Shown here: positions 1 through 64,000 of the stretch, one piece after another
How the letters are laid out: every line of letters begins with the position of its first letter
Position numbering within the stretch: the stretch's first letter is position 1
Virus record (IMG/VR): IMGVR_UViG_3300025853_000035
Location: 64,001-128,000 of that record
Direction: 5' to 3' (one strand)
Source of the DNA: a virus
DNA length: 64,000 nucleotides
Notes under the pieces: model-generated
Told to the model about the DNA's origin: nothing
What the model saw: the letters and a program-made list of their open reading frames with translations, nothing else
Database searches by the model: none
Program-made: the position numbers and the translations under genes

Positions 1-95
1 GAACCGCTCCCTTAGAGGGATGAACTACAATACTGGCTCTGCCAGTGTAGTTGGGTCAGCGTAAGCTGATGCAAGGCGGTCGTTGTGAACATGGC
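1..95 (-). ncRNA. Structured leader or small RNA downstream of a strong promoter (partial)
   Basis: This segment lies just downstream of a consensus minus-strand promoter and holds nested inverted repeats. AACTACA pairs with TGTAGTT around an inner TGGC/GCCA stem, and a CCCT/AGGG hairpin follows. Only a 26-codon frame without a Shine-Dalgarno is present, so a non-coding RNA or leader is more likely than a protein. It is cut by the window edge and I do not recognise the family. Confidence 0.3.
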
Positions 96-99
96 GTGG

Positions 100-128
100 A
101 GTATATTCAAACTTTACAGTGATGTCAA
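100..128 (-). promoter_or_regulatory. Promoter, minus strand
   Basis: TTGACA (123-128) and TATACT (100-105) are 17 bp apart, reading leftwards. A CATTTTTT-like stretch lies just upstream of the -35, as in the other phage promoters here. It starts right after tRNA-Arg(TCT) and would drive transcription out of the left edge. Confidence 0.6.
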
Positions 129-159
129 ACAAAAAATGACATTAGGTTGAAAATAGTTC

Positions 160-237
160 TGGAACCCCGTGAGGGATTCGAACCCCCGACCCTGCCGGTA
201 GAAGCGGCGCGCTCTTGATCCGCTGAGCTAACGGGGT
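160..237 (-). tRNA. tRNA-Arg(TCT)
   Basis: A cloverleaf with a 7-bp acceptor ACCCCGT/ACGGGGT, a GCTC-type D arm, anticodon loop CTTCTAC and a canonical TTCGAAT T loop. CCA is encoded at 160-162. The top pair of the anticodon stem is a C-A mismatch. Confidence 0.88.
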
Positions 238-245
238 GTGATGTC

Positions 246-319
246 TGGTGCCGAGTGCCGAATCGAACGGCCTCTCTCGCGTTTCAAACGAGCGCTTCGA
301 CCTGCAAAGCTTACTCGGC
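246..319 (-). tRNA. tRNA-Phe(GAA)
   Basis: Acceptor GCCGAGT/ACTCGGC, anticodon stem CTCGT/GCGAG, loop TTGAAAC (anticodon GAA) and T loop TTCGATT. Discriminator A and an encoded CCA (246-248). Confidence 0.88.
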
Positions 320-327
320 ATAGAGGG

Positions 328-408
328 TGGAGCCGCTGACAGGATTCGAACCTGCATTTGCATCCAGTTACCTTTCTCTCCGTTCGTAGCGGAGGGGGTT
401 ACAGCGGC
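328..408 (-). tRNA. Atypical tRNA, probably tRNA-Arg(ACG)
   Basis: It has a perfect acceptor stem GCCGCTG/CAGCGGC, a good T arm with TTCGAAT loop and an encoded CCA. The only hairpin that works as an anticodon arm is CTCCG/CGGAG around CTACGAA, giving anticodon ACG. That leaves just a few bases where the D arm should be and about 22 bases between anticodon and T arms. It could be a D-armless tRNA, a rearranged gene or a dead tRNA. Confidence 0.5.
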
Positions 409-416
409 ATTGAAAC

Positions 417-494
417 TGGTCTCGCCGACGGGATTCGAACCCGCATTGACCTGCTTGAAAGGCAAGGTTCTTAGGCCATTTAGAAGACGGCGAG
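417..494 (-). tRNA. tRNA-Glu(TTC)
   Basis: Acceptor CTCGCCG/CGGCGAG, anticodon loop CTTTCAA on stem CTTGC/GCAGG, T loop TTCGAAT, discriminator A and encoded CCA (417-419). Confidence 0.88.
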
Positions 495-495
495 A

Positions 496-570
496 TGGTA
501 GCGCATGGGGGAATCGAACCCCCGTCTCAGGCTTGAGAAGCCCGTGTCCTGTCCGCTAGACGAATGCGCC
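496..570 (-). tRNA. tRNA-Glu(CTC)
   Basis: Acceptor GGCGCAT/ATGCGCT (first pair G-U), anticodon stem CGGGC/GCCTG around TTCTCAA, T loop TTCGATT and encoded CCA. It is the second Glu isoacceptor next to the TTC one. Confidence 0.85.
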
Positions 571-577
571 ATGGAAA

Positions 578-653
578 TGGCGAGAACGACGGGGTTCGAA
601 CCCGCGACAACCAGATAGACAATCCGGTGCTCTACCAACTGAGCTACGTTCCC
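578..653 (-). tRNA. tRNA-Asp(GTC)
   Basis: A canonical cloverleaf: acceptor GGGAACG/CGTTCTC, D arm GCTC/GAGC, anticodon loop TTGTCTA on CCGGA/TCTGG, T loop TTCGAAC. The discriminator is G, as expected for Asp, and CCA is encoded. Confidence 0.92.
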
Positions 654-659
654 ATATGC

Positions 660-735
660 TGGAGCAGACGGCGAGGATCGAACTCGCGCTGCCGGAGGGT
701 GGAAACCTCCCGCTCTACCGCTGAGCTACGCCTGC
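660..735 (-). tRNA. tRNA-Gly(TCC)
   Basis: Acceptor GCAGGCG/CGTCTGC, D arm GCTC/GAGC, anticodon loop TTTCCAC on GGAGG/CCTCC, T loop TTCGATC and encoded CCA. Confidence 0.92.
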
Positions 736-748
736 ATTGCATAAAAAC

Positions 749-823
749 TGGAGCGGGCAACGGGGTTCGAACCCGTGTCTCTGGACTGGCAGACCAGTGC
801 TCTTCCTACTGAGCTATACCTGC
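749..823 (-). tRNA. tRNA-Gly(GCC)
   Basis: D arm GCTC/GAGC, anticodon loop CTGCCAG on CTGGT/TCCAG (one U-U mismatch), T loop TTCGAAC and encoded CCA. The acceptor has one A-C mismatch. Its 5' end overlaps the last codons and stop of the HNH gene (814-823). Confidence 0.85.
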
Positions 824-1200
824 ATTTGCCTTTTCTGATGAGGATACAATCGGCTGGTGTAACCCATTTCCGCGTATGTCTTCCGGCGGTGACAGTTCGC
901 GCACCGGACGACACACTTATTGATCTCCTCGATCAGTCGAGGTAACTTTGTTCCGTCTCTGACTGCCTTAGAGACATTGAACTCCTTGGTGGCCCGATCG
1001 ACATGATCAAACTCAAGGACGATTATGTCATCTTCCCCACAGTCTATGCACGGGTGCTTGCTGAGATAGTCGATAACGTATTCTTGCGCTAACTGCCTAC
1101 GAAGAGCTTGCGCCTCAGCGGTGACTTTCCGCATCTTGGCACCGTTCTCGGCATAGTAGTTTTTCGCATAGGCACGTTTCGCCTCATCATCCCAAGCCAA
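814..1200 (-). CDS. HNH endonuclease (homing type)
   Basis: A 128-residue protein with a basic helical N-terminus followed by an HNH core. A zinc pair C-I-D-C, a central FDHVD motif and a second C-A-N-C-H knuckle ending in HRRK are visible. HNH proteins of this kind nick or cut DNA and often spread as free-standing homing endonucleases. I chose a TTG start because AAGGAG lies 5 bases upstream; an upstream extension would run into tRNA-Lys(TTT). The stop codon sits inside the 5' end of tRNA-Gly(GCC), so the gene fills the gap between two tRNAs exactly. Family is clear; the homing role is inferred from position. Confidence 0.75.
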   Translation of the reverse strand: MAWDDEAKRAYAKNYYAENGAKMRKVTAEAQALRRQLAQEYVIDYLSKHPCIDCGEDDIIVLEFDHVDRATKEFNVSKAVRDGTKLPRLIEEINKCVVRCANCHRRKTYAEMGYTSRLYPHQKRQMQV

Positions 1201-1217
1201 GCTGTCTCCTTTGTGTT

Positions 1218-1293
1218 TGGTGAACCGGGTGGGCCACGATCCCACAACCTTCGGGTTAAAAGCCCACTGCTCTGCCAATTGAGCTACCGGTCC
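1218..1293 (-). tRNA. tRNA-Lys(TTT)
   Basis: Acceptor GGACCGG/CCGGTTC, D arm GCTC/GAGC, anticodon loop CTTTTAA and encoded CCA. The T stem GTGGG/CCCAC is perfect but its loop is ATCGTGG, not TTCGANN. The last anticodon-stem pair is mismatched. Confidence 0.8.
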
Positions 1294-1310
1294 AAAGACC
1301 GGGAACAACG

Positions 1311-1340
1311 AAAAACGCCCCACCGGGGGCGGTAGGGCGT
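1311..1340 (-). terminator. Rho-independent terminator, minus strand
   Basis: Read on the minus strand, ACGCCC pairs with GGGCGT with an inner ACCG/CGGT stem, followed by a run of T. It lies between tRNA-Lys(CTT) and tRNA-Lys(TTT) and could limit read-through from upstream. Confidence 0.6.
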
Positions 1341-1359
1341 CTAAATATCGATGCTGATT

Positions 1360-1435
1360 TGGAGGATCGACTGGGGCTTGAACCCAGCACCTGCGGAGTA
1401 AGAATCCGCCGCTCTACCTACTGAGCTATCGATCC
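1360..1435 (-). tRNA. tRNA-Lys(CTT)
   Basis: Acceptor GGATCGA/TCGATCC, D arm GCTC/GAGC, anticodon loop TTCTTAC on GCGGA/TCCGC, T loop TTCAAGC and encoded CCA. Confidence 0.9.
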
Positions 1436-1458
1436 GCTAAAACAGCACCGATAGCTAG

Positions 1459-1534
1459 GAGCACTACCGGATTAGAGGCTAAAACCTCGTTCGCCGCGTT
1501 CCCGGCGATCTCGTTTGAATCCGAAGCGTTCCAT
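1459..1534 (+). other. Possible class II tRNA remnant
   Basis: On the plus strand GGAGCAC can pair imperfectly with GCGTTCC. Between them lie a GAGG/CCTC arm around CTAAAA and a GCCG/CGGC hairpin in the place of a long variable arm. The anticodon loop is one base short and the T arm does not fold. I read it as a decayed Leu-type tRNA or a chance fold. Confidence 0.2.
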
Positions 1535-1653
1535 GGTAGGTCTCAAAAAATCCTGTGAGGCATAATTGCCGTGAATGAAGCCGAACTATACACAGCGACA
1601 GTCTGGCTGTCAACAAGAAAATTCAGAAAGGCGAACTTTTTTTTCCGGCCCGG

Positions 1654-2175
1654 TCAGAACCAGCAGTCGTTGAAGCATTGCTCCGCGATCTCGCGGTGCG
1701 TGGGAAAGCACAGATCAGCGACCTGCTCATACTCAGTGAGGAGGCCGAACTCCATGTTCTCCGGGCACAGCCGAAGCCGCTCATAGTGCCCGGCGGTCAG
1801 CACCCATGGGTTACGGAATACCGCCATCGTCTGCGCGCCGCCCGCTACCGGATAGCTCTGCACATATTCGAGGCTGTCGGCGGTTATGGTCCGGCCGGTC
1901 TCTTCCAGCCACTCACGACAAGCGGCTTGTTCGAAGGACTCACCGCGATTGACATGCCCGCCCAAGAACGCCCAGCCGCCACGGTGAGGCTCGATCGCCC
2001 GCCGGGCCATGAGAAGACCGCGCCGGCCGATGCCGACGCGAACCCGCTGGAGAACGACGACGACACCGGTGGGACTTCCCCACGTCATCGCCGAGCAGCC
2101 GGGGCACTTCATGGGATACTCGTGATCCACATGAGCCGTCCCGCAGGTCGAACAGAACAAATCCATCACGCTCAC
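1654..2175 (-). CDS. Nudix hydrolase with N-terminal zinc ribbon
   Basis: A 173-residue protein. C8/C11 and C24/C27 form a zinc ribbon, and a full Nudix box (G73-x5-E79-x7-R87-E88-x2-E91-E92-x-G94) follows. Nudix enzymes split a nucleoside diphosphate linked to another group, such as oxidised dNTPs, NAD(H) or ADP-ribose; zinc-ribbon Nudix proteins include NADH pyrophosphatases. The substrate cannot be read here. The GTG start overlaps the stop of the K+ channel gene (GTGA), implying translational coupling, with AGGA about 9 bases upstream; an ATG three codons in is the alternative. It is the last gene of the minus-strand YgiB/YgiC cassette. Confidence 0.85.
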   Translation of the reverse strand: MSVMDLFCSTCGTAHVDHEYPMKCPGCSAMTWGSPTGVVVVLQRVRVGIGRRGLLMARRAIEPHRGGWAFLGGHVNRGESFEQAACREWLEETGRTITADSLEYVQSYPVAGGAQTMAVFRNPWVLTAGHYERLRLCPENMEFGLLTEYEQVADLCFPTHREIAEQCFNDCWF

Positions 2176-2552
2176 TTTCTATCGTCCTGCTGACGATGCA
2201 GCATCTCGCGGATCGCCGCGAGGTCGTTCTTGATCTGCTCCTGCTCAGCATGGGTGAACGCATCACTATCCACGATCAGCTTGGCCGACATGATTGCCGT
2301 CATCACGGGAAAGGCGAAGCCCGGCCCGAAGTGCATGAGGAAGATAGCCACCCCTCGGCCGACCACCGTGACGGGATACATATCGCCGTATCCTGTCGTG
2401 GTCGCGGTGGTGAAGGCCCACCACAAGGAATCGCCAATCCCATATTTGGCTTCGGCCAGATCAAACAGCCCGGCGGCGAGGACCACGACAATGCCGTAGA
2501 CGATCGCGACGGTCAGGAAGCTCCGGCCGAGGAGGTGGACTATCTTTCTCAT
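2172..2552 (-). CDS. Miniature potassium channel
   Basis: A 126-residue membrane protein: TM1 at about residues 10-33, a pore helix, selectivity filter TTTGYGD, then TM2 at about 65-92 and a charged helical tail that could form a coiled coil. This is the KcsA-type 2-TM plan, with a tetramer in the inner membrane passing K+. It is near the lower size limit for such channels, like the algal-virus Kcv channels. Its stop is fused to the Nudix start, and its ATG overlaps the end of the gene at 2549. The motif is unmistakable; the role during infection is unknown. Confidence 0.9.
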   Translation of the reverse strand: MRKIVHLLGRSFLTVAIVYGIVVVLAAGLFDLAEAKYGIGDSLWWAFTTATTTGYGDMYPVTVVGRGVAIFLMHFGPGFAFPVMTAIMSAKLIVDSDAFTHAEQEQIKNDLAAIREMLHRQQDDRK

Positions 2553-2806
2553 CCCAAACCTCGCTCGCTGAGAAGGATTTTCTGGACGGACTGACCCACC
2601 ACCGAAAGGCGGAAGGTCCGATAGCCGTTATCGCTGCGAGGCCCCTCCTCGACGAGCGCCGGCCGCCGCAGCGTGTCCTTGGTCAACCGGATCGCACAAG
2701 ACTCGCTGCACCCGAGGATGCAGAAGTTCTCGTCGAGGTTGATAACCGTCGAAATTTGGCTGCGCTTGAGGCGGCCGGCGATGGAGGCGGGCGAGACGGG
2801 GGCCAT
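2549..2806 (-). CDS. Hypothetical protein in YgiB/YgiC cassette
   Basis: An 85-residue protein of unknown family. Its N-terminal half is basic with possible helix-turn-helix character (residues 6-25), and a short Cys cluster C-S-E-S-C lies near residue 33. It overlaps the K+ channel start by 4 bases (ATGA) and follows the ATP-grasp gene by a few bases, so it is co-translated with the cassette. No function assigned. Confidence 0.65.
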   Translation of the reverse strand: MAPVSPASIAGRLKRSQISTVINLDENFCILGCSESCAIRLTKDTLRRPALVEEGPRSDNGYRTFRLSVVGQSVQKILLSERGLG

Positions 2807-2810
2807 CGCG

Positions 2811-3614
2811 TCAGCCCCCGATCACATGCGGCACGAACTTTGCCGTGTTGCTCGTGATGAGGCCGTCCTCGCGGATGCCGATACCGCACGGCTCGCCATC
2901 AACGATCCAGCTACCGATCACCGGGAAGACGCCGGGCGCGGTTTCCGGGAGACGATACATCTCCTGATAGACGTGCCCTTCCTCGCCGTAGTCGCCGCCG
3001 GTGGCCGCCAGCACATCACGATCCACGATCTCGATGTTGGCTCCCTCACGAGCCAGCAGCGGCTTCTTGACATAGGAGCCGGTCGCCGGCTTCTCGAAGC
3101 TGCTGTGGAGCAGGAAGGGGTTGCCGGGATCGAGCTTGGAGAGCAGGGGCAGGATGCCCTTGTTGCTCCACATCATCTTCCAGATCGGCTCCAGCCAGAC
3201 CATCGTATCGACGCTGTTGAACACGGCGTCGGCGTAGTCCTCGTTGACCAGCCATTCCCACGGGTAGAGTTTGAACAGGGTCGTGATGACCTCTTCGTCC
3301 AAATCAACGAAGCGCCCATCAGCCGACAGACCGATGTCTTCGATGAGGATGACCTTCGAGCCGATACCGCCGGCTGCTGCGGTGTCCCGCAGATAGGCGG
3401 TCGTCACGGTGTCTTCACCGGCATCGTCGAAGAAATGCGTGAAGTGCATTTCGCCGTTGGGGAGGAAGGGGCGGATGTCCGCCCACTTGGTGACCAGATG
3501 CTCGTGGATGGAGTTGAACTGGTCGAGGTCCGGGAAGACCTGCTCCTTCCAGCGCCACTGGATCACCGAGGCTTCCAGCAGCGAGGTCGGGGTGTCGCAA
3601 TTGAACTCGAACAT
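2811..3614 (-). CDS. YgiC-like ATP-grasp (glutathionylspermidine synthase-like), C-terminal part
   Basis: This frame carries most of a YgiC/YjfC family protein. Hallmarks run along its length: CDTPTS near the start, FKLYPWEW, SNKG.LPLL, KKPLLAREGAN, YGEEG and GSW..GEP.GIGIRED near the end. In Escherichia coli YgiC is an ATP-grasp ligase related to the synthetase domain of glutathionylspermidine synthase, and it lacks the amidase domain. The N-terminal part is in another frame at 3634-3960. The two join across a C6 run near 3670 if one base is skipped or removed, giving about 383 residues, the normal family length. The ATG at 3614 is internal to the family alignment and probably not a natural start. 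Confidence 0.8.
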   Translation of the reverse strand: MFEFNCDTPTSLLEASVIQWRWKEQVFPDLDQFNSIHEHLVTKWADIRPFLPNGEMHFTHFFDDAGEDTVTTAYLRDTAAAGGIGSKVILIEDIGLSADGRFVDLDEEVITTLFKLYPWEWLVNEDYADAVFNSVDTMVWLEPIWKMMWSNKGILPLLSKLDPGNPFLLHSSFEKPATGSYVKKPLLAREGANIEIVDRDVLAATGGDYGEEGHVYQEMYRLPETAPGVFPVIGSWIVDGEPCGIGIREDGLITSNTAKFVPHVIGG

Positions 3615-3633
3615 CTTGGGTTCGGTCCGGCCG

Positions 3634-3960
3634 TCATAACCGAAGTCGAACCGGCCGTAGTTGAGGGCAGGGGGGTTCCTGATCCCACGCCCGGCGGATG
3701 GCGGCGTGCGCCTTCTGCGGGATGCCCATCTTCGTCAGCCATTCCCCGCTCTTGTCCCCGACGATGACATCGCCGGCTGCAAGCAGGAGGTTGTAGACGC
3801 TGCGGGTGGCCTCATCGAACAGGTCGATCTCGCCCGGCGCGAAGGAATAATAGGTTCCCTCCCGCCAGTAGGGATCGACGCCGTCGGTGTGCCAGATCAG
3901 TCCGTCATCGGCGACGGCCTGCTGCCAGTTGAGGCGCTGGGCGACCTGCTTACGGATCAA
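3634..3960 (-). CDS. YgiC-like ATP-grasp, N-terminal part (frameshifted)
   Basis: Residues 1 to about 93 match the start of YgiC-type proteins (R..W, H.DG..YW.E..YY.F...EID.), ending at IPQKAH..IRRAWDQEPP. After the proline codons at the C6 run (minus strand GAA CCC CCC TGC) the frame departs into unrelated residues and stops. Skipping one base continues as A-L-N-Y-G-R-F-D-F, exactly as expected for the family. It may be a programmed +1 shift, a one-base indel in a homopolymer, or a sequencing error. It overlaps the lipoprotein stop by 4 bases, matching the ygiB-ygiC gene order in enterobacteria. Confidence 0.75.
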   Translation of the reverse strand: MIRKQVAQRLNWQQAVADDGLIWHTDGVDPYWREGTYYSFAPGEIDLFDEATRSVYNLLLAAGDVIVGDKSGEWLTKMGIPQKAHAAIRRAWDQEPPCPQLRPVRLRL

Positions 3961-4346
3961 CCGCCGACACTCCCGAATGCCGACTTACCGAAGCCGCCGC
4001 GCGAGACAGCCGCCGCACGGGTCACGGACGAGGAAGCCGGGGCGTGGAAGTAGGTGGCACCGGGCGTGCGAGCGAAGCTGCCGCCACGCACCGGATCGCC
4101 GTGATAGGGGACTGCGGCCGACTTGCCGAGGTAATACCACATGAAGGCGTTGCCGGCTCCGCCGCCACGGTTCTGCTGGCAATAGCTGTCAGGCACGCGG
4201 CGCTTGTTCTTGTCGGTGCAGACCGCCGTGTTGCGGTCGGAATAGACGTTGTAGGACTCGTCCCACTGGTTGGCCGGGCGGCCACAGGCGCTTACCGCCA
4301 ACGCTGCTGCCAGCGTGGTGGTCAGCAGAAAAGACTTCTTCCGCAT
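3957..4346 (-). CDS. YgiB-like (DUF1190) lipoprotein
   Basis: A 129-residue protein with a lipoprotein signal peptide: MRKK, a hydrophobic stretch, then lipobox L-A-V-S-A-C with the acylated Cys at about residue 21. The mature part is rich in Gly, Ser and Tyr and ends with the VSRGGFGKS-type tail that marks YgiB/YjfM proteins. It would be anchored in an envelope membrane facing the periplasm. It is the first gene of the cassette, directly upstream of and overlapping the YgiC-like gene, and has its own promoter at 4378-4405. Confidence 0.8.
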   Translation of the reverse strand: MRKKSFLLTTTLAAALAVSACGRPANQWDESYNVYSDRNTAVCTDKNKRRVPDSYCQQNRGGGAGNAFMWYYLGKSAAVPYHGDPVRGGSFARTPGATYFHAPASSSVTRAAAVSRGGFGKSAFGSVGG

Positions 4347-4377
4347 AGTGATTCCCTCTGAAATTGTGAGTGAATCG

Positions 4378-4405
4378 CTGATACTTTAGAGACGCATAAT
4401 GTCAA
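4378..4405 (-). promoter_or_regulatory. Promoter of the YgiB/YgiC/K+ channel/Nudix cassette
   Basis: TTGACA (4400-4405), a 16-bp spacer and TATCAG (4378-4383), reading towards the lipoprotein gene. The sequence just upstream of the -35 is CATTTTTAC, a relative of the phage-wide upstream element. Confidence 0.65.
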
Positions 4406-4460
4406 GTAAAAATGACTGTGCCGCGAAACCTCAAAGAGGCTCGCGGCACATGGAAGGGTA

Positions 4461-4534
4461 TGGTTGTTCTGGGAAGAATCGAACTTCCATCTGCCGATTA
4501 TCAGTCGGATGCACTACCGTTGTGCTACAGAACA
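4461..4534 (-). tRNA. tRNA-Ile(GAT)
   Basis: Acceptor TGTTCTG/CAGAACA, anticodon loop CTGATAA on CCGA/TCGG, T loop TTCGATT, discriminator A and encoded CCA (4461-4463). Confidence 0.88.
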
Positions 4535-4543
4535 TCAACCAAA

Positions 4544-4621
4544 TGGCTGGCGTAGCTGGATTCGAACCAGCCTCAATCTCGGTTAACAGCCGAGCGCCTT
4601 CACCTAGAAGACTATACGCCA
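4544..4621 (-). tRNA. tRNA-Asn(GTT)
   Basis: Acceptor TGGCGTA/TACGCCA, anticodon loop CTGTTAA on CTCGG/CCGAG, T loop TTCGAAT, discriminator G and encoded CCA. Confidence 0.9.
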
Positions 4622-4628
4622 ATGAAAC

Positions 4629-4704
4629 TGGTGGAACAGGAGGGGATCGAACCCTCTACCTCCGGGGTGCAAAGCCGACGCTCTCCCAAGTGAGCTACTG
4701 CCCC
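4629..4704 (-). tRNA. tRNA-Ala(TGC)
   Basis: Acceptor GGGGCAG/CTGTTCC, D arm GCTC/GAGC, anticodon loop TTTGCAC, T arm GAGGG-TTCGATC-CCCTC and encoded CCA. The anticodon stem has one C-C mismatch next to the loop. Confidence 0.85.
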
Positions 4705-4815
4705 ATAAATCTGAGGGTCGGAAGGTTCCCTACTCCGCCGCCGAAGCGTGCGTAAGGGTCAAGGTTATCTCCCGGTTGCCTCTGCTCGCCAATGTTGTCC
4801 CGAGCAGACCCAAAA
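4705..4815 (-). other. Structured non-coding spacer between tRNAs
   Basis: No gene is seen. The minus strand holds a strong CTGCTCG/CGAGCAG hairpin with a 12-base loop. The ends GGGTC and GACCC could pair, giving a tRNA-sized folded unit. It has no recognisable T arm or anticodon arm, so I do not call it a tRNA. Confidence 0.3.
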
Positions 4816-4816
4816 C

Positions 4817-4892
4817 TGGTGCTTCGTGTAGGTCCTGACCCTACGGCCTTCCGCATGTCATACGGATGCTCTACCAACTGAGCTAACGAAGC
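4817..4892 (-). tRNA. tRNA-Val(GAC)
   Basis: Acceptor GCTTCGT/ACGAAGC, D arm GCTC/GAGC, anticodon loop ATGACAT on TCCGT/GCGGA and encoded CCA. The T stem GTAGG/CCTAC is perfect but its loop is GTCAGGA, lacking the usual TTC. Confidence 0.8.
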
Positions 4893-4901
4893 ATATTCGG
4901 T

Positions 4902-4976
4902 TGGTGCTCGATGGAGGGACTGATCCTCCGGCCTCCGGCATGTGAAACCAGCGCTCTACCATTAAGCTAATCGAGC
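4902..4976 (-). tRNA. tRNA-Val(CAC)
   Basis: Acceptor GCTCGAT/ATCGAGC, anticodon loop TTCACAT on CTGGT/GCCGG and encoded CCA. The T stem GGAGG/CCTCC carries a non-canonical loop ATCAGTC. Confidence 0.8.
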
Positions 4977-4986
4977 ATGTTGAAAC

Positions 4987-5057
4987 TGGTAGCAGTGAGA
5001 GGATGTGCGCCTCTGGGTAGCAGGCTTATGAGGCCCGCCCCGAACTGATCCACTGCT
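4987..5057 (-). tRNA. tRNA-Met(CAT), atypical
   Basis: Acceptor AGCAGTG/CACTGCT, anticodon loop CTCATAA on CGGGC/GCCTG and encoded CCA. The D region is only about 13 bases with no clear stem, and the T loop is CGCACAT. It could serve Met, or Ile if C34 becomes lysidine. Function is uncertain. Confidence 0.65.
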
Positions 5058-5064
5058 ATGAAAC

Positions 5065-5141
5065 TGGTCTAGCTGGCAGGATTTGAACCTGCGACCTCAC
5101 CCGTCCGAGGGGCACACGCTACCAGACTGCGCTACAGCTAG
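5065..5141 (-). tRNA. tRNA-Pro(CGG)
   Basis: Acceptor CTAGCTG/CAGCTAG, anticodon loop CTCGGAC, T arm GCAGG-TTCAAAT-CCTGC, discriminator A and encoded CCA (5065-5067). Confidence 0.88.
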
Positions 5142-5147
5142 ATGAAA

Positions 5148-5223
5148 TGGTCAAGGTGGCCGGGATCGAACCGACGACTTCCTGCTCCCAAAGCAGGCGC
5201 TCTACCAACTGAGCTACACCGAG
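5148..5223 (-). tRNA. tRNA-Pro(TGG)
   Basis: D arm GCTC/GAGC, anticodon loop TTTGGGA on CCTGC/GCAGG, T loop TTCGATC and encoded CCA. The acceptor CTCGGTG/CACCTTG has two adjacent mismatches (positions 2 and 3). Confidence 0.8.
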
Positions 5224-5227
5224 AAAC

Positions 5228-5253
5228 GAAAAAGGGCCGCTTTCGCGACCCTT
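5228..5253 (-). terminator. Rho-independent terminator, minus strand
   Basis: AAGGGTCGC and GCGGCCCTT pair around a GAAA tetraloop, followed by a T run. It closes the short transcript from the promoter at 5429-5457 and lies just upstream of tRNA-Pro(TGG). Confidence 0.75.
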
Positions 5254-5286
5254 TCGAAAAATCCCTTATGAGACGAGACGACCGGG

Positions 5287-5379
5287 TCAGTCGTCCTTCG
5301 TCGGGAGCGCGCACGCAATCACGGCCGGGACCATATTGGCCGGCGCTGCGATCATGTTGATGGCGGGAATGTTGCGCAT
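5287..5379 (-). CDS. Possible 30-residue hydrophobic peptide
   Basis: The minus strand reads a 30-codon frame (starting MRNIPAINMIAAP, ending LPTKDD) between a clear promoter (5429-5457) and a strong terminator (5228-5253). A weak GAG lies 7 bases upstream of the ATG and an AGGA further up. The peptide has a hydrophobic central part. The tight promoter-frame-terminator arrangement is the main support; a small non-coding RNA is the alternative. Confidence 0.35.
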   Translation of the reverse strand: MRNIPAINMIAAPANMVPAVIACALPTKDD

Positions 5380-5428
5380 GGGAAGCTCGTGAAATCCTGA
5401 AAAGCGGAGAACCGCTGTTGAAGTCCGA

Positions 5429-5457
5429 ATGATAATTGAAACTTGACTGGATGTCAA
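5429..5457 (-). promoter_or_regulatory. Promoter, minus strand
   Basis: TTGACA (5452-5457), 17 bp, TATCAT (5429-5434). The -35 overlaps an inverted repeat CTTGAC/GTCAAG, a possible operator. Confidence 0.7.
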
Positions 5458-5489
5458 GAGAAAAATTACACTGGCTATGAAGACACTGA

Positions 5490-6490
5490 ACCTCGCGAAT
5501 ACGCGGGTTAGGTCGCATGTCGGGTAGTTCCGTCGGTCAACGGCTCAGCATCTACAAAGCGAGTGAAATTGTGGTCGGCTTGCTGGCACCAATCCAGAAG
5601 ACAGGTCCGCAGACCTGACCAACCAACCACGGTGATGAATATAGACAGGCTGAGACTACACCCGTTGCGATCTGTCGTTCGGAGGATTACGGAACCCTTG
5701 CGAGGCACCTTGCCACCTTATCCACCAAGCCCTCTTGCGAGTAGCCCGGTCCCAGATCAACGCCGCCTATTTTTCCCGATTCTCACGGGGCCGCTGGCAT
5801 TAGCGGCGACACTGCATGATATTCGGCGATTCCCAGACCGTTGACGTGTTACCGCCATTAAGCCCCCGCGACGGGGCAACGAACTTTCTTTCACCAACCA
5901 CTCTTCGCTTTGCCGGCTAGGAGCAGACCGCATTGGGCGAACCCTGCGGTATTAGGCGTCTTTCACATACAGTCGAAGCAATCTTTGCGTTTTGATATGA
6001 ACTGCTGGGTTCGAACCAGCGATCCACGGATTAAGAGTCCGTTGCTTTACCACTAAGCTAAGTTTGCAAGCCACCGAGACGAGCTACCTCCTAGTTCCAC
6101 TGATGTTTCCACCTGCGGAATGCTAGTCGCCTCATGTCCGTCATGTCGCTAAACACTACCAAGACCGTCGAGCAGGACCTTCACCCTACCAAACTGATCA
6201 TTGCTCTTGACCGCTAAGTCTTGAACTGATGACCTTGTGCTTTATCATCCGCTGCCGCAGGTTAGACACAAGCTCCGGGTTCTACTCCGGCGTTCGAGGT
6301 CACCGATCTGGCTCTCCTCTATCCCCTCAAGGGCCTTGTCCTGCTAACAGCCTAGCTCCCGTTACCAGAAGCGATCCTCGCGGACCTGACTGCACTTGCT
6401 TGAATTGACCGGCAAGCCGGCGGAGTTATGTGGCCATACCTCCTTTACGTTGGTTACCCAACGCTATCCCCCTCAAGCGGGGTGTTCCTG
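5490..6490 (-). ncRNA. Large structured non-coding RNA, GOLLD/ROOL-like candidate
   Basis: About 1 kb without a plausible protein frame, next to tRNA genes in a phage. It starts just downstream of a TTGACA promoter (6493-6521) on the minus strand. Many local helices are visible: CGTTGG-GTAA-CCAACG with a GNRA loop, CCGG-CTTG-CCGG, CCCC/GGGG around GCTTGA, CCCTTGAGGG, and near the far end AACC-CGCG-TATT-CGCG-AGGTT. A tRNA-Lys-like domain without CCA lies inside it (5996-6067). Very large ornate phage RNAs (GOLLD, ROOL) are known for tRNA-rich phage regions, and I recall that some GOLLD RNAs enclose a tRNA. I cannot match a consensus by eye, so class is inference and both ends are approximate. 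Confidence 0.55.
5996..6067 (-). tRNA. tRNA-Lys(CTT)-like domain inside the large RNA
   Basis: D arm GCTT/AAGC, anticodon loop CTCTTAA on ACGGA/TCCGT and a perfect T arm GCTGG-TTCGAAC-CCAGC. The acceptor pairs at only about 4 of 7 positions and no CCA is encoded, unlike the other tRNAs here. A good tRNA-Lys(CTT) already exists at 1360-1435. It may be a tRNA-like domain of the large RNA rather than a working tRNA. Confidence 0.6.
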
Positions 6491-6492
6491 AG

Positions 6493-6521
6493 CCTCTAAC
6501 AACTGATTCGAGCAATGTCAA
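6493..6521 (-). promoter_or_regulatory. Promoter of the large structured RNA
   Basis: TTGACA (6516-6521), 17 bp, TAGAGG (6493-6498), reading into the protein-free stretch. The -35 and weak -10 match the phage-wide promoter type. Confidence 0.6.
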
Positions 6522-6522
6522 G

Positions 6523-6776
6523 TCATAATTGCAAGAGGCAATCCAAAACTTACCGCGTGACAGCCTCACTTGCGCTGGGATGGCCTCCCGATTAGGGGCC
6601 GGCGATCTCGGAGCTTCCTCCGTTCTACCCGCCCTTTACTCGGAGCGTATCCATACCAGACCGGCCAGTGCTTTCGTTCATGTCCAAGTTCGACACTACT
6701 TGTCCGCAAAGTGACTCCGGCTGAGTCTGCCCCTCGGTAAATCTTGGAGCGTTCCGCATCGCTGCGGTGTGAAAGG
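6523..6776 (-). ncRNA. Second non-coding transcript candidate
   Basis: About 250 bases downstream of the promoter at 6778-6806. One frame from an ATG overlapping the -10 runs about 51 codons and another about 74, but neither has a Shine-Dalgarno or a protein-like composition. Short repeats such as GGAG..CTCC allow local folding. I see no known RNA family; a leader continuous with the large RNA downstream is also possible. Confidence 0.3.
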
Positions 6777-6777
6777 G

Positions 6778-6806
6778 CATCTACATTCACAATTGCAGTA
6801 TGTCAA
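6778..6806 (-). promoter_or_regulatory. Promoter, minus strand
   Basis: TTGACA (6801-6806), 17 bp, TAGATG (6778-6783), preceded by GCATTTTTTAA. It sits just downstream of the small gene at 6837-7007 and its T-rich tail. Confidence 0.6.
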
Positions 6807-6836
6807 TTAAAAAATGCAGTGCCCTCAAAAAAAAAG

Positions 6837-7007
6837 TTAGGCCGCTTCCCGAACCTGCTTCACGGCGCTCTTGTCGATGGTCTGGGGCGCATAGTCAGTC
6901 TCGGCCTCGCGCACGGTCAGGTTGAAGCCGTTGATCGCGAGCACGTCGAACCACGTCGCATCATCCAGTTTGTTGAAAGCCACCTGCTGGCCAACCTCGG
7001 GGTCCAT
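6837..7007 (-). CDS. Small hypothetical protein (56 aa)
   Basis: A 56-codon frame starting MDPEVGQQVAFNKLDDATWF, with AAGGAG 7 bases upstream of ATG and TAA followed by nine T residues. Composition is protein-like and acidic/amphipathic. It is the last gene of the minus-strand block and is preceded by a GC hairpin at 7042-7065. I do not recognise the family. Confidence 0.65.
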   Translation of the reverse strand: MDPEVGQQVAFNKLDDATWFDVLAINGFNLTVREAETDYAPQTIDKSAVKQVREAA

Positions 7008-7041
7008 CTGTTTCTCCTTCTCGTTCAGGGTGGGAGGGAAG

Positions 7042-7065
7042 GGCGGCCTCGGTGAGGAGGCCGCC
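7042..7065 (-). terminator. GC-rich hairpin, possible terminator or processing site
   Basis: GGCGGCCTC and GAGGCCGCC form a perfect 9-bp stem directly after the gene at 7072. There is no T run, so it may stabilise RNA ends or attenuate rather than terminate. Confidence 0.4.
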
Positions 7066-7071
7066 TGCCTT

Positions 7072-7581
7072 TCAGGACTTGTTGGCGAGTTCCGCCAGCG
7101 CCTCGTCGCCGCGCCAGATACGCAGGCCGGGGACTACCTCTCCGCCGGGCGTGACCGCCTCGAAGGTCTTACGCGACCAGAACAGGCACTTATGGCGCTT
7201 GCGGGCGGCGGCCAGACGGCCTTCGGCACGATCGCTGATGGGGATGAAGAAGGACGGACCCATGATCTTGCCGTCAGCGGTCTTGGTGGCCGGGGTAAGC
7301 TGGTCGAACGGATACTCTTCCGGCAGGCGCTTGCGGCCGGACTTGCCGGTCTCCATCTCCAGCACGGAGATCAGGACCTGCTTGGTGCCGCCGATCGTGC
7401 CATCGAGATCGGCAGTAGCCGTGCCAGCGCCCTGACGGACCGGAGCTTCGCTGATCTCAGCAGCCGCCGACTGGCGGGGAGCACGAGGCGTGCGCTTCGG
7501 GGCGGTCGGCTGTGGAGCGGCAACCACTTCGGAGGCGGCTGCGGTTCGGTTACGTCGGGTGGCGGTTGCTGCTTCGGTCAT
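7072..7581 (-). CDS. Hypothetical protein with basic Ala/Pro-rich N-terminus
   Basis: A 169-residue protein. Residues 1-55 are low-complexity and basic (Ala, Pro, Arg, Thr) and probably disordered. Residues 56-169 look folded, with alternating hydrophobic segments and many Lys/Arg (KRHKCLFWSRKTF). This layout fits a small DNA- or RNA-binding phage protein, but no family was recognised. It has its own promoter at 7616-7644 and an upstream AAGGAGACATTCAGC leader. Confidence 0.7.
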   Translation of the reverse strand: MTEAATATRRNRTAAASEVVAAPQPTAPKRTPRAPRQSAAAEISEAPVRQGAGTATADLDGTIGGTKQVLISVLEMETGKSGRKRLPEEYPFDQLTPATKTADGKIMGPSFFIPISDRAEGRLAAARKRHKCLFWSRKTFEAVTPGGEVVPGLRIWRGDEALAELANKS

Positions 7582-7615
7582 GCTGAATGTCTCCTTGTTT
7601 TCGGTGTTGATTCGT

Positions 7616-7644
7616 CTCTAAGTTAGTTCCATGACTTTCGTCAA
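7616..7644 (-). promoter_or_regulatory. Promoter, minus strand
   Basis: TTGACG (7639-7644), 17 bp, TTAGAG (7616-7621), upstream of the gene starting at 7581. It is preceded by CTTTTTCC. Confidence 0.5.
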
Positions 7645-7653
7645 GGAAAAAGT

Positions 7654-8280
7654 TCAGAGCGCTCCGACCAAGCTCCGCGCGTCGTCAGACACTTCGATAT
7701 ACTGTTCGGTCGTCTCAATGCTCGCGTGGCCCATCAACCGCTGAACGTCACGCAACGAACAGTGGTGGTGGTTCGCGCTCCGGGCAAGTGTGGTCCCGAA
7801 GGTGCGTCGTCCAGAGTGAGTGGACGCGCCCTCGAAGCCGCCGGACTGGATCAGGCGGTTGTAATAGGCACGCAGTGCTGTGGGGGACATCGCCTTGTGG
7901 GCGGCATGGGCAGGGATCGCTTCCCCGCGCTCCAGCTTCCAGCGCCATGGCTGTGCTGAGATCGCAACAACATCCGCCGAGGGATACGCCTTGCGGAACG
8001 CTTGCAGGCATTCCTTGACAAGGCCGTTCATGGGGACGGTGCGTTCGCGCCGCCCCTTGCCCACGTCGGAGAAGATGTTGATGTCTTTGGCGATGGTGCC
8101 GGTGGTGGTGAGCATCGCGGCGATCTTGATCTTGGCGATCTCGCCTACGCGCAGACCAGCCTTGAACGACAGGGCGACGATCAGGCGATCGCGGACCGGC
8201 ATCGGGCTGTTTTCGGTGACGTGCTTGAGCAGCTTCTGGAACTGCTTCTCGTCGAAAGTCTTTGCTCGCTTCTTTGCCAT
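7654..8280 (-). CDS. Tyrosine recombinase, catalytic domain only
   Basis: A 208-residue protein with the tyrosine recombinase active-site set: R44 (GLRVGE), K75, H155-x2-R158 (STHSGRRT), H185 (LMGHAS) and nucleophile Y194. Typical phage integrases of about 350-400 residues add an N-terminal core-binding domain; this one has only the catalytic domain, like the solitary recombinases of some plasmids and phages. It could integrate or excise the phage, resolve concatemers or act on an invertible site. The ATG at 8280 has GGAG about 8 bases upstream; a longer start into the promoter is unlikely. Confidence 0.85.
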   Translation of the reverse strand: MAKKRAKTFDEKQFQKLLKHVTENSPMPVRDRLIVALSFKAGLRVGEIAKIKIAAMLTTTGTIAKDINIFSDVGKGRRERTVPMNGLVKECLQAFRKAYPSADVVAISAQPWRWKLERGEAIPAHAAHKAMSPTALRAYYNRLIQSGGFEGASTHSGRRTFGTTLARSANHHHCSLRDVQRLMGHASIETTEQYIEVSDDARSLVGAL

Positions 8281-8301
8281 TGTCTGTCTCCATGTGATTG
8301 A

Positions 8302-8338
8302 CGAATCGCTGGATAAGGCGATTCGCAACCGGAGTCAA
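8302..8338 (-). promoter_or_regulatory. Promoter and operator-like dyad of the recombinase gene
   Basis: TTGACT (8333-8338), 16 bp, TTATCC (8311-8316). The -10 lies between the arms of a perfect inverted repeat CGAATCGC (8302-8309) and GCGATTCG (8318-8325), a plausible repressor site. Confidence 0.55.
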
Positions 8339-8365
8339 TATCAATGGAAGAAGTGATGGAGTCCG

Positions 8366-8770
8366 TCAGTGGATGAACGGGAAGGGCGGGGTAGGGCGAT
8401 CGCGCGCCAGATGGTCGAGGTGCCAGTTGATCCGCTGCACGGACAGGATGAGATGGGAGACCTCGGCGTTGAACTCGACGATGTCGATGTGGCCGTGGTC
8501 ATACATGCGGTGGGCGAAGTCGATCTTGAGCAAGGCGACCTGCTTGACCGCCTCAACCATGTCCACGTCCTTGCACTGCGTCACATAAGTGAAGTCGTAG
8601 AACTGGTCGAAGTCGATCTCTTCCATCCCGAAAACCTCGGTGACATACATGAAGCGATCGATGTTGCAGGCCCCATCAGGGCCGTTAGGGCGCGGGTCGG
8701 AAACCAGTTCGGTAGCAATTTCTTCAATCGTGCGCTGCACGCTTTTCTCCATGGCAACGGCACCGGTCAT
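8366..8770 (-). CDS. Hypothetical acidic helical protein
   Basis: A 134-residue protein rich in Asp, Glu and hydrophobic residues with long predicted helices; it ends PTPPFPFIH. ATG codons at 8770 and 8752 are both possible starts. It overlaps the gene at 8724-8912, in keeping with a tightly coupled minus-strand operon. No family recognised. Confidence 0.65.
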   Translation of the reverse strand: MTGAVAMEKSVQRTIEEIATELVSDPRPNGPDGACNIDRFMYVTEVFGMEEIDFDQFYDFTYVTQCKDVDMVEAVKQVALLKIDFAHRMYDHGHIDIVEFNAEVSHLILSVQRINWHLDHLARDRPTPPFPFIH

Positions 8771-8912
8771 ATTCCGGGTCCGTGTCGTCGATCAGTGCAT
8801 CCTGCCACGACGGACAGAAATGCAGGGTGGGGTTCAGGAAACTGCATTCAGGAGGGATCACGCCCTCCCGCTCGATGGTGTTGCAGGCGTTGGGGCTTAG
8901 TCCTCGTGGCAT
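8724..8912 (-). CDS. Small Cys-containing hypothetical protein
   Basis: A 62-residue protein starting MPRGLSPNACNTIE with five Cys residues (including C-R-C near the end), suggesting a metal-binding fold. Its ATG lies within the end of the gene at 8897 and its tail overlaps the next gene, the usual packing here. No clear Shine-Dalgarno, so confidence is moderate. Confidence 0.5.
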   Translation of the reverse strand: MPRGLSPNACNTIEREGVIPPECSFLNPTLHFCPSWQDALIDDTDPEYDRCRCHGEKRAAHD

Positions 8913-9124
8913 TCGTCGCTGATCCTGATTCCATGGACGGGGCAGTCCTGATGGAAGCGCATCTGACTCTTCCAGCGCCATTTCTGGCGCTTCTCGTCGT
9001 AGATGCGGTTCAGGACATCGATGCGTTTGTTCTCGGGGACCTTGCCTTGGCACAGGCAATCCTCCGGCTCCCACTCGGTTTGGAGTGGTCTGGAGCTTAT
9101 GACCCTTCCGGTCACTTTTTTCAT
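8897..9124 (-). CDS. Small hypothetical protein, first of the left minus-strand block
   Basis: A 75-residue basic protein (MKKVTGRVISSR...) with C-L-C and C-P-V-H motifs and a C-terminal acidic tail DECHED. The ATG at 9124 lies about 20 bases downstream of the start site expected from the divergent promoter; a longer frame would begin upstream of that promoter. No strong Shine-Dalgarno. Family unknown. Confidence 0.6.
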   Translation of the reverse strand: MKKVTGRVISSRPLQTEWEPEDCLCQGKVPENKRIDVLNRIYDEKRQKWRWKSQMRFHQDCPVHGIRISDECHED

Positions 9125-9151
9125 CGGGCCATTAGGGACAGTCACAATTGC

Positions 9152-9197
9152 ACTATAGCCATTTTGGCTTGACATTGCAAGCGAAATCACATAGCTG
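9152..9197. promoter_or_regulatory. Overlapping divergent promoters
   Basis: Minus strand: TTGCAA (9175-9180), 17 bp, TATAGT (9152-9157). Plus strand: TTGACA (9169-9174), 17 bp, TAGCTG (9192-9197). The two -35 regions sit within 12 bases of each other, so binding at one should hinder the other. The plus copy opens the early/middle operon. Confidence 0.6.
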
Positions 9198-9204
9198 CGG
9201 CACC

Positions 9205-9378
9205 ATGCAATCACTTTCCAATGATTCCCTGAACGCGCACTTCGCCGCGATCGAAGAGGGGATGACCGACGCCGGCAAGGCGAAGAGCGTTGAGACTGTC
9301 CGCCTGATGCAAATGCTGCGGGACCGGGCGGCGCAAGGCGGTTTCCGCAACCAGCCGATCATACTGCACCGCCCATGA
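9205..9378 (+). CDS. Small hypothetical protein, possibly leaderless
   Basis: A 57-residue helical protein (MQSLSNDSLNAHFAAIEE...). Its ATG coincides with the transcription start predicted from the promoter at 9169-9197 and has no Shine-Dalgarno, so leaderless initiation is likely. Its TGA overlaps the ATG of the helicase gene. Function unknown; the short basic tail might bind nucleic acid. Confidence 0.55.
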   Translation: MQSLSNDSLNAHFAAIEEGMTDAGKAKSVETVRLMQMLRDRAAQGGFRNQPIILHRP

Positions 9379-11180
9379 AGCTCACATTCTCCGAGGGGCG
9401 CTACATCGTCACCTCGCGCGAGAGCCGGTGGGGCGAACTGCGCGACGCGGGCTTCGTCTTCCACCGGGCCGGGCGCTACTATCACACGACGGACTGGCGC
9501 AAGGCGGCCGATTATATCGACTACGCCGATGACGACACCTACGCCGATCTGGACGCCAAGCTCACCGAGCTAGAGGCGGCGATGGCGCTGTCCTATTCGA
9601 TGGAAGCACAGGCGGACATCACGCGACCACACATCGTCAACCACAAGGGTGAAGTCCTCGACTATCTCCCCTACCAGAAGGCCGGCATCCTCTACGCCAG
9701 CGAGCGCGATGACACGCTGATCGCAGACAGTCCGGGCCTCGGCAAGACGATTCAGGCCATCGGGATCATCAACCATCTCGGCCTCGTGTCGGGTGTCATC
9801 GTCTGCCCGGCGACCTTGAAGCTGAACTGGCTCAAGGAGATGACCAAGTGGTTGGCCGACAAATCGCTGACCGTCGGCGTGGCCTATGGCGACGACATCC
9901 CCGACACCGACTTCGTCATCATCAACTACGACATCCTGAATCGTAATCGGGACGCGCTGTGGGCTGAGCATTGGGACATCCTCGTCTGCGACGAAGCGCA
10001 GTATCTCTCGAACGGTGAGTCCAAGCGGACGCAGGCAATCTTCGGCGTCTACAAGATGGATTGGAGCACCAAGAAGGTCACCCGCGTTCCCCAGCGCATC
10101 AAGCAGCGCGTGTCTGGCCGCGTCGAGAAGGTTCCGTGCCTGCGTGCCGAGAGGCGCGTGATGCTGACCGGCACCCCGATGATGAAGAAGCCCAAGGACA
10201 TGTGGACCATGATCCGGGACTTCGACCCGCACGGGCTGGGCGCAAGCTGGGACGATTTCGCCTTCACCTATTGCGACGCGGTGATGACCGGCTTCGGCTT
10301 GCAGGCTGACGGCGGCTCCAACCTGACCGAACTCAACGAGCTTCTGCGCCGGGCGTTCATGATCCGGCGCTTGAAGAAGAACGTGCTCAAGGACCTGCCG
10401 GAGAAGACGCGCGAGATCGTGATCTTCCCGCAGGAGGGCTTGAAGAAGAAGATCAAGACCGAGCGCGACAAGTTCACCGATGCCTTCGCCATGCTCGACG
10501 CCGCTAACGACGGCGTCGTCTACAAGCCAAAGGAGGTGCTGGCAGAGGCGGACCCGGCCTACATCCTCGACTGCATGACCCGAATCCTGCCGCAAGGCTT
10601 CGATGCGGAGGAGATCGACGATCTGGACGGCGGCGAACTGCTGCCGGGCTTTGCTGCCTATTCCGAAGCGCGCCACGATCTGGCGCTGTCCAAGGTGCCG
10701 ATGGCGGCCGAGCATATCAAGCGCCTCGTGGAGACTGGCGAGAAGGTCATCGTGTTCGCCATCCACAAGGACGTGATCGCCGCGCTACATCAGGAGTTCC
10801 CGACGGCGGCCCGCATCATCGGCGGCCTCGGGGCCAAGAAGGTCGAGGCGGAGAAGCTGAGGTTCCAAGGTGACAACGACAATGCGATCGAGCCGGACCC
10901 GGACTGCAACGTCATCCTCTGCAACCTCAAGGCCGGCGGCGTCGGGCACACCCTGACCGAGGCGACGATCGTTGTCTTCGTCGAGATGTGGTCGGTCCCC
11001 GGCGACATGGAGCAGTGCGAGGACCGGGCGCATCGCATCGGTCTGGAGCACAACGTCCTGATCCAGTTCCTCGTCGTGGACGGGACGATGGACGCCCTGA
11101 CCATCCAGACCCTGATCGATCGCATCGCCATGATTCAGGAAGGCGTCGATGGCGTCGAGCCTGAACGAAAGGTCGCGTGA
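9375..11180 (+). CDS. SNF2-family DNA helicase/translocase
   Basis: A 601-residue SF2 protein. After an N-terminal region of about 90 residues come the Q-like LPYQKAG, Walker A variant ADSPGLGKT (about 117-125), DEAQ box (about 205), LTGTP (motif III, about 263), the helicase C lobe with LKAGGVGHTLTEA and motif VI QCEDRAHRIG (about 546). This is the SMARCAL1/HepA-like SNF2 set, ATP-driven movement on duplex DNA or fork remodelling. Phage SNF2 proteins are usually linked to replication and repair. It overlaps its neighbours on both sides by 4 and 1 bases. Confidence 0.92.
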   Translation: MKLTFSEGRYIVTSRESRWGELRDAGFVFHRAGRYYHTTDWRKAADYIDYADDDTYADLDAKLTELEAAMALSYSMEAQADITRPHIVNHKGEVLDYLPYQKAGILYASERDDTLIADSPGLGKTIQAIGIINHLGLVSGVIVCPATLKLNWLKEMTKWLADKSLTVGVAYGDDIPDTDFVIINYDILNRNRDALWAEHWDILVCDEAQYLSNGESKRTQAIFGVYKMDWSTKKVTRVPQRIKQRVSGRVEKVPCLRAERRVMLTGTPMMKKPKDMWTMIRDFDPHGLGASWDDFAFTYCDAVMTGFGLQADGGSNLTELNELLRRAFMIRRLKKNVLKDLPEKTREIVIFPQEGLKKKIKTERDKFTDAFAMLDAANDGVVYKPKEVLAEADPAYILDCMTRILPQGFDAEEIDDLDGGELLPGFAAYSEARHDLALSKVPMAAEHIKRLVETGEKVIVFAIHKDVIAALHQEFPTAARIIGGLGAKKVEAEKLRFQGDNDNAIEPDPDCNVILCNLKAGGVGHTLTEATIVVFVEMWSVPGDMEQCEDRAHRIGLEHNVLIQFLVVDGTMDALTIQTLIDRIAMIQEGVDGVEPERKVA

Positions 11181-11353
11181 TGCTGATCACCACCCTTGAG
11201 GAACAGCGCCGGGCAGGGCGGGCGGCCCGCGCCGCCGGTGGATACGACAAACTCATCGAACTGGCCGCCAAGCGCGAGACGGAGCAGCAAAAGCTAAAAA
11301 TCGTCCGTCAGCAAAAGCGAAAAATCGTCCGCCTCCCAAAGAAAACCAGATGA
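11180..11353 (+). CDS. Small basic helical protein
   Basis: A 57-codon frame starting at the ATG that shares a base with the helicase stop. It is strongly basic (about one third Arg/Lys), with a near-repeat QQKLKIVR / QQKRKIVR at the C-terminus. It probably binds nucleic acid; family unknown. Confidence 0.55.
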   Translation: MLITTLEEQRRAGRAARAAGGYDKLIELAAKRETEQQKLKIVRQQKRKIVRLPKKTR

Positions 11354-11363
11354 AGGAAACAGC

Positions 11364-11543
11364 ATGAGCATGTTTGTTGAATGCGGCCAGTGTGGCTGGC
11401 TCGGCCCGGTCGCTGATCTGCAAGACCATCCCACCCGGCCGCTGCCGGACGATCTCGGCTTCTGCCCGGAGTGCGAATGCGAGATCGACGAATGGCCGTT
11501 CGACGAAGCTGAGAAGGACCGCCGGCTCGCCGAGTATGAGTGA
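11364..11543 (+). CDS. Small zinc-ribbon protein
   Basis: A 59-residue protein with C-G-Q-C near residue 7 and C-P-E-C-E-C near residue 37, a typical two-knuckle zinc ribbon. AAGGAAACAGC precedes the ATG. Its end overlaps the start of the DUF3850 gene (ATGAGTGA). Likely nucleic-acid or protein binding; no exact family. Confidence 0.65.
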   Translation: MSMFVECGQCGWLGPVADLQDHPTRPLPDDLGFCPECECEIDEWPFDEAEKDRRLAEYE

Positions 11544-12246
11544 GCCGTATCCCTATCCCACCAAAATCCACTGGTATGCCGGCATGGCTTTTCACCTTGA
11601 TGGCCGCATCACCTATTACACGGAGAAAGACTTGAACGCCTACACTCCACTCGAACGTCGCGAATACCTCATGGACATCCTGATGCAGGTGATCGGTAAG
11701 AAGATCGATCCGAACGATCTCATCGACCGTCTCGAAGAACACATGTCCGAGGCTGACCGCATCGAAATCTCTCAACTGGCTTTCGAGCACGATCTCATCA
11801 CGCTCGACAGCGAGGGAGACGTGATCCCTATGTCATCACTCACAGGTGGGCGGGCATACACGATCCGCACGCCTCTGCCCGAAGCGACGTGGGAACGACT
11901 CCCCACGGCCGGCACGCCGATGGCCCTGACGCCCGGTGGCCATCACGCCCATTACGACTACGAGGTCAAGTCGTGGCCTTGGTTCTTCGAGCCGATGTGC
12001 GCTGGCAAGAAGAAGCACGACATGCGGGACAAGACCGAGCGGCCATATCGGGTCGGCGACCGGATGCTACTTCGCGAATTTGATCCTCGCGGCGCTGGCT
12101 ACACCGGCCGGGAAGCGGTGGCGATGATCACCTACATCACGAGCAACGATACGCCGTGCGCGATGTCGTCGAACGCCTTGGACAAGAGCGCCTGCATCCT
12201 GTCCGTGAACGTGATGGAGCTTGGCGACACGGATCGGAACGCGTGA
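11536..12246 (+). CDS. Protein with C-terminal DUF3850 (ASCH/PUA-like) domain
   Basis: A 236-residue protein. From about residue 140 it carries the DUF3850 signature: K-S-W-P-W-F-F, GKK, R-VGD-ML-LRE-D, GYTGRE and I-TYI. DUF3850 belongs to the PUA/ASCH-like RNA-binding folds common in phages. The N-terminal half is an unassigned helical region. I start at the ATG overlapping the zinc-ribbon gene stop. Role unknown, perhaps tied to RNA or nucleotide modification. Confidence 0.75.
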   Translation: MSEPYPYPTKIHWYAGMAFHLDGRITYYTEKDLNAYTPLERREYLMDILMQVIGKKIDPNDLIDRLEEHMSEADRIEISQLAFEHDLITLDSEGDVIPMSSLTGGRAYTIRTPLPEATWERLPTAGTPMALTPGGHHAHYDYEVKSWPWFFEPMCAGKKKHDMRDKTERPYRVGDRMLLREFDPRGAGYTGREAVAMITYITSNDTPCAMSSNALDKSACILSVNVMELGDTDRNA

Positions 12247-12458
12247 TGGACGAAGCCCTCATCAAGCTCTTCCCGCTGGAGACGCTGGCCGTCTCCCTGT
12301 TCGAGTCCTTCGTCCGGCAACGGAACGACATGGAGATCATCCAGAAAGCCCCGTGCTGGAGCAGCCTTGAGAAAGAGGACCGCATCTTCTGGCGCAACAA
12401 GGCGGTCGAGATGACCACCGAACTCTATGAACTCAAAGACGAAGAATGGAGCGCGTGA
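12246..12458 (+). CDS. Small hypothetical protein
   Basis: A 70-residue helical, acidic protein (MDEALIKLFPLETLAVSLFE...) whose ATG shares a base with the preceding stop (TGATG). Ends LKDEEWSA. Unknown family. Confidence 0.65.
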   Translation: MDEALIKLFPLETLAVSLFESFVRQRNDMEIIQKAPCWSSLEKEDRIFWRNKAVEMTTELYELKDEEWSA

Positions 12459-12634
12459 TGATCAAGAACGATCAGATCGACGAGGTCGTGGACCTCCTGA
12501 ACCACCGCCGAGTGCAGAGCATCCTCTACAGCACCGAGCACCGCATTGACGTTGCCCGCGTCATTATCGAGAACCGCAAGGCGGCTGCTATGGAGCGGAT
12601 CGCTGACGCGCTGACGGCGATCGCATCGAAGTAG
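12458..12634 (+). CDS. Small helical protein
   Basis: A 58-residue protein made of two likely helices; the last reads ERIADALTAIASK. The ATG at 12458 shares a base with the preceding stop and has GGAG 6 bases upstream. An upstream ATG at 12446 adds four residues. Unknown function. Confidence 0.65.
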   Translation: MIKNDQIDEVVDLLNHRRVQSILYSTEHRIDVARVIIENRKAAAMERIADALTAIASK

Positions 12635-12653
12635 TCGTCACCGACATTCTAAC

Positions 12654-12682
12654 TTGACATTCACAGTCAGTTCTGCTTAACA
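12654..12682 (+). promoter_or_regulatory. Promoter, plus strand, with upstream element
   Basis: TTGACA (12654-12659), 17 bp, TTAACA (12677-12682), preceded immediately by ACCGACATTCTAAC. It drives the HD hydrolase and following genes. Confidence 0.7.
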
Positions 12683-12709
12683 GACATCCTTCCCGACAAA
12701 GGAATCCCG

Positions 12710-13453
12710 ATGCAACTCTCATGTTTGCGGACGCCCGATCAGTGGCGTTCTGCTTTGGCACGCCATCACGCCGTCGCCAAGATCAGCAGCCTCGACGGTG
12801 CCAACCAGATCACCCATGGTCGCTACTTCTGGCCGCTGGAGCCGGACCATCCCGGCAACGACTTCGACATCGAATTCATCGCCCACGTCCTCGCCGGTGA
12901 AAGGCGCTGGGCCGGCGTCACCATGGACATCAACGGCGACCCGTCGGATTATTCGGTGGCGCAGCATTGCGTCCACGTTGCGGACATCGTCAACCTGAAC
13001 CGCAAGACGCTGCTGCCTGATGTCGATTGGGACGCGGAAGTCGCGCCGACGCTCTACGGCTTCATCCACGACGCCTCGGAAGCCTATCTGCGGGATGTCC
13101 CGCGCCCGATCAAGGCGAAGCTGGGCGACTATTACGCGGTCGAAGCGGCGCTGATGCGGAAGATCATCTCGGTCTTCAAGGTGCCGATGAGCGCTGCCGT
13201 CCAGAACGCGGTGCGGAAGGTCGATGACATGATGATCTTCCTCGAACGTGATGCGCTCGTGGGCAAGCCCTGCGTGCCTTACACGAACGAGAACGACCAT
13301 CCCGGCATCTCGATCCACTCCGTCGTCCCGGAATTCTACGTCTGGGACGCCAAGACGGCGAAGCGGAAGTTCCTCGAAAAGTTCGAGGAGATCACCACCA
13401 CCGGCGGCAACCACATTCCGCTCAATTACCTGAATCGGGGATACCTCCTGTGA
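12710..13453 (+). CDS. HD-domain phosphohydrolase
   Basis: A 247-residue protein with HD-superfamily metal residues: Q-H-C-V-H-V (about 86-91), F-I-H-D-A-S-E (about 115-121), DVPRPIK, and a later KVDD. The layout resembles YfbR-type 5'-deoxynucleotidases and phage HD hydrolases acting on dNMPs or dNTPs. AAAGGA lies 7 bases upstream of the ATG. As first gene after the promoter at 12654 it sits with dCMP deaminase, fitting a nucleotide-pool role. Substrate is inferred. Confidence 0.75.
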   Translation: MQLSCLRTPDQWRSALARHHAVAKISSLDGANQITHGRYFWPLEPDHPGNDFDIEFIAHVLAGERRWAGVTMDINGDPSDYSVAQHCVHVADIVNLNRKTLLPDVDWDAEVAPTLYGFIHDASEAYLRDVPRPIKAKLGDYYAVEAALMRKIISVFKVPMSAAVQNAVRKVDDMMIFLERDALVGKPCVPYTNENDHPGISIHSVVPEFYVWDAKTAKRKFLEKFEEITTTGGNHIPLNYLNRGYLL

Positions 13454-13728
13454 GCAATTTCGTCATCAACATCAATGGCGACACGAGCGATCTGTTGCCG
13501 GCCGGCGTCCGCATCGAAGCGACGCTGAACCAGAGCCGCCTCACCAGCGACCTCGTGCTGCTCAACGAGGCGATCATGTTCATCCACAAGGAAGCCGCGA
13601 CGGCGCAGGGCCTCACCTCGGCCGAGCGCGTGCTGAGCGAACGCCTCGCGCTGATCGAGAAGGGCATCGTCGGCGGCCTGTCGCCCGAGGCGAAGCTCGA
13701 AATCGCGAACAAGGCGCTGGGCGGTTGA
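13450..13728 (+). CDS. Hypothetical protein (92 aa)
   Basis: Starts at a GTG overlapping the HD gene stop (GTGA). The N-terminus FVININGDTSDLLPAG looks like a beta strand; the rest is helical. Coupled to neighbours on both sides. Unknown family. Confidence 0.65.
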   Translation: MSNFVININGDTSDLLPAGVRIEATLNQSRLTSDLVLLNEAIMFIHKEAATAQGLTSAERVLSERLALIEKGIVGGLSPEAKLEIANKALGG

Positions 13729-14165
13729 GCATCTGGGGAGGTGACGGAGGCTACGGGGAACCGTGGCCTCGCCGGTCCGAAACCCATCGGGCTTACATCG
13801 ATAGCCGCGCCCAGATCACCGAGCATCGCGCGCCCACCGACGAAAGCGTCCGCCTGCTCCGGGAGATGGAGCAGGCAGCAGCGGCCAAGTTCAAGGACGC
13901 GATCCGCCTTGAAGGCAATGGCTTCAACGCCGTGGTCTTCTTCGAGTCGCTCAACTTCTTGGGCGAAGAGAAAGCGCACTGCCTGTTCGATTTCAACGGG
14001 CAGCGGTTCGAGGTCGAAGCCTCGGTCTCGCGCTTCGAGGCGATCAGCGACAAGAACGCCCTCATCACCAAGCTCCACGAGAAAGTCGCGCGCTGTATCG
14101 CCGCCGAAATGATCGTGCCCGCCTACACGAAAGCAACCTATGGACTCCAACACCAAGCAGGCTGA
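13725..14165 (+). CDS. Hypothetical protein (146 aa)
   Basis: Begins at a TTG overlapping the preceding TGA. It has a Gly/Trp-rich start, a charged helix (residues 40-60) and a C-terminal alpha/beta-like part. It overlaps the dCMP deaminase start by 26 bases. No domain recognised. Confidence 0.6.
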   Translation: MSIWGGDGGYGEPWPRRSETHRAYIDSRAQITEHRAPTDESVRLLREMEQAAAAKFKDAIRLEGNGFNAVVFFESLNFLGEEKAHCLFDFNGQRFEVEASVSRFEAISDKNALITKLHEKVARCIAAEMIVPAYTKATYGLQHQAG

Positions 14166-14706
14166 ATGGGATCAGTTCTTCATCGGCATGGCAGACTATG
14201 TCTCCACCCGATCGAAGGACCCCAGCACCAAGGTCGGCGCGGTCATCGTTCGCCCCGACGGCAAGACGATCGCCAGCCTCGGCTACAACGGCTTCCCGCG
14301 TGGGATGTCGGACGACCCGGCGCTCTACGCTGACCGGGAGGTCAAATACAGCCGCATCGTCCACGCCGAGATGAACGCCATCCTGAACGCGGGCGGCTCC
14401 GTTGATGGCTGCACGCTCTACACCTCGAAGCTACCGCCGTGCGATCGCTGTGCCGTCTTCGTGGCTCAGGCCGGGATCACCCGCGTCGTCTACGAGAACC
14501 CGGCCCCGGAGGTCGCCGAACGCTGGGCGGCCAGTCTCGCCAAGACGCAGGAAATCTTCGCCGACGCCGGCATCCCCATGATCGGTATCGATTTCCCGCG
14601 CCCGGCCGGGAAGATCAACGTCATGCTGATGTCCAAGGCTCCGACGATCTCGGAAACGCTGGTTCATCTCTGGCGCGCGATCAAGACCAAATTCTCCCTC
14701 CGCTAA
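14140..14706 (+). CDS. dCMP deaminase
   Basis: A 188-residue zinc cytidine-deaminase-family protein: H75-A-E77 with the catalytic Glu, and P-P-C101-D-R-C104 completing the zinc site; the deoxynucleotide deaminase motif SKDPSTKVGAVIV and NGFPRG lie upstream. It turns dCMP into dUMP, feeding thymidylate synthesis; ThyX is encoded at 41428-42303. The C-terminal extension of about 40 residues is not typical. Confidence 0.9.
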   Translation: MDSNTKQAEWDQFFIGMADYVSTRSKDPSTKVGAVIVRPDGKTIASLGYNGFPRGMSDDPALYADREVKYSRIVHAEMNAILNAGGSVDGCTLYTSKLPPCDRCAVFVAQAGITRVVYENPAPEVAERWAASLAKTQEIFADAGIPMIGIDFPRPAGKINVMLMSKAPTISETLVHLWRAIKTKFSLR

Positions 14707-14714
14707 GGAACCCC

Positions 14715-15473
14715 ATGACAGACCCAAATATTTCGGCGGCGATCGGCGTCGCCAAGGGAAAGGCGCGTGCCCTGAAAGACGCCGCCATGATCGGCGACTC
14801 CGGTTATGAACGCATCACGGCCGACCATTACTGCACCCCGCAGGAGAATGTGGACTGCCTGCTCCAGCACGTCACGATCCATGACAACGTCTGGGAATGC
14901 GCGGCAGGGAAGGGCGACATCGCCGACCGGCTGACCGAATACGGCCACACGGTCTGGGCGAGCGACATCATCGATTATGGCTATGATGAGAAGTTCCGCC
15001 TCGCGGACTTCCTCATGCAGACCAAGCTCCCGGACGATAGCATCCGGGCGATCGTGTCCAACCCGCCTTACGAGACGGTCGATCTGACCTCGGACGAATG
15101 GGCGCATCTTGAACCGCTGGCCCGTAAATACGGGATGAAGAGCAGCAGCGTCAGTCTGGCCGAACTGTTCCTCCGCCACGCGATCGCGCTGATGCAGCCC
15201 GTCAAGGGTCAGGTCGCGATGTTCCTGCGGAACGAGTTCGACTGCTCGAAGGGACGCATGGACCTGTTCGGTCTGCCGCCGTTCCACAAGAAGGTCGTCG
15301 TCACCAAGCGCCCGCGCTGGGTCGAAGGCTCCACCGGCAGCCCGCGCCACAACTATTCGTGGTTCGTCTGGGACTGGCGGCACAAGAGCGGCTGCGGCGG
15401 CATCGCCTATTCCCATCCGATGTTCGCGCCCCCGCCGGCCATCATCGCAGCTTCCACCGCCATTCTGGGTTGA
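14715..15473 (+). CDS. Adenine-type DNA methyltransferase
   Basis: A 252-residue Rossmann-type methyltransferase: SAM motif E61-C-A-A-G-K-G near residues 61-67 and catalytic N-P-P-Y at 116-119, the amino-methyltransferase signature (N6-adenine or N4-cytosine). No separate target recognition domain is evident. A likely role is protecting phage DNA from host restriction. AAGGA precedes the ATG. Confidence 0.8.
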   Translation: MTDPNISAAIGVAKGKARALKDAAMIGDSGYERITADHYCTPQENVDCLLQHVTIHDNVWECAAGKGDIADRLTEYGHTVWASDIIDYGYDEKFRLADFLMQTKLPDDSIRAIVSNPPYETVDLTSDEWAHLEPLARKYGMKSSSVSLAELFLRHAIALMQPVKGQVAMFLRNEFDCSKGRMDLFGLPPFHKKVVVTKRPRWVEGSTGSPRHNYSWFVWDWRHKSGCGGIAYSHPMFAPPPAIIAASTAILG

Positions 15474-15475
15474 CA

Positions 15476-17146
15476 ATGAAGCACACCATCCAAGAAATCC
15501 AAGAAGCCGTCGAAATCTGCGGCGGTATCCGGGCGGCTGGTCGTGAACTCGGTATTCCCGAGTCCACGATCCGCCTCCGGCTCAAGAAGCACATGGCTGA
15601 GCTTCTGTCATCCACGGCCGATTCCGGCGAGTTCGTTTTCACCTCCTACCGGGCACCCCGGCCGCAGGTGTTCGAGCCGCTGGCCGACCACGTCCGCTAT
15701 TTCATCCTGACCTCGGCGCAGGATAGCTCCAAGGTCCACGAGGATTTCTGGAACTGCCTGCACGTCTATGCGGACTGGCTGGAGAACTGCGAAATCATCG
15801 TCTCCGGCTTCACCTACGCCAAGAAGCTGTTCGAGGATCACGACACCCGGTCGCCGCGCGTCGGCTTCCACCCGCTGGTCGATCCCTACATCACGCATGA
15901 TCGCGTCCGCGTCGGCGACGAACTCGACTTCTGCGGCGAGATGAACACGCTGCCGACCGCCGTCACGCCGCTGTCGGGCTTCTCGACCTACACCCGTGGG
16001 CGCTGGGGCGTGTTTCCGCATCCCAAGGTGCAGTTGGAATCGATCGCCACCATGAAGCATGAGCGCGCCAAGCAGCTTATGACCACCGGTGCCGTCACGC
16101 TGCCCAACTACATCCGCAAGAAGGCCGGCATCAAGGGCATGTTCCATCACATGGTAGGTGCCGTGCTGGTCGAATTGGCCCCGGACGGCTCGACCTATTG
16201 CCGCCATCTCCTCGCGACCGATCTGGACGACGGCTCGTTCTACGATCTCGACCGGTATGTGACGCGTGATGGTGTGACCGAGGGACACCGGGTCGAGGCG
16301 ATCACCTACGGTGACATCCACCACGAGAAGCTGGACGAAGAAGTCGCCTTGGCGACGTGGGGCTATGACGTGGACGAGGGCGTCCGCTGGAACAAGTCGA
16401 ATTGGGACCGCATGTATGTGGACGAGGATCACGATCTCGGCCCGATGCCCCTGATCCACACGCTGCGCCCGCACTACGAGTTCTATCACGACCTCTCGGA
16501 CTTCGCGCCGCGAAACCACCACAACATCAAGGACCACCACTTCCGGTTCGAGCGGCACACCTCCGGCTCGCGGAGCGATAGCGTCCAAGTGGCGCTGGCC
16601 GGCTGTGCTAACTTCCTCAACGAGGTGCAGCGCGACGACTGTCTGTCGGTGGTGGTGGAATCGAACCACGATCAGGCACTGACCAAGTGGCTGAAAACCG
16701 CCGATTACCGGGACGACCCGGAGAACGCGGTGTTTTTCCTGTCCTGCCAGCTTTGGTATTACAAGCAGTTGGCTGAGGGCGTGAGTTCGCCGGACATCTT
16801 CCAACAGGTCATGCGTGTCTACGGGTGCCCGGACGATGTCGTCTTCGTCAACGAGGACCAGTCCTTCGTCATCTGCGGCGACATCGAATGCGGGATGCAC
16901 GGCCACCTCGGTCCGAATGGCTCGCGCGGTTCGCCGCTGGCGATCAGCCGGGCAGGGATGAAGTCGAACACCGGCCACACCCACAGCCCCGCGATCCGCG
17001 ACGGAGCCTATGTGGGCGGCGTCTCTGGCTCGCTCGACATGGGCTACAACCGTGGCCCCTCCTCGTGGTCGCACACCCACATCGTCACTTATCCGAACGG
17101 TCGGCGCACGCTGCTGACCCTGCACAACGGGAGGTTCTACGCGTGA
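15476..17146 (+). CDS. HTH plus calcineurin-like phosphoesterase protein
   Basis: A 556-residue protein. Residues 1-45 form a Fis-like helix-turn-helix (GGIRAAGRELGIPESTIRLR). The remainder carries metallophosphoesterase motifs in order: GDIHHEK (about 280), SNHDQAL in place of GNHD (about 396), HGHLG and GHTHSP (about 500). Such enzymes are two-metal phosphodiesterases or nucleases. The DNA-binding start suggests DNA is the substrate, but some motif residues deviate. It begins 2 bases after the methyltransferase stop and ends overlapping the next gene (GTGA). Confidence 0.7.
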   Translation: MKHTIQEIQEAVEICGGIRAAGRELGIPESTIRLRLKKHMAELLSSTADSGEFVFTSYRAPRPQVFEPLADHVRYFILTSAQDSSKVHEDFWNCLHVYADWLENCEIIVSGFTYAKKLFEDHDTRSPRVGFHPLVDPYITHDRVRVGDELDFCGEMNTLPTAVTPLSGFSTYTRGRWGVFPHPKVQLESIATMKHERAKQLMTTGAVTLPNYIRKKAGIKGMFHHMVGAVLVELAPDGSTYCRHLLATDLDDGSFYDLDRYVTRDGVTEGHRVEAITYGDIHHEKLDEEVALATWGYDVDEGVRWNKSNWDRMYVDEDHDLGPMPLIHTLRPHYEFYHDLSDFAPRNHHNIKDHHFRFERHTSGSRSDSVQVALAGCANFLNEVQRDDCLSVVVESNHDQALTKWLKTADYRDDPENAVFFLSCQLWYYKQLAEGVSSPDIFQQVMRVYGCPDDVVFVNEDQSFVICGDIECGMHGHLGPNGSRGSPLAISRAGMKSNTGHTHSPAIRDGAYVGGVSGSLDMGYNRGPSSWSHTHIVTYPNGRRTLLTLHNGRFYA

Positions 17147-17313
17147 GAATTACGGTCGAAATGAACAACACCTTCGGCGGCCAGATCGAGATCGACGAGT
17201 TCATGCTCGATCTGGTCGAGGACCCGGCGCAGTTCGTCTTGGATCAGATCAGGGACAACCTCGCGCTCTGCGTCAACAGCCGTCACTTGGAGGCTCCGTC
17301 GGTTGATGCTTAA
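17143..17313 (+). CDS. Small acidic hypothetical protein
   Basis: A 56-residue protein from a GTG overlapping the phosphoesterase stop, with GGGAGG upstream. Acidic (QIEIDEFMLDLVEDP). Unknown family. Confidence 0.6.
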   Translation: MRITVEMNNTFGGQIEIDEFMLDLVEDPAQFVLDQIRDNLALCVNSRHLEAPSVDA

Positions 17314-17635
17314 CGCCAGCACACCCAACCTGCTGCTCGACGACGCCCTTTTTCCGGGCGTCCTCGACGGCTCCATCACTGCCAGCATCCGTATCGGCGA
17401 CCGGAAGATCGAACCCGGCCGCATGACGTTCGCCGCGACCAACGGGAATTATCTCCCGCTGACGGTGTTCGTCTCGTCGGTGATCAAGACGACGCTGATC
17501 GGGATCGCCGATGTCCATGCGCGCCGGTCGGGCCACGGGAGTGATGAAGCGGCGATGGCTTGGCTCCGGGAGAAATACCCGGAGGCCAACCCGGACACGC
17601 CGATGACCGTGATCCTGTTCGAGCGAGCCTACTGA
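17306..17635 (+). CDS. ASCH-like domain protein
   Basis: About 109 residues. The pattern of a short helix, GS.TAS.R.GDR.I.PG.MTF and alternating strands resembles ASCH domains (PUA-like RNA-binding fold), ending in a P-D-T-P-M-T-V-I-L-F strand. ATG at 17306 is chosen; a TTG one codon earlier is equally near the GGAGG. With the DUF3850 gene it is a second PUA-like protein in the operon. Confidence 0.6.
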   Translation: MLNASTPNLLLDDALFPGVLDGSITASIRIGDRKIEPGRMTFAATNGNYLPLTVFVSSVIKTTLIGIADVHARRSGHGSDEAAMAWLREKYPEANPDTPMTVILFERAY

Positions 17636-18174
17636 TGCACATCACCGACGAGGTAATCAACCTCAAGAACTCGACGCTGAATATCTTTGTCGGTGAATGT
17701 ATCGGCCGTGGGGCTTCGCGCCATGTCTATGAAATCTTGCATGACAAGACGCGAGTCCTCAAGGTCGAGCATTCCGGCAAGACCTTTCACAACCAGACAG
17801 AATATTTGATCTGGCAGGAATTGAAGGACTGGCCGGTGCGTGATTGGTTCGCGCCCTGCTACGACATTGACTCCTATGGCAACGTCTTGGTGCAGGGACG
17901 CACCCAGCCGTTCCAGTGTGACAAGGATTTCAAAGCGGCGCTGACCCGGACGAGGGGAGGGGTGATCCCCAAAGCCTTCGCAGACATCCACTACGGGAAC
18001 TTCGGCCTGCTCGACGGCGTCGTGGTCTGCCACGACTATGGCTACCACACCTTCTTCGAGCAGATCGCCCGCGAGATGTCGAAGGACGCCGGCTACCTCC
18101 AGTTCGACGAACCCTCCCCGGAACCCGAACCCTTTGACGTAACCGAAGGAGGCCAGCTTGCCCTCGACCTATGA
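17635..18174 (+). CDS. Minimal protein-kinase-like fold protein
   Basis: A 179-residue protein with kinase-like landmarks in order: glycine-rich loop G24-R-G-A-S-R-H-V-Y-E, K43 in VLKVEH, E56 as a possible alpha-C Glu, D117-I-H-Y-G-N122 as a catalytic-loop equivalent and D134-Y-G as the DFG equivalent. It is far shorter than a full kinase and ends soon after DYG, like stripped-down kinase/APH-fold proteins. It may phosphorylate a host protein or be a pseudokinase. The call is by motif reading only. Confidence 0.55.
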   Translation: MHITDEVINLKNSTLNIFVGECIGRGASRHVYEILHDKTRVLKVEHSGKTFHNQTEYLIWQELKDWPVRDWFAPCYDIDSYGNVLVQGRTQPFQCDKDFKAALTRTRGGVIPKAFADIHYGNFGLLDGVVVCHDYGYHTFFEQIAREMSKDAGYLQFDEPSPEPEPFDVTEGGQLALDL

Positions 18175-18304
18175 CGCTTTCGAGCGGAGCATGGACGCCC
18201 TGACCTTGCTCGCCATCTTCGTCGCCGGTTCCATGCTCGTGGACGCCATCTACGACTGGTTGGACCGCGACGATGATGACGACGATGAGCCGCGCACGAC
18301 CTGA
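18158..18304 (+). CDS. Small single-TM membrane protein
   Basis: A 48-residue frame from a TTG start with an excellent AAGGAGG 5 bases upstream. One hydrophobic helix (ALTLLAIFVAGSMLV) is followed by DWLDRDDDDDDE, a very acidic tail. It overlaps the kinase-like gene end and shares its TGA with the next ATG. Unknown function; an envelope-directed phage peptide is likely. Confidence 0.6.
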   Translation: MPSTYDAFERSMDALTLLAIFVAGSMLVDAIYDWLDRDDDDDDEPRTT

Positions 18305-18726
18305 TGCCGCGTCTCTATAATCTGCGACACAAACACCGCATCCCGATCCCCAAGGGCGCGATCTATTGCGGGCGCGGGACGCCATACGGGAACCCCTTCA
18401 TCGGCGGAACCCATGGCTCCCGCGCCCGTGTCATTGAGCGCTTCAAGAACGAGGTGCTTCCCGATCTCGACGTGTCGGCCCTGCGAGGAAAAGACCTCGT
18501 CTGCTGGTGCGTCCCTCTTCCCTGTCATTGCGAGTCCATCATGGAAAAAGCCAACGCCCCTGAACCCGAAACGATGCTGCCCGACGGCCTGTGGGAATCC
18601 GACGGCAAGATCATGGCGACCTGCCGGGGATGCGATCGCTCCTACGAATATCCCTGCGATCCTGACGAAGACGGTTTCGACCCGGATATGAGCTATTGTG
18701 GAGGAAGCCCGCGCTGCTGCCCGTGA
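18304..18726 (+). CDS. DUF4326 protein with C-terminal zinc-binding tail
   Basis: A 140-residue protein. The first about 80 residues match DUF4326: R.P..AIYCGRGTPYGNPF, then LRGKDLVCWCVPLPCHC. The tail adds C-R-G-C and further Cys, a likely zinc knuckle. DUF4326 proteins are common in phages; their function is not established. Confidence 0.75.
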   Translation: MPRLYNLRHKHRIPIPKGAIYCGRGTPYGNPFIGGTHGSRARVIERFKNEVLPDLDVSALRGKDLVCWCVPLPCHCESIMEKANAPEPETMLPDGLWESDGKIMATCRGCDRSYEYPCDPDEDGFDPDMSYCGGSPRCCP

Positions 18727-18739
18727 CCGCCATTCTCAC

Positions 18740-18768
18740 TTGACATTCACGGACAGTTCTGCTTTACG
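18740..18768 (+). promoter_or_regulatory. Promoter of the DNA polymerase gene
   Basis: TTGACA (18740-18745), 17 bp, TTTACG (18763-18768), preceded by ACCGCCATTCTCAC, one base off the common upstream element. Confidence 0.7.
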
Positions 18769-18795
18769 GTTCGTCCAACCTGAATAGGTCTTCCC

Positions 18796-21051
18796 TTGCT
18801 CATTAAGCCCAAAAAACACCGTCGGCTCGTGTTCGACGCCGAAACCGATGGCCTGTTGGATCAGGTTACGGTCTGTCATTGCGTCGTCGTCCGTGACTAT
18901 GACACTGGCCAGCGCTTCGTGTTCCGCAAGAACAAGCGCGAGGATACCATCCACAAGCTCTTCGCGTTGCTTGACGACGCCGAGGAGATTTGGGGCCACA
19001 ACATCGTCGCATACGATATTCCGATGTTGGAGTATCTGTTCGACTGGACGCCGCAGGCACGCATCCGCGATACTCTGGTCCTCGCTCGCCTCCTGTTCCC
19101 AGATCAGAAAGATAAGGATTTTAGGCTTTTCGAGGCCGGTAAGCTCGAAGGCAAGCTGATCGGCAAGCACACGCTCGATAGCTGGGGCCAGCGTCTCGGC
19201 CTCTACAAGGGCGACTACAAGGCGATCAAGGAAGCCGAGGGTCTGGCGCGCGGCTACCTCAAGGACTCCGAGGAGATGCGCTTCTGGGTCTGGGGGCGCT
19301 GGACCGAGCAGCTTGAAGACTACTGCTCGAACGACGTTGACGTGACCATGCTGCTGGTCAAGATGATCGAGAGCCGCGAGTCATCGCCGGACTCCGTCTA
19401 TGTCCAGCACCGCTTGGCTGACCTCATGTCGCGCCAGCAGGACAACGGCTTCCCGTTCGATGCGCCACGCGCCCGCATTCTGGCGGCCGAACTGGTCGTC
19501 GAACAGAAGCGCCTCGAAGAGAAGCTGGCGATCAGCTTCCCCGGCCGCATCATTCCCAAGAAGCGGATGGACACTCCCCCGATCGGGCGGAACGTCAAGG
19601 GTGGCGAGTTCCCACGCTTCTACAACTCCGAGGAGGAGGTGGAAGACCTTCGCTGGTATGGCTACCCGGAACAGAAGGGTAAGGCCGCCGCGAAGTTCAA
19701 GGACCCGCTGCGTCCTCGCTACAGCGAAGGCGCGTGGTTCACGCCCATCACTTGGCAGGAATTCAAACCGACCAGCCGCCAGCAGATCACCGATCGCTTG
19801 CAGGACATGGGCTGGGAGCCGGAAGACGAGGACTACACCGAGAAGGGCAACGTCAAAGCCAACGACGTGATCCTGCGGCGTATCGTCGATCGCTTCCCTG
19901 TCGCCGAAGACCTCGCCGATCTGCTCGCGATCCGCAAGCTGATGGGCCAGTTGGCCGACGGCAAACAGGCATGGCTCAAGGTCTACAACGAAACCTCCGG
20001 CTGCATCCACGCCTACACCAACCCCTGCGGCGCGGTGACGACGCGTGCGACCCACGCATTCCCCAACCTCGCTCAGGTGCCGGCGGTCCGCAAGAAGAAG
20101 GCGAGCTACGGCCAGCTTAGCCAGATCGCCAATCCGACCGGCATCGTCCGGCCGAACGCGAACTTCCGGGGCGGCCCGGTGCTCGTGATGGTCGATCACC
20201 AGCGGTGTGATGACTGGCATCTACTGCCCGCGACCTATCAGGCCGGGGAAGCGATCGTCGAGAAGGGCAAGGCCAAGGCCGGCGATGACCGGATGTTCGA
20301 AGTCATCATCCTCGGACTCAAGGGCGGCTGGGGCTATGAATGCCGCTCGCTGTTCACGGTGTTCGAGGGCTGGCGTCTGGTCGGGTCCGACTTGGCGGGC
20401 ATCGAACTTCGTTGCTTGGCGCATGAAATGGCCAAGTATGATGGCGGTGCCTACGGTCAAGTTCTGCTTGAAGGCGACATCCACTCCGAAAATCAGCGCC
20501 TTGCTGAACTGGAAACGCGTGATACGGCGAAGACCTTTATTTACGCATTCCTTTACGGTGCAGGCGATGAGAAGATCGGCAAGATCGTTTCTCCTCTGTC
20601 CTCGCCGGTTCAACAGGCGAAGATCGGTAAGGAACTCAAGCAACGCTTCCTGAAAAACCTTCCGGCCTTGAACAAGGTCATCCGGGACATTCAGCGGCAG
20701 GCGTCGCGAAAGTTCCTCGTGGGTCTGGACGGTCGCCGTCTGTTCGTCCGCTCCAAGCACGCTGCGCTGAACACCGATCTGCAAGGCATGGGCGCGACGA
20801 TCGCCAACTGGTGGCTCATTTTTATCGAGGACAAGCTCCAAGAGGAAGGGCTGGAATATGGATGGGACAAGGACTTCGTGTTCTGCGCGTGGGTCCATGA
20901 CGAAGTCCAGATCGCCTGCCGGGAAGGGCTGGAAAAGACCGTCGAGCGTATCTGCCTAGATGCGGCTCTGGAGTGTGGTCAGTATCTCCAGTTCGCCCTC
21001 CCGGTCGAAGCCTCGGCCGCCAATGGGATGTCGTGGTCAGACACGCACTGA
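18796..21051 (+). CDS. T7-type family A DNA polymerase with 3'-5' exonuclease
   Basis: A 751-residue replicative polymerase. The exonuclease domain begins with F-D14-A-E16; GHNIVAYD follows. Polymerase motifs A (GSDLAGIELR, about 531), B (RDTAKTFIYAFLYGAG, about 575) and C (WVHDEVQ, about 698) are intact and closely T7-like. Compared with T7 polymerase, about 70 extra residues (about 440-512) separate the HAFPNLAQVPA region from YECRSLF just before motif A. The TTG start fits AGG 8-9 bases upstream; a downstream ATG would cut into the exonuclease domain. Confidence 0.93.
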   Translation: MLIKPKKHRRLVFDAETDGLLDQVTVCHCVVVRDYDTGQRFVFRKNKREDTIHKLFALLDDAEEIWGHNIVAYDIPMLEYLFDWTPQARIRDTLVLARLLFPDQKDKDFRLFEAGKLEGKLIGKHTLDSWGQRLGLYKGDYKAIKEAEGLARGYLKDSEEMRFWVWGRWTEQLEDYCSNDVDVTMLLVKMIESRESSPDSVYVQHRLADLMSRQQDNGFPFDAPRARILAAELVVEQKRLEEKLAISFPGRIIPKKRMDTPPIGRNVKGGEFPRFYNSEEEVEDLRWYGYPEQKGKAAAKFKDPLRPRYSEGAWFTPITWQEFKPTSRQQITDRLQDMGWEPEDEDYTEKGNVKANDVILRRIVDRFPVAEDLADLLAIRKLMGQLADGKQAWLKVYNETSGCIHAYTNPCGAVTTRATHAFPNLAQVPAVRKKKASYGQLSQIANPTGIVRPNANFRGGPVLVMVDHQRCDDWHLLPATYQAGEAIVEKGKAKAGDDRMFEVIILGLKGGWGYECRSLFTVFEGWRLVGSDLAGIELRCLAHEMAKYDGGAYGQVLLEGDIHSENQRLAELETRDTAKTFIYAFLYGAGDEKIGKIVSPLSSPVQQAKIGKELKQRFLKNLPALNKVIRDIQRQASRKFLVGLDGRRLFVRSKHAALNTDLQGMGATIANWWLIFIEDKLQEEGLEYGWDKDFVFCAWVHDEVQIACREGLEKTVERICLDAALECGQYLQFALPVEASAANGMSWSDTH

Positions 21052-21064
21052 CCGACATTCTCAC

Positions 21065-21093
21065 TTGACATTCGGTCAAGTTTCAATTACCAA
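21065..21093 (+). promoter_or_regulatory. Promoter, plus strand, with upstream element
   Basis: TTGACA (21065-21070), 17 bp, TACCAA (21088-21093), preceded by ACCGACATTCTCAC. Confidence 0.65.
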
Positions 21094-21114
21094 CACACCA
21101 TCGAAAGAGACCCG

Positions 21115-21471
21115 ATGCAACCCGACGACCTCTCCCTTCCATACGAATACACCAAGAACACCGGACCGGCCTCGAAGGCTCATCTGGTGGGCACTGGTCT
21201 GCTGGCCGGCGCGCTGTGCGTCACGGCCTACTTCGGCCTGACTCCTTGGGCCGCCGCTGCGGTCCCGCTGGTTGTGCTGGCCGTTCGCTTCTGGCTGTTC
21301 AGCCTGATCCACAACGCCGTCCATCTGGGCCTCCGCAACGCTGAAATGGACGCCGTCCTCGACGAGGCGGTGACCGAGCAGATCACGGAGCAGGCCAAGC
21401 GCACGCTGACGCCCGGCTTCATGTCGGAAGCTCTGCTCCGTTCCTCGGCCGAAGAAGGGAGCGTCCATTGA
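21115..21471 (+). CDS. Small two-TM membrane protein
   Basis: A 118-residue protein with two hydrophobic segments at about residues 24-42 and 44-62, then a charged helical C-terminus. It is first in its operon and overlaps the exonuclease start by 4 bases. No family recognised; might tether replication proteins to the membrane or modify the envelope. Confidence 0.65.
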   Translation: MQPDDLSLPYEYTKNTGPASKAHLVGTGLLAGALCVTAYFGLTPWAAAAVPLVVLAVRFWLFSLIHNAVHLGLRNAEMDAVLDEAVTEQITEQAKRTLTPGFMSEALLRSSAEEGSVH

Positions 21472-22169
21472 ACGTCCTCTACTTCGACACGGAATCGACC
21501 GGCCTGCCGCGCAAATGCACGGAGACCTACGAGACCATCCAGCCGAACATCACGCAGCTTGGCTTCATTCTGGAGCGCAACGGCGTTGACGTGATGACCG
21601 TGGACGCGCTGATCAAGCCGGACAACTGGTTCGTTCACGAAGACCCGAACGGTATCCTCCCGCCGTCGATCATCTCGCACCGTGCGTCGGAAGTCACCGG
21701 CATCACGCCCGAGTTGTGCGAGGCGGATGGTATCCCTATCGCCGATGCGGTCGAACTGTTCGTGATCGCGGCCGAACATGCCGACGTGATCGTCTGCCAC
21801 AACACCGCTTTCGACTTGAAGGTGATGGCGGCCGAATACGCCCGGCTCCAGCCCAAGGCGAAGAATCCCGACATCGTCTTCGCCGGTAAGCCGTCGCTCT
21901 GCACGATGAAGGCCGCGACGCCGATCTGCAAAATCCCCAAGAAGAACACCAAGACGGCCTACAAGTGGCCGCGCCTCGACGAGGCGACGATGTTCTTCTT
22001 CAACGAGGAACTGGAGAACGCGCACTCGGCCATCGTGGACATCAAGGCAACCCGCCGTCTCTTCCACAAGCTGATCGAACTCGGTGCATTCGACAAGGAT
22101 GTCTACCGCCTCGCTCGCGCCGGCCTCCTCCGTGAGGACTTTCTGGAGAACGTATGTGCTGCCGCGTGA
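21468..22169 (+). CDS. DnaQ-like 3'-5' exonuclease (DEDDh)
   Basis: A 233-residue RNase H-fold exonuclease: F-D-T-E-S-T near the N-terminus (D7/E9), C-H-N-T-A-F-D in the middle and A-H-S-A-I-V-D as the Exo III H/D pair. This is the proofreading-type nuclease family. The polymerase already has a proofreading domain, so this one may act in repair or recombination. It begins at a TTG overlapping the preceding stop (TTGA). Confidence 0.88.
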   Translation: MNVLYFDTESTGLPRKCTETYETIQPNITQLGFILERNGVDVMTVDALIKPDNWFVHEDPNGILPPSIISHRASEVTGITPELCEADGIPIADAVELFVIAAEHADVIVCHNTAFDLKVMAAEYARLQPKAKNPDIVFAGKPSLCTMKAATPICKIPKKNTKTAYKWPRLDEATMFFFNEELENAHSAIVDIKATRRLFHKLIELGAFDKDVYRLARAGLLREDFLENVCAAA

Positions 22170-22392
22170 GTCCGAACACAACGATCAGGGGCGGGCGAAT
22201 GTTGTCGTCATGGAGCCGCCCCAGCTTCACTTCCCCATCGGGGTTCCCTTCCACAGCGGCGACCAGTTCAACAAAGAGCGGGGCAACTGGTTCTACCGCC
22301 ACCCGGCCGGCGGCGCATTGAAGGGGCCTTTCGCCTCCTTCGATGCAGCAGGACGGAATATGATCGGCATGGCTGAAAGCCCGGTCGGTTGA
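22156..22392 (+). CDS. Small hypothetical protein
   Basis: A 78-residue protein from a GTG with GGAG 6 bases upstream, overlapping the exonuclease end. It contains RGNWFYRHPAGGALKGPFASFDAA, a beta-like segment of unknown fold (given here in outline only). A later ATG (MEPPQL) is an alternative start. Confidence 0.5.
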   Translation: MLPRESEHNDQGRANVVVMEPPQLHFPIGVPFHSGDQFNKERGNWFYRHPAGGALKGPFASFDAAGRNMIGMAESPVG

Positions 22393-22417
22393 TGCCCCGC
22401 TAATCGAAAGCATCTGA

Positions 22418-22897
22418 ATGTCCACATTGCTGTTCCTCGACACGGAGGTCCCCGATCGGGACTCTCCGGGAACCCCGGCCTTTGTCTTCTACGACAATGG
22501 TGATTGGGAAATCGCCTTCGCAGGCGACCTCGACTACATCAAGGGTAGCTCGGCCTATCTCGGCTCGGCGACCATGATCGAAGTCATCGACTATCTCAAC
22601 ACCGACTACGATCTCGAACTGGTCGATGAGAACGACGGCACCGCGTTCCTCTACACCAGCGTCGAAATCACGGAGGAGGCGGACAACGAGCCGTTGATCG
22701 TCCTCCACGATGACGGTGAGTTCGACATCTACGAGCGAGCGATCGCCGTGGAACTGGTGAACAATGAGGACAGCGGCGTCTATAATTTCGTCTCGCTGGT
22801 CGAAGTGTTCGAAGAACTGGAGCGCTTCCTGCGTCGCCGCATCCCGGAATCGATGGATGACGGCCGGGACGATGATGACACAGGCGACGACGAGTGA
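22418..22897 (+). CDS. Highly acidic hypothetical protein
   Basis: A 159-residue protein, unusually rich in Asp and Glu, ending in an Asp run (DGRDDDDTGDDE). Its mixed strand/helix body could mimic DNA charge, as seen in some phage DNA-mimic anti-restriction proteins; that idea is speculative. TGATG joins it to the MazG-like gene. Confidence 0.65.
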   Translation: MSTLLFLDTEVPDRDSPGTPAFVFYDNGDWEIAFAGDLDYIKGSSAYLGSATMIEVIDYLNTDYDLELVDENDGTAFLYTSVEITEEADNEPLIVLHDDGEFDIYERAIAVELVNNEDSGVYNFVSLVEVFEELERFLRRRIPESMDDGRDDDDTGDDE

Positions 22898-23436
22898 TGC
22901 AGTTTTTCTCACTCCGCGAAGCCAACGTCGCCCGGCAGGCGGAGTGGGACACCGGTGGCAACATCGACCTGTCCTACTCCGGCAACGAACTCGCCGGTGA
23001 AGCTGGTGAACTGATCTCCGCGACGGTCGATCTGATCAACGGCGGTGATGATTATGAAGCTCTCCGTGAGGAGATCGGCGATGTCATCATCTGCTGCGAT
23101 CTGATCGGCCTGCGCGTCGGCCGGCCGCTCATCACGCGCTGGCCGGTAAAACCCCGCCGGGGCCATGCAGACGCCCGCATCGTCACCGACCAACTCGTCG
23201 ATCTGGCGATTGAAGTCGGGAACGTCTCGAACACGATCAAGAAGCAGGAGCGGGAACGCTTCGGCATGGTCGGTGCCCGAGGCTCGCTCGACGACATGAT
23301 GCACAACCTCAACGAGATCATCTGTCTGGTCCACTGGATCGGCGAGAGTTTCGGTGTGGATGCAGGCGAATGTGTCGCCCACAAATTCAACCTCACGAGC
23401 GCCAAGTATGGCCTCCAGACCAAGATGGCTCCCTGA
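22897..23436 (+). CDS. MazG-like NTP pyrophosphohydrolase
   Basis: A 179-residue all-helical protein. NELAGEAGELISATVDLI followed by EEIGDVIICCDLI matches the E-x2-E then E-x2-D metal site of MazG/dUTPase-like enzymes; a second helical half resembles a divergent repeat. Such enzymes hydrolyse (d)NTPs or (p)ppGpp-like nucleotides. It is one of three MazG-like genes here. Confidence 0.75.
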   Translation: MQFFSLREANVARQAEWDTGGNIDLSYSGNELAGEAGELISATVDLINGGDDYEALREEIGDVIICCDLIGLRVGRPLITRWPVKPRRGHADARIVTDQLVDLAIEVGNVSNTIKKQERERFGMVGARGSLDDMMHNLNEIICLVHWIGESFGVDAGECVAHKFNLTSAKYGLQTKMAP

Positions 23437-24494
23437 TGGCTGCAATCAATTTCGAAAACATGTTCGACGCTTACTCGAACTCCGCCGAGAAATCGTGGAA
23501 GTATGACCGTAATGCGTCCCTCGGTGCATCCGAAACCTTCGGCTGTATTCGCGCCGCATACTTCAAGAAGTTCCAGTATGATGTCGATGACGGCCACGAG
23601 GCCGATTGGGGCGCTGCCAAGCGCGGCGACATCATCGAAAATTACTTCGCCGTGCCGGCCACCAAGGCAGTGATGCCCGAAGGTGCCGAACTGCTCTATG
23701 CTGGTGATGAGCAGGAGACCTTGAAGAAGGGCCGCCTGTCGGCCACGCCTGACGGTCTCGCGATCGGCTTGGAATTCGACGCGCTGGCCCAGCTTGGGAT
23801 CGACGACATCGAGTCCGACTGTGTCGTGATCGAATACAAGTCGTTCGATCCGCGCGCCACGATCAAGGAAGAGAAGGCGATCCACGCCGGCCAGACGCAG
23901 GTCCAGATGGGCTTGATCCACGAACTGACCGAATACCGCCCCGAATATGCGGTGATCATCTACTTCAACGCCTCGTGGTTGTCGGACATCCGGCCGTTCG
24001 TGGTCAAGCGCGACCCGAAGATTTACGAGGCGGCCAAGGCCCGCGCCACGCAGGTATTCTCCTGCGAGGACCCCAAGGACCTGATGGCCGAGGGCAAGAT
24101 CAGCGGTGGCTGCACCTACTGCGAATACACGCAGGAATGTGCTTTCACGCAGGGCGAGGCGACGCCGAAGTCCAAGAAGAAGATCGAGGATACCGACATT
24201 CTGGATCGACTCGCTGTATTGTCTGCCCGGCAGAAGGAGCTTGCCGAGATCAGCAAGACGGCCGACCACGACAAGAAGCTCGTCGATGAGGAGATCAAGC
24301 AAATCCTCCGAGACAAGGACACCAAGGGGGCAGGGGACGATCGCTTCTCCATCAGCCTGTCGTGGTGTTCCGGCAAGAAGTCGCTCGACACCCTGTCGCT
24401 CGCGGCCGACCTTGCCGAGAAGGGCATGGATATTGAGGACTATCAGCGCGAAGGCAACGGCTACGAGCGACTGACGGTGAAACTCAAGGACTGA
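23436..24494 (+). CDS. PD-(D/E)XK exonuclease with Cas4-type Fe-S cluster
   Basis: A 352-residue nuclease. S-A-T-P-D106-G and V-I-E133-Y-K135 make the PD-(D/E)XK site. C37 (FGCIRAAYF) and C-T-Y-C-x5-C near residues 226-235 give the four-Cys iron-sulphur arrangement of Cas4/AddB/RecB-like nucleases. It is probably the phage recombination exonuclease, next to the SSB/annealing-type gene at 25782. The C-terminal 27 codons are copied in the tandem duplication. Confidence 0.85.
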   Translation: MAAINFENMFDAYSNSAEKSWKYDRNASLGASETFGCIRAAYFKKFQYDVDDGHEADWGAAKRGDIIENYFAVPATKAVMPEGAELLYAGDEQETLKKGRLSATPDGLAIGLEFDALAQLGIDDIESDCVVIEYKSFDPRATIKEEKAIHAGQTQVQMGLIHELTEYRPEYAVIIYFNASWLSDIRPFVVKRDPKIYEAAKARATQVFSCEDPKDLMAEGKISGGCTYCEYTQECAFTQGEATPKSKKKIEDTDILDRLAVLSARQKELAEISKTADHDKKLVDEEIKQILRDKDTKGAGDDRFSISLSWCSGKKSLDTLSLAADLAEKGMDIEDYQREGNGYERLTVKLKD

Positions 24495-24495
24495 T

Positions 24496-24615
24496 ATGCG
24501 CCAGTCCATCATTCGTGTTGCGGTCGCTGTGATTACGCTCAGCGCCCTTTGTTACAGCGCACCCGCCGGCCTCGAATACACCGCCCGTCACAAGGCCGAA
24601 ATCGCAGCCAAATAA
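24496..24615 (+). CDS. Small exported or membrane peptide, copy 1
   Basis: A 39-codon frame: MRQSIIRVAVAVITLSALCYSA then a short hydrophilic tail. The hydrophobic stretch ending in A-L-C or Y-S-A looks like a signal peptide or a lone TM helix. It begins 1 base after the nuclease stop and is duplicated exactly at 25231. Unknown function. Confidence 0.5.
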   Translation: MRQSIIRVAVAVITLSALCYSAPAGLEYTARHKAEIAAK

Positions 24616-24636
24616 TCCGGTGACCGACATTTTAAC

Positions 24637-24665
24637 TTGACATTCCACCCGGACTTGTTTAGCCA
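24637..24665 (+). promoter_or_regulatory. Promoter, copy 1
   Basis: TTGACA (24637-24642), 17 bp, TAGCCA (24660-24665), preceded by ACCGACATTTTAAC. An identical copy is at 25372-25400. Confidence 0.65.
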
Positions 24666-24702
24666 GAATGTCGGTCACACAGACCACGGAAGACATCCCC
24701 AC

Positions 24703-24990
24703 ATGATTCAGAACCTGCTGCTCCGCCTTGTGGCGCGGAGTTCAGACTCGCTCGTCTCGTTCATTTCGGGACTGAGCACCAAGCTCGACGACATGCTCGA
24801 AGCTCACGACGCCAAGGTGAAAGCCATTCGCGTCGAACAGGAAAAGACCCGCACCACGGCCGATCTCGAAGCGGAGCGCATCCAGCGCGAAGCGGACGAG
24901 ACGATCGCTGAGTTCGAGGACCGGATCGCCGAAGAGATGAAGAGCGCCAAGATTGTCGCCTCCATCAAGCAGGCGCTGCCGACCGCCTAA
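24703..24990 (+). CDS. Coiled-coil hypothetical protein, copy 1
   Basis: A 95-residue protein: a hydrophobic/amphipathic start (MIQNLLLRLVARSSDSLVSF) and then a long charged coiled coil (DLEAERIQREADETIAEFE). It is duplicated exactly at 25438. A role as an oligomeric partner of recombination proteins is possible but not shown. Confidence 0.65.
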   Translation: MIQNLLLRLVARSSDSLVSFISGLSTKLDDMLEAHDAKVKAIRVEQEKTRTTADLEAERIQREADETIAEFEDRIAEEMKSAKIVASIKQALPTA

Positions 24991-25046
24991 TCGGCACACC
25001 CTCGCGGGTAGGGCTTACCCGCACCTTTCCAAAATCTGGAGATAGA

Positions 25047-25229
25047 ATGCCCAATCTCGTTCAACAGAACGGCAGCAACGCCGTGGCCGTCGCAGGCGCA
25101 AACCCGTGGGCCGAAGCTGCCCGTGGCGTCGAAAGCGGTTCCTACCTTGCCGAGAAGGGCATGGATATTGAGGACTATCAGCGCGAAGGCAACGGCTACG
25201 AGCGACTGACGGTGAAACTCAAGGACTGA
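25047..25229 (+). pseudogene. Chimeric frame at the duplication junction
   Basis: The first 34 codons are the start of the gene at 25782; they then run in frame into the last 26 or so codons of the nuclease. It has the normal start signal (GGAG upstream) and could be made as a 60-residue fusion, but it is best read as a by-product of the duplication. Confidence 0.8.
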
Positions 25230-25230
25230 T

Positions 25231-25350
25231 ATGCGCCAGTCCATCATTCGTGTTGCGGTCGCTGTGATTACGCTCAGCGCCCTTTGTTACAGCGCACCCG
25301 CCGGCCTCGAATACACCGCCCGTCACAAGGCCGAAATCGCAGCCAAATAA
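25231..25350 (+). CDS. Small exported or membrane peptide, copy 2
   Basis: Identical to the frame at 24496-24615 within the second duplication unit. Confidence 0.45.
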   Translation: MRQSIIRVAVAVITLSALCYSAPAGLEYTARHKAEIAAK

Positions 25351-25371
25351 TCCGGTGACCGACATTTTAAC

Positions 25372-25400
25372 TTGACATTCCACCCGGACTTGTTTAGCCA
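25372..25400 (+). promoter_or_regulatory. Promoter, copy 2
   Basis: Duplicate of the promoter at 24637-24665; it now directly serves the second copy of the coiled-coil gene and the intact gene at 25782. Confidence 0.65.
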
Positions 25401-25437
25401 GAATGTCGGTCACACAGACCACGGAAGACATCCCCAC

Positions 25438-25725
25438 ATGATTCAGAACCTGCTGCTCCGCCTTGTGGCGCGGAGTTCAGACTCGCTCGTCTCGTTCATT
25501 TCGGGACTGAGCACCAAGCTCGACGACATGCTCGAAGCTCACGACGCCAAGGTGAAAGCCATTCGCGTCGAACAGGAAAAGACCCGCACCACGGCCGATC
25601 TCGAAGCGGAGCGCATCCAGCGCGAAGCGGACGAGACGATCGCTGAGTTCGAGGACCGGATCGCCGAAGAGATGAAGAGCGCCAAGATTGTCGCCTCCAT
25701 CAAGCAGGCGCTGCCGACCGCCTAA
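25438..25725 (+). CDS. Coiled-coil hypothetical protein, copy 2
   Basis: Identical to the gene at 24703-24990. Having two intact copies doubles its dosage. Confidence 0.65.
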   Translation: MIQNLLLRLVARSSDSLVSFISGLSTKLDDMLEAHDAKVKAIRVEQEKTRTTADLEAERIQREADETIAEFEDRIAEEMKSAKIVASIKQALPTA

Positions 25726-25781
25726 TCGGCACACCCTCGCGGGTAGGGCTTACCCGCACCTTTCCAAAATCTGGAGATAGA

Positions 25782-26936
25782 ATGCCCAATCTCGTTCAAC
25801 AGAACGGCAGCAACGCCGTGGCCGTCGCAGGCGCAAACCCGTGGGCCGAAGCTGCCCGTGGCGTCGAAAGCGGTTCCTACCTCAAGTTCAATGGCAACGA
25901 CGGCCGGTGGTCGTTCGGTCAGGACGACGAGGACCTGCCCGTCGGCTCGCGCGCGATCGCCGACATGGAAACGCTGGCCTTTGGCTGGACCTGCTGGGTC
26001 GAGTCCAACGTCGAAGAAGAAATCTTCGTCACCGTTGCCTCCGGCCAGAAGCCGCCGGCCGAGCATGAACTGACCGACCACGGTCCCTACGATGATGACG
26101 ACGGCTGGCGCGAGTCCGCTTCGCTCTCGCTGATCCTCGAAAGCTACGGCGACGACGATCAGGACGAAGCGGTTGGCACCCAGCTTCTCTGGAAGTCCTC
26201 GACCGGTGGTCAGGTTCGCCAGATTCGCAAGATGACCGGTGCCTATGGCCGCGTCTTCTCGCAGCATCCGGGCGAGTTCCCGGTCATCGAACTCGGTGCG
26301 GAAAGCTACGCGCCGAAGAACAAGAAGCACGGCAAGCTCAAGTGGTCGCCGGTGCTCAAGATCGTCGGCTGGATGACCGCAGCCGAGGTCGAAGGTCTGG
26401 CTGGCGGCTTCGGCGACGATGACCGCGAAGAGCCGGTCGCCAAGGCCAAGCCGAAGAACCTGCCGGCCCCCGAGCCGGAGGAAGAGGACGAGCCGGCTCC
26501 GGCTCCCCGCAGCCGCCGCGCCGCTGCTCCGGTCGAAGAGGAGGAGGAAGCTCCTGCTCCGCGTAGCCGTCGTGCCGCTGCTGCCCCGGTCGAGGAGGAA
26601 GAGGAGGAAGCTCCGGCTCCTGCTCCGCGTAGCCGCCGCGCTGCCGCCCCGGTCGAGGAGGAAGAGGAGGAAGCTCCGGCTCCCCGCACTCGCCGTGGTC
26701 AGACCGCCGCTGCTCCGGCCGAGGAAGAAGACGAGGACGCCGCTCCGGCTCCCCGCACCGGTCGTGGCCGTCGCGCCGCTGCTGCCGCCCCGGCCGAGGA
26801 AGAGGAGGAAGCCCCGGCTCCCCGCACTCGCCGTGGTCAGGCCGCTGCCGCCGCTCCGGCCGAGGAAGACGAGCCGGCTCCCCGTGCCCGTCGTGGCGCT
26901 GCGCCGGCCAACGCCCGCCTGCGTCGCTTCGACTGA
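25782..26936 (+). CDS. Recombination-operon protein with disordered mixed-charge repeat tail
   Basis: A 384-residue protein. Residues 1 to about 215 form a folded domain (SYLKFNGNDGRWSFG, FGWTCWVESNVEEE, WSPVLKIVGW) of a type found beside phage exonucleases; an SSB or annealing role is inferred from place only. Residues about 230-375 are a low-complexity tail with at least seven units of Glu run, then APAPR, then R/S/T-R-R, then Ala run. Acidic and basic blocks alternate, unlike a normal SSB acidic tip. The last residues are RLRRFD. GGAG lies about 6 bases upstream of the ATG. Confidence 0.7.
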   Translation: MPNLVQQNGSNAVAVAGANPWAEAARGVESGSYLKFNGNDGRWSFGQDDEDLPVGSRAIADMETLAFGWTCWVESNVEEEIFVTVASGQKPPAEHELTDHGPYDDDDGWRESASLSLILESYGDDDQDEAVGTQLLWKSSTGGQVRQIRKMTGAYGRVFSQHPGEFPVIELGAESYAPKNKKHGKLKWSPVLKIVGWMTAAEVEGLAGGFGDDDREEPVAKAKPKNLPAPEPEEEDEPAPAPRSRRAAAPVEEEEEAPAPRSRRAAAAPVEEEEEEAPAPAPRSRRAAAPVEEEEEEAPAPRTRRGQTAAAPAEEEDEDAAPAPRTGRGRRAAAAAPAEEEEEAPAPRTRRGQAAAAAPAEEDEPAPRARRGAAPANARLRRFD

Positions 26937-26942
26937 TCTGTT

Positions 26943-26964
26943 GGGCGTCCCTTCGGGGACGCCC
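26943..26964 (+). terminator. Terminator-like hairpin with UUCG loop
   Basis: GGGCGTCCC-TTCG-GGGACGCCC is a perfect 9-bp stem with a very stable UUCG tetraloop, right after the stop at 26936. The T run is weak (ACTTCTTC), so termination may be partial. Confidence 0.55.
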
Positions 26965-26984
26965 ACTTCTTCAAGGAGAAGCCC

Positions 26985-27218
26985 ATGAGCGCATGGTGGG
27001 ATGCAGACAAAGTCCTGTGCCTGATTACGCCGCAGGAATTTGCAGAGATCGAGGCAGGCACTCCGCTGACCTGCATCGACGACACGATCGCCATCAAGGG
27101 TGTCGATACGATCGACCAAGACACCCGCTTTGGTCACCTCGCCTACGGCGTCACCGGTGACCATCCCCTCCGTCTCGCGCTGCTGGACCTGACTACCCGT
27201 CAGCCCGGTTCGCGCTGA
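26985..27218 (+). CDS. Small hypothetical protein
   Basis: A 77-residue protein (MSAWWDADKVLCLITPQEFAEI...) with AAGGAG well placed upstream. Mixed alpha/beta composition, no family recognised. Sits between the recombination and helicase genes. Confidence 0.65.
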   Translation: MSAWWDADKVLCLITPQEFAEIEAGTPLTCIDDTIAIKGVDTIDQDTRFGHLAYGVTGDHPLRLALLDLTTRQPGSR

Positions 27219-27243
27219 TCGACCCATTCCCGGAGACAAGAAT

Positions 27244-27561
27244 ATGGCCGAAGCTGCCAAGAACCCCTTTGAATTTCTCGCCCGCCTGCCCGACGCCCAG
27301 ATGTCCGGCGAGGTCGTGCGTGAACCCGGCGTCCTGATCAACGGCGCATGGTGCGGCAAGCACGCACTGGTCAACGTCCTCTATGGCGACAAGATGCCGA
27401 ACCCGACCTACACGATCGGCATCGCCGGCCGTGGCACGCTCCAGATGGCCGAGCAGGAATTCCGCGAACTGCTGTCGTCGATGCTGGCGCTGTTCGAAAT
27501 GCGCTCGCCCGGCGCGCTGGCCAAGGCCGCTCCGACTCCGTTCGCACAGGCCGGCGAGTAA
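27244..27561 (+). CDS. Hypothetical protein (105 aa)
   Basis: A 105-residue protein with a Gly/Pro-containing N-terminal half and a helical C-terminus (QMAEQEFRELLSSMLALFEM). GGAG lies about 8 bases upstream of the ATG. It ends a few bases before the Dda-like helicase. Unknown. Confidence 0.65.
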   Translation: MAEAAKNPFEFLARLPDAQMSGEVVREPGVLINGAWCGKHALVNVLYGDKMPNPTYTIGIAGRGTLQMAEQEFRELLSSMLALFEMRSPGALAKAAPTPFAQAGE

Positions 27562-27567
27562 TCCTGC

Positions 27568-28896
27568 ATGTTCTCGCTTTCTCCACAACAGGGGGATGCG
27601 GTCCGCAAGATCAATCACTGGTTCAAGAACGACACCGCCATGCGGCTCGTCTTCGTCCTGTGCGGGTTCGCCGGCACCGGTAAGTCCACGATCCTGCCCG
27701 ACATCCTCGACGCTCTCGGACTGGAGCCGAGCGAGGTGGCTTTCGCCGCCCCGACCGGCAAGGCCGCGAAGGTCATGGGCACGAAGCTGCGCGCCCAAGG
27801 CATCAACGTCTACCCGAGCACCATCCACTCGCTGATCTATCAGCCCAAGATGCAGAAGGCCGAGGTGCTGGAGCGCGAACTGGCTGAGTTGCAGAACTTC
27901 ATCGTAATGCTCAAGGCGGGTGACGTTCACCCGCCGACCGGCGATTATGAAGCCGATCTGCACGAGGCCGAGAAGACGATCCACATCCTGACGAAGGATT
28001 TGGACCGCGCCTATGACGTGAACGATCTCCGCTTCTCGCTCAACCCGGACTCGCGGCTGGTCAAGGAAAACATCAAGCTGATGATCCTCGACGAAGGTTC
28101 GATGATCGGTGAGCAGATGGCGACCGACCTGATCGAATTCGAGATTCCCATCCTCGTGATGGGCGATCCCGGTCAGCTTCCACCGGTAGGGGAGGACCCC
28201 GGCTTCCTGAACGGGACGCCCGATGCCTTCCTGACCGAGGTGCATCGTCAGGCTGCTGACAACCCGATCATCTATCTGGCCACGCTGGTCCGCAAGGGCG
28301 GCCGGCCGGAGTGGGGTGATTATGGTGACGGCGTTCTGGTCGTGCCGCCGAACAAGGACGAATACACGCTCGACCTTGAGCGCGATTGTCAGGTGATCGT
28401 CGGCACGAACAAGAACCGCTGGAAGCAGACCAAGCGTATGCGCAAGGCCGGCGGTTTCCTCGATACGCTGCCGCACGCCGGTGAGCCGCTGATCATGTGC
28501 CGAAACAGCCGGGAGCATCCGCCTCTGGTCAATGGCACGCAGGTCTTTTCGGGGATCGACCACGGCATGGCGGACGAGGGTGTTGCCCGCTTCCTCGCGG
28601 ACATCCGCGACGAGGACGGCAAGGCGTTCAAGATGTTCGCCTATCAGGGCCTGTTCGAAGAGCACATCGCGAAGGAAAAGAACTTCGCGACCGCCAGCAA
28701 GAACATGGCCTTCCGTTCGCGGAACACCGATCACCAGCTTGATTTCGGCTGGGCGATCACCTGCCACAAGTCGCAGGGTTCCCAATGGGATGAGGTGATC
28801 GTCCACGACGATTCGGGTTCGTTCCGAAACGACGCCGATAAGTGGCTCTACACCGCGATCACCCGAGCAGCCGAGCGACTGGTCCTCGTCGCCTGA
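27568..28896 (+). CDS. Dda/RecD-like SF1B DNA helicase
   Basis: A 442-residue 5'-3' helicase: SPQQ (Q motif), Walker A GFAGTGKST (about 33-41), LDEGSM (motif II, about 175), GDPGQLPPV (motif III, about 199), AITCHKSQG and YTAITRA (motifs V-VI) near the end. It matches T4 Dda and RecD2, which unwind DNA at forks and displace bound proteins. Motif Ia (AAPTGKAAK) is also intact. Confidence 0.92.
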   Translation: MFSLSPQQGDAVRKINHWFKNDTAMRLVFVLCGFAGTGKSTILPDILDALGLEPSEVAFAAPTGKAAKVMGTKLRAQGINVYPSTIHSLIYQPKMQKAEVLERELAELQNFIVMLKAGDVHPPTGDYEADLHEAEKTIHILTKDLDRAYDVNDLRFSLNPDSRLVKENIKLMILDEGSMIGEQMATDLIEFEIPILVMGDPGQLPPVGEDPGFLNGTPDAFLTEVHRQAADNPIIYLATLVRKGGRPEWGDYGDGVLVVPPNKDEYTLDLERDCQVIVGTNKNRWKQTKRMRKAGGFLDTLPHAGEPLIMCRNSREHPPLVNGTQVFSGIDHGMADEGVARFLADIRDEDGKAFKMFAYQGLFEEHIAKEKNFATASKNMAFRSRNTDHQLDFGWAITCHKSQGSQWDEVIVHDDSGSFRNDADKWLYTAITRAAERLVLVA

Positions 28897-28934
28897 CGAC
28901 GGGCTGAAAACCTTTGAATTTGGCCGATTGTTTC

Positions 28935-28953
28935 GCTTAACAAATAGTTAAGC
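28935..28953. promoter_or_regulatory. Inverted repeat upstream of the dNMP kinase gene
   Basis: GCTTAAC (28935-28941) and GTTAAGC (28947-28953) form a perfect 7-bp dyad around AAATA, extended by flanking TTT/AAA. It is AT-rich, unlike nearby sequence, and looks more like a protein-binding site than a terminator. Confidence 0.4.
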
Positions 28954-29037
28954 CAAAATGAAGGTTCCTCAACTCGTCGCAAAAATCACTCATTTCGCCG
29001 CAGGCACTTGTCATGTAGGAAATCGGAAGGCAAAGCA

Positions 29038-29628
29038 ATGACATCGCTACCACAACTCGTCGGACTTATCGGTCGGAAGGGCGCAGGGAAAGATACGGCA
29101 GCAGAGGTTCTGCTGTCGGCAGGTTACGAGAACGTAAAGTTCGCCGGAGCCTTGAAGGACATGATTCGGAGTCTCCTCGCCTATCAGGGCGTGGAGGTAG
29201 AAGTGATCGAACGAATGGTGGAAGGCGACCTCAAGGAGGTCCCGACGCCATATCTTGCGGGCCGCACTCCTCGGTATGCGATGCAGACCTTGGGGACCGA
29301 ATGGGGCCGAGATCAGATTGCGGACGACCTCTGGGTCGGCACTGCGATCCGCCGGGCTGGTAATTTCGACAAGGTCGTCATTACCGACGTGCGTTTCCCG
29401 AACGAAAAAACGGCAGTGGACGAGGCTGGGGGTGTGTGCGTTGGCATCACCGCCAACTGGATCACTGCCGCCGAGGGGGAGCACGCTTCTGAGGCTTTGA
29501 TTGATGAGATTATCGAGCGCCTACCTGACGCTCACAAGATCACCAATCTGAGGGCTGCACCGGGTCGAACCCGCGAAGCCATCGAAGAGTTTCATCAGCG
29601 CTTCCTCAAGTTGCTTAGTAACCTGTGA
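29038..29628 (+). CDS. Deoxynucleoside monophosphate kinase
   Basis: A 196-residue P-loop kinase. GLIGRKGAGKDTAAE near the N-terminus is the phage dNMP kinase Walker A with its typical GKDT; R-Y-A-M-Q-T-L-G-T-E-W-G-R and DVRFPNE follow, as in T4 gp1. It turns dNMPs into dNDPs for replication. I use the ATG at 29038 with AAGG about 8 bases upstream; an upstream in-frame start at 29008 lacks support. Base use is slightly less GC-biased than its neighbours. Confidence 0.85.
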   Translation: MTSLPQLVGLIGRKGAGKDTAAEVLLSAGYENVKFAGALKDMIRSLLAYQGVEVEVIERMVEGDLKEVPTPYLAGRTPRYAMQTLGTEWGRDQIADDLWVGTAIRRAGNFDKVVITDVRFPNEKTAVDEAGGVCVGITANWITAAEGEHASEALIDEIIERLPDAHKITNLRAAPGRTREAIEEFHQRFLKLLSNL

Positions 29629-29665
29629 CCTGTCGCAGGTAGGGTGTTTCAGGGGAGTATCGAAA

Positions 29666-30187
29666 ATGACTGTTATCACGCTGACCGTAACCGACCACAG
29701 CCTTGAAGAAGGCACCTACCGCGTGGACTTCCACGCCGAAGGAAGCCAGATCGATGAGGGCCGGGCGACTGCCGCTTATTTCACCGGCTTCTACCTGCAC
29801 ACGTTGATCAACACGCCGGACTTTCTGGCGGGCGCGTCGGAATGCGGTAAGCAATTGTTTGCTGCTGGGGCCGAAGCCGGCGTCATGCACTACGGCACGG
29901 AGAAGGCGAAGGCGATCCTCACGATCACCGATGTCGATACCGATACCGGCCAGATGAGCTTTTCGCTGGAAGGCGAGGGTGGTGATCTGTCCGGCAAGAC
30001 GCTCCCCACGCCCGCCCAGATCATCGGCGTCTATATGCGCAGCCTCCTGAGCGACATGAATTTTCAGGTCGCCTGTTGGGCCTTCGCCGAGGAATTCATC
30101 GCCAGCCACGGCGCTGAGATCACCAACCGCGACAGCAAGCCTGCCGCCAACGACATCGACACCGGCGGCGCATCCCGCGCCGCCTAA
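29666..30187 (+). CDS. Hypothetical protein (173 aa)
   Basis: A protein with a beta-rich N-terminus (TVITLTVTDHSLEEGTYRVDF), a central helical part with C-G-K, and a disordered tail (DSKPAANDIDTGGASRAA). GGGGAG lies upstream. No family recognised. Confidence 0.65.
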   Translation: MTVITLTVTDHSLEEGTYRVDFHAEGSQIDEGRATAAYFTGFYLHTLINTPDFLAGASECGKQLFAAGAEAGVMHYGTEKAKAILTITDVDTDTGQMSFSLEGEGGDLSGKTLPTPAQIIGVYMRSLLSDMNFQVACWAFAEEFIASHGAEITNRDSKPAANDIDTGGASRAA

Positions 30188-30197
30188 TGGAGAAACT

Positions 30198-30761
30198 ATG
30201 ACGATCACTCACCCTGAACTGGTCAGCGCGCTCGTGAAGCCGGGCGCAACCATCGCCGCCCAGATGACGGCGACGGAAGCCGATCTCTGGCACGGCGCGA
30301 CAGGCGTGGCCGGCGAGACCACCGAAATCCTCGAAGCGGTGGTGGAGTCCGAACTGACGGACGAACTGCTCGACATGGACAACATGCTCGAAGAGCTTGG
30401 TGATATGGAATTCTATATCGAGCAGGTCCGCCAGAACCTCGGCATCTCCCGCGACGACACCCTGTGCATGAGCGACGACAGCGGCCCCAGCAATCTCTTC
30501 GACGACGCGGCGATCCTCGCCGTGATCGGCGGCCAGCTTCTCGATCTGGCCAAGAAGGTGGCGATCTACAAGAAGGCGGTCGAGAAGGATGCGTTCATCG
30601 CCGTCCTCGCCCGGCTGGAGGTCGCGATGGCCCGACTGCGTATGCACACCGGCTACACCCGCGATGAAAGCCTGTCGGGCAACATCGCCAAGCTGTCGGT
30701 CCGCTACGCCGGCCTGACCTACTCGAACGAGGCCGCTCAGGTCCGGGCGGACAAGGCATGA
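30198..30761 (+). CDS. MazG-like pyrophosphohydrolase, second
   Basis: A 187-residue helical protein. GVAGETTEILEAVV plus MLEELGDMEFYIEQV gives the MazG metal site, and the end (KLSVRYAGLTYSNEAAQVR) matches the MazG C-terminal pattern. A middle stretch (residues 90-115) is an insertion. ATGA joins it to the next small gene. Confidence 0.75.
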   Translation: MTITHPELVSALVKPGATIAAQMTATEADLWHGATGVAGETTEILEAVVESELTDELLDMDNMLEELGDMEFYIEQVRQNLGISRDDTLCMSDDSGPSNLFDDAAILAVIGGQLLDLAKKVAIYKKAVEKDAFIAVLARLEVAMARLRMHTGYTRDESLSGNIAKLSVRYAGLTYSNEAAQVRADKA

Positions 30762-30910
30762 TCCAGCGTCGTCCCAATCGCACCGGTGCCGCCCTCACCA
30801 CCATCTTCGGCGGCCTCACCATCGGCGTCGGCTGCATCGCCCCGCTGGCCGTGATCGGCTTCTGGGTGCTGGTGATCGCCGCCCTCTGGAAGTATGTTTT
30901 CGGCGGCTGA
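30758..30910 (+). CDS. Small two-helix membrane protein
   Basis: A 50-codon frame starting MIQRRPNRTGAALTTIF; nearly all the rest is hydrophobic, likely one or two TM helices, ending WKYVFGG. The ATG overlaps the preceding stop (ATGA). Basic N-terminus in, hydrophobic remainder: a phage inner-membrane peptide of unknown role. Confidence 0.6.
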   Translation: MIQRRPNRTGAALTTIFGGLTIGVGCIAPLAVIGFWVLVIAALWKYVFGG

Positions 30911-30923
30911 TCGTCTCTTTTTT

Positions 30924-30962
30924 CTTGACCCCACCGACAGTTTAACTAGACGTGGGGTCAAG
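30924..30962 (+). promoter_or_regulatory. Promoter flanked by an 11-bp perfect inverted repeat
   Basis: TTGACC (30925-30930), 16 bp, TAGACG (30947-30952). CTTGACCCCAC (30924-30934) and GTGGGGTCAAG (30952-30962) are perfect inverted repeats that cover the -35 and the start region. The transcript would begin near the second arm. A repressor or activator operator is likely. Confidence 0.6.
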
Positions 30963-30983
30963 ACATAATGACAAAGGAAGACG

Positions 30984-31187
30984 ATGAGTCTCGCAGAAAG
31001 TTTGGCGGCCTACAGCAACCGCATCCTCCTGACCGAACCCCTCACTGCTGCGGAACTCGCTCCGCGCGTCGGGATCGAACCGGATACCGAAGACCCCTAT
31101 GCCGGCCTCAACCGGGCGCAGCGCCGCAAGGCGATCGCCGTGGAGAGCCGGTCTTTTCGTAAGAGCCTCAAGCAGGGGAAAAATTAA
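30984..31187 (+). CDS. Small hypothetical protein
   Basis: A 67-residue protein with a helical start and a basic tail (RAQRRKAIAVESRSFRKSLKQGKN). Its stop overlaps the next ATG by one base. First gene under the dyad-flanked promoter. Unknown. Confidence 0.6.
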   Translation: MSLAESLAAYSNRILLTEPLTAAELAPRVGIEPDTEDPYAGLNRAQRRKAIAVESRSFRKSLKQGKN

Positions 31188-31447
31188 TGGGCTATCACAA
31201 GGCCAAGATCGAGCCGGGCGAATACGGCGAGTTCTCCAAGATTCTGGAAGAGGCGGATGAGTTCGCCGACGCGATCGACCAAGGGATCACCCTCATGGCG
31301 CTGATGGAACTGTCCGATCTGGTCGGTGCCATCACGGGTTATCTCGCCAAGCATCACCCCACCATCACGCTCGACGATCTCATCGCCATGTCGGAAGCCA
31401 CCAAGCGGGCATTCGAAAGCGGTGAGCGGGGAGGACCGGCAGCATGA
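31187..31447 (+). CDS. Short MazG-like protein, third
   Basis: An 86-residue helical protein: KILEEADEFADAI followed by LMALMELSDLVGAI resembles the E-x2-E / E-x2-D pair of MazG-type enzymes, and TLDDLIAMSEATKRAFESGER their C-terminal helix. Single-domain and short, so probably an oligomer. Confidence 0.65.
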   Translation: MGYHKAKIEPGEYGEFSKILEEADEFADAIDQGITLMALMELSDLVGAITGYLAKHHPTITLDDLIAMSEATKRAFESGERGGPAA

Positions 31448-31752
31448 CCGAACTCATCACGGATTACATGGCCGTCCCCGTCGAATATGTCGTCGAGGGT
31501 TCCGATGCCGAGCCGCAGAAGCTTCACGATGACCAGTATCCCGATCGCGTTACGATCTGCCACGCCTATGGCGGCGGTTCGATCACGGTCCTGACCCGGT
31601 CGCTGAATGGCATGAACCATTGCGGCGTCGCGATCCCTTACGAGGAGTTCGCCCGGATGGTCGCAGAGATCATCTCGAACGCGCCGCCGGCCGTGCTCAA
31701 GATGGTCAATGATCGCCTCGACGCGAAAGGAAATCTCCGCCGTGACGCCTGA
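31444..31752 (+). CDS. Hypothetical protein (102 aa)
   Basis: Overlaps the MazG-like gene by 4 bases. Mixed strands with GGGSITVLTRS and CGVAIPYEEF, then a C-terminal helix. Unknown family. Confidence 0.6.
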   Translation: MTELITDYMAVPVEYVVEGSDAEPQKLHDDQYPDRVTICHAYGGGSITVLTRSLNGMNHCGVAIPYEEFARMVAEIISNAPPAVLKMVNDRLDAKGNLRRDA

Positions 31753-31957
31753 ACTCAAAGCGGACATCACGCGCTTCTTCGACATCCTGAATATCCGCGA
31801 GGAGTCGGATAGCGGCCGGGAATTTTCGCCGGTCTACATCTCGTGCTGCCGCGTGATGCTGGGTCAGGAATTGGGCGACATCCTCAAGCGGCTGGAAGAA
31901 GCCGTGGATTACAAGAAGCCCGGTCGGTCGCCGCTGCGGGAAGGTAAGGTGCCATGA
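31742..31957 (+). CDS. Small hypothetical protein
   Basis: A 71-residue protein from a GTG, overlapping the previous gene by 11 bases and the next by 4. Helical and acidic with a C-C pair near residue 36. Unknown. Confidence 0.6.
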   Translation: MTPELKADITRFFDILNIREESDSGREFSPVYISCCRVMLGQELGDILKRLEEAVDYKKPGRSPLREGKVP

Positions 31958-32565
31958 CGCCCAAGGGAATGATGTCGCCCAAGATCGACTACAAGCTGCT
32001 CGGCAAGGCGCTGGGCGAATATGAGAAGCGCGGCTACCGCTATGTCGAGGTGCCGTGGGCCGTCTCGAAAGACTACATCCGGGCGACGCTTCCTGAGCAG
32101 TTCCCGTCGATGCAGATCGGCCTCCCGGTCATCAACGGCACTAACCCGGATGAACTCTACCCGTGCCATCAGGCTTCCCATCTTGTCGGTTCGGCCGAGC
32201 AGGGCTTCCTCGCCCTCGATCTGCCGGAGGGTGCTTATGTCGGCGTCACGCCGTGCTTTCGCTTCGAGCCATATTTCGATCTGTTCCATCAGCCGATGTT
32301 CATGAAGATCGAGTTGTTCGTGACCGTGCCCTACACGACGGGCGCTCGGTTGATGGCGGACGCCAAGGAAGTGATGTCGCTCTATCTTCCGGTCGGGACG
32401 CACCTCGACGAGAAGAAGACGGATGAGGGTTTCGACCTTGAGATCGGCGGCGTCGAGGTCGGCTCATATGGGGTTCGATCGTTCCGCGACACGACGTGGG
32501 CCTATGGCACGGGACTTGCTCTCCCGCGTTTCTCCGTCACCAAGGCGCTCGATTCGGTCGTCTGA
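31954..32565 (+). CDS. Class II aminoacyl-tRNA synthetase-like core protein
   Basis: A 203-residue protein whose landmarks resemble a class II aaRS catalytic core: GSAEQGFLALDLP, a motif-2-like C101-F-R103-F-E105 ... H112 ... E120, VGSYGVRSF (169-177) and a motif-3-like G185-T-G187-L-A-L-P-R192. It lacks room for an anticodon-binding domain. Paralogues of this kind (HisZ, AsnA, PoxA and others) charge amino acids, modify proteins or only bind. In a tRNA-rich phage it is suggestive, but the family call rests on motif reading. Confidence 0.5.
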   Translation: MTPKGMMSPKIDYKLLGKALGEYEKRGYRYVEVPWAVSKDYIRATLPEQFPSMQIGLPVINGTNPDELYPCHQASHLVGSAEQGFLALDLPEGAYVGVTPCFRFEPYFDLFHQPMFMKIELFVTVPYTTGARLMADAKEVMSLYLPVGTHLDEKKTDEGFDLEIGGVEVGSYGVRSFRDTTWAYGTGLALPRFSVTKALDSVV

Positions 32566-32606
32566 CGTGTCAAGCACTTTATCTCGCTGATGCACAGTTA
32601 AGTTTC

Positions 32607-32635
32607 TTGCTTTCCACCGCCATTTTAACTATACT
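32607..32635 (+). promoter_or_regulatory. Promoter of the ribonucleotide reductase genes
   Basis: TTGCTT (32607-32612), 17 bp, TATACT (32630-32635): a weak -35 and strong -10, the reverse of the other promoters. CATTTTAAC appears inside the spacer. Confidence 0.55.
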
Positions 32636-32676
32636 GTGCGGCCGTTTTCCTCCTACCCAGCGGACCCCAAAAATTT

Positions 32677-34434
32677 ATGCCAATCTCCCCGAACGAGATC
32701 GTGATCGATCTCGGGCGTGATGCCCGTCTGACCCCGCAAGCCCTCGAAACCTTGAAAGATCGCTATCTCGTCGGCAACGAGACCAGCCCGCAGCAGGCAT
32801 TCGCCCGCGCCGCTGCTGCCTTCGCTGATGACGTTGCCCACGGCCAGCGCATCTATGACTATGTGTCGCGCGGCTGGTTCATGTTCGCCACCCCGCTGCT
32901 GTCGAATGGCGGCACCGAGCGCGGTCTGCCGATCTCCTGCTTCCTGAACTACATGGCTGACAGCCGTGAAGGCATCAACCAGCACTATGAAGAGACCTCG
33001 TGGCTGTCCAGCCTCGGTGGTGGCGTTGGCGGCTATATCGCTGTGCGCGGCGCTGAGCCGACCAGCAAGGGTTCGGCGTCGAGCGGCGGCATCCCCTTCG
33101 TCTGCGTCATCGACCGTTACATGCTGGCCTTCTCGCAGGGCAAGACGCGCCGTGGTTCCTATGCGGCCTATCTGGACATCTCGCACCCGGACATCGACGA
33201 GTTCCTTGAGCTTCGCAAGCCGTCGGGCGGCGATGCCAATCGCAAGGCGCTGAACCTCCACCACGCCGTCAACATCACCGACGAATTCATGGCCGCCTGC
33301 ATCGCGGACGCGGACTGGAATCTGGTCAGCCCGAAGACCGGTAAGACGGTCAAGACCGTTTCGGCGCGCGGCCTGATGCGGAAGATCGTGGACACCCGTC
33401 ACCAGACCGGCGAGCCGTTCATCCTGTTCAAGGACACAGCCAACCGCGCGATGCCCGCGCCGTTGAAGGCCAAGGGCCTCAAAATCCACCACTCGAATCT
33501 TTGCACCGAGATCATGCTGCCGACGGCACAGGATCGCACGGCGGTCTGCTGCTTGTCGTCGGTCAACCTCGCACTCTACGACGAATGGAAGGATCACCCG
33601 ACCTTCATCGAAGACCTGATGCGGATGCTGGACAACACCCTGACCGTGTTCATTCAGCAGGCTCCCAAGGAACTGTGGCGCGCGGTGAAGTCGGCGATCA
33701 ACGAGCGTTCGGTCGGTCTCGGCGCGATGGGCCTGCACACCTATCTCCAGAACAAGGGGATCGCGTGGGGTTCCGATCTGGCGCGCGGCTACAATGTGAT
33801 GATGTTCGAGCATCTGCAAAAGAAGACGAACGCCGCATCGATCAAGCTGGGCGCAGAGCGCGGTGAGGCCCCGGACATGGAAGGCACCGGCGAGCGCTTC
33901 TCGCACAAGATGGCCGTGGCCCCGAACGCCTCGTCGTCGATCTTCCTGAACGTGTCGCCGTCGATCGAGCAATACCCGGAGAACATCTTCATCCACAAGA
34001 CCCTGTCGGGATCGCACAAGGTGAAGAACCCGGCGCTGGAAGCCTTGCTCGAAACCAAAGGCAAGAACACCGACGCCGTCTGGAAGGACATCCTCGCCAA
34101 CGACGGTTCGGTCCAGCATCTGGACTTCCTGTCGGCGATGGAGAAGCTGGTCTTCCTCACCGCGTTCGAGACCAACCAGCTTCTGTCGGTCGAGATGAAC
34201 AACGATCGCACGCCGTTCGTCGATCAGGGCATCTCGTTCAATCTGTCGGTGCCGGCCGAGGTCGATGCCGAATACATGCTGGAACTACACTTCGCCGCAT
34301 GGGCCGGCGGTTCCAAGTCGATGTATTACGTCCGCTCGAAGGCCCCGAACAAGGCCGAGAACATGAACACCAAGGTCGAGCAATTCGAACTGGTTGTTCC
34401 TCAAGACGAAGGATGCCTGAGTTGTGAGGGGTAA
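32677..34434 (+). CDS. nrdA: Class I ribonucleotide reductase, large subunit
   Basis: A 585-residue protein that reduces NDPs to dNDPs. Visible are C88 (PISC), N-L-C-T-E-I with the catalytic Asn/Cys/Glu, the C-C-L-S-S region, the Tyr pair near SMYYVRS and the C-terminal shuttle D-E-G-C-L-S-C. It is much shorter than the roughly 760 residues of E. coli NrdA and appears to lack an N-terminal ATP-cone, so it may escape dATP inhibition through that domain. It has its own promoter at 32607-32635 and is followed by an HNH gene and nrdB. Confidence 0.93.
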   Translation: MPISPNEIVIDLGRDARLTPQALETLKDRYLVGNETSPQQAFARAAAAFADDVAHGQRIYDYVSRGWFMFATPLLSNGGTERGLPISCFLNYMADSREGINQHYEETSWLSSLGGGVGGYIAVRGAEPTSKGSASSGGIPFVCVIDRYMLAFSQGKTRRGSYAAYLDISHPDIDEFLELRKPSGGDANRKALNLHHAVNITDEFMAACIADADWNLVSPKTGKTVKTVSARGLMRKIVDTRHQTGEPFILFKDTANRAMPAPLKAKGLKIHHSNLCTEIMLPTAQDRTAVCCLSSVNLALYDEWKDHPTFIEDLMRMLDNTLTVFIQQAPKELWRAVKSAINERSVGLGAMGLHTYLQNKGIAWGSDLARGYNVMMFEHLQKKTNAASIKLGAERGEAPDMEGTGERFSHKMAVAPNASSSIFLNVSPSIEQYPENIFIHKTLSGSHKVKNPALEALLETKGKNTDAVWKDILANDGSVQHLDFLSAMEKLVFLTAFETNQLLSVEMNNDRTPFVDQGISFNLSVPAEVDAEYMLELHFAAWAGGSKSMYYVRSKAPNKAENMNTKVEQFELVVPQDEGCLSCEG

Positions 34435-34479
34435 CCACCCCTCACTTTCCTCACCCATTTACGGCATCCAAGAATAGCT

Positions 34480-34980
34480 ATGCACTTTCAAGGACAGCGC
34501 GGCCTTACCAACGACCAACGGTTTGACGCAAGTTACACAGTTGGTGACGCTTGTTGGGAATGGACCGGGGCGTGCGACAAAGACGGTTACGGAATCTTCT
34601 GGGACGCTGAAAAGCCGGGACGGGTGCGGGCCAATAGGTTCGCCTTGGAACGTATTACCGGGCCGCTTGGTGAGTTACAAGCGTGTCACCAGTGCGATAA
34701 CCCAAAATGTGTCCGGCCCGCCCATCTCTTCGCTGGGACCGGGTCCGACAATATGCACGACAAGGCGTCAAAAGGAAGGACATTAGGGTTCGCTTCGTTG
34801 AAAGGCGAACAACACACTCAAGCTAAACTCTCAGAGGCAGAAGTAGCTCAGATTAAGCGGCGTCTACTCTCAGGGGAAAAACAAAAGACACTGGCGGCGG
34901 AGTTCGGCGTCGGGAGTCCTCTAATTTCACGGATCAATTCAGGAAAGATTTGGAAAGATGTCGCTGCTCAAGCCAAGTAA
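34480..34980 (+). CDS. HNH homing endonuclease between nrdA and nrdB
   Basis: A 166-residue protein: CWEWTGACDKDGYG, then C-H-x-C-D-N-P-x-C-V-x-P-x-H-L-F-x-G-T and DNM.DK..KGR, an HNH_3-type nuclease, followed by a helix-turn-helix (LAAEFGVGSPLISRINSGKIWK). Codon use and the lower GC differ from the flanking RNR genes, a sign of transfer. RNR genes are common landing sites for phage homing endonucleases. Its last 23 bases overlap the nrdB start. Confidence 0.85.
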   Translation: MHFQGQRGLTNDQRFDASYTVGDACWEWTGACDKDGYGIFWDAEKPGRVRANRFALERITGPLGELQACHQCDNPKCVRPAHLFAGTGSDNMHDKASKGRTLGFASLKGEQHTQAKLSEAEVAQIKRRLLSGEKQKTLAAEFGVGSPLISRINSGKIWKDVAAQAK

Positions 34981-35983
34981 AGCCTACAAGCCTTTCGCCT
35001 ATCCATGGGCATTTGAAGCCTATGAGGCAATGCAGAAGATGCACTGGTTGCCGAGCGAGGTTCCGTTGCAGGAAGATGTTCATGACTGGAACGTCAAGCT
35101 GAACGATAAGGAGCGCAACCTCCTGACGCAGCTTTTCCGCTTCTTCACCAAGGGTGACGAAGACATCCTGCACGGCTACAACGACCTCTATATCCCGATG
35201 TTCAAGCCGACCGAGGTCCGCATGATGCTGTCATGCTTCGCGACGGCTGAGTGCAACCACGTCCACTCCTACTCGCAGTTGATCGACACGGTCGGTATGC
35301 CGGAGTCGGACTATGCCGCTTTCGCTGAATATGAAGCGATGTCGGCGAAGCACGAATATATGTTCGCGGACCACTCGGTGAAGGCCGACGGCACCAAGTT
35401 CACCAAGCTGGAGCAGGCCGCGCTCAACCTCGCGATCTTCTCCGCGTTCGGGGAGGGGATGCAGCTTTTCTCCAGCTTCGCAGTGCTGCTGTCGTTCAAG
35501 CGCCGGGGACTGATGAAAGGCATGTCCACGATCGTCGAGTGGTCGCTGCGCGATGAATCGCTCCACGTCGAGGCGATGATCAAGCTGTTCCACACGCTGA
35601 TCAAGGAAAACCCGAAGCTGTGGACCGACGACCTCAAGACCGCGATCCGCAACATCGCGAAACAAATGGTCGGCCTCGAAGACAAATTCATCGACCTGAT
35701 GTTCGCCATGGGCGAGATCGATGGTATCACTGCCGATGATACCAAGAAATATATCCGCTACACGGCGGATCGTCGCATGATTCAGTTGGGCCTCAAGCCG
35801 ATCTACCGGCAGAAGGAAAATCCGTTCGAGTGGATCGACGAGATGATGGTCGCCCACACCCACACCAATTTCTTCGAGGGCCGGGCGACCGAATACTCGA
35901 AGGGCGGTATCACCGGATGGGACAAGACGCCGTGGGGCTTCATTTCGAAGCTGAAACAGTTCATTGCTGGAGAAACAAAATGA
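34958..35983 (+). CDS. nrdB: Class I ribonucleotide reductase, small subunit
   Basis: A 341-residue ferritin-like protein. Metal ligands are in A-E-C-N-H (E-x2-H) and in the second E-x-x-H, D-E-S-L-H. A conserved GDEDILHGYNDLYIP segment lies upstream. It supplies the radical to NrdA. The start is nested in the HNH gene end, with AAAGATG the only local signal; the ATGA at the stop couples it to glutaredoxin. Confidence 0.92.
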   Translation: MSLLKPSKAYKPFAYPWAFEAYEAMQKMHWLPSEVPLQEDVHDWNVKLNDKERNLLTQLFRFFTKGDEDILHGYNDLYIPMFKPTEVRMMLSCFATAECNHVHSYSQLIDTVGMPESDYAAFAEYEAMSAKHEYMFADHSVKADGTKFTKLEQAALNLAIFSAFGEGMQLFSSFAVLLSFKRRGLMKGMSTIVEWSLRDESLHVEAMIKLFHTLIKENPKLWTDDLKTAIRNIAKQMVGLEDKFIDLMFAMGEIDGITADDTKKYIRYTADRRMIQLGLKPIYRQKENPFEWIDEMMVAHTHTNFFEGRATEYSKGGITGWDKTPWGFISKLKQFIAGETK

Positions 35984-36243
35984 AGGACATCGTCGTCTAC
36001 TCCAAGGAAGGGTGTCCCTTCTGCTCCCTCCTGAAAGCCGAGCTTCGCAAGCGCGGGCTTGCTTATCAGGAATTTGACCTGACTGACGACGCCACGCGGC
36101 AAGAATTTTACGCGAACACGAATACGAACAGCGTGCCGCAACTTTTTCTCGCCGAGGGCGTTTGCGGCTTGACCGCACCTACAGGGACTCGTATCGGGGG
36201 CTGGACAGAGGTGTCACAAAACTGGACGGTCTTCGAGTCGTAG
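35980..36243 (+). CDS. Glutaredoxin-like protein
   Basis: An 87-residue thioredoxin-fold protein: VVYSKEGC-P-F-C (active-site CPFC at about 12-15), SVPQLFL (cis-Pro) and the degenerate GG.TE end. It would re-reduce RNR. The ATG overlaps the nrdB stop. Confidence 0.88.
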   Translation: MKDIVVYSKEGCPFCSLLKAELRKRGLAYQEFDLTDDATRQEFYANTNTNSVPQLFLAEGVCGLTAPTGTRIGGWTEVSQNWTVFES

Positions 36244-36321
36244 GTTACTGCAACCCCTCAAATATGTCCTGTTGTGAGAATGGCGGTCGCGCAATCAATA
36301 TGCGCGGGCCGCTATTTTCGC

Positions 36322-36349
36322 TTGACACTGTTTTGGTTTTGCCTGAATT
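36322..36349 (+). promoter_or_regulatory. Promoter of the repressor gene
   Basis: TTGACA (36322-36327), 16 bp, TGAATT (36344-36349). It lacks the upstream ACCGACATTCT element, so it may be read by the host alone. Confidence 0.5.
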
Positions 36350-36382
36350 TGTGTTCACCGAAACGAATCAGGAGGACATCAA

Positions 36383-37180
36383 ATGACGACGGTGAAGGAA
36401 CGCGCCAAGCTTAGCATTGCGACCGATAAGAATGCACCCGGAAAGGGTGTCATATCGGTTCAAACCATGCCGGACGCACCGGCCCCGCCGAAGCAGGCGG
36501 TCAAGAGCAGCCACCTCGCGCGGCGCTCGGATTTGATCGGCTCCGACATCGGCCTCGATCTTTCCACCCTTGGCGGCCGACTGGCTTATGCCCGTCTCAA
36601 GGAAGAAGTGACTCAGGAAACGCTCGCCGAGGCGATCGACAAGGTCCGGGGCACGATCAACGCCTACGAGGCGAACACCATCAAGCCGCCGATCGCTGTC
36701 GTCGAGATTCTGGCCAAGGTGCTCAAGGTCTCCCCATCCTTTCTCGCCTTTGGTGAGCATGGCGTGAAGGCCGCGCCGAATGGCAACGCGGCCGAGAACA
36801 CGGTCAGCGTCGAAGAGGTCACGTTCGGCCGGGACGGTCGTTTCGTGAGCGGTGCCTTCGCCATGCCGCGCACGCTCGCTCAGAGCTTCGTTGCCGAAGT
36901 CCGCGATCTCAAGATTTTCGTGCTGGACCACGATGCCCCGGCATTCAACCTGCGGGCAGGTGCCCGTATTTTCGCTGACACCAGCGCGGATGCGATCTCG
37001 CCCAGCCACGATACCTATCTGATCGAGGTCATCGGCGGCATGGAAATCGTCCGGGCGCACGCCGGCCTGACGAAGTCGGCGACGATCGAGCTTGAGGACT
37101 CGCGGGGCAAGCGCTCCAACGTCCAGCTTTCCAAGCTCAAGGTGCTCGGCGCGGTGGTCTCCACCCTCAACCACAATTAA
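36383..37180 (+). CDS. CI-like repressor (XRE HTH plus S24-like domain)
   Basis: A 265-residue protein. Residues 1-60 are a basic, probably disordered arm. An XRE helix-turn-helix follows (GGRLAYARLKEEVTQETLAE, GTINAYEAN, PP.AVVEILAKVLKVSPSFLAFG). The C-terminal 90 residues are strand-rich with DLKIFVLDHDAPAFNLRAG and DTYLIEVIGG, like LexA/CI S24 folds without an obvious Ser/Lys dyad, so probably not self-cleaving. It lies alone before the central terminator under its own promoter, as expected of a regulator. Confidence 0.75.
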   Translation: MTTVKERAKLSIATDKNAPGKGVISVQTMPDAPAPPKQAVKSSHLARRSDLIGSDIGLDLSTLGGRLAYARLKEEVTQETLAEAIDKVRGTINAYEANTIKPPIAVVEILAKVLKVSPSFLAFGEHGVKAAPNGNAAENTVSVEEVTFGRDGRFVSGAFAMPRTLAQSFVAEVRDLKIFVLDHDAPAFNLRAGARIFADTSADAISPSHDTYLIEVIGGMEIVRAHAGLTKSATIELEDSRGKRSNVQLSKLKVLGAVVSTLNHN

Positions 37181-37204
37181 GCCTCTTGGCGTTTCGGTAA
37201 AATA

Positions 37205-37236
37205 AAAGCCCGGCGAGATCGCCGGGCTTTCTTTTT
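37205..37236. terminator. Bidirectional Rho-independent terminator between converging arms
   Basis: AAAGCCCGGCGA pairs perfectly with TCGCCGGGCTTT around GA, with a T run on both strands (CTTTTT on plus; TTTTATTTT on minus). It separates the plus-strand early/middle arm from the minus-strand arm. Confidence 0.92.
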
Positions 37237-37495
37237 ACTCGAATGGCCACTGCGTGAAATCCCGCTTTGGCGGAGCCTTGGGTCGCAAGGCTTCTACCGG
37301 GAACGGACGTGGCTCGAACAGCGTGTCGGATGTATCTACGGTGAGCGGCGTGAGCGGGTGATCCTCGCCATACCATTCGTTGGCATTCTCGGCCCACGCG
37401 TAGGCTTCATCCTTGTCCATGAAAACGGCCATGACCATCATGATCATGCCGTCTACCTTCCGTTTCTTAACGACTGGATAACAGCGCGGGATCAC
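37235..37495 (-). CDS. Hypothetical protein (86 aa)
   Basis: Starts at a GTG overlapping the preceding stop (GTGA). It has a Met-rich strand (MIMMVMAVFMDKDEAYAWAE), a helix and a Pro-rich tail. Its stop abuts the central terminator. An ATG 16 codons in is possible as a start. Unknown family. Confidence 0.6.
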   Translation of the reverse strand: MIPRCYPVVKKRKVDGMIMMVMAVFMDKDEAYAWAENANEWYGEDHPLTPLTVDTSDTLFEPRPFPVEALRPKAPPKRDFTQWPFE

Positions 37496-37875
37496 TGCGT
37501 CTTCACCGGCGTCAGGAGAATGTCACAGCCTTGCTTGGCGAAGGTCCACTGGCCTTCGAAGGCACCGTCGCCTACCTTCATCCGGCCGGCCTGAACCAGC
37601 ATGAGGAGATCGGTGGCGCTTCGCACGCCCATCAGATATTTCACATCCGGCGCGTCCTTGAAGTAACCATGGAACTTCGCGGCCGATTGTCCGCGCGACA
37701 TGGTTTCGATGACGAACGCACCTTCGAGAATGACGTTGCGTCCCAACTCCATGTTGGCTCCCTTGGCTCGCCACGAGCCGTTCACATAGCCGGTGAAGAA
37801 ATGGTCCGGGCGGTCGTTGTGAGCGGCCACGCCCCATGCCGCGCCTTTGACGGGCACGTCCTTGATATGCTTCAT
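37492..37875 (-). CDS. Hypothetical protein (127 aa)
   Basis: A strand-rich protein (FTGYVNGSWRAKGANMELGRNVILEG in outline) with a C-terminal ILLTPV. AAGGAACCACA precedes the ATG. No family recognised. Confidence 0.65.
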   Translation of the reverse strand: MKHIKDVPVKGAAWGVAAHNDRPDHFFTGYVNGSWRAKGANMELGRNVILEGAFVIETMSRGQSAAKFHGYFKDAPDVKYLMGVRSATDLLMLVQAGRMKVGDGAFEGQWTFAKQGCDILLTPVKTQ

Positions 37876-37884
37876 TGTGGTTCC

Positions 37885-38190
37885 TTAGATGGAGTGAGCT
37901 TCGAACTCGTAAGGCAGGCCGCGATAGGTCCGCTCGATCTTGACGCCCTTGGATCGGACGATGGCAGTCATCGTCTCCCAGCTTGACAGGCTCAGGCGCA
38001 TCGGATTGCCCGTCTCAGCGTGCAGGAAGGTCAATCCGACGGCTTCCCACCGGTAGCAGTCCTGTGACCGCCAGAAGCCCTCAGCAGGCTCCAGATCGTC
38101 TCCAGTGAATGGGACCATATCGATGCCCATGGCAGCAAGCTCGGCCGCGATCATCTGGGCCAGTTTCTCGCGGGTGGTGAGGCGGGTCAA
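37885..38190 (-). CDS. Hypothetical protein (101 aa)
   Basis: The frame begins at a TTG that overlaps the preceding stop (TTGA). An N-terminal helix (REKLAQMIAAELAAMG) is followed by a strand-rich half. Upstream in-frame sequence has a shadow-like composition, so the TTG is preferred. Confidence 0.55.
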   Translation of the reverse strand: MTRLTTREKLAQMIAAELAAMGIDMVPFTGDDLEPAEGFWRSQDCYRWEAVGLTFLHAETGNPMRLSLSSWETMTAIVRSKGVKIERTYRGLPYEFEAHSI

Positions 38191-38627
38191 ATGAACGTCA
38201 CCCCATCCAGCATCTCCTCTACCATCTTCGTGAACGCCAAGGCGTGGCTGCGCTTGGCGAAGAAGATGGAAGGACTGGAATCTCGCCCGCAAAGCGGCGG
38301 AGGCTGGACGCCCCAGCCGGGAGCATTCTCGTTCAGCCAGTAGGTGACATAAGTGCTGGGCTTTCGGTGGGTTACATGGATCGGCAGCATGATCGTCTCG
38401 CCATCCATCTCGTATGGCTTCTCGACCACTTCTTCCCATTCGTCCCAGATGAACTGCTCGGCCATGGACTGGATGTTACCATGGGCCGTGCTGTGGTCGG
38501 GGAAATAGAGGCCCTGTGCCCAGACCACCGCGTTGAACTCGTGCAATGCCTTCTCTTCATCACGGAAGAAGAAGACGTTACCGGAGCCAAGGATGAGTCC
38601 GTGCTTCTTATCGACGTATCTGCTCAT
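38187..38627 (-). CDS. Hypothetical protein (146 aa)
   Basis: A protein with two aromatic-rich segments and a central charged strand pair; C-terminal helix ALAFTKMVEEMLDG. ATGA overlap with the upstream gene. Unknown. Confidence 0.65.
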   Translation of the reverse strand: MSRYVDKKHGLILGSGNVFFFRDEEKALHEFNAVVWAQGLYFPDHSTAHGNIQSMAEQFIWDEWEEVVEKPYEMDGETIMLPIHVTHRKPSTYVTYWLNENAPGWGVQPPPLCGRDSSPSIFFAKRSHALAFTKMVEEMLDGVTFI

Positions 38628-38851
38628 GCAGTGGTCCTATCAAATCGCTCGTAATAATAACCGTCCACGATCTTTCCGCCCTCTTCGCAGGTGCCATTAT
38701 CGATCGCGGTGAAGCCGTCAGCAGAGATGCCGAGACAGGTGTATATTTCGCCATGGCGAATCCCGTGTTCTTCATCCCACGGATGCCACTCATCGACGAC
38801 CACAACCCTGTCACCGGCGGTATAGTGCCTCACTTCGTGGTAGGCGCGCAT
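38624..38851 (-). CDS. Small hypothetical protein
   Basis: A 75-residue protein with an SH3-like strand pattern (GDRVVVVDEWHPWDEEHG, GEIYTCLGI, GFTAIDNG). Overlaps both neighbours. Unknown function. Confidence 0.6.
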   Translation of the reverse strand: MRAYHEVRHYTAGDRVVVVDEWHPWDEEHGIRHGEIYTCLGISADGFTAIDNGTCEEGGKIVDGYYYERFDRTTA

Positions 38852-39054
38852 CAGGTGCGGTCCTCCTCGCCGGGATCGTCGTGCCGGGCGATCGACAGGC
38901 GGCTCTCATCACTGCGGACGAGAAACACCCACTCGCCATCCTTCCACTCGTCCAGATAATACCAGAGCGGTTCCATGCAGCGGATGTAGGTGATCGCACC
39001 TGCCAATGTGTTGAACCGGCGAGGCCACCGCGCTTGCAGATGCACCCGATACAT
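38851..39054 (-). CDS. Small hypothetical protein
   Basis: A 67-residue protein starting MYRVHLQARWPRRFNTLAGA; its ATG shares a base with the preceding stop. Aromatic-rich middle (PLWYYLDEWKDGEWVFLV). It resembles the next gene upstream in general plan (a short strand-helix-strand fold), possibly a distant paralogue. Confidence 0.6.
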   Translation of the reverse strand: MYRVHLQARWPRRFNTLAGAITYIRCMEPLWYYLDEWKDGEWVFLVRSDESRLSIARHDDPGEEDRT

Positions 39055-39238
39055 CAGGTGTTCCTCAAGATGTGGATTTGCGTGGCGGTCCACTTGCTTT
39101 CGAGCCAGTCCGCGTGCTTCTCCGCCTCCTCGAACGTATCGAACGGGGCGATGATCCACTTCGGACCAACCCGGAAAATCACGAGATACCCGCCTTCGAC
39201 ATCGAAGGAGATGTTGCTGATCGGAATCTTCACGGCCA

Positions 39239-39239
<1 letters not shown>
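39054..39239 (-). CDS. Small hypothetical protein
   Basis: A 61-residue protein (MAVKIPISNISFDVEGGYLV...) beginning at the ATG that shares a base with the ligase stop. Contains FDTFEEAEKHADWLESKW, a helix typical of small phage alpha/beta proteins. Confidence 0.6.
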
Positions 39240-42303
<3,064 letters not shown>

Positions 42304-42311
42304 GTCGGGGA

Positions 42312-42620
42312 TCAGTCCTTCTTGGCTTTCTTGTTCATTTCGGTGACCACCTCATTGAAGACCTCGACCTTCATTCGGGCACGGGCGAGCTTCTGGCGGC
42401 AGTCTTCCCCGGCTTCGTCAATATCGACGATCCGGTCGTTGACCTGTTCAACGGTGGCGGTGGCCGGCAACTGCCCACGGGGGCGGTTGAGGCATTCGAG
42501 TTCAGCCGACTGGAACTGAGGTGTCAGGAACCCCAGCCGGCTGGTCCCGGAGGGATTGCAGGCGGTCAAGCTCATTGAGAGTATCAATGATAAGGCGAGG
42601 GGCTTGAGCGTTGCGCTCAT
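42312..42620 (-). CDS. Outer-membrane spanin lipoprotein (Rz1-like)
   Basis: A 102-residue frame starting MSATLKPLALSLILSM, lipobox L-T-A-C at about residues 18-21, then a helical periplasmic part. Its start is nested inside the Rz-like gene in another frame, the typical Rz/Rz1 arrangement. A start 11 codons upstream is possible. It would pair with the inner-membrane spanin to fuse the membranes at lysis, so the host is Gram-negative. Confidence 0.75.
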   Translation of the reverse strand: MSATLKPLALSLILSMSLTACNPSGTSRLGFLTPQFQSAELECLNRPRGQLPATATVEQVNDRIVDIDEAGEDCRQKLARARMKVEVFNEVVTEMNKKAKKD

Positions 42621-42930
42621 CGGCTGGCGCGGCTGCTGCTTGGTTGCGGACATTGGTGTAATCCTTGATCGTCTGCTCGCGCTTGATGATGTATTGCGTC
42701 TCGATCGGAGCGGTGCGCGCCTCCACCTCCTCCTTGGCCTCATGCGACTGGATCGTCGCAGCGGTGTCGGCTCCCTTCACCGCCGTCGCGACCGCCTCGT
42801 CCTTGCTCTGGTCGAGATACCAGTAGGTTCCGCCTGCCACTGAGATCAGCAGCAGGACGGCCCAGAACCATTTCGAGGAGAAGAAGCTCTTGAGCTTCGC
42901 GCCGAGAGAGACGGCGGTGATCGGGTCCAT
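42502..42930 (-). CDS. Inner-membrane spanin (Rz-like)
   Basis: A 142-residue type II membrane protein: a short cytoplasmic start, TM at about residues 20-38 (WFWAVLLLISVAGGTYWYL) and a long charged, probably coiled-coil periplasmic part. It sits between endolysin and the overlapping lipoprotein gene. GGGGTAAGCC precedes the ATG. Confidence 0.8.
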   Translation of the reverse strand: MDPITAVSLGAKLKSFFSSKWFWAVLLLISVAGGTYWYLDQSKDEAVATAVKGADTAATIQSHEAKEEVEARTAPIETQYIIKREQTIKDYTNVRNQAAAAPADERNAQAPRLIIDTLNELDRLQSLRDQPAGVPDTSVPVG

Positions 42931-42933
42931 GGC

Positions 42934-43773
42934 TTACCCCTTCTTGAGGTATTGGTCGGAGAGGTAGCCCTGCTGGCCCGGTGCGTATTCCACGAGGCTC
43001 CAGACGCCCAAGTCCTCGATCACGACCACCTCCGATCCGCCGCTCAGCACCGCCAAGACCATCGCGTCCGAGCGCGGGGACTGGCGGACATTGAGCTTGG
43101 GGACGTTCACGAGGAAGCGGCTGACGGCCGGCTTTGCACCGTCCGAGCGATCGTCCGAGGCGGCGTTGATGACCGCCTTGAAACGGCCCATCGGGAACGC
43201 TGGACCGGGGTCGGTCTTCCACTGCCGGGTGTCCACATCTTCGTGGCCGGCGATGAGGGTGAGGCCGTAGGCTTCCTTGATGGCCTCCAACGCAGCGAGG
43301 CCGGCTTCGATCTGGGCATCGGTGTAGCCCGGCCAGATGAAGGTGCCGCCGCCGATCTTCTTGTTGGCGGCCCGGACCGACAGGTCATACAGGGCGAGGC
43401 GCGCGGCAGGGACGGCGCTCTTGCCTTCCCAATCCATGATGGTCTTGCCGTCCTTGCCGATGCGGAAGTAGCCCGGATTCACGAACTCGAAGCCGATGGT
43501 GAAATTGTTGCAGCCGCTGCGGCCGGCCAGCTTCGACGGCCCGGCGTGCCATGCGATACGGTTGAACGGGACAAGCTGGGTGATAGTGCCATCGGTGTCG
43601 ATGACCAGATGCGCCGACACCTTGGCCGCCGGATTACACAGGGTCTTGATGGCGCTGTCCGCCGTGTAGCCGGCGGTGTAGTGCATGATCGCCCCGGTCG
43701 GAGTCATGAAGCCGGAGACGTTCGGCGAACGCACGACTTCAACCCCTTCGAGGAGGTGGTTGACAACTTTCAT
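42934..43773 (-). CDS. Endolysin: N-acetylmuramoyl-L-alanine amidase with SH3b domain
   Basis: A 279-residue protein. Amidase_2 domain: IMH31YTAG, AWHAG in the middle and the GHEDVD...K-T-D-P-G-P zinc/catalytic end (about 175-190). The C-terminal 65 residues (KLNVRQSPRSDAMVLAVL) are an SH3b domain. It cuts the peptide from the glycan chain. No signal peptide or SAR helix is visible, so a separate holin would be needed; I did not identify one. Confidence 0.88.
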   Translation of the reverse strand: MKVVNHLLEGVEVVRSPNVSGFMTPTGAIMHYTAGYTADSAIKTLCNPAAKVSAHLVIDTDGTITQLVPFNRIAWHAGPSKLAGRSGCNNFTIGFEFVNPGYFRIGKDGKTIMDWEGKSAVPAARLALYDLSVRAANKKIGGGTFIWPGYTDAQIEAGLAALEAIKEAYGLTLIAGHEDVDTRQWKTDPGPAFPMGRFKAVINAASDDRSDGAKPAVSRFLVNVPKLNVRQSPRSDAMVLAVLSGGSEVVVIEDLGVWSLVEYAPGQQGYLSDQYLKKG

Positions 43774-43787
43774 TGATTTTCCTTGTG

Positions 43788-45311
43788 TTAGGCCGGGAGG
43801 ACCTTGACCGTCGCGATCAGGCCCTTGGCTCCCGTGCCGGCGGCGTCGATGTCGAACAGGATGATGTCGCCCTTGGTCAGAGCGGTCGTGCCGAGCGCGG
43901 CGAGCGTCCCGGTAAGGTTGGTGGTTTCGGTCGCGTCGATCGACGGGTTGGTGGTGAAGAGATCGACACCGCCCAGCCGGGCAGCGACAGTGACCGCGCC
44001 CACGGACGATACCGCTCCGGCGAGCGCCGTGAAGACCTCGACCAGCGTGCAGTCATAGGGAACCACCCACGCCGCTTTGCCGTCGCCTGTCGTCAGGTCC
44101 GTGACCATGTCCGAGAGGTTGATCTGGTAGGGGTAGGAAGTCAGGGAAGGGACGGACAGACCATTGACCGTGAAGGTCGTCGGAGCGCCAGCGACATCCC
44201 ACTCGGCCGTCCGCTGCCCCAGCGCGATCCAGTTACCATCGACATAGGCTTCGATGATGAACTGCGTCGGGGAGAAGCCGGGGAAGCCGTTGATGGGCCA
44301 CAGGCGAACGGAGCGGACCACTTCGGGATCGTCGAACGTATATTCGACCCACGAGTCAGCGACGTTACCTTCTTCGGAATACCATCCCATCCCTTCGGCC
44401 GTGTCGCCGTCGAACGCATAGGCAGGCTCCCGGCCGGTGTCGTAGCTCGACGAGGAGGCGACGCCGGTTCCGGTCAGGTTGATCCCATCCACGTCGCGGA
44501 AGGCGATCTCGCCCCAACCGATCTTGGTTTCGGTGCCGCCCACGATCGTGCGGACGCGCCAGCGGGTCGAGGATGCGTAGGTGACCACCTCGGCGGCCGG
44601 TGGGTCGATGAATTCGAGCGCGTCTTCGTCACCGTTGACCGCGACCAGCTTACCGCCCGATCCGGCGAAGCTGTTGGGCGCGTCGTTCAGTTCGGTGAAG
44701 GCGACAGCGTAGGTCGGCGTGATCCACTCGATACCGTTCTCGGTTGCGTTGACCACCAGAAACTGCCCGGCTTTGTCCGCATAGGACGGGAAGACCGGTG
44801 CGTCGATGAACACCAGCGCATTTTCTTCGGTGTTAGCGGCGAGCAGCTTGCCAGCCATCCCGGCATAGCTGCCGGGAGAGTCCGACAGGGCCATGAAGGA
44901 CAGCGTCGTCGAAGCTTCCGCACCCACGAACATGTCAACGCCGTTGCTGGCGAAGATCAGGCGTGATTGGTTGTTGGGGATGACCACCGCACCGCCGGTG
45001 CCTGTGCCGAATTTGACTGTGAGGGCGAAGCCGGACTCGTTGCGGACCACGAAGCAGCGGTTGAGTGCGAGGCCGTTGACCTCAGCCGGGAAGCGTAGTT
45101 CGCAGGCGGCCGAGGCTGCGGTTGTTTTGAAGATCATGTTGCGGGTCGCCTGAGCCGCTGACAGGGTGTAGGCGTTACCCGATGCCATCGAGACCGACAG
45201 GACGGCATTCGTCGCCGCCTCCAACGCGAGGATCGCGTCGTTGATGGTCACTTCTTTCTGATTTTGGGCGATGGAGACTTGGGTGATACCCAGAATCGGC
45301 GTGGTCGGCAT
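43788..45311 (-). CDS. Tail fibre protein with discoidin-like domain
   Basis: A 507-residue protein. The first about 230 residues are closely related to the start of the giant fibre at 48158-51748 (MPTTPILGI.QVS..QNQKEV and on). It then has a galactose-binding (F5/8 type C-like) domain (about 240-380: SSSYDTGREPAYAFDGD, YTF..PEVVRSVRL) and a strand-rich C-terminus. Likely binds a host glycan. GAGG precedes the ATG as in its paralogue. Confidence 0.75.
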   Translation of the reverse strand: MPTTPILGITQVSIAQNQKEVTINDAILALEAATNAVLSVSMASGNAYTLSAAQATRNMIFKTTAASAACELRFPAEVNGLALNRCFVVRNESGFALTVKFGTGTGGAVVIPNNQSRLIFASNGVDMFVGAEASTTLSFMALSDSPGSYAGMAGKLLAANTEENALVFIDAPVFPSYADKAGQFLVVNATENGIEWITPTYAVAFTELNDAPNSFAGSGGKLVAVNGDEDALEFIDPPAAEVVTYASSTRWRVRTIVGGTETKIGWGEIAFRDVDGINLTGTGVASSSSYDTGREPAYAFDGDTAEGMGWYSEEGNVADSWVEYTFDDPEVVRSVRLWPINGFPGFSPTQFIIEAYVDGNWIALGQRTAEWDVAGAPTTFTVNGLSVPSLTSYPYQINLSDMVTDLTTGDGKAAWVVPYDCTLVEVFTALAGAVSSVGAVTVAARLGGVDLFTTNPSIDATETTNLTGTLAALGTTALTKGDIILFDIDAAGTGAKGLIATVKVLPA

Positions 45312-45331
45312 AGTATCCTCGATTGGCCGAT

Positions 45332-45360
45332 AGTCTATTGAAACTGTCGGTGAATGTCAA
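45332..45360 (-). promoter_or_regulatory. Promoter of the fibre/endolysin block
   Basis: TTGACA (45355-45360), 17 bp, TAGACT (45332-45337), preceded by TCCGACATTCTGAC. The spacer contains ACCGACAGTTT. Confidence 0.7.
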
Positions 45361-45404
45361 GTCAGAATGTCGGAGGCGCGGGCGGAACCACGCCTCCTGA
45401 CAGA

Positions 45405-45572
45405 CTAGGTGATGATGAAGAACTGGACCCGGCGGGGGTCGAAGGAAATTCCGCCGCCGGTATCATCTTCGGTCGTCATCTCGAACACAACGTCCGGGGT
45501 TACCGGCGGTGTGTAAGGTGTCGTGGTGAAGTTGAAGATGATGTTCGGGGTTTCAGGCGGATCGTATGCCAT
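45405..45572 (-). CDS. Small structural protein (55 aa)
   Basis: A 55-residue frame starting MAYDPPETPNIIFNFTTTPY and ending QFFIIT; it is Pro/Thr-rich, like connector pieces of tail appendages. Its ATG overlaps the preceding TAA (TAATG). Probably a fibre accessory protein. Confidence 0.6.
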   Translation of the reverse strand: MAYDPPETPNIIFNFTTTPYTPPVTPDVVFEMTTEDDTGGGISFDPRRVQFFIIT

Positions 45573-47104
45573 TATCCGGGGACCACGTTATCGAAGACCT
45601 TGGCGTTATATTCCGGGTCATCGAAGGCCACGACAAAATGAGGTGCATCAGGCTCCGAAGACGGGATCACGAAGTTCCCATCAGCATTCGTGAAGGCTTC
45701 CCCAAGGAGGTCTCCCGTGCGCTTGTTATAGAGCAAAACGCGCTTACCTTCGACGCCAACGCCATTTTCCTGAACCGCACCAGCTACGGTCTTGAGCGGA
45801 CCAGCCGGCATGGCGAACGACGTGATGCGTCCACCAACAGGCGGCTCACCATGAACGAATCCGAAGTTATGCGTCATTTCAATCGACGAATAACGCGGCG
45901 AGGTATCAATGATCGGGATCGAGAACGTGTCGGTCTCCATGCTGCGGTAGCCCACCGGAGGGGTGTAGAGGAAATCCTCCGCTGCCAGTGTGAGGGTGAT
46001 TACCCCATTGAGCGCAGAGAAGCTGGCCGCAGGGAACGCCATGACCGGATCGTAGGCGCTAACATCGATCCCCCCGACCTGAGCCGCCGGGTCGGCGGTG
46101 CCGTTATTATTCCAGCTTCCGGTGTTGACTTTGAACCACACCTGCTTGGAGCCGGGGTGGTAAGCAACAGAGACACGGTCGCCGGTGGTGAACGCCGCCA
46201 GTGTTGCCAGAGTGACGTTGTTGAGGCGGACGAGGCCGTCGTTCTGGTAGACGAAATTGTTGGTGGTCGTGCCGAGTGCAATGACGCCGCGATTCTGGTG
46301 AATGTTGACAAATCCAACACCCATCGTTCCAACCAAGGCTTCGATCTTGGCTTCGAAATAGGTCATACCGGAAATCTGGCGGGTGCCCGCAGCGGCATTG
46401 CACGCCGTCACCGCAGTCGCCGTCAGTCCTCCATTCGCCGCGCCCCGGCTGACACGCACAGCGGCGGCGTAGCTCTGCACGTTTGCGCCCAAGGTGATGG
46501 TATCCTTAACCTTGCGAGCAGCGGGGGCGGACAACACCCCGAACGCCGAGCACACCGGGCGACCGGTGATCGTATGTGTCATCGGGTGATCAGCAAAGCT
46601 TACCGTGGTGTTCGTTTCGATCGCAGCGAACAGCAGGTAAGTATCATTCGCACCATATCCAATATACATGTCGAACGGGGCGGTCGTCGTGTTGGATTGA
46701 CGCGACCACAACAAGGAAGCCGACGGGTTCTGAGACCCGTCAAAGGTGGCCACACCAATCCCGCCAGAGGAAGCGTTGCTACAGATAATCGTAATACCGC
46801 CTGCTGTGATGTGGTCGGCTGTAACTTTGATGGAGAAAGCATAACCAGAGACGGGCGTGCCGCCTCCACTCCGATACTCCATGCGGATTTCGTTGGGGAC
46901 GGCGCTGAAATCCCAGCCCGACGAAGCGATGAACACAGCGAGGTCACCCTCCTGCGTGCCGGCTGGCCACGGCACGAAGATGGTGGGGCTGGTGATGTCC
47001 GACAAGAGGGAGCCGCGCATGGTAACGGCTTCGCGGCTTCCCGATAGCACCACCGAAGTGGCGGCGCTGGAGCGCTCTTGGGTAAAGGCGGATCGAGTGG
47101 TCAT
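45572..47104 (-). CDS. Tail appendage protein with SPRY-like domain
   Basis: A 510-residue strand-rich protein. Residues about 1-200 resemble phage receptor-binding beta domains. About 225-370 is SPRY/B30.2-like (TYFEAKIE, GVGFVNIHQNRG, GDRVSVAYHPGSKQVWFKVNTG), and the end (GVEGKRVLLYNKRTGDLLGE) is a carboxypeptidase-regulatory-like fold. Part of the adhesion apparatus. Confidence 0.7.
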   Translation of the reverse strand: MTTRSAFTQERSSAATSVVLSGSREAVTMRGSLLSDITSPTIFVPWPAGTQEGDLAVFIASSGWDFSAVPNEIRMEYRSGGGTPVSGYAFSIKVTADHITAGGITIICSNASSGGIGVATFDGSQNPSASLLWSRQSNTTTAPFDMYIGYGANDTYLLFAAIETNTTVSFADHPMTHTITGRPVCSAFGVLSAPAARKVKDTITLGANVQSYAAAVRVSRGAANGGLTATAVTACNAAAGTRQISGMTYFEAKIEALVGTMGVGFVNIHQNRGVIALGTTTNNFVYQNDGLVRLNNVTLATLAAFTTGDRVSVAYHPGSKQVWFKVNTGSWNNNGTADPAAQVGGIDVSAYDPVMAFPAASFSALNGVITLTLAAEDFLYTPPVGYRSMETDTFSIPIIDTSPRYSSIEMTHNFGFVHGEPPVGGRITSFAMPAGPLKTVAGAVQENGVGVEGKRVLLYNKRTGDLLGEAFTNADGNFVIPSSEPDAPHFVVAFDDPEYNAKVFDNVVPG

Positions 47105-47112
47105 GCGCTAAC

Positions 47113-48156
47113 TCAATATTCGAGGAGGAACTGCGTCGGAGTGCGGGTGTTGTCGAGGCGGCGGTAGTTGGAATTGACCGCAACGAAACTCTTACCCGTA
47201 AGCGTCCCTTCCGATGCAGTGATCGTGTCGCCGGGGCTGAAAGGCGCTTGATGCTGGGGCACCCAGAAGTTGCGGAGATACCCCCGCATCCCGGCCTGAT
47301 TGATGTAGACCGGGGCGAGCCACAACGCCCCATCCACCGGATTTGGATAAGGGAAGTAGTTGCGGTCGTTGTCGCTCCACCCGTTTGCGGCTGATCCTTC
47401 TTCGCCGTTTCCGGGCGTGCCGCCGCTGCCTGTCCACTGCGAGTAACCCCCGGAGCGGAGGTCGGCAATCTTACCGGCACGCGCCGAGGGAGTGATCTGG
47501 TTCCAGTGGCGCGAGCAATAGTGGCCGGGAATGTCCGAGAAGACAGTATAGCCGCTTTGTCCCCACGACCACGAACTCAGCGTTTCATTTCCGCCGTCGG
47601 TGTAGTTTTCCCTGAGACGACCGATAATGATCTGTGCGTAAGAGTCGCCTGTCTTGAAGCTCTCGAAGTCACCGAATACGAAACCGAAACCCGGCTCCCA
47701 CGGCGGCGTATCGTCTCCCGTCTGCACGAAGAGGTAGAGGGTCCACGCATCCGCAACAATCCACCAGCGACGGGCGGTGGCGTCGGTGGTGTTCGATTTG
47801 CGGACCGACAAGAAGCCCGTGCCGATCGAAGACTGCGAGGCGTTCGGGAACTGGCCTGTGCCGACGGGAGTAATAGCCGTCATGGTCTCGAAGCCGCAGA
47901 CACGCACTTCACGAGCGCCACCTGCGCCCGGCGCGGTGTCGTCCATATAGAGAATGATACCGGTTGGGTGGTTTCCTCCGTCCCCTTGCTGGTAGCCACG
48001 CTTGTTGGTTCCGGTCTGCGCGATCGTCCAGCCGGCGGCGGGCTTGGTTCCGTAGCCGTTGACAAGAACTGCGTCCAACAGATTGGTCAGGGAACCGATC
48101 TGCCCATTCAGCACCGGGGCCGAGTCATCATCGTGGCGATAGAGTCGGAAAGTCAT
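47113..48156 (-). CDS. Tail appendage/structural protein (347 aa)
   Basis: A protein rich in Trp, Gly and Tyr with a conserved start (MTFRLYRHDDDSAPVLNGQ) typical of phage minor structural proteins beside fibres. Central WWIVADAWTLYLFVQTGDD suggests a beta-sandwich. It lies 1 base from the giant fibre stop. No exact family. Confidence 0.65.
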   Translation of the reverse strand: MTFRLYRHDDDSAPVLNGQIGSLTNLLDAVLVNGYGTKPAAGWTIAQTGTNKRGYQQGDGGNHPTGIILYMDDTAPGAGGAREVRVCGFETMTAITPVGTGQFPNASQSSIGTGFLSVRKSNTTDATARRWWIVADAWTLYLFVQTGDDTPPWEPGFGFVFGDFESFKTGDSYAQIIIGRLRENYTDGGNETLSSWSWGQSGYTVFSDIPGHYCSRHWNQITPSARAGKIADLRSGGYSQWTGSGGTPGNGEEGSAANGWSDNDRNYFPYPNPVDGALWLAPVYINQAGMRGYLRNFWVPQHQAPFSPGDTITASEGTLTGKSFVAVNSNYRRLDNTRTPTQFLLEY

Positions 48157-48157
48157 G

Positions 48158-51100
48158 TTAGGAAATCCTGTTCAGGAGAAAGGTGAGGTTGATGTTGGCG
48201 AGGGTGGCGTCCGGTGAGTCAGGGCTTACGACTTGAAGGATGTCCCCCGCCGAGAAAGTGATGACGGCGGCCCCGGCGGTTGCGAAGGTCGGGGTAAGCG
48301 ACCCGGTGCTGTAAGTGATCGTGCCTACATCGGAGAACACGGTGGGGGTCGCAGCAGCGGCTCTCTGGAGTTTGTAAACTGCTGACAGGGACGCCAGTGC
48401 GGATGCCCCTCCCTGCGACCCGGCGCAGTTTGCTGGAAGCTGTGCCTCGGTGACGAAAGCGTGACGCAACAGGATCACACCCGCAGCAGTCATGATACCG
48501 GGGTAGAAAAGCGACGGCGCATAGATGAACGGGATCGTCGCTGATCCGGTGGCCGAGATGGTGATCGTATTAGCGGCATCGTTCACGCCGATACCCACAC
48601 CGGCCCCTGCGACGAGAGTCGCGCCGACCGTGTCACGGATGAATTCCGGGTCTACCGCGAAATTGATGACGTTGTTGGGATCATCATAAGTAACGACCGC
48701 CCCCGATGCCCCCGACACAGACGCTGCGACCGTGTCAATCAGAGACTCAGTATTCATCCCCAAGGTGATCGTGTTCGCGGTGTCGTCCACCGTCACTGAC
48801 ATGCCGGCACCGGCCTGCATGGTTGCGCCGATCGTATCCCGGATGAACTCCGGGTCGCTCTCGACATAGATCAGGTTGTTCCCGTCATCCTCCGTGATGA
48901 GGACGCCATTGCGCGGACGGAAGGCGGCCATCATCACGTCGCGAATGGTCTCCGCGTCCTGCGTTCCGAGACCAAGGTTGGTGATGGTGATCGAGTTCAT
49001 GAAATCGTTGTGAACGATCTCGATACCTTGCCCGGCCACCAGTGCTGCTGCCACGGTATCGCGCACCGCTTCCGGGTCGGGCGTCACGTCGATCTGGATG
49101 GAATTCGCGGCGTCGTCGGGCGTGACGGTGACATAGGGACCGCCCACGAGCGAAGCACCGATCAGATCGAGAGCTTCTTCCGCGCCGAACGTCGCATTGA
49201 CCTTGATGGTGTTGGCGTCGTCGTCAACGGTGACAGTGGTCCCCGTCCCGGCAACCAGCGCGGCTCCGATGGTGTCGCGGATATATTCCGCATCGGTTGT
49301 CCCGCCGGTTCCGGTGGCCGAGATCGTCACCGTGTTTGCGGTGTCGTTCACGTCGATGGTGATACCATCACCCGCCACGAGCGTGGTGCCGATCGCATCA
49401 CGCACGGTTTCCAGATCGATACCCGCAGACGAGATCGTGACCGTGTTGCCAGCATCGTCCACAGCGATGGTCACGCCCGTGCCGGCAACCAGCGTCGCGC
49501 CGATCAGGTCTCGGACGATTTCGGAATCGTAAGACGCCGCCGCGATCGTGATGGTATTGGCCGCGTCGTTGACGCTGATGGTAACATTGGCCCCGGCGAC
49601 CAATGTTGCGCCGATCGTGTCGCGGATATACTCCGGGTCCGTCGCGACAGTGATGGTGTCGGCCGCATCATTCGCGGCGATCTGGATGCCGTTACCGGCC
49701 ACCAAGGCGGCAGCGATCGTGTCGCGCACGCTCTCGGCATCGAAGCCTCCCTCGCCGCCACTACTCGTCGCCGTGATGGTGATGGTGTTGTTGTCGTCGT
49801 CAACCGCGATCGCGATGCCAATGCCCGCGACCAGCGCCTCGCTGACCGTATCCCGGATGAACTCCGGGTCGGAGTTGACGGCGATGGTGTTGCCCGCATC
49901 GTTGACCGTGACGGTCGTTCCCGTGCCGGCGACGAGAGCGGTTCCGATCGTGTCTCGGATATATTCCGGGTCGGCCGCGAAGGTGATGGTGTTGGCTGCG
50001 TCGTCCACCGAGACGGTGACGCCGACGCCACTACGCACCGCGTCTCCAATGGTGTCGCGGATGAACTCCGGGTCGGCGGAGATCGTGATGGTGTCCGCGC
50101 CGTCGTTGACCACGATCGAAGCGCCGCTGCCCGAACGGAGCGCGGTGCCGATCGTGTCACGGATGAACTCGCCGTCCGACGTGCCGGTCGAGTGGATCGT
50201 GATCGTGTCGTTGGAATCGTTGACCGTGATCGCGATATTGGTCCCGGCGACCAGCGCGGCCCCGATCGTGTCGCGGATGAACTCCGGGTCAGCAGTGCTG
50301 CCCGGCGTGATCGAATTGATCGTGATCGTGTTGGCGTTGTCGTCCACCACAAGCTGGGTGTTCGCGCCGGCCACGAGCGCAGCCGCCATCGTGTCGCGGA
50401 CGACTTCCGGGTCGGTCGTGTTGGTCGCACTGATCGTGATGGTGTCAGCCGTATCGTTCACGCTGATCGAGACGTTGGACCCCGCGCGCAAGGCGGCCCC
50501 GATCGTGTCGCGGACGACTTCACTGATCTCTTCCCACTCGCCGTTGCGACGCGCATAGGTTCCACCACCCGAGGGAGCTTCCTCGATAGTTTCAAGCGCT
50601 ATACCGTTAACTGAGAATGTCTGTGAAATGCCGCTTTCCCATGCGGCCGGCTCGCGTTGCCCAAGGTCAACCCATTCGATGCCCGAAGCGGCTTCGATGA
50701 TGAACTGCGCCGGGCTGAACTCGGGGAAGCCATTGATGGGGTAGAGGCGGACGTTGCGGATCGACTGAGCGGTCGGGAACTCATACTCGATCCACGAGCC
50801 GATCAGGTCGCCCTCGACCGAGAGCCAGCCATTACCCTCGCTGGTCAGGCCGTCGAAGGCGTAAGCAGCTTCCCGGCCTGTATCGAACGACGAGGCCGTT
50901 ACCACGCCCGATGCGACGCGGTTGAAGCCATCCACGTCGAGCATTTCAATCTCGCCCCAACCGACCTGCAACTCCGCGCCCGCCTCGACGGTGCGGATGC
51001 GCCAGCGCGTGGACGAGACCGATGACATGGCTTCGATCGGTGGGATGTCGATGAACTCGACACCAGTTTCGCTTGGGTTGACGGCAACGAGCTTACCAGA

Positions 51101-51748
51101 CATCCCGGCAAAGCCTGTCGGCGTATCGGTAAGCTGGGCGAACGTCATCGACAGCGTGCGCCATTCGACCGCTGTTGCCGTTCCGTTGAGCACCAGATAT
51201 TTGTTGGCGTTCCCGGTGTAGGAGGGGAAGACCGACACATCGACGAACTCGATTGCGTTCTCTTCGAGATTGACCGCGAGCACCCGGCCGGCATTGCCGG
51301 CGTAGGTTCCCGGCGAGTCATTCAGGCTCATGAACGAGACCGGCACTTCCGGCTCGGCCGCGACGATCATGTCCTGTCCGTTGACAGCCGCGACCAAGCG
51401 CGCCTGTCCGTTCGGCACGACGACGGTGTCGCCGGTGCCGGAAGCGAACTGGACGGTAAGAGGCTGGGTGGAGGTGTTGCGGACCACGAAGGTCCGGTTG
51501 AACGGGATGCCGTTGACTTCGTTCGGGAAGCGAAGCTGACAGGGTTCTGTCGCTTCGATCCCGTGGAAGATCATGTTGCGCGAAGCCTGCATCGCCGACA
51601 GCGAGTAGCTGTTGGCGGGGGCCAGCGAGACCGACAGGGTAGCGTTCGTCGCCGCTTCCAACGCGAGGATCGCGTCGTTAATGGTGACTTCTTTCTGGTT
51701 CTGGGATGCGGAGACTTGATTGATCCCCAGAATCGGCGTTGTCGGCAT
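48158..51748 (-). CDS. Giant tail fibre with about 18 tandem RDTIGAALVAG repeats
   Basis: A 1196-residue protein. Residues 1-230 match the fibre at 43788-45311; a discoidin-like domain follows (about 260-390). Then come about 18 repeats of roughly 34-41 residues (E-x-I-R-D-T-I-G-A-A-L-V-A-G ... V-x-D-x-A-N-T-I-T-I) in residues about 400-1080, and a C-terminal tip of about 115 residues. The repeats should form a long trimeric shaft. GAGG lies 5 bases upstream of the ATG at 51748; a longer frame overlaps the promoter. Confidence 0.85.
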   Translation of the reverse strand: MPTTPILGINQVSASQNQKEVTINDAILALEAATNATLSVSLAPANSYSLSAMQASRNMIFHGIEATEPCQLRFPNEVNGIPFNRTFVVRNTSTQPLTVQFASGTGDTVVVPNGQARLVAAVNGQDMIVAAEPEVPVSFMSLNDSPGTYAGNAGRVLAVNLEENAIEFVDVSVFPSYTGNANKYLVLNGTATAVEWRTLSMTFAQLTDTPTGFAGMSGKLVAVNPSETGVEFIDIPPIEAMSSVSSTRWRIRTVEAGAELQVGWGEIEMLDVDGFNRVASGVVTASSFDTGREAAYAFDGLTSEGNGWLSVEGDLIGSWIEYEFPTAQSIRNVRLYPINGFPEFSPAQFIIEAASGIEWVDLGQREPAAWESGISQTFSVNGIALETIEEAPSGGGTYARRNGEWEEISEVVRDTIGAALRAGSNVSISVNDTADTITISATNTTDPEVVRDTMAAALVAGANTQLVVDDNANTITINSITPGSTADPEFIRDTIGAALVAGTNIAITVNDSNDTITIHSTGTSDGEFIRDTIGTALRSGSGASIVVNDGADTITISADPEFIRDTIGDAVRSGVGVTVSVDDAANTITFAADPEYIRDTIGTALVAGTGTTVTVNDAGNTIAVNSDPEFIRDTVSEALVAGIGIAIAVDDDNNTITITATSSGGEGGFDAESVRDTIAAALVAGNGIQIAANDAADTITVATDPEYIRDTIGATLVAGANVTISVNDAANTITIAAASYDSEIVRDLIGATLVAGTGVTIAVDDAGNTVTISSAGIDLETVRDAIGTTLVAGDGITIDVNDTANTVTISATGTGGTTDAEYIRDTIGAALVAGTGTTVTVDDDANTIKVNATFGAEEALDLIGASLVGGPYVTVTPDDAANSIQIDVTPDPEAVRDTVAAALVAGQGIEIVHNDFMNSITITNLGLGTQDAETIRDVMMAAFRPRNGVLITEDDGNNLIYVESDPEFIRDTIGATMQAGAGMSVTVDDTANTITLGMNTESLIDTVAASVSGASGAVVTYDDPNNVINFAVDPEFIRDTVGATLVAGAGVGIGVNDAANTITISATGSATIPFIYAPSLFYPGIMTAAGVILLRHAFVTEAQLPANCAGSQGGASALASLSAVYKLQRAAAATPTVFSDVGTITYSTGSLTPTFATAGAAVITFSAGDILQVVSPDSPDATLANINLTFLLNRIS
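48600..50560 (-). repeat. Coding tandem repeats of the fibre shaft
   Basis: About 18 divergent repeats of roughly 102-123 bp encode the shaft. Core words such as CGGATGAACTCCGGGTC and ATGGTGTTG recur on the plus strand, enough for homologous slippage. Confidence 0.8.
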
Positions 51749-51772
51749 ACTATCCTCAATTGACAGTGTGTT

Positions 51773-51801
51773 CACTTAAACTGTCGGTGCTCGAAAGTCA
51801 A
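51773..51801 (-). promoter_or_regulatory. Promoter of the giant fibre gene
   Basis: TTGACT (51796-51801), 17 bp, weak TAAGTG (51773-51778). The spacer contains CACCGACAGTTTAA, shared with the promoters at 45332 and 30924. Confidence 0.45.
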
Positions 51802-54800
51802 TAGACTTCGGTCATGTTCCAGCGGTTGGTGTCGATGCGTTCGAAGTGCATCCATTTGGGTGTGCCGTCCGCATACCCCGTCTCATATGCCTTGAGCAGG
51901 AAGCCCGTAGCGCCACCAAGAGAAGCGAGTGGGAAGGTGACAACCGGCGGGATGTCCAGCCCGGCCGCGTCAAACAACGGGAGCGGGGCGGAGATCGTCG
52001 GCGTCTTGACGGTTGCCGTGTCGTTCAAGGTGAGTCCGGCCCAGACGCTCCACATGATACGGGCGCTTGCCTTGTCGCCCTCTCGATAGTGGATGAACTC
52101 GCCGCCGTCCCGCATCGGGTCGATCACCCGCGAGCGACGGCTCATGGTGATCGATACCGTCGTGCCGTCGTCCTCGATCCCGAAGTCCTCCGGGGTGTAA
52201 GGCATCAGATCGCGCGGAACCAGCTTGGAAGCGTAAGGGACCGCGTCTTCCACTGCACCGGTGTCCGGCACAGCCTTGAAGGTATCGGTCGTGTAATAAT
52301 CTTCCGGCGGGCGGCTGTTTTTGATCAGGACCGATTCAGCCAGCAGGAGGAAGCGCTCACCCGGCTTGTGGTTGTTGACGGCATAGTTGGTGCCACGGCG
52401 GGCACGCAGGATGCCAGACAGATGCCACGAACCGTCTTCCTGCTTCGCCGCGTCGCGGAACTGGATGATCTCCTCACCCACGACAGCGGCGTTCAGGTAG
52501 TCGGTCAGCATATCCTCTTGCAGGACCGATTCCAGTTCGGCGTCGTCGTCGGTCAGGCGCACCCGGAGGACCGTCTGTTCGTCGGTGGACTCGTAGCTCT
52601 TGGTCTGCGGGAGGGCATTCACCACGAGGCCGGAGAGGTTGTCCGCCGAGATGTGGCCGATGGCTTCGAAATTGACCCCGCCGCCGGCATTCATGTAGAG
52701 GTAGGCCCCATTGAAGACCGGCGCGTCGGTGACCACCGTCAGATACAGCGTCGAGTTGCCGTCCGTGTTGTAGTCGATGTCACGCAGCAACGGCGTGTTG
52801 ATGACGAACGGCTGGCACGGGTAGGTGACCGGGATATATTGCACCGGTGCGTCGCCCGAGCTACCCACGGCGGTCGAGACATAGGCGGCAGCGCGCTCGC
52901 TGACGGCATCGATTTCCATCGTGAAGTCAGCGCCGATGTTCACCGAGTTGAAGCGCATGGTGTAGGTCGTGCCGTCGCGAAGCTGGACCGAAGCAATGTC
53001 TGCCGGGTCATACTTCATGTAGCGCCACGGCAGCGTGAACTGGTAGCTCCAGCGGTTCGCCCACATCATCTTGAGAATCTTCTCGGCGCACTGCTTGGCG
53101 TTGGATGCCTGCCATGTGATCGGCAGTTCCATGATCTCTTCCTTCGCCGTCCACATGGTCGGGACAGGTGCGGAAACACGCTTGGCAGATTGAGTGTTCT
53201 GCTGATGGTCGCGGGCAACGTCGTAATAGTTGACCGAGACGCGCATCGGCATTTCGAGTTCCTGCGTCAGCGTTTCCTTGACGGTCATGCCGTCATCGCC
53301 CGATCCGATCCAGTCCTCCGGGATGGTGACAGCCGTGGTCAGGCCGCGCGAGCGCAGCTTGAGCCGGTAGTCGCTCTCGAACCCGTCGAACAGGTAGCCG
53401 GTGGCAAGCTGCTTGAGGGCATCGCGCGCCGAGCATTCGCGATCGATCAGGTAGCCGACGAGGCTCCCTTCCGACAGTTCCGTGAAGTCGAGGTCATCGT
53501 TGGTCAGGACGCCGCTGCGAAGGCAGATGGCGCGGGCGACGTTCTCCACCGTGCTGGCTTCGCCGGTCGATCGGAAATAGACGCGCCGGTAGGCGTTCTG
53601 CGTGGCCATGACCAAGCTGCCGGACTGGTCGTCCCAATACTGGTTGCCGCCGGCGGCTGCTGCCGATCCCCACTGCATATCTGTGGTGGAAATACCCTTG
53701 TTGAGGGTCAAGGCTCCGGTCTGGATGTCGATCTCTTGGAACAACGCCCCGGTGGACAACGTGTAGGTATACCAGCCGAAGGAGCCGCCAGCGATCCGGC
53801 TGTGCTTCATGTCCGTCGGTGGTTTCAGGTTCGCAGGTGTGGTGACGAACTTGTAGGTGTTGTTCGGGACCGACCACTTGAAAGCGACAGCCACGCCGCT
53901 CTGGTTGATGCCCATCGCGAAGATGCAGTCGTCGGTCGGATCGTAAAGCACAACCCGAGGGGTGAAGCGTGTGTGTCCGGTCGGGACAAGATAAGCCGTG
54001 CGGCTGGACCAGCCGCTGGACTGAGTCCAGCGAGAACCATTCGCGTCAGTTGCGACGTTGCCTTTCGACCCGGCCGGGATGTTATAGATCAGGAGTTCGA
54101 GGCGGTTGTTCGCCGAGCGCCAGCCAATGATCTCCGAGGAGTTGTCGCCTTGACGGCCCGAGAATGCGTTGCTCGGGGTGAAGGGAGCCTTCTCGGTGAA
54201 CACAGGGATGCTATCGTTCTGGGCGAAGCACCACACCGACCGGGTGTGGTCGAAGTGCATGTAATAGAGTTGCCGGCCGGTGCCGCCGTTGACATAGGTA
54301 TGGCCTGCCGTCCCCAGCGCGCCATACTGCTCGATCAGGTTCCCGGAGGCATCGATGAACACGCCGCCCAGCGACGACCCGTCCTTACCGATCGTGTCCA
54401 TTCGGCTGAACCCGTTCATCTCATACATCTCGATCGGGCGCGAGTTGCCGGTCCCGACTTCGGAGAAGTAGAGACCTGCGCCCGGAACGACATAATTGCC
54501 CGAGTTCCCGGATGGCGTGAACGCAGTGGTCCGCCCGCCGGACAGCGGGGTCGCATACATTTCGGCCATGGTGCCGAGGTCGAAGACCTTGACGGAGCCT
54601 CCGCCGACGTTCGCGTAGATGCGGCCGGTCTCCCAATCAGGATACCAAGTGCTGTAGATCGGCGAGGTTGCGCCCGACGACGTAGCAGCGATCGCAGGGA
54701 AGGCGGCTGCTTCGGTCTTGCTCACCTCGACGGTGATCGACGGGATGCGATTACCGAAATCGTCAAGCTGGAGCTTTTCGAACACGAGATAGCACAGGCC

Positions 54801-55382
54801 ACGGTGCGCCGAGACATTGCCCGCGCCCTTATGAGCCGAGATCAGCGAGTCAGGAAGCTGGTCTTCGGTGCCACGATAGACGCGGACCTTTACGCTCTTC
54901 TTGCCCTTCGATTTCGAACTCATCAAGGTGACCAAAGCGCTGCCAAAGTCGAAGTTACCGAACGTGCCACCGATGGTGCGTGAGGTGCTGCTCGATTGAT
55001 CCCAGATCAGTTTGCCGTCGGCCCAGATACGCAGGACGTTCGTGATCGGTCCCCGGCACAGGCCGACGGCGAAGGTGGCGTCGTAGGTATAGGTCGTCTG
55101 CTTGGGGGCACCCTTACCGCCGCTCTTGTGCTTGGTTTCCTTGATGCCGGAGGTCCAGATCAGGTTCGTGCCAAGGCGGACCGTCCCATAGATTTCCGGG
55201 ATGGCCGCGCCGTAGGTCGAGGCGGTGACCTTGAGGTCTTGCAGGCGCGGGCCTTTGATCGACGGACCGAACAGCAGGCCGCCCACCATGCCACCGAGTT
55301 GCATACCGATAGCAGCGCCCATCGGGCCGCCGACCAGAAAACCTGCGACGCCGCCGACGACGGTCATGACTAGCTGACCCAT
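51798..55382 (-). CDS. Tail tip/hub protein (RcGTA gp15-like)
   Basis: A 1194-residue protein, the largest baseplate component. It starts with a Gly-rich hydrophobic stretch (VVGGVAGFLVGGPMGAAIGM), then AAIPEIYGTVRLGTNLIW, a signature of the GTA/siphophage hub protein. The middle has a WD/propeller-like strand region (about 230-600), followed by a phage-tail_3-type domain (GYLFDGFESDYRLKLRSRG) and VVGEEIIQFRDA...LSGILRARRGT near the end. It forms the tail tip around the hub. ATG overlaps the NlpC/P60 gene stop. Confidence 0.82.
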   Translation of the reverse strand: MGQLVMTVVGGVAGFLVGGPMGAAIGMQLGGMVGGLLFGPSIKGPRLQDLKVTASTYGAAIPEIYGTVRLGTNLIWTSGIKETKHKSGGKGAPKQTTYTYDATFAVGLCRGPITNVLRIWADGKLIWDQSSSTSRTIGGTFGNFDFGSALVTLMSSKSKGKKSVKVRVYRGTEDQLPDSLISAHKGAGNVSAHRGLCYLVFEKLQLDDFGNRIPSITVEVSKTEAAAFPAIAATSSGATSPIYSTWYPDWETGRIYANVGGGSVKVFDLGTMAEMYATPLSGGRTTAFTPSGNSGNYVVPGAGLYFSEVGTGNSRPIEMYEMNGFSRMDTIGKDGSSLGGVFIDASGNLIEQYGALGTAGHTYVNGGTGRQLYYMHFDHTRSVWCFAQNDSIPVFTEKAPFTPSNAFSGRQGDNSSEIIGWRSANNRLELLIYNIPAGSKGNVATDANGSRWTQSSGWSSRTAYLVPTGHTRFTPRVVLYDPTDDCIFAMGINQSGVAVAFKWSVPNNTYKFVTTPANLKPPTDMKHSRIAGGSFGWYTYTLSTGALFQEIDIQTGALTLNKGISTTDMQWGSAAAAGGNQYWDDQSGSLVMATQNAYRRVYFRSTGEASTVENVARAICLRSGVLTNDDLDFTELSEGSLVGYLIDRECSARDALKQLATGYLFDGFESDYRLKLRSRGLTTAVTIPEDWIGSGDDGMTVKETLTQELEMPMRVSVNYYDVARDHQQNTQSAKRVSAPVPTMWTAKEEIMELPITWQASNAKQCAEKILKMMWANRWSYQFTLPWRYMKYDPADIASVQLRDGTTYTMRFNSVNIGADFTMEIDAVSERAAAYVSTAVGSSGDAPVQYIPVTYPCQPFVINTPLLRDIDYNTDGNSTLYLTVVTDAPVFNGAYLYMNAGGGVNFEAIGHISADNLSGLVVNALPQTKSYESTDEQTVLRVRLTDDDAELESVLQEDMLTDYLNAAVVGEEIIQFRDAAKQEDGSWHLSGILRARRGTNYAVNNHKPGERFLLLAESVLIKNSRPPEDYYTTDTFKAVPDTGAVEDAVPYASKLVPRDLMPYTPEDFGIEDDGTTVSITMSRRSRVIDPMRDGGEFIHYREGDKASARIMWSVWAGLTLNDTATVKTPTISAPLPLFDAAGLDIPPVVTFPLASLGGATGFLLKAYETGYADGTPKWMHFERIDTNRWNMTEVY

Positions 55383-55798
55383 TAGTAATCAAATCCCTTG
55401 AAGCGGCGAATTTCGATCAGCAGGCGCGGCCACTCGTGGAGGAAAGGCTCCTCCATGACCTGCCCGACCGAAGCGTTGGAATGGATGAATCCGAGCACGC
55501 CCTGATACTCGGTGAAGATGCCAATGTGGCAGGGCTGGGAACTGCCCCGGAAGATCGCCATGGTTCCCGGCAGCGGCTCGATCTCGGGGAGGGTGTTGTC
55601 GCGGATGTGGCCGAGGAACTTCTCAGGGTCAGGCGATCGGCGGTAGCCCTGCATGTCCGCGATGGGCGAACCGGCGTCGGCCGTCGCACAGACGATGAGA
55701 CCGGCGCAATCGATACCAGCACGATTGCGGCCTTGGTGCATCCACTTGCAGCCCATATAGCTGCGGGCGGCTTCGATCAGATCATGATTACTTGGCAT
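55382..55798 (-). CDS. NlpC/P60 cell-wall peptidase of the tail (RcGTA gp14-like)
   Basis: A 138-residue NlpC/P60 protein: G-I-D-C29-A-G-L holds the nucleophile Cys; C-H-I-G-I-F and the following N-A-S supply the His site. It probably cuts cell-wall peptides as DNA enters. Position between DUF2163 and the giant hub is the GTA order. Overlaps both neighbours. Confidence 0.85.
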   Translation of the reverse strand: MPSNHDLIEAARSYMGCKWMHQGRNRAGIDCAGLIVCATADAGSPIADMQGYRRSPDPEKFLGHIRDNTLPEIEPLPGTMAIFRGSSQPCHIGIFTEYQGVLGFIHSNASVGQVMEEPFLHEWPRLLIEIRRFKGFDY

Positions 55799-57293
55799 CG
55801 GGATACTTCATGTATTCGTCGTTGCCGGGGATGTAGTCCTCCGCACGACGGTTGATGACGTTGTTGTAGAGCTTGCACCGGGCGAGGGAGCCGTCGCATC
55901 CTTGGGTGATCTCGAAGGTGTCGCCAACCGCGATCGCGTAGGACATGCTCTCGAACAAGGTGACCGTGTTCGTGTCGTCCGCATAGTCGGTGATCTCGAC
56001 CACGCGGCCCATATTGCGCCCTGACAGCCACTTGATCGTCCCGCCCTCGTAGGTCGAGACGGAGTTGTAGGGCGGCGGAATATCGACCGGCACGTCCGCG
56101 ATGTTGATCGGAGTGTCGTCACCCGACCCCAGCCCCCAGATGGCCGACTGGCCAGCGGCGGTGAAGACGTGCGAGCAATCCTTGGCGACGCCCCATTCGA
56201 GGTTGAAATAGGCCGTGCGGGCTTGTGCCAAATCCTTGATGCGATCGACGGCGTCGATGTCGTCGTCGGTATATTCCAAGGTGAAGGCGGTCGGCGCTTC
56301 CTCGAATCGCGAGGGGGTGATGATCTCGACGGTCTTCACATCGACCGGAGTGTCGAAGGTGAAGATCAGGCGGATGTCCGTCATCTCAGTGACGGTGTCC
56401 GGGATCAGCGTGGTGCGCCAGCCCGTGTCCATGCGGGCGTCGCGCGCCTTCTTCGGGCCGCGTCCCTTGACGATCTCCTTGTAGGTGCCCTCGTCGTAGT
56501 CATACTCGCTGGCGTCATCCACCTCGTTCAAGGCTTTCTGGATCGACTTGTCCTTGCTCACCAGATAGGCCATGTCAGTGACCCGGCCGCCTTCGATGAG
56601 ATTACCCTGCTGGTCCCACAGACGCACCTCGGCGATGCCGACGATCTGTCCCAAGGGGAACCCATAAGGGTGGATCGCCCATGTCTTGTGAGCACCGGCT
56701 GAGGTCCCGGTCGTCGGTGCGTCCGGGAGCGCGCTGGCCGCGAAGCTGTCAAAACCGGAACTGGACGTGACCGTCCCGCTGTTGGTGAAGTCAGCGATGT
56801 TGAGCTTGCAGCGGGAATCGCAGAAGTCCGCCCGGCACTCCGGCGAATAGACTTCGATGAAGTTGTGCGACAGCGCTTGGGCGAGGCCGCGAATCTCGGT
56901 GGTGAAGGTGCCGTTGTTGAGCAGCGAGACTTCACCAAACCACCCACGACGGACGCGGAGAATGCCTTGGCTCAGGTCTGCCCAATTGACGACGAAGACA
57001 TACACATCGGCGCGGTTGAACAGGCCGGCGCGCAGATCATATTCGGTCATGCGGTCGGAATCGAGGATGCCGCTGACATCGAGATTGGCGACGGAGAAGT
57101 CGGACGAAGTCGCGATCGCGGTGCGGTTGTAGCTGGCCTCGGCCTCGTAGAGGACATCGTCGATGAAGATGTCGCGGTCGTGGTCCGTGAAGCCGAAGAC
57201 GACACCGTCCCGACGCACGATCTTCCAGCACGAGCAAAGCGTGGTGACTTCCTGATCGAGGTGATCAGAGAGGGCGGCGGAGATTTCTTTCAT
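55788..57293 (-). CDS. Tail hub protein DUF2163/BR0599 (RcGTA gp13-like) with insertion
   Basis: A 501-residue protein. The first 165 residues are the DUF2163 domain (CWKIVRRDGVVFGFTDHDRD, YSPECRADFCDSRCKLN). The C-terminal 100 residues end in the BR0599-type Cys region (TQGCDGSLARCKLYNNVINR). These cysteines are those that hold an Fe-S cluster in the RcGTA hub (known there; inferred here). About 200 residues between them, including a discoidin-like module (RLIFTFDTPVDVKTVEIITPS), are an insertion compared with the roughly 300-residue GTA protein. Confidence 0.85.
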   Translation of the reverse strand: MKEISAALSDHLDQEVTTLCSCWKIVRRDGVVFGFTDHDRDIFIDDVLYEAEASYNRTAIATSSDFSVANLDVSGILDSDRMTEYDLRAGLFNRADVYVFVVNWADLSQGILRVRRGWFGEVSLLNNGTFTTEIRGLAQALSHNFIEVYSPECRADFCDSRCKLNIADFTNSGTVTSSSGFDSFAASALPDAPTTGTSAGAHKTWAIHPYGFPLGQIVGIAEVRLWDQQGNLIEGGRVTDMAYLVSKDKSIQKALNEVDDASEYDYDEGTYKEIVKGRGPKKARDARMDTGWRTTLIPDTVTEMTDIRLIFTFDTPVDVKTVEIITPSRFEEAPTAFTLEYTDDDIDAVDRIKDLAQARTAYFNLEWGVAKDCSHVFTAAGQSAIWGLGSGDDTPINIADVPVDIPPPYNSVSTYEGGTIKWLSGRNMGRVVEITDYADDTNTVTLFESMSYAIAVGDTFEITQGCDGSLARCKLYNNVINRRAEDYIPGNDEYMKYPDAK

Positions 57294-57299
57294 GGGGGA

Positions 57300-57911
57300 T
57301 CAGCGCGGCTTGAGTTCGACGAGGGGGATCGACGGCCACGACATCAGTTCATAATCGTCGTGGGTGACCAGCATTTCGTCGGTGTTGAAACGGACCGGGA
57401 CATCGAACTCGCACTGCGCTTCGACCACCGCGTTGGGCGTCAGGCCGGATGCAGAGATGATGCCGGTGGTGGTGCTGATGGCGATCGGGTCTTGCGCTTC
57501 GCCGTTGACCCACCAGTGGACGGTATCGGGCACCAGCTTGAGCAGGGGGCGATCGTAATAGTGCGCGGTCAGCGGCTCGTAGCGCTTGTAAATCTGGAGT
57601 TCGACATCGCCGTCGGTGTCAACCTGACCGATCACCTGCCGATCCAGCGCGAAGTCCATCCAGTCCTTGAAGCGGAAGCCATATGCCTTGCCGCGCCGGG
57701 CGTGGAAGAAATCGAGCACGTCTTCCATCGCCTCGCGGTTCTTGACGCCATAGGAGGCGTCATAGGTGGCGCGAGCCAAGGACCAGTCGATGTTGCGCTG
57801 CTCGTGACCCGAAGCCAGTTCGATCACGGTGGTCTTGAAGCCCGGACCACCGGAGGACCCATAAGAGATGTCCTCCGGGAATCGGACTTCATGGAATTGT
57901 GCAATTTGCAT
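57300..57911 (-). CDS. Distal tail protein DUF2460 (RcGTA gp12-like)
   Basis: A 203-residue protein with the DUF2460 signs: FPEDISYGSSGGPGF.T.V, GHEQRN.DWSLAR..YD, FFHARRGKAYGFRFKDW and a PVRFNTDE end. It forms the ring joining tube and hub. First of the four GTA-like baseplate genes on this strand. Confidence 0.9.
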   Translation of the reverse strand: MQIAQFHEVRFPEDISYGSSGGPGFKTTVIELASGHEQRNIDWSLARATYDASYGVKNREAMEDVLDFFHARRGKAYGFRFKDWMDFALDRQVIGQVDTDGDVELQIYKRYEPLTAHYYDRPLLKLVPDTVHWWVNGEAQDPIAISTTTGIISASGLTPNAVVEAQCEFDVPVRFNTDEMLVTHDDYELMSWPSIPLVELKPR

Positions 57912-57938
57912 GAAGATTCCTGCTTGAATGAGCCTGAC

Positions 57939-57967
57939 CGTCTACTGACAATGTCGGTGCATGTCAA
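57939..57967 (-). promoter_or_regulatory. Promoter of the baseplate genes
   Basis: TTGACA (57962-57967), 17 bp, TAGACG (57939-57944), preceded by ACCGACATTCTAAC and with a second CCGACATT in the spacer. It lies between the tape measure stop and the DUF2460 start. Confidence 0.7.
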
Positions 57968-57986
57968 GTTAGAATGTCGGTCAGGC

Positions 57987-60900
57987 TCAGTTGTTGCGGC
58001 GGTAGGCGCGAGCGGCCTGTGCGTGCATGTTCGAGGCAATCTGCTGGTCGCTCTTGCGGAACGAGTTCGCGTCTGGCGTCTGGATGTTGAACACCTGATT
58101 GACCTGCGTGCCCTTCTTGGCTGCGCCACCCAGATCAACCGGGACCTTGCGGCCACGGCTCAGCGGAATGACGGCCTCGTTGTCGTGCAGGACGGCCGGG
58201 ATGCCGCCGCTGGTGTTCGCCGTGCCTTCCTTGTAGTGAGGGGCATTGACGAACATCGACGGGGTCGCGAAGCTCTTGGTCACCGGCGAACCGACGATAC
58301 CACCTTCCTTGAAGCCGCCCAGATAAGCGCCGCCGACGGTGCCGGCGATGGTGCCCAGAGCGCCACCGATAGCCGCGCCGGTCTTGCCGCCGATGGCCTT
58401 GCCGAGCGTGCTGCCCAGCATACCGCCAACAGCGCCGAGGGTGCTGCCCATACCGCCGCCCGTGCCGCCCGTCATCTGCTGCGCCAGCATCTGGGCGAAC
58501 ATCTGGGAGATACCAGCGATCGGGCCGTTGAACGCTGACGAGAAGGACGCGCCGATCGCCGGCATCAGGCTGGTCAGCGAGGAGCCGAAGGTTTGCGCCG
58601 TCTGGGTCGCAGCCTCGGTCACCGCCGGAGGAGGCGTGCTCGATCCGGTGGTGGAGGTGGTGGTGCCTGCGGCGTTTCCGCCCGTGATCGACGCCACGGC
58701 GTTCACGATCGTCGAAGCCGGGTCGGTTCCCGACACGGCTGCATTGTTCGGAAGGCCGGTGGTCGGGTTGATGGCCGTCTGCTGGCCAGTCGTCGGACTG
58801 ATCCCGTTGACAAGCTGGACCCACATGGCCGAAGCGGCGGACGAACCCAGCGGGGCCGCCTGCTTCGGCTCATACTTACCAAGGCCGATCATTTCGAACA
58901 GCTTGCCCATCGGCGAGGCGGTCCCGTTCTCACGGTCCTCCTTGCTCGTGAACATCTTGGTGATGCCTTCGGTGATCTTCTGCGACGAGGCACGGATCAA
59001 GCCCTGCTGGATCGTGTCGAAGATCGCCTTGAAGCTGAACTTACCCTTCGTTCCGAGATTGAAAAGCTGATCTTCCAGCGACTGGAGGACATTCTTGTCA
59101 AGCTCGTTTGCAGCTTCGCCAACCGACTTGAGGCCGTTGAGGTAGCTGCGGATGCCGTTGTTCTCGAAGAACTCCTTGTTGCGCTTCAACTGGTCGTTGA
59201 GGCTCGACAGGGCTTCGGCCTGACGGACATAGCCCTGAATCTGGGCCTGCGTGACGGATTCGCCCTTCTCCAGACGCGTGCGGACTTCCTCCAGCACGTC
59301 CGAATAGATGCTCTGCTGGCTCGCGTTGAGCATCAGCACCGCATTTTCTTCACGCATCTGGCGAAGACGCGTCGCGCCAAAGGCGGCGTTCTCGGCCGCT
59401 TGAGCCTTCTGGTAGTTGAGGGCCGCCAGATTACGGTTGGTGGCGGCGGTCAGTGCGTCCGTCTGTTCCTTGGTGAGCTTGGTGATGTCGGCGCTGGCGA
59501 GCAGGCGCGTGTTGAACTCCGCTGTCGCGGCTTCGGCGCTGACGGTGCCTGCACGCAGACCACGCAGCGTGTCGGTGAAGCCGACGAACTGGTCCTTCGA
59601 CATAAGGCCCTTGGCCCCTGCCTGCATGTCCGCAGCGAAGTCGATGTTCAGCTTGATCGCCGGGCTGTTGTCAGCCAGACGGTTCATCGCCCGGTCGAGG
59701 TAAACCAACTGGCGGTCGATCTGCTTGATCGTCGCGTCCTTTACGGCGTCCTCGTAATCCGCCTGCTGAGCGCGCAACATGTCGATGATGCCTTGGACAT
59801 CCGTGCCGTAACGGTTCTTGAGTTCCGTCAGCGTCTTTTGCGAGATCGCGCCCGGCTGCTCCAGCGACTTGATCAGGCTGTCAGCGCTGACCTTCCCCGC
59901 CTTGAAGTCGGTCTGGAGGTTCTGCGACCACTGCTTGAACGAGCCATCGTTGAGAAGCGTGCGAGCTTCGGAGGTCAGGTCCGCGACATAGTCCTGCGAC
60001 AGCTTCCACAGGTCGTTGGACTCCGACAGCTTACGCATCAGACCATCGACAGCCGTGGACAGTGCCTTGGCTTCGCGCGCGGCCTTACCTGCGCCGTCAC
60101 CCTTTTCGGTCGGCGTGACACGGTCTGGCTTGGTGACACCAGCCGCCCAGCGCTCGCGGTCTCGCTTCATACCATCGACGATGTCCATGGTCGTGGTGCC
60201 CTGCGCCTGTGCGAGGGTGGCTTCGGCTTGTGCAAGGGTGTTGCGGTTGGTTGCGACAGCCGAGCGCTTGTCTTCGACGCTCGGATCGATGCCGCTCCAC
60301 GACGAGAACTGCTCGCCATAACCACGCAGGGTGGAATAGGTGCCGAGGACGCCCTTCTGGAACCAACCACGACCGTTCTTGCGGAGGTTCCGCCCCTGTG
60401 CGAACAACTCGTCCGGCGTTTCCATCTGCGACGCGGTAAGGTTGGCGCGAGCCTCGGTGACTGCCAGCTTCGCCTTCTCGATCGCGAGGTTGCGCACAGC
60501 ATCAGCCTGCGACCACAGGCCGCCGGTGACTTCGTCCATCTTCTGGCGATAGATTTCCATCGCCGTCGTCACGAGACCCATGACGCCACCAAGGCCGGAC
60601 TGCTTGTTCCGTGCTTCGATCGCCGCCGCGTTGTTGAGATACAGTGACGTGGTCACCTCATTGAGGCGATCCTTGATCTTCTTCGATGCCTCTTCGGTCC
60701 CCGTGATCGCCTTGGTGCCCTCGTTCCACTGGTCCCAGAGCATATAGCCCGACGCCGCGACAGCAGCCATCGTCAGGATCACCGGACCGCCCAGCAGGTT
60801 GACCAGCCCACGCAGACCAGCAGCAGCAGCAAGACCAGCGTTGTTCAGCGTCATCAGCGATGCTGCCGTCGCGGCGAAGCTGAGGCCAGCAGCGCGTGAC

Positions 60901-62924
60901 ACGGCGATGGAGGTGGCGACACTGTTGCGGAACGCCAGCATCGAAGTCGCAGCGACGCGAGCATAGCCGCTCAATCCCTGCATCGCCTGCGACGAGGCGA
61001 TCAGGTTGAACTTCTGGCCGGCCAGCATCGCCGAGAAGCTGGCACCGGCCGTGCGGGCAGCGCCGAGCGCGCCGACAAGCTGGAGCAGCGGCGTGACCAT
61101 GAAGCGACCGATCTGGAGGGTGGCCGACATGATCATCCACTTACCCATCAGATTGAGCGTGGTGGACAGCGGTCCCTTGATCGAATCCCAATTCTCGAAA
61201 AGCCAGTTGAACGCGTTGGACAGGCTATCGACAGCCTTCTTCAAGCCCTCGCCGATCGCGGTGGCGTAGCGGTCGATCGCCGCCGGGTCCATCCGGTCGG
61301 TGATGCTACGCAGCAGGTTCGCGAAGGCTTCGTTACCACCGCGTTCGCCGACTGCCTGATAGAACTCGTTGACCTTGTTCTTGAGAACAGTCATCTGGAA
61401 CGAAGGGCGATCCATCGCCTGTGCCATGGCCGGACCGAAGTCCTGCTTCATGCGGTCAGCGACGTGCTTGAGGACGCCCTGTGCGTCGAGCGCCTTTTTC
61501 TTGAGGCCGTCTTCCAGCGTCATCCCCAGCGACTTGGCGTATTCGGCGGCATAGGCCATCGCGCCCGGCAGCTTTTCGTTAAGCTGCTGGTTGAGTTCTT
61601 CGGCCGACAGATAGCCCTTGTTCATGACCTGTTGCAGCGCCAGCCACACGTCATTCTGCCCTGCGGTCGTAACACCGAGAACAGCCATGGAGGTCGAGAA
61701 GCCTTCGAAGATGTGCTGCGTCTGCGAGACCGTCATGCCGGTCTTGTTCGCGGCGATCGCGACCTTACCGAAGCCTTGGGCAGCAGCCAGCGCGTCCATA
61801 CCGAACTTGTTGGCGGTCTGGTTGATGTAGCTAAGCTGCGTGTTCGCGAAGGCGGTTTCCTTGTTCATGACGCTCATCTGCGCCTTGAACTGGATTGCCG
61901 CGTTCGCGGCCTCGAAGAAGTTACGTCCGACTTCGGCGATCGTCAGCGATCCCAGCAGCGATCGCAGCAAGGAGCCAACTTGGAAGGTAGCCGAGAATGC
62001 GTTTTGCAGCCCCATCATCTGGAGCGACGCGCCTTGCGCCTGCGAGCCTACACGGCCGAGTGATCCGCCCAGACCACCGAGGCCCGAGCGGAGTCCGCCA
62101 AGGGACTTCCCGGCGTTGGCTGCGGCGTTTGCGATGGCGTGAAGCGCGGTGGCAACCTGCGTCGCGTTCGGCGGCACACGCATGGAAGCGACTGCCGCAA
62201 CGAAGGATTGCAGGTTACGGATTTGAGCCTGAGTGGGAGCACGGAACGAACCGATCGCGCCGAGGGTCGCGTAGAAGTTGCCCGATCCGCTGAGGTTGTT
62301 GAATCGGAACTGACGCATGGCCATCGCCAACGCGTTGAGGTTCGTGATCTGGTTCGCCGACGGCGCACGCAGGCCCTTCATCGCGCCCGAGATGGTGTTG
62401 ATCCCAGCAGCGGCCGACGAGAGATTCTTGATTCCGGCAAGCGCGTTCAGGCCCGGCGCAGCCTTGAGGCCGGCAGCACCGAACGCAGCGAGATTTTTGG
62501 CTTGGGTTTGCGACGGGGCCTTGAACCCGTTCATGGCTTCGGTCAGGCCCTTCAACGACTTGACCGAGCGATAGGCCGCCGACAGGTCGGGTAGGCCGCT
62601 CAGGGTCGAGAAGAACTTCTTCGCGTTGGCGCTTTGCGCTTGGCTCGGGGCCTTGAAGCCGACCATAGCCGACGACAAGGCGGACAGCTTCTTAGCTGCG
62701 CCCGTGTCGATGTCGATCTTGGAGAATGCCTGAACCGACTTCTTGAAAGCGTTCAGGGCTTGGGGGTTGGAGGACGCCTTGGCGACGCCCTTCATCGTCT
62801 TATCGACGTGAGCTTCGAACTGACTCAGGGACTTGAAAATGCCATCGACAGCCGCCCGGTAGTCGCGAAAACCTTTCGCGACCCCGGTGGTGTCAACTAC
62901 AAACTTCATGCCATGGGTGTCCAT
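57987..62924 (-). CDS. Tape measure protein
   Basis: A 1645-residue tail length protein. Residues 1-330 contain repeated units ending in G-F-K-A-P-S-Q-x-Q or L-R-A-P-S-A-N-Q. A tape-measure core follows (YINQTANKFGMDALAAAQGFGKVAIAAN in outline), then hydrophobic segments (about 620-780), long coiled coils and a Gly-rich end (MLGSTLGKAIGGKTGAAIGG). Its size predicts a long tail, roughly 200-250 nm by usual scaling. MKFVVD five residues in is an alternative start. Confidence 0.92.
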   Translation of the reverse strand: MDTHGMKFVVDTTGVAKGFRDYRAAVDGIFKSLSQFEAHVDKTMKGVAKASSNPQALNAFKKSVQAFSKIDIDTGAAKKLSALSSAMVGFKAPSQAQSANAKKFFSTLSGLPDLSAAYRSVKSLKGLTEAMNGFKAPSQTQAKNLAAFGAAGLKAAPGLNALAGIKNLSSAAAGINTISGAMKGLRAPSANQITNLNALAMAMRQFRFNNLSGSGNFYATLGAIGSFRAPTQAQIRNLQSFVAAVASMRVPPNATQVATALHAIANAAANAGKSLGGLRSGLGGLGGSLGRVGSQAQGASLQMMGLQNAFSATFQVGSLLRSLLGSLTIAEVGRNFFEAANAAIQFKAQMSVMNKETAFANTQLSYINQTANKFGMDALAAAQGFGKVAIAANKTGMTVSQTQHIFEGFSTSMAVLGVTTAGQNDVWLALQQVMNKGYLSAEELNQQLNEKLPGAMAYAAEYAKSLGMTLEDGLKKKALDAQGVLKHVADRMKQDFGPAMAQAMDRPSFQMTVLKNKVNEFYQAVGERGGNEAFANLLRSITDRMDPAAIDRYATAIGEGLKKAVDSLSNAFNWLFENWDSIKGPLSTTLNLMGKWMIMSATLQIGRFMVTPLLQLVGALGAARTAGASFSAMLAGQKFNLIASSQAMQGLSGYARVAATSMLAFRNSVATSIAVSRAAGLSFAATAASLMTLNNAGLAAAAGLRGLVNLLGGPVILTMAAVAASGYMLWDQWNEGTKAITGTEEASKKIKDRLNEVTTSLYLNNAAAIEARNKQSGLGGVMGLVTTAMEIYRQKMDEVTGGLWSQADAVRNLAIEKAKLAVTEARANLTASQMETPDELFAQGRNLRKNGRGWFQKGVLGTYSTLRGYGEQFSSWSGIDPSVEDKRSAVATNRNTLAQAEATLAQAQGTTTMDIVDGMKRDRERWAAGVTKPDRVTPTEKGDGAGKAAREAKALSTAVDGLMRKLSESNDLWKLSQDYVADLTSEARTLLNDGSFKQWSQNLQTDFKAGKVSADSLIKSLEQPGAISQKTLTELKNRYGTDVQGIIDMLRAQQADYEDAVKDATIKQIDRQLVYLDRAMNRLADNSPAIKLNIDFAADMQAGAKGLMSKDQFVGFTDTLRGLRAGTVSAEAATAEFNTRLLASADITKLTKEQTDALTAATNRNLAALNYQKAQAAENAAFGATRLRQMREENAVLMLNASQQSIYSDVLEEVRTRLEKGESVTQAQIQGYVRQAEALSSLNDQLKRNKEFFENNGIRSYLNGLKSVGEAANELDKNVLQSLEDQLFNLGTKGKFSFKAIFDTIQQGLIRASSQKITEGITKMFTSKEDRENGTASPMGKLFEMIGLGKYEPKQAAPLGSSAASAMWVQLVNGISPTTGQQTAINPTTGLPNNAAVSGTDPASTIVNAVASITGGNAAGTTTSTTGSSTPPPAVTEAATQTAQTFGSSLTSLMPAIGASFSSAFNGPIAGISQMFAQMLAQQMTGGTGGGMGSTLGAVGGMLGSTLGKAIGGKTGAAIGGALGTIAGTVGGAYLGGFKEGGIVGSPVTKSFATPSMFVNAPHYKEGTANTSGGIPAVLHDNEAVIPLSRGRKVPVDLGGAAKKGTQVNQVFNIQTPDANSFRKSDQQIASNMHAQAARAYRRNN

Positions 62925-62927
62925 GGG

Positions 62928-63352
62928 TTAGCTCACCTGTTTTCTTGGAGGGGATCGCCGTCCGCCACCGCGAGGCGGGGAGTGGGACGGAGGAGGAGGG
63001 GCTGGGGTGGTTTTGTTTTCCCGTTCCGATTTCTCGACGTAAGCCTTCATCCAAGCGGCATCGAGCGCGTCGAGGAGTCGAAGGAGCCGTTCCCGCTCGT
63101 TGAGCGTGGTGATGCCTTTCAGTCGGCAGTAGGCTTCGATTTCGATATAGGAGAAGGGGAGGTAGCCTCCCATGCCGGCCACGGGGCGGCGGGCGTTTAG
63201 ATCGGTGAAGGCTTTCCACACCCAAAAGAGGTGCGGCGAAAGCACTGGTTCGTCCTCAAGGGTCTTGACCCTGATCCCTTTTTCCTCCTGAACCTTCCGC
63301 AGCCACTCCGAATTTTTCGAAGTGGTGCGGGAGGACCAGTTCAGGTAGGCGA
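62928..63352 (-). CDS. Tail assembly chaperone, frameshift extension (gpGT-like C-terminal part)
   Basis: This frame continues from gpG by a -1 shift at GGGAAAC (63356-63362). The fusion reads ...E-G-N-L-I-A-Y-L-N-W-S-S-R and goes on through HLFWVWKAFTDLNARRP to a Pro/Arg-rich tail. The stretch from 63352 to the first ATG (63245) is open and protein-like with no start codon signal, so it is made only as a fusion. The extension binds the tape measure in other siphophages. Confidence 0.8.
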
Positions 63353-63757
63353 TCAGTTTCCCTCGTCGGCCTCGGCCTTGGCGGCTTCGAAGGCCGCGTC
63401 ATTGGAGGCCATGCGGATGATCAGGGCGAAGAAGCCTTCCAGCTTCTTGTCGCTGAACAGCGCCTTGGCGTTATCGACGGTGAAGGCGATGTCTTCCTTG
63501 CCGCCGCGATCCTTGATGCCGGTCCAGCCCTTGACGATGTGTTCGGCATAGAAGCGGACGTTGAGCGCCTTGTTCTCTTCCTCGGTCAGCTTGCCGCCGG
63601 CATTGAGGCGCGGGCTGTAAGGCTCCATCATGCGCTCAAAAGCGCGCCGGGCCTTTTCGCCGCCCATCGGCAGCAGCGTGATCGAAGCCGTGTCGCTCAG
63701 CGGGAACGTCTTCGGGGTGTCTTCGAGGTTACGCTCAAATGCTTCGTAAATATCCAT
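63353..63757 (-). CDS. Tail assembly chaperone (gpG-like)
   Basis: A 134-residue acidic helical protein (MDIYEAFERNLEDTPKTFPL...) just upstream of the tape measure, the place of lambda gpG. Its last codons GAG GGA AAC TGA carry the slippery heptamer G-GGA-AAC directly before the stop, allowing a -1 shift into the frame at 62928-63352. Confidence 0.82.
   Translation of the reverse strand: MDIYEAFERNLEDTPKTFPLSDTASITLLPMGGEKARRAFERMMEPYSPRLNAGGKLTEEENKALNVRFYAEHIVKGWTGIKDRGGKEDIAFTVDNAKALFSDKKLEGFFALIIRMASNDAAFEAAKAEADEGN
63356..63362 (-). promoter_or_regulatory. Programmed -1 ribosomal frameshift site GGGAAAC
   Basis: A perfect X-XXY-YYZ heptamer in the zero frame at the very end of the gpG-like gene, followed at once by TGA. 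The -1 frame is open for about 140 codons. Confidence 0.85.
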
Positions 63758-63770
63758 GTCGGGTATTCAT

Positions 63771-63808
63771 CCTTGTCGGGGAGGGGTGGGGACGGCCTCC
63801 CGACAAGG
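63771..63808 (-). terminator. Strong hairpin between tail genes
   Basis: CCTTGTCGGG-AGG pairs with CC-CCCGACAAGG across a C-rich loop, just upstream of the gpG-like gene. No T run. It probably attenuates or processes the message downstream of the abundant major tail protein gene expected further right. Confidence 0.5.
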
Positions 63809-63985
63809 CCGCCCCCGTTTCGCCAGCGAAAATTGATGTCGGGAAAGCTGGTAAGGCGGAGGTCGGCTCCGCCAATTCGGTGGGGGCGGTCAGCCGCCGG
63901 GAAGTTCTTCGGGGAGGTGGTCAGCCACCGGGAACGTCTTCAATGAAGGCGCTCCCGGCATCCTCTCGGAGGATCAGCCGCGCCA
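63809..63985. other. Short spacer with no supported gene
   Basis: No convincing protein frame. A 21-codon frame starts at the ATG overlapping the upstream stop (TAATG), starting MARLILRED and ending VPGG. Two near-copies of a CCGGGAA / GGTCAGCC word lie here. Confidence 0.4.
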
Positions 63986-64000
63986 TTACAGCGCGGTGAT
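63986..64000 (-). CDS. C-terminal end of an upstream tail gene (partial)
   Basis: Only the last codons (I-T-A-L-stop) lie in the window. By position it should be the major tail protein or a neighbour; the sequence here cannot prove it. Confidence 0.35.
   Translation of the reverse strand: MTAL

What the first reader, a model, noticed from the sequence alone, without database searches (positions are those of the whole stretch)
5490..6490. About 1 kb of promoter-driven, highly structured non-coding RNA in a phage tRNA region (GOLLD/ROOL-like candidate)
Seen: no protein-like frame, a TTGACA promoter at its 5' end, many local helices including GNRA and UUCG-like capped hairpins, and an enclosed tRNA-Lys-like domain lacking CCA. 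Known: GOLLD and ROOL are large ornate RNAs typical of phage tRNA regions. Inference: this is a member of one of these classes or a new large RNA class.
Basis: partly seen in the sequence, partly recalled or inferred. Interest (0 to 1): 0.85.

Follow-up and report, generated by a model that had tools for sequence, protein, structure and literature searches.

The report
GOLLD cage RNA with tRNA-shaped insert
This phage carries a gene for GOLLD, a known giant RNA that assembles into hollow cages, and inside it sits a tRNA-shaped piece whose amino-acid-carrying end is worn away; the same pattern recurs in many other phages, which suggests the piece is a built-in part of the cage RNA rather than a working tRNA.

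Summary
Window 5647-6133 (minus) matches Rfam GOLLD (RF02032) over the whole model, 140.1 bits, E 1.9e-38. This is 10 bits below Rfam's cut-off of 150, so a default scan misses it. ROOL, HEARO and every other large-RNA family gave nothing. With its 5' domain the RNA runs from about 6486 to 5647 (minus). Six relatives show strong covariation: 96 of 247 pairs with two-sided changes, against 40 in shuffles. A conserved TTGACA promoter lies at 6521-6493. The stretch 5490-5640 is not conserved. GOLLD is a known phage RNA, and a GOLLD of another source forms a 14-mer nanocage. tRNAs inside GOLLD linkers are also already mentioned in the literature. What I add: among 28 distinct linker tRNA-like domains, the outer three acceptor pairs are complete in 2 (166 of 176 other tRNAs of the same loci) and CCA follows in 2 (163 of 176). 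The D, anticodon and T arms stay paired, with compensatory changes, while anticodons and loop sizes drift. So it is a selected tRNA-shaped domain that probably cannot be excised or charged, not a tRNA gene. One lineage carries it circularly permuted. What it does inside the cage is inferred, not shown.

The parts
5647..6486 (-). GOLLD RNA, full extent: 5' domain plus conserved 3' domain; 5' end inferred from the promoter
   Evidence: Rfam match; conservation limits; covariation
5647..6133 (-). conserved 3' region of GOLLD, including the linker
   Evidence: RF02032 model 1-416/416, 140.1 bits, E 1.9e-38
6134..6486 (-). 5' domain of GOLLD (not covered by the Rfam model)
   Evidence: aligned in six relatives with covarying helices 2-18
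5996..6067 (-). tRNA-Lys(CUU)-shaped domain in the linker; T, D and anticodon arms intact, acceptor pairs 2 and 3 mismatched, no CCA
   Evidence: Rfam tRNA 62.3 bits, ARAGORN, arm-by-arm count
6493..6521 (-). predicted GOLLD promoter TTGACA-N17-TAGAGG
   Evidence: conserved upstream of GOLLD in L003, L101, L102, L103
6535..6771 (-). element A: separate conserved structured RNA or extra leader upstream of GOLLD, absent from two relatives
   Evidence: 65-86% identity over most of its length in L003, L102, L103, L106; 13 of 67 predicted pairs with two-sided changes; no Rfam match
6778..6806 (-). predicted promoter of element A, TTGACA-N17-TAGATG
   Evidence: TTGACA conserved; TTGACA-N17-TATCTG/TATTTG in relatives

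Best explanation
Shown: the region encodes a GOLLD RNA of about 840 nt on the minus strand of a phage tRNA region, with a tRNA-shaped domain in its variable linker. Shown by comparison: in related phages this domain keeps its D, anticodon and T arms, its elbow motifs and the inner acceptor pairs, but loses the outer acceptor pairs and CCA, while its anticodon changes freely. Inferred: losing the acceptor end stops RNase P and tRNase Z from cutting the domain out and so severing GOLLD, and stops it being charged. The domain therefore stays attached. Inferred from the published cryo-EM structure of another GOLLD: the RNA assembles into a 14-mer cage with the linker inside, so a cage would hold up to 14 attached tRNA shapes. 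Most likely function (about 0.3): the cage presents uncuttable tRNA mimics that bind a protein or ribosomal site recognising the tRNA elbow late in infection.
For: GOLLD identity. Structure. tRNA domain at the same linker site in 28 distinct sequences from 14 clusters at 80% 3'-domain identity. Outer three acceptor pairs complete in 2/28 against 166/176 (Fisher 2e-22) and CCA in 2/28 against 163/176 (5e-21); T-loop TTCRA and a D-loop GG in 28/28. In one clade of 8 distinct linkers the D, anticodon and T stems have no unpaired cell, with two-sided changes in 8 of 14 pairs; acceptor pair 2 is unpaired in 8/8, and anticodon loops are 7 or 8 nt. Cage and linker position: PMC12286853.
Against: The CM score is below Rfam's gathering cut-off. 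Two linkers (L102, L106) are followed by CCA and each has a single acceptor mismatch; L105 likewise has only one. Counts treat related sequences as separate. Many GOLLDs (Streptococcus, Acinetobacter, huge phages, DSS3P8) have no tRNA in the linker, so the domain is not needed for GOLLD itself. Cage assembly of this RNA, its expression and any binding partner are untested.
Confidence: 0.85

Rival explanations
1. The linker holds a working tRNA gene: the GOLLD transcript is cut by RNase P and tRNase Z to release tRNA-Lys(CUU), like any member of a tRNA array.
For: Rfam tRNA 62.3 bits and an ARAGORN call; canonical Lys loop CUCUUAA; two relatives are followed by CCA.
Against: No CCA while all 16 other window tRNAs have it; acceptor 5/7 paired; 0/28 linker domains have a complete acceptor stem; the window already has a tRNA-Lys(CUU) at 1360-1435; some relatives have 6- or 8-nt anticodon loops. 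Cutting would sever GOLLD.
Confidence: 0.06
2. The linker domain is a decaying pseudo-tRNA, a neutral passenger tolerated in a variable loop.
For: Missing acceptor end, drifting anticodon, and its absence from many GOLLDs; mycobacterial authors call theirs a pseudo-tRNA (PMC6582537).
Against: Decay should hit all stems alike: T stems are complete in 26/28 and acceptor stems in 0/28. Compensatory changes keep D, anticodon and T stems paired within one clade. Elbow motifs 28/28.
Confidence: 0.15
3. The tRNA shape is a decoy for host anticodon nucleases, protecting the phage's tRNAs.
For: Intact anticodon arm; tRNA array units are called a putative antidefense system (abstract of PMC12803027); Lys and Arg-UCU are frequent among the anticodons.
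Against: Anticodons range over many isotypes and some loops are 6 or 8 nt, which a specific nuclease would not be expected to recognise.
Confidence: 0.12
4. It is a new large RNA class or ROOL, not GOLLD.
For: No match at Rfam's gathering threshold.
Against: Full-length RF02032 match at E 1.9e-38 with no other large-RNA family at E<=10. Relatives bridge the score: 120-142 bits in close kin, up to 226 bits in other linker-tRNA GOLLDs.
Confidence: 0.02

Closest known systems
GOLLD RNA (Rfam RF02032; env-38 structure in PMC12286853)
   Same: full 3' domain match, separate 5' domain, variable linker between the conserved parts, phage tRNA region
   Different: scores below the curated cut-off; the linker is a folded tRNA-shaped domain, whereas the solved env-38 has a disordered 42-nt linker
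GOLLD with pseudo-tRNA in mycobacterial tRNA clusters (PMC6582537)
   Same: tRNA-like gene inside GOLLD; no separate tRNA product detected there
   Different: different hosts; the acceptor-end pattern was not analysed in the parts of that paper read here
Erythrobacter phage XM05 and vB_EliS-L02 GOLLD (unannotated in both records)
   Same: same locus type and same linker site
   Different: linker anticodons CUU and UUC; vB_EliS-L02 lacks element A
ROOL RNA
   Same: large phage RNA, tRNA islands, cage with internal linker (PMC12286853)
   Different: no sequence-structure match here
YrlA, tRNA-mimicking bacterial Y RNA
   Same: a tRNA-shaped module inside a longer RNA (from memory; title cited in PMC9569102)
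   Different: unrelated RNA

Membership tests
GOLLD | match to the RF02032 covariance model over its full length | tested here: met
   1-416/416, 140.1 bits, E 1.9e-38
GOLLD | score above Rfam's gathering cut-off (150 bits) | tested here: not met
   140.1 bits; the two nearest phages score 120 and 142. A curation threshold, not a biological feature; I file it as GOLLD on E-value, full coverage and homologues scoring up to 226 bits
GOLLD | 5' domain plus conserved 3' domain joined by a variable linker | tested here: met
GOLLD | covariation-supported structure | tested here: met
   96 of 247 pairs with two-sided changes, shuffles 39.9 +/- 4.3
GOLLD | phage or prophage location near tRNA genes | tested here: met
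   16 other tRNAs at 160-5223 on the same strand; the record is a virus contig
GOLLD | 14-mer nanocage | not testable with these tools
   known for env-38 only (PMC12286853)
GOLLD | expression rising at lysis | not testable with these tools
   reported for other GOLLDs (PMC12286853)
ROOL / HEARO | match to the Rfam models | tested here: not met
   no match at E<=10 over 4400-7000
functional tRNA (linker domain) | cloverleaf D, anticodon and T arms | tested here: met
   62.3 bits; all three arms fully paired
functional tRNA (linker domain) | seven-pair acceptor stem | tested here: not met
   pairs 2 and 3 mismatched; complete in 0/28 linker domains
functional tRNA (linker domain) | encoded CCA, as in this phage's other tRNAs | tested here: not met
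   UCA instead; 16/16 others CCA

The most novel reading that the evidence does not exclude
Phage GOLLD RNAs of one large group carry, in the linker thought to lie inside the cage, a dedicated tRNA-shaped domain kept by selection but stripped of its outer acceptor stem and CCA so that RNase P cannot release it and it cannot be charged. A permuted version joins the tRNA shape to GOLLD through its variable arm instead. The cage would thus hold up to 14 captive tRNA mimics.
Probability: 0.5. Interest if true: 0.7.

Novelty: new member of a known kind. Interest (0 to 1): 0.5.

Why it matters
The function of RNA nanocages is open. A rule for what sits in the linker (tRNA body kept, acceptor end removed, anticodon free to drift) narrows the possible cargo functions and makes them directly testable: RNase P resistance, elbow binding, linker swaps. 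It also shows that Rfam's cut-off hides a clade of GOLLDs, and that tRNA finders list these domains as ordinary phage tRNA genes (as in MN602268 and MT188704), which inflates phage tRNA repertoires.

Tried and rejected
ROOL, HEARO and a new class: no Rfam match or contradicted by the GOLLD match. Coding: no conserved frame, no Pfam hit. Linker tRNA as a recent copy of the phage's own tRNA: best identity 67%, to tRNA-Asp. Pairing of the left linker flank with the downstream GCAAAG motif in place of the acceptor stem: attractive in several sequences (TTGC/GCAA, TTCG/CGAA) but not universal, so not claimed. The genome contigs pattern hits were chance (no GOLLD). Most hits of the loose viral pattern were chance too: of its 59 contigs, 2 were confirmed as GOLLD (G015, G053). 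A plasmid search with a mycobacteriophage GOLLD found nothing. The MAFFT alignment of linker domains misaligned the anticodon loops, so arms were counted by script instead.

Full report
WHAT IS THERE. The window is bases 64001-128000 of a 151-kb virus contig. Its nearest cultured relatives by DNA are Erythrobacter phages XM05 and vB_EliS-L02. Sixteen tRNAs lie at 160-5223 on the minus strand, and a seventeenth, tRNA-Lys(CUU)-like, at 5994-6068. A default Rfam scan finds only tRNAs. With the permissive setting, GOLLD (RF02032) matches 5647-6133 minus over the whole model at 140.1 bits, E 1.9e-38, against a cut-off of 150. The tRNA-like domain is aligned to the unstructured linker between the first hairpin and the AAAGCAAAAGUC motif of the model. 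XM05 (120 bits), vB_EliS-L02 (142) and Sinorhizobium phage Phosso (187) carry the same arrangement. The phage has one copy; the more distant kin Lacusarx and vB_CbaS-RXM have none.

EXTENT. Identity to relatives is mostly 55-94% from 6500 to 5651, with 5'-domain blocks down to 42%, and collapses below 5650. The RNA is therefore about 6486-5647, and 5490-5640 is not part of it. A TTGACA-N17-TAGAGG promoter at 6521-6493 is conserved in L003, L102 and L103, with TTGACG-N17-TAAATA in L101. In six aligned relatives 95.3% of pair cells are standard and 96 of 247 pairs change on both sides. Shuffles give 39.9 +/- 4.3 and slid partners 15-23. The structure was derived from the same alignment, which favours it, but the margin is large. 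Helices 22-24 of that count are the D, anticodon and (extended) T arms of the linker domain, with 2/4, 4/5 and 4/10 pairs changed on both sides.

THE LINKER DOMAIN. GOLLDs were collected by pattern scans and similarity and then confirmed with RF02032. At the same linker site, 28 distinct tRNA-like domains were compared with 176 other tRNAs of the same loci. Per-pair acceptor pairing from the outside in is 0.54, 0.43, 0.54, 0.79, 0.89, 0.89, 0.93, against 0.95-0.98. The outer three pairs are complete in 2/28 against 166/176 (Fisher 2e-22). CCA follows in 2/28 against 163/176 (5e-21). T stems are complete in 26/28 against 170/176. TTCRA in the T loop and GG in the D loop occur in 28/28. These p-values ignore kinship: the 28 fall into 14 clusters at 80% identity of the 3' domain and 8 at 70%, and in 12 of the 14 no member has complete outer pairs. 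Anticodons vary widely (Lys, Arg, Glu, Asn, Ile, Leu, Thr, Trp, Ser types). ARAGORN reads two linkers as having 6- or 8-nt anticodon loops (L104, L105). In one clade of eight distinct linkers no D, anticodon or T pair is broken, 8 of those 14 pairs show two-sided changes, the inner four acceptor pairs hold, acceptor pair 2 is unpaired in all eight, and loops are 7 or 8 nt. Neutral decay would not break one end only.

A PERMUTED CASE. Two contigs that are 99.97% identical (L098/L100, one lineage) have a linker reading T arm, 3' acceptor, CCA, 5' acceptor, D arm, anticodon arm. ARAGORN finds nothing in it as it stands, but finds tRNA-Ser(UGA) with a seven-pair acceptor once the parts are rejoined at the variable arm. 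I chose the rejoining after seeing the sequence. Independently, the permuted-tmRNA model weakly matches this linker (28 bits, E 6e-6). A normal tRNA-Ser(UGA) lies just downstream. Mycobacteriophage Rope has D, anticodon, variable and T arms in its linker without an evident acceptor stem (by eye). Streptococcus, Acinetobacter and huge-phage GOLLDs have AT-rich linkers without tRNA.

MECHANISM. [quoted passage not shown]). Known: in Mycobacterium the tRNA inside GOLLD was called a pseudo-tRNA and no separate product was detected (PMC6582537). Established knowledge: RNase P and tRNase Z recognise the acceptor-T stack and its ends. Inference: an intact tRNA here would be cut out and would sever GOLLD, so the acceptor end is lost while the elbow is kept. 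The most likely use is as a captive tRNA mimic inside the cage; anticodon drift speaks against decoding and against a specific anticodon-nuclease decoy. The function step is a guess at about 0.3.

VERDICT. The acceptor-end rule and the permuted case were not found in the papers searched. The library lacks the 2020 mycobacterial GOLLD paper and I did not read the original 2009 description, so priority is not certain.

Noticed in passing
window 6535-6771 (-): Element A: an unannotated conserved structured RNA upstream of GOLLD with its own conserved TTGACA; present in XM05, L102, L103 and L106, absent from vB_EliS-L02 and L101; no Rfam match, no conserved frame.
   Followed up: partly
L100 1556-1675 and L098 (same lineage): GOLLD linker that reads as a circularly permuted tRNA-Ser(UGA) with intact acceptor stem and CCA in its loop; the permuted-tmRNA model hits it weakly.
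   Followed up: partly
L114 about 1890-2010 (Mycobacterium phage Rope): Linker with D, anticodon, long variable and T arms but no evident acceptor stem; conserved in 11 records of these phages.
   Followed up: partly
G000:C1:58055-58362 (outside the window); L105, L115, L116, L178: Phages with GOLLD often also encode a permuted two-piece tmRNA, in roseophages directly after GOLLD.
   Followed up: partly
window 5230-5457 (-): Strong promoter (TTGACA-17-TATCAT, 11/12) and intrinsic terminator bracket a ~170-nt stretch with a 56-aa ORF (5287-5457) without Pfam hit, just before tRNA-Pro.
   Followed up: partly
window 7654-8328 (-): Tyrosine recombinase (Pfam Phage_integrase, E 3.5e-24) near GOLLD; XM05 and vB_EliS-L02 have one annotated in a similar place.
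   Followed up: partly
window 814-1323 (-): ORF inside the tRNA cluster with CxxC...CxxCH and HNH-like look, no Pfam hit; HNH genes accompany GOLLD in mycobacterial tRNA clusters (PMC9569102).
   Followed up: partly
window 2811-3614 (-): Glutathionylspermidine synthase domain (E 8.8e-96) within the tRNA region.
   Followed up: no
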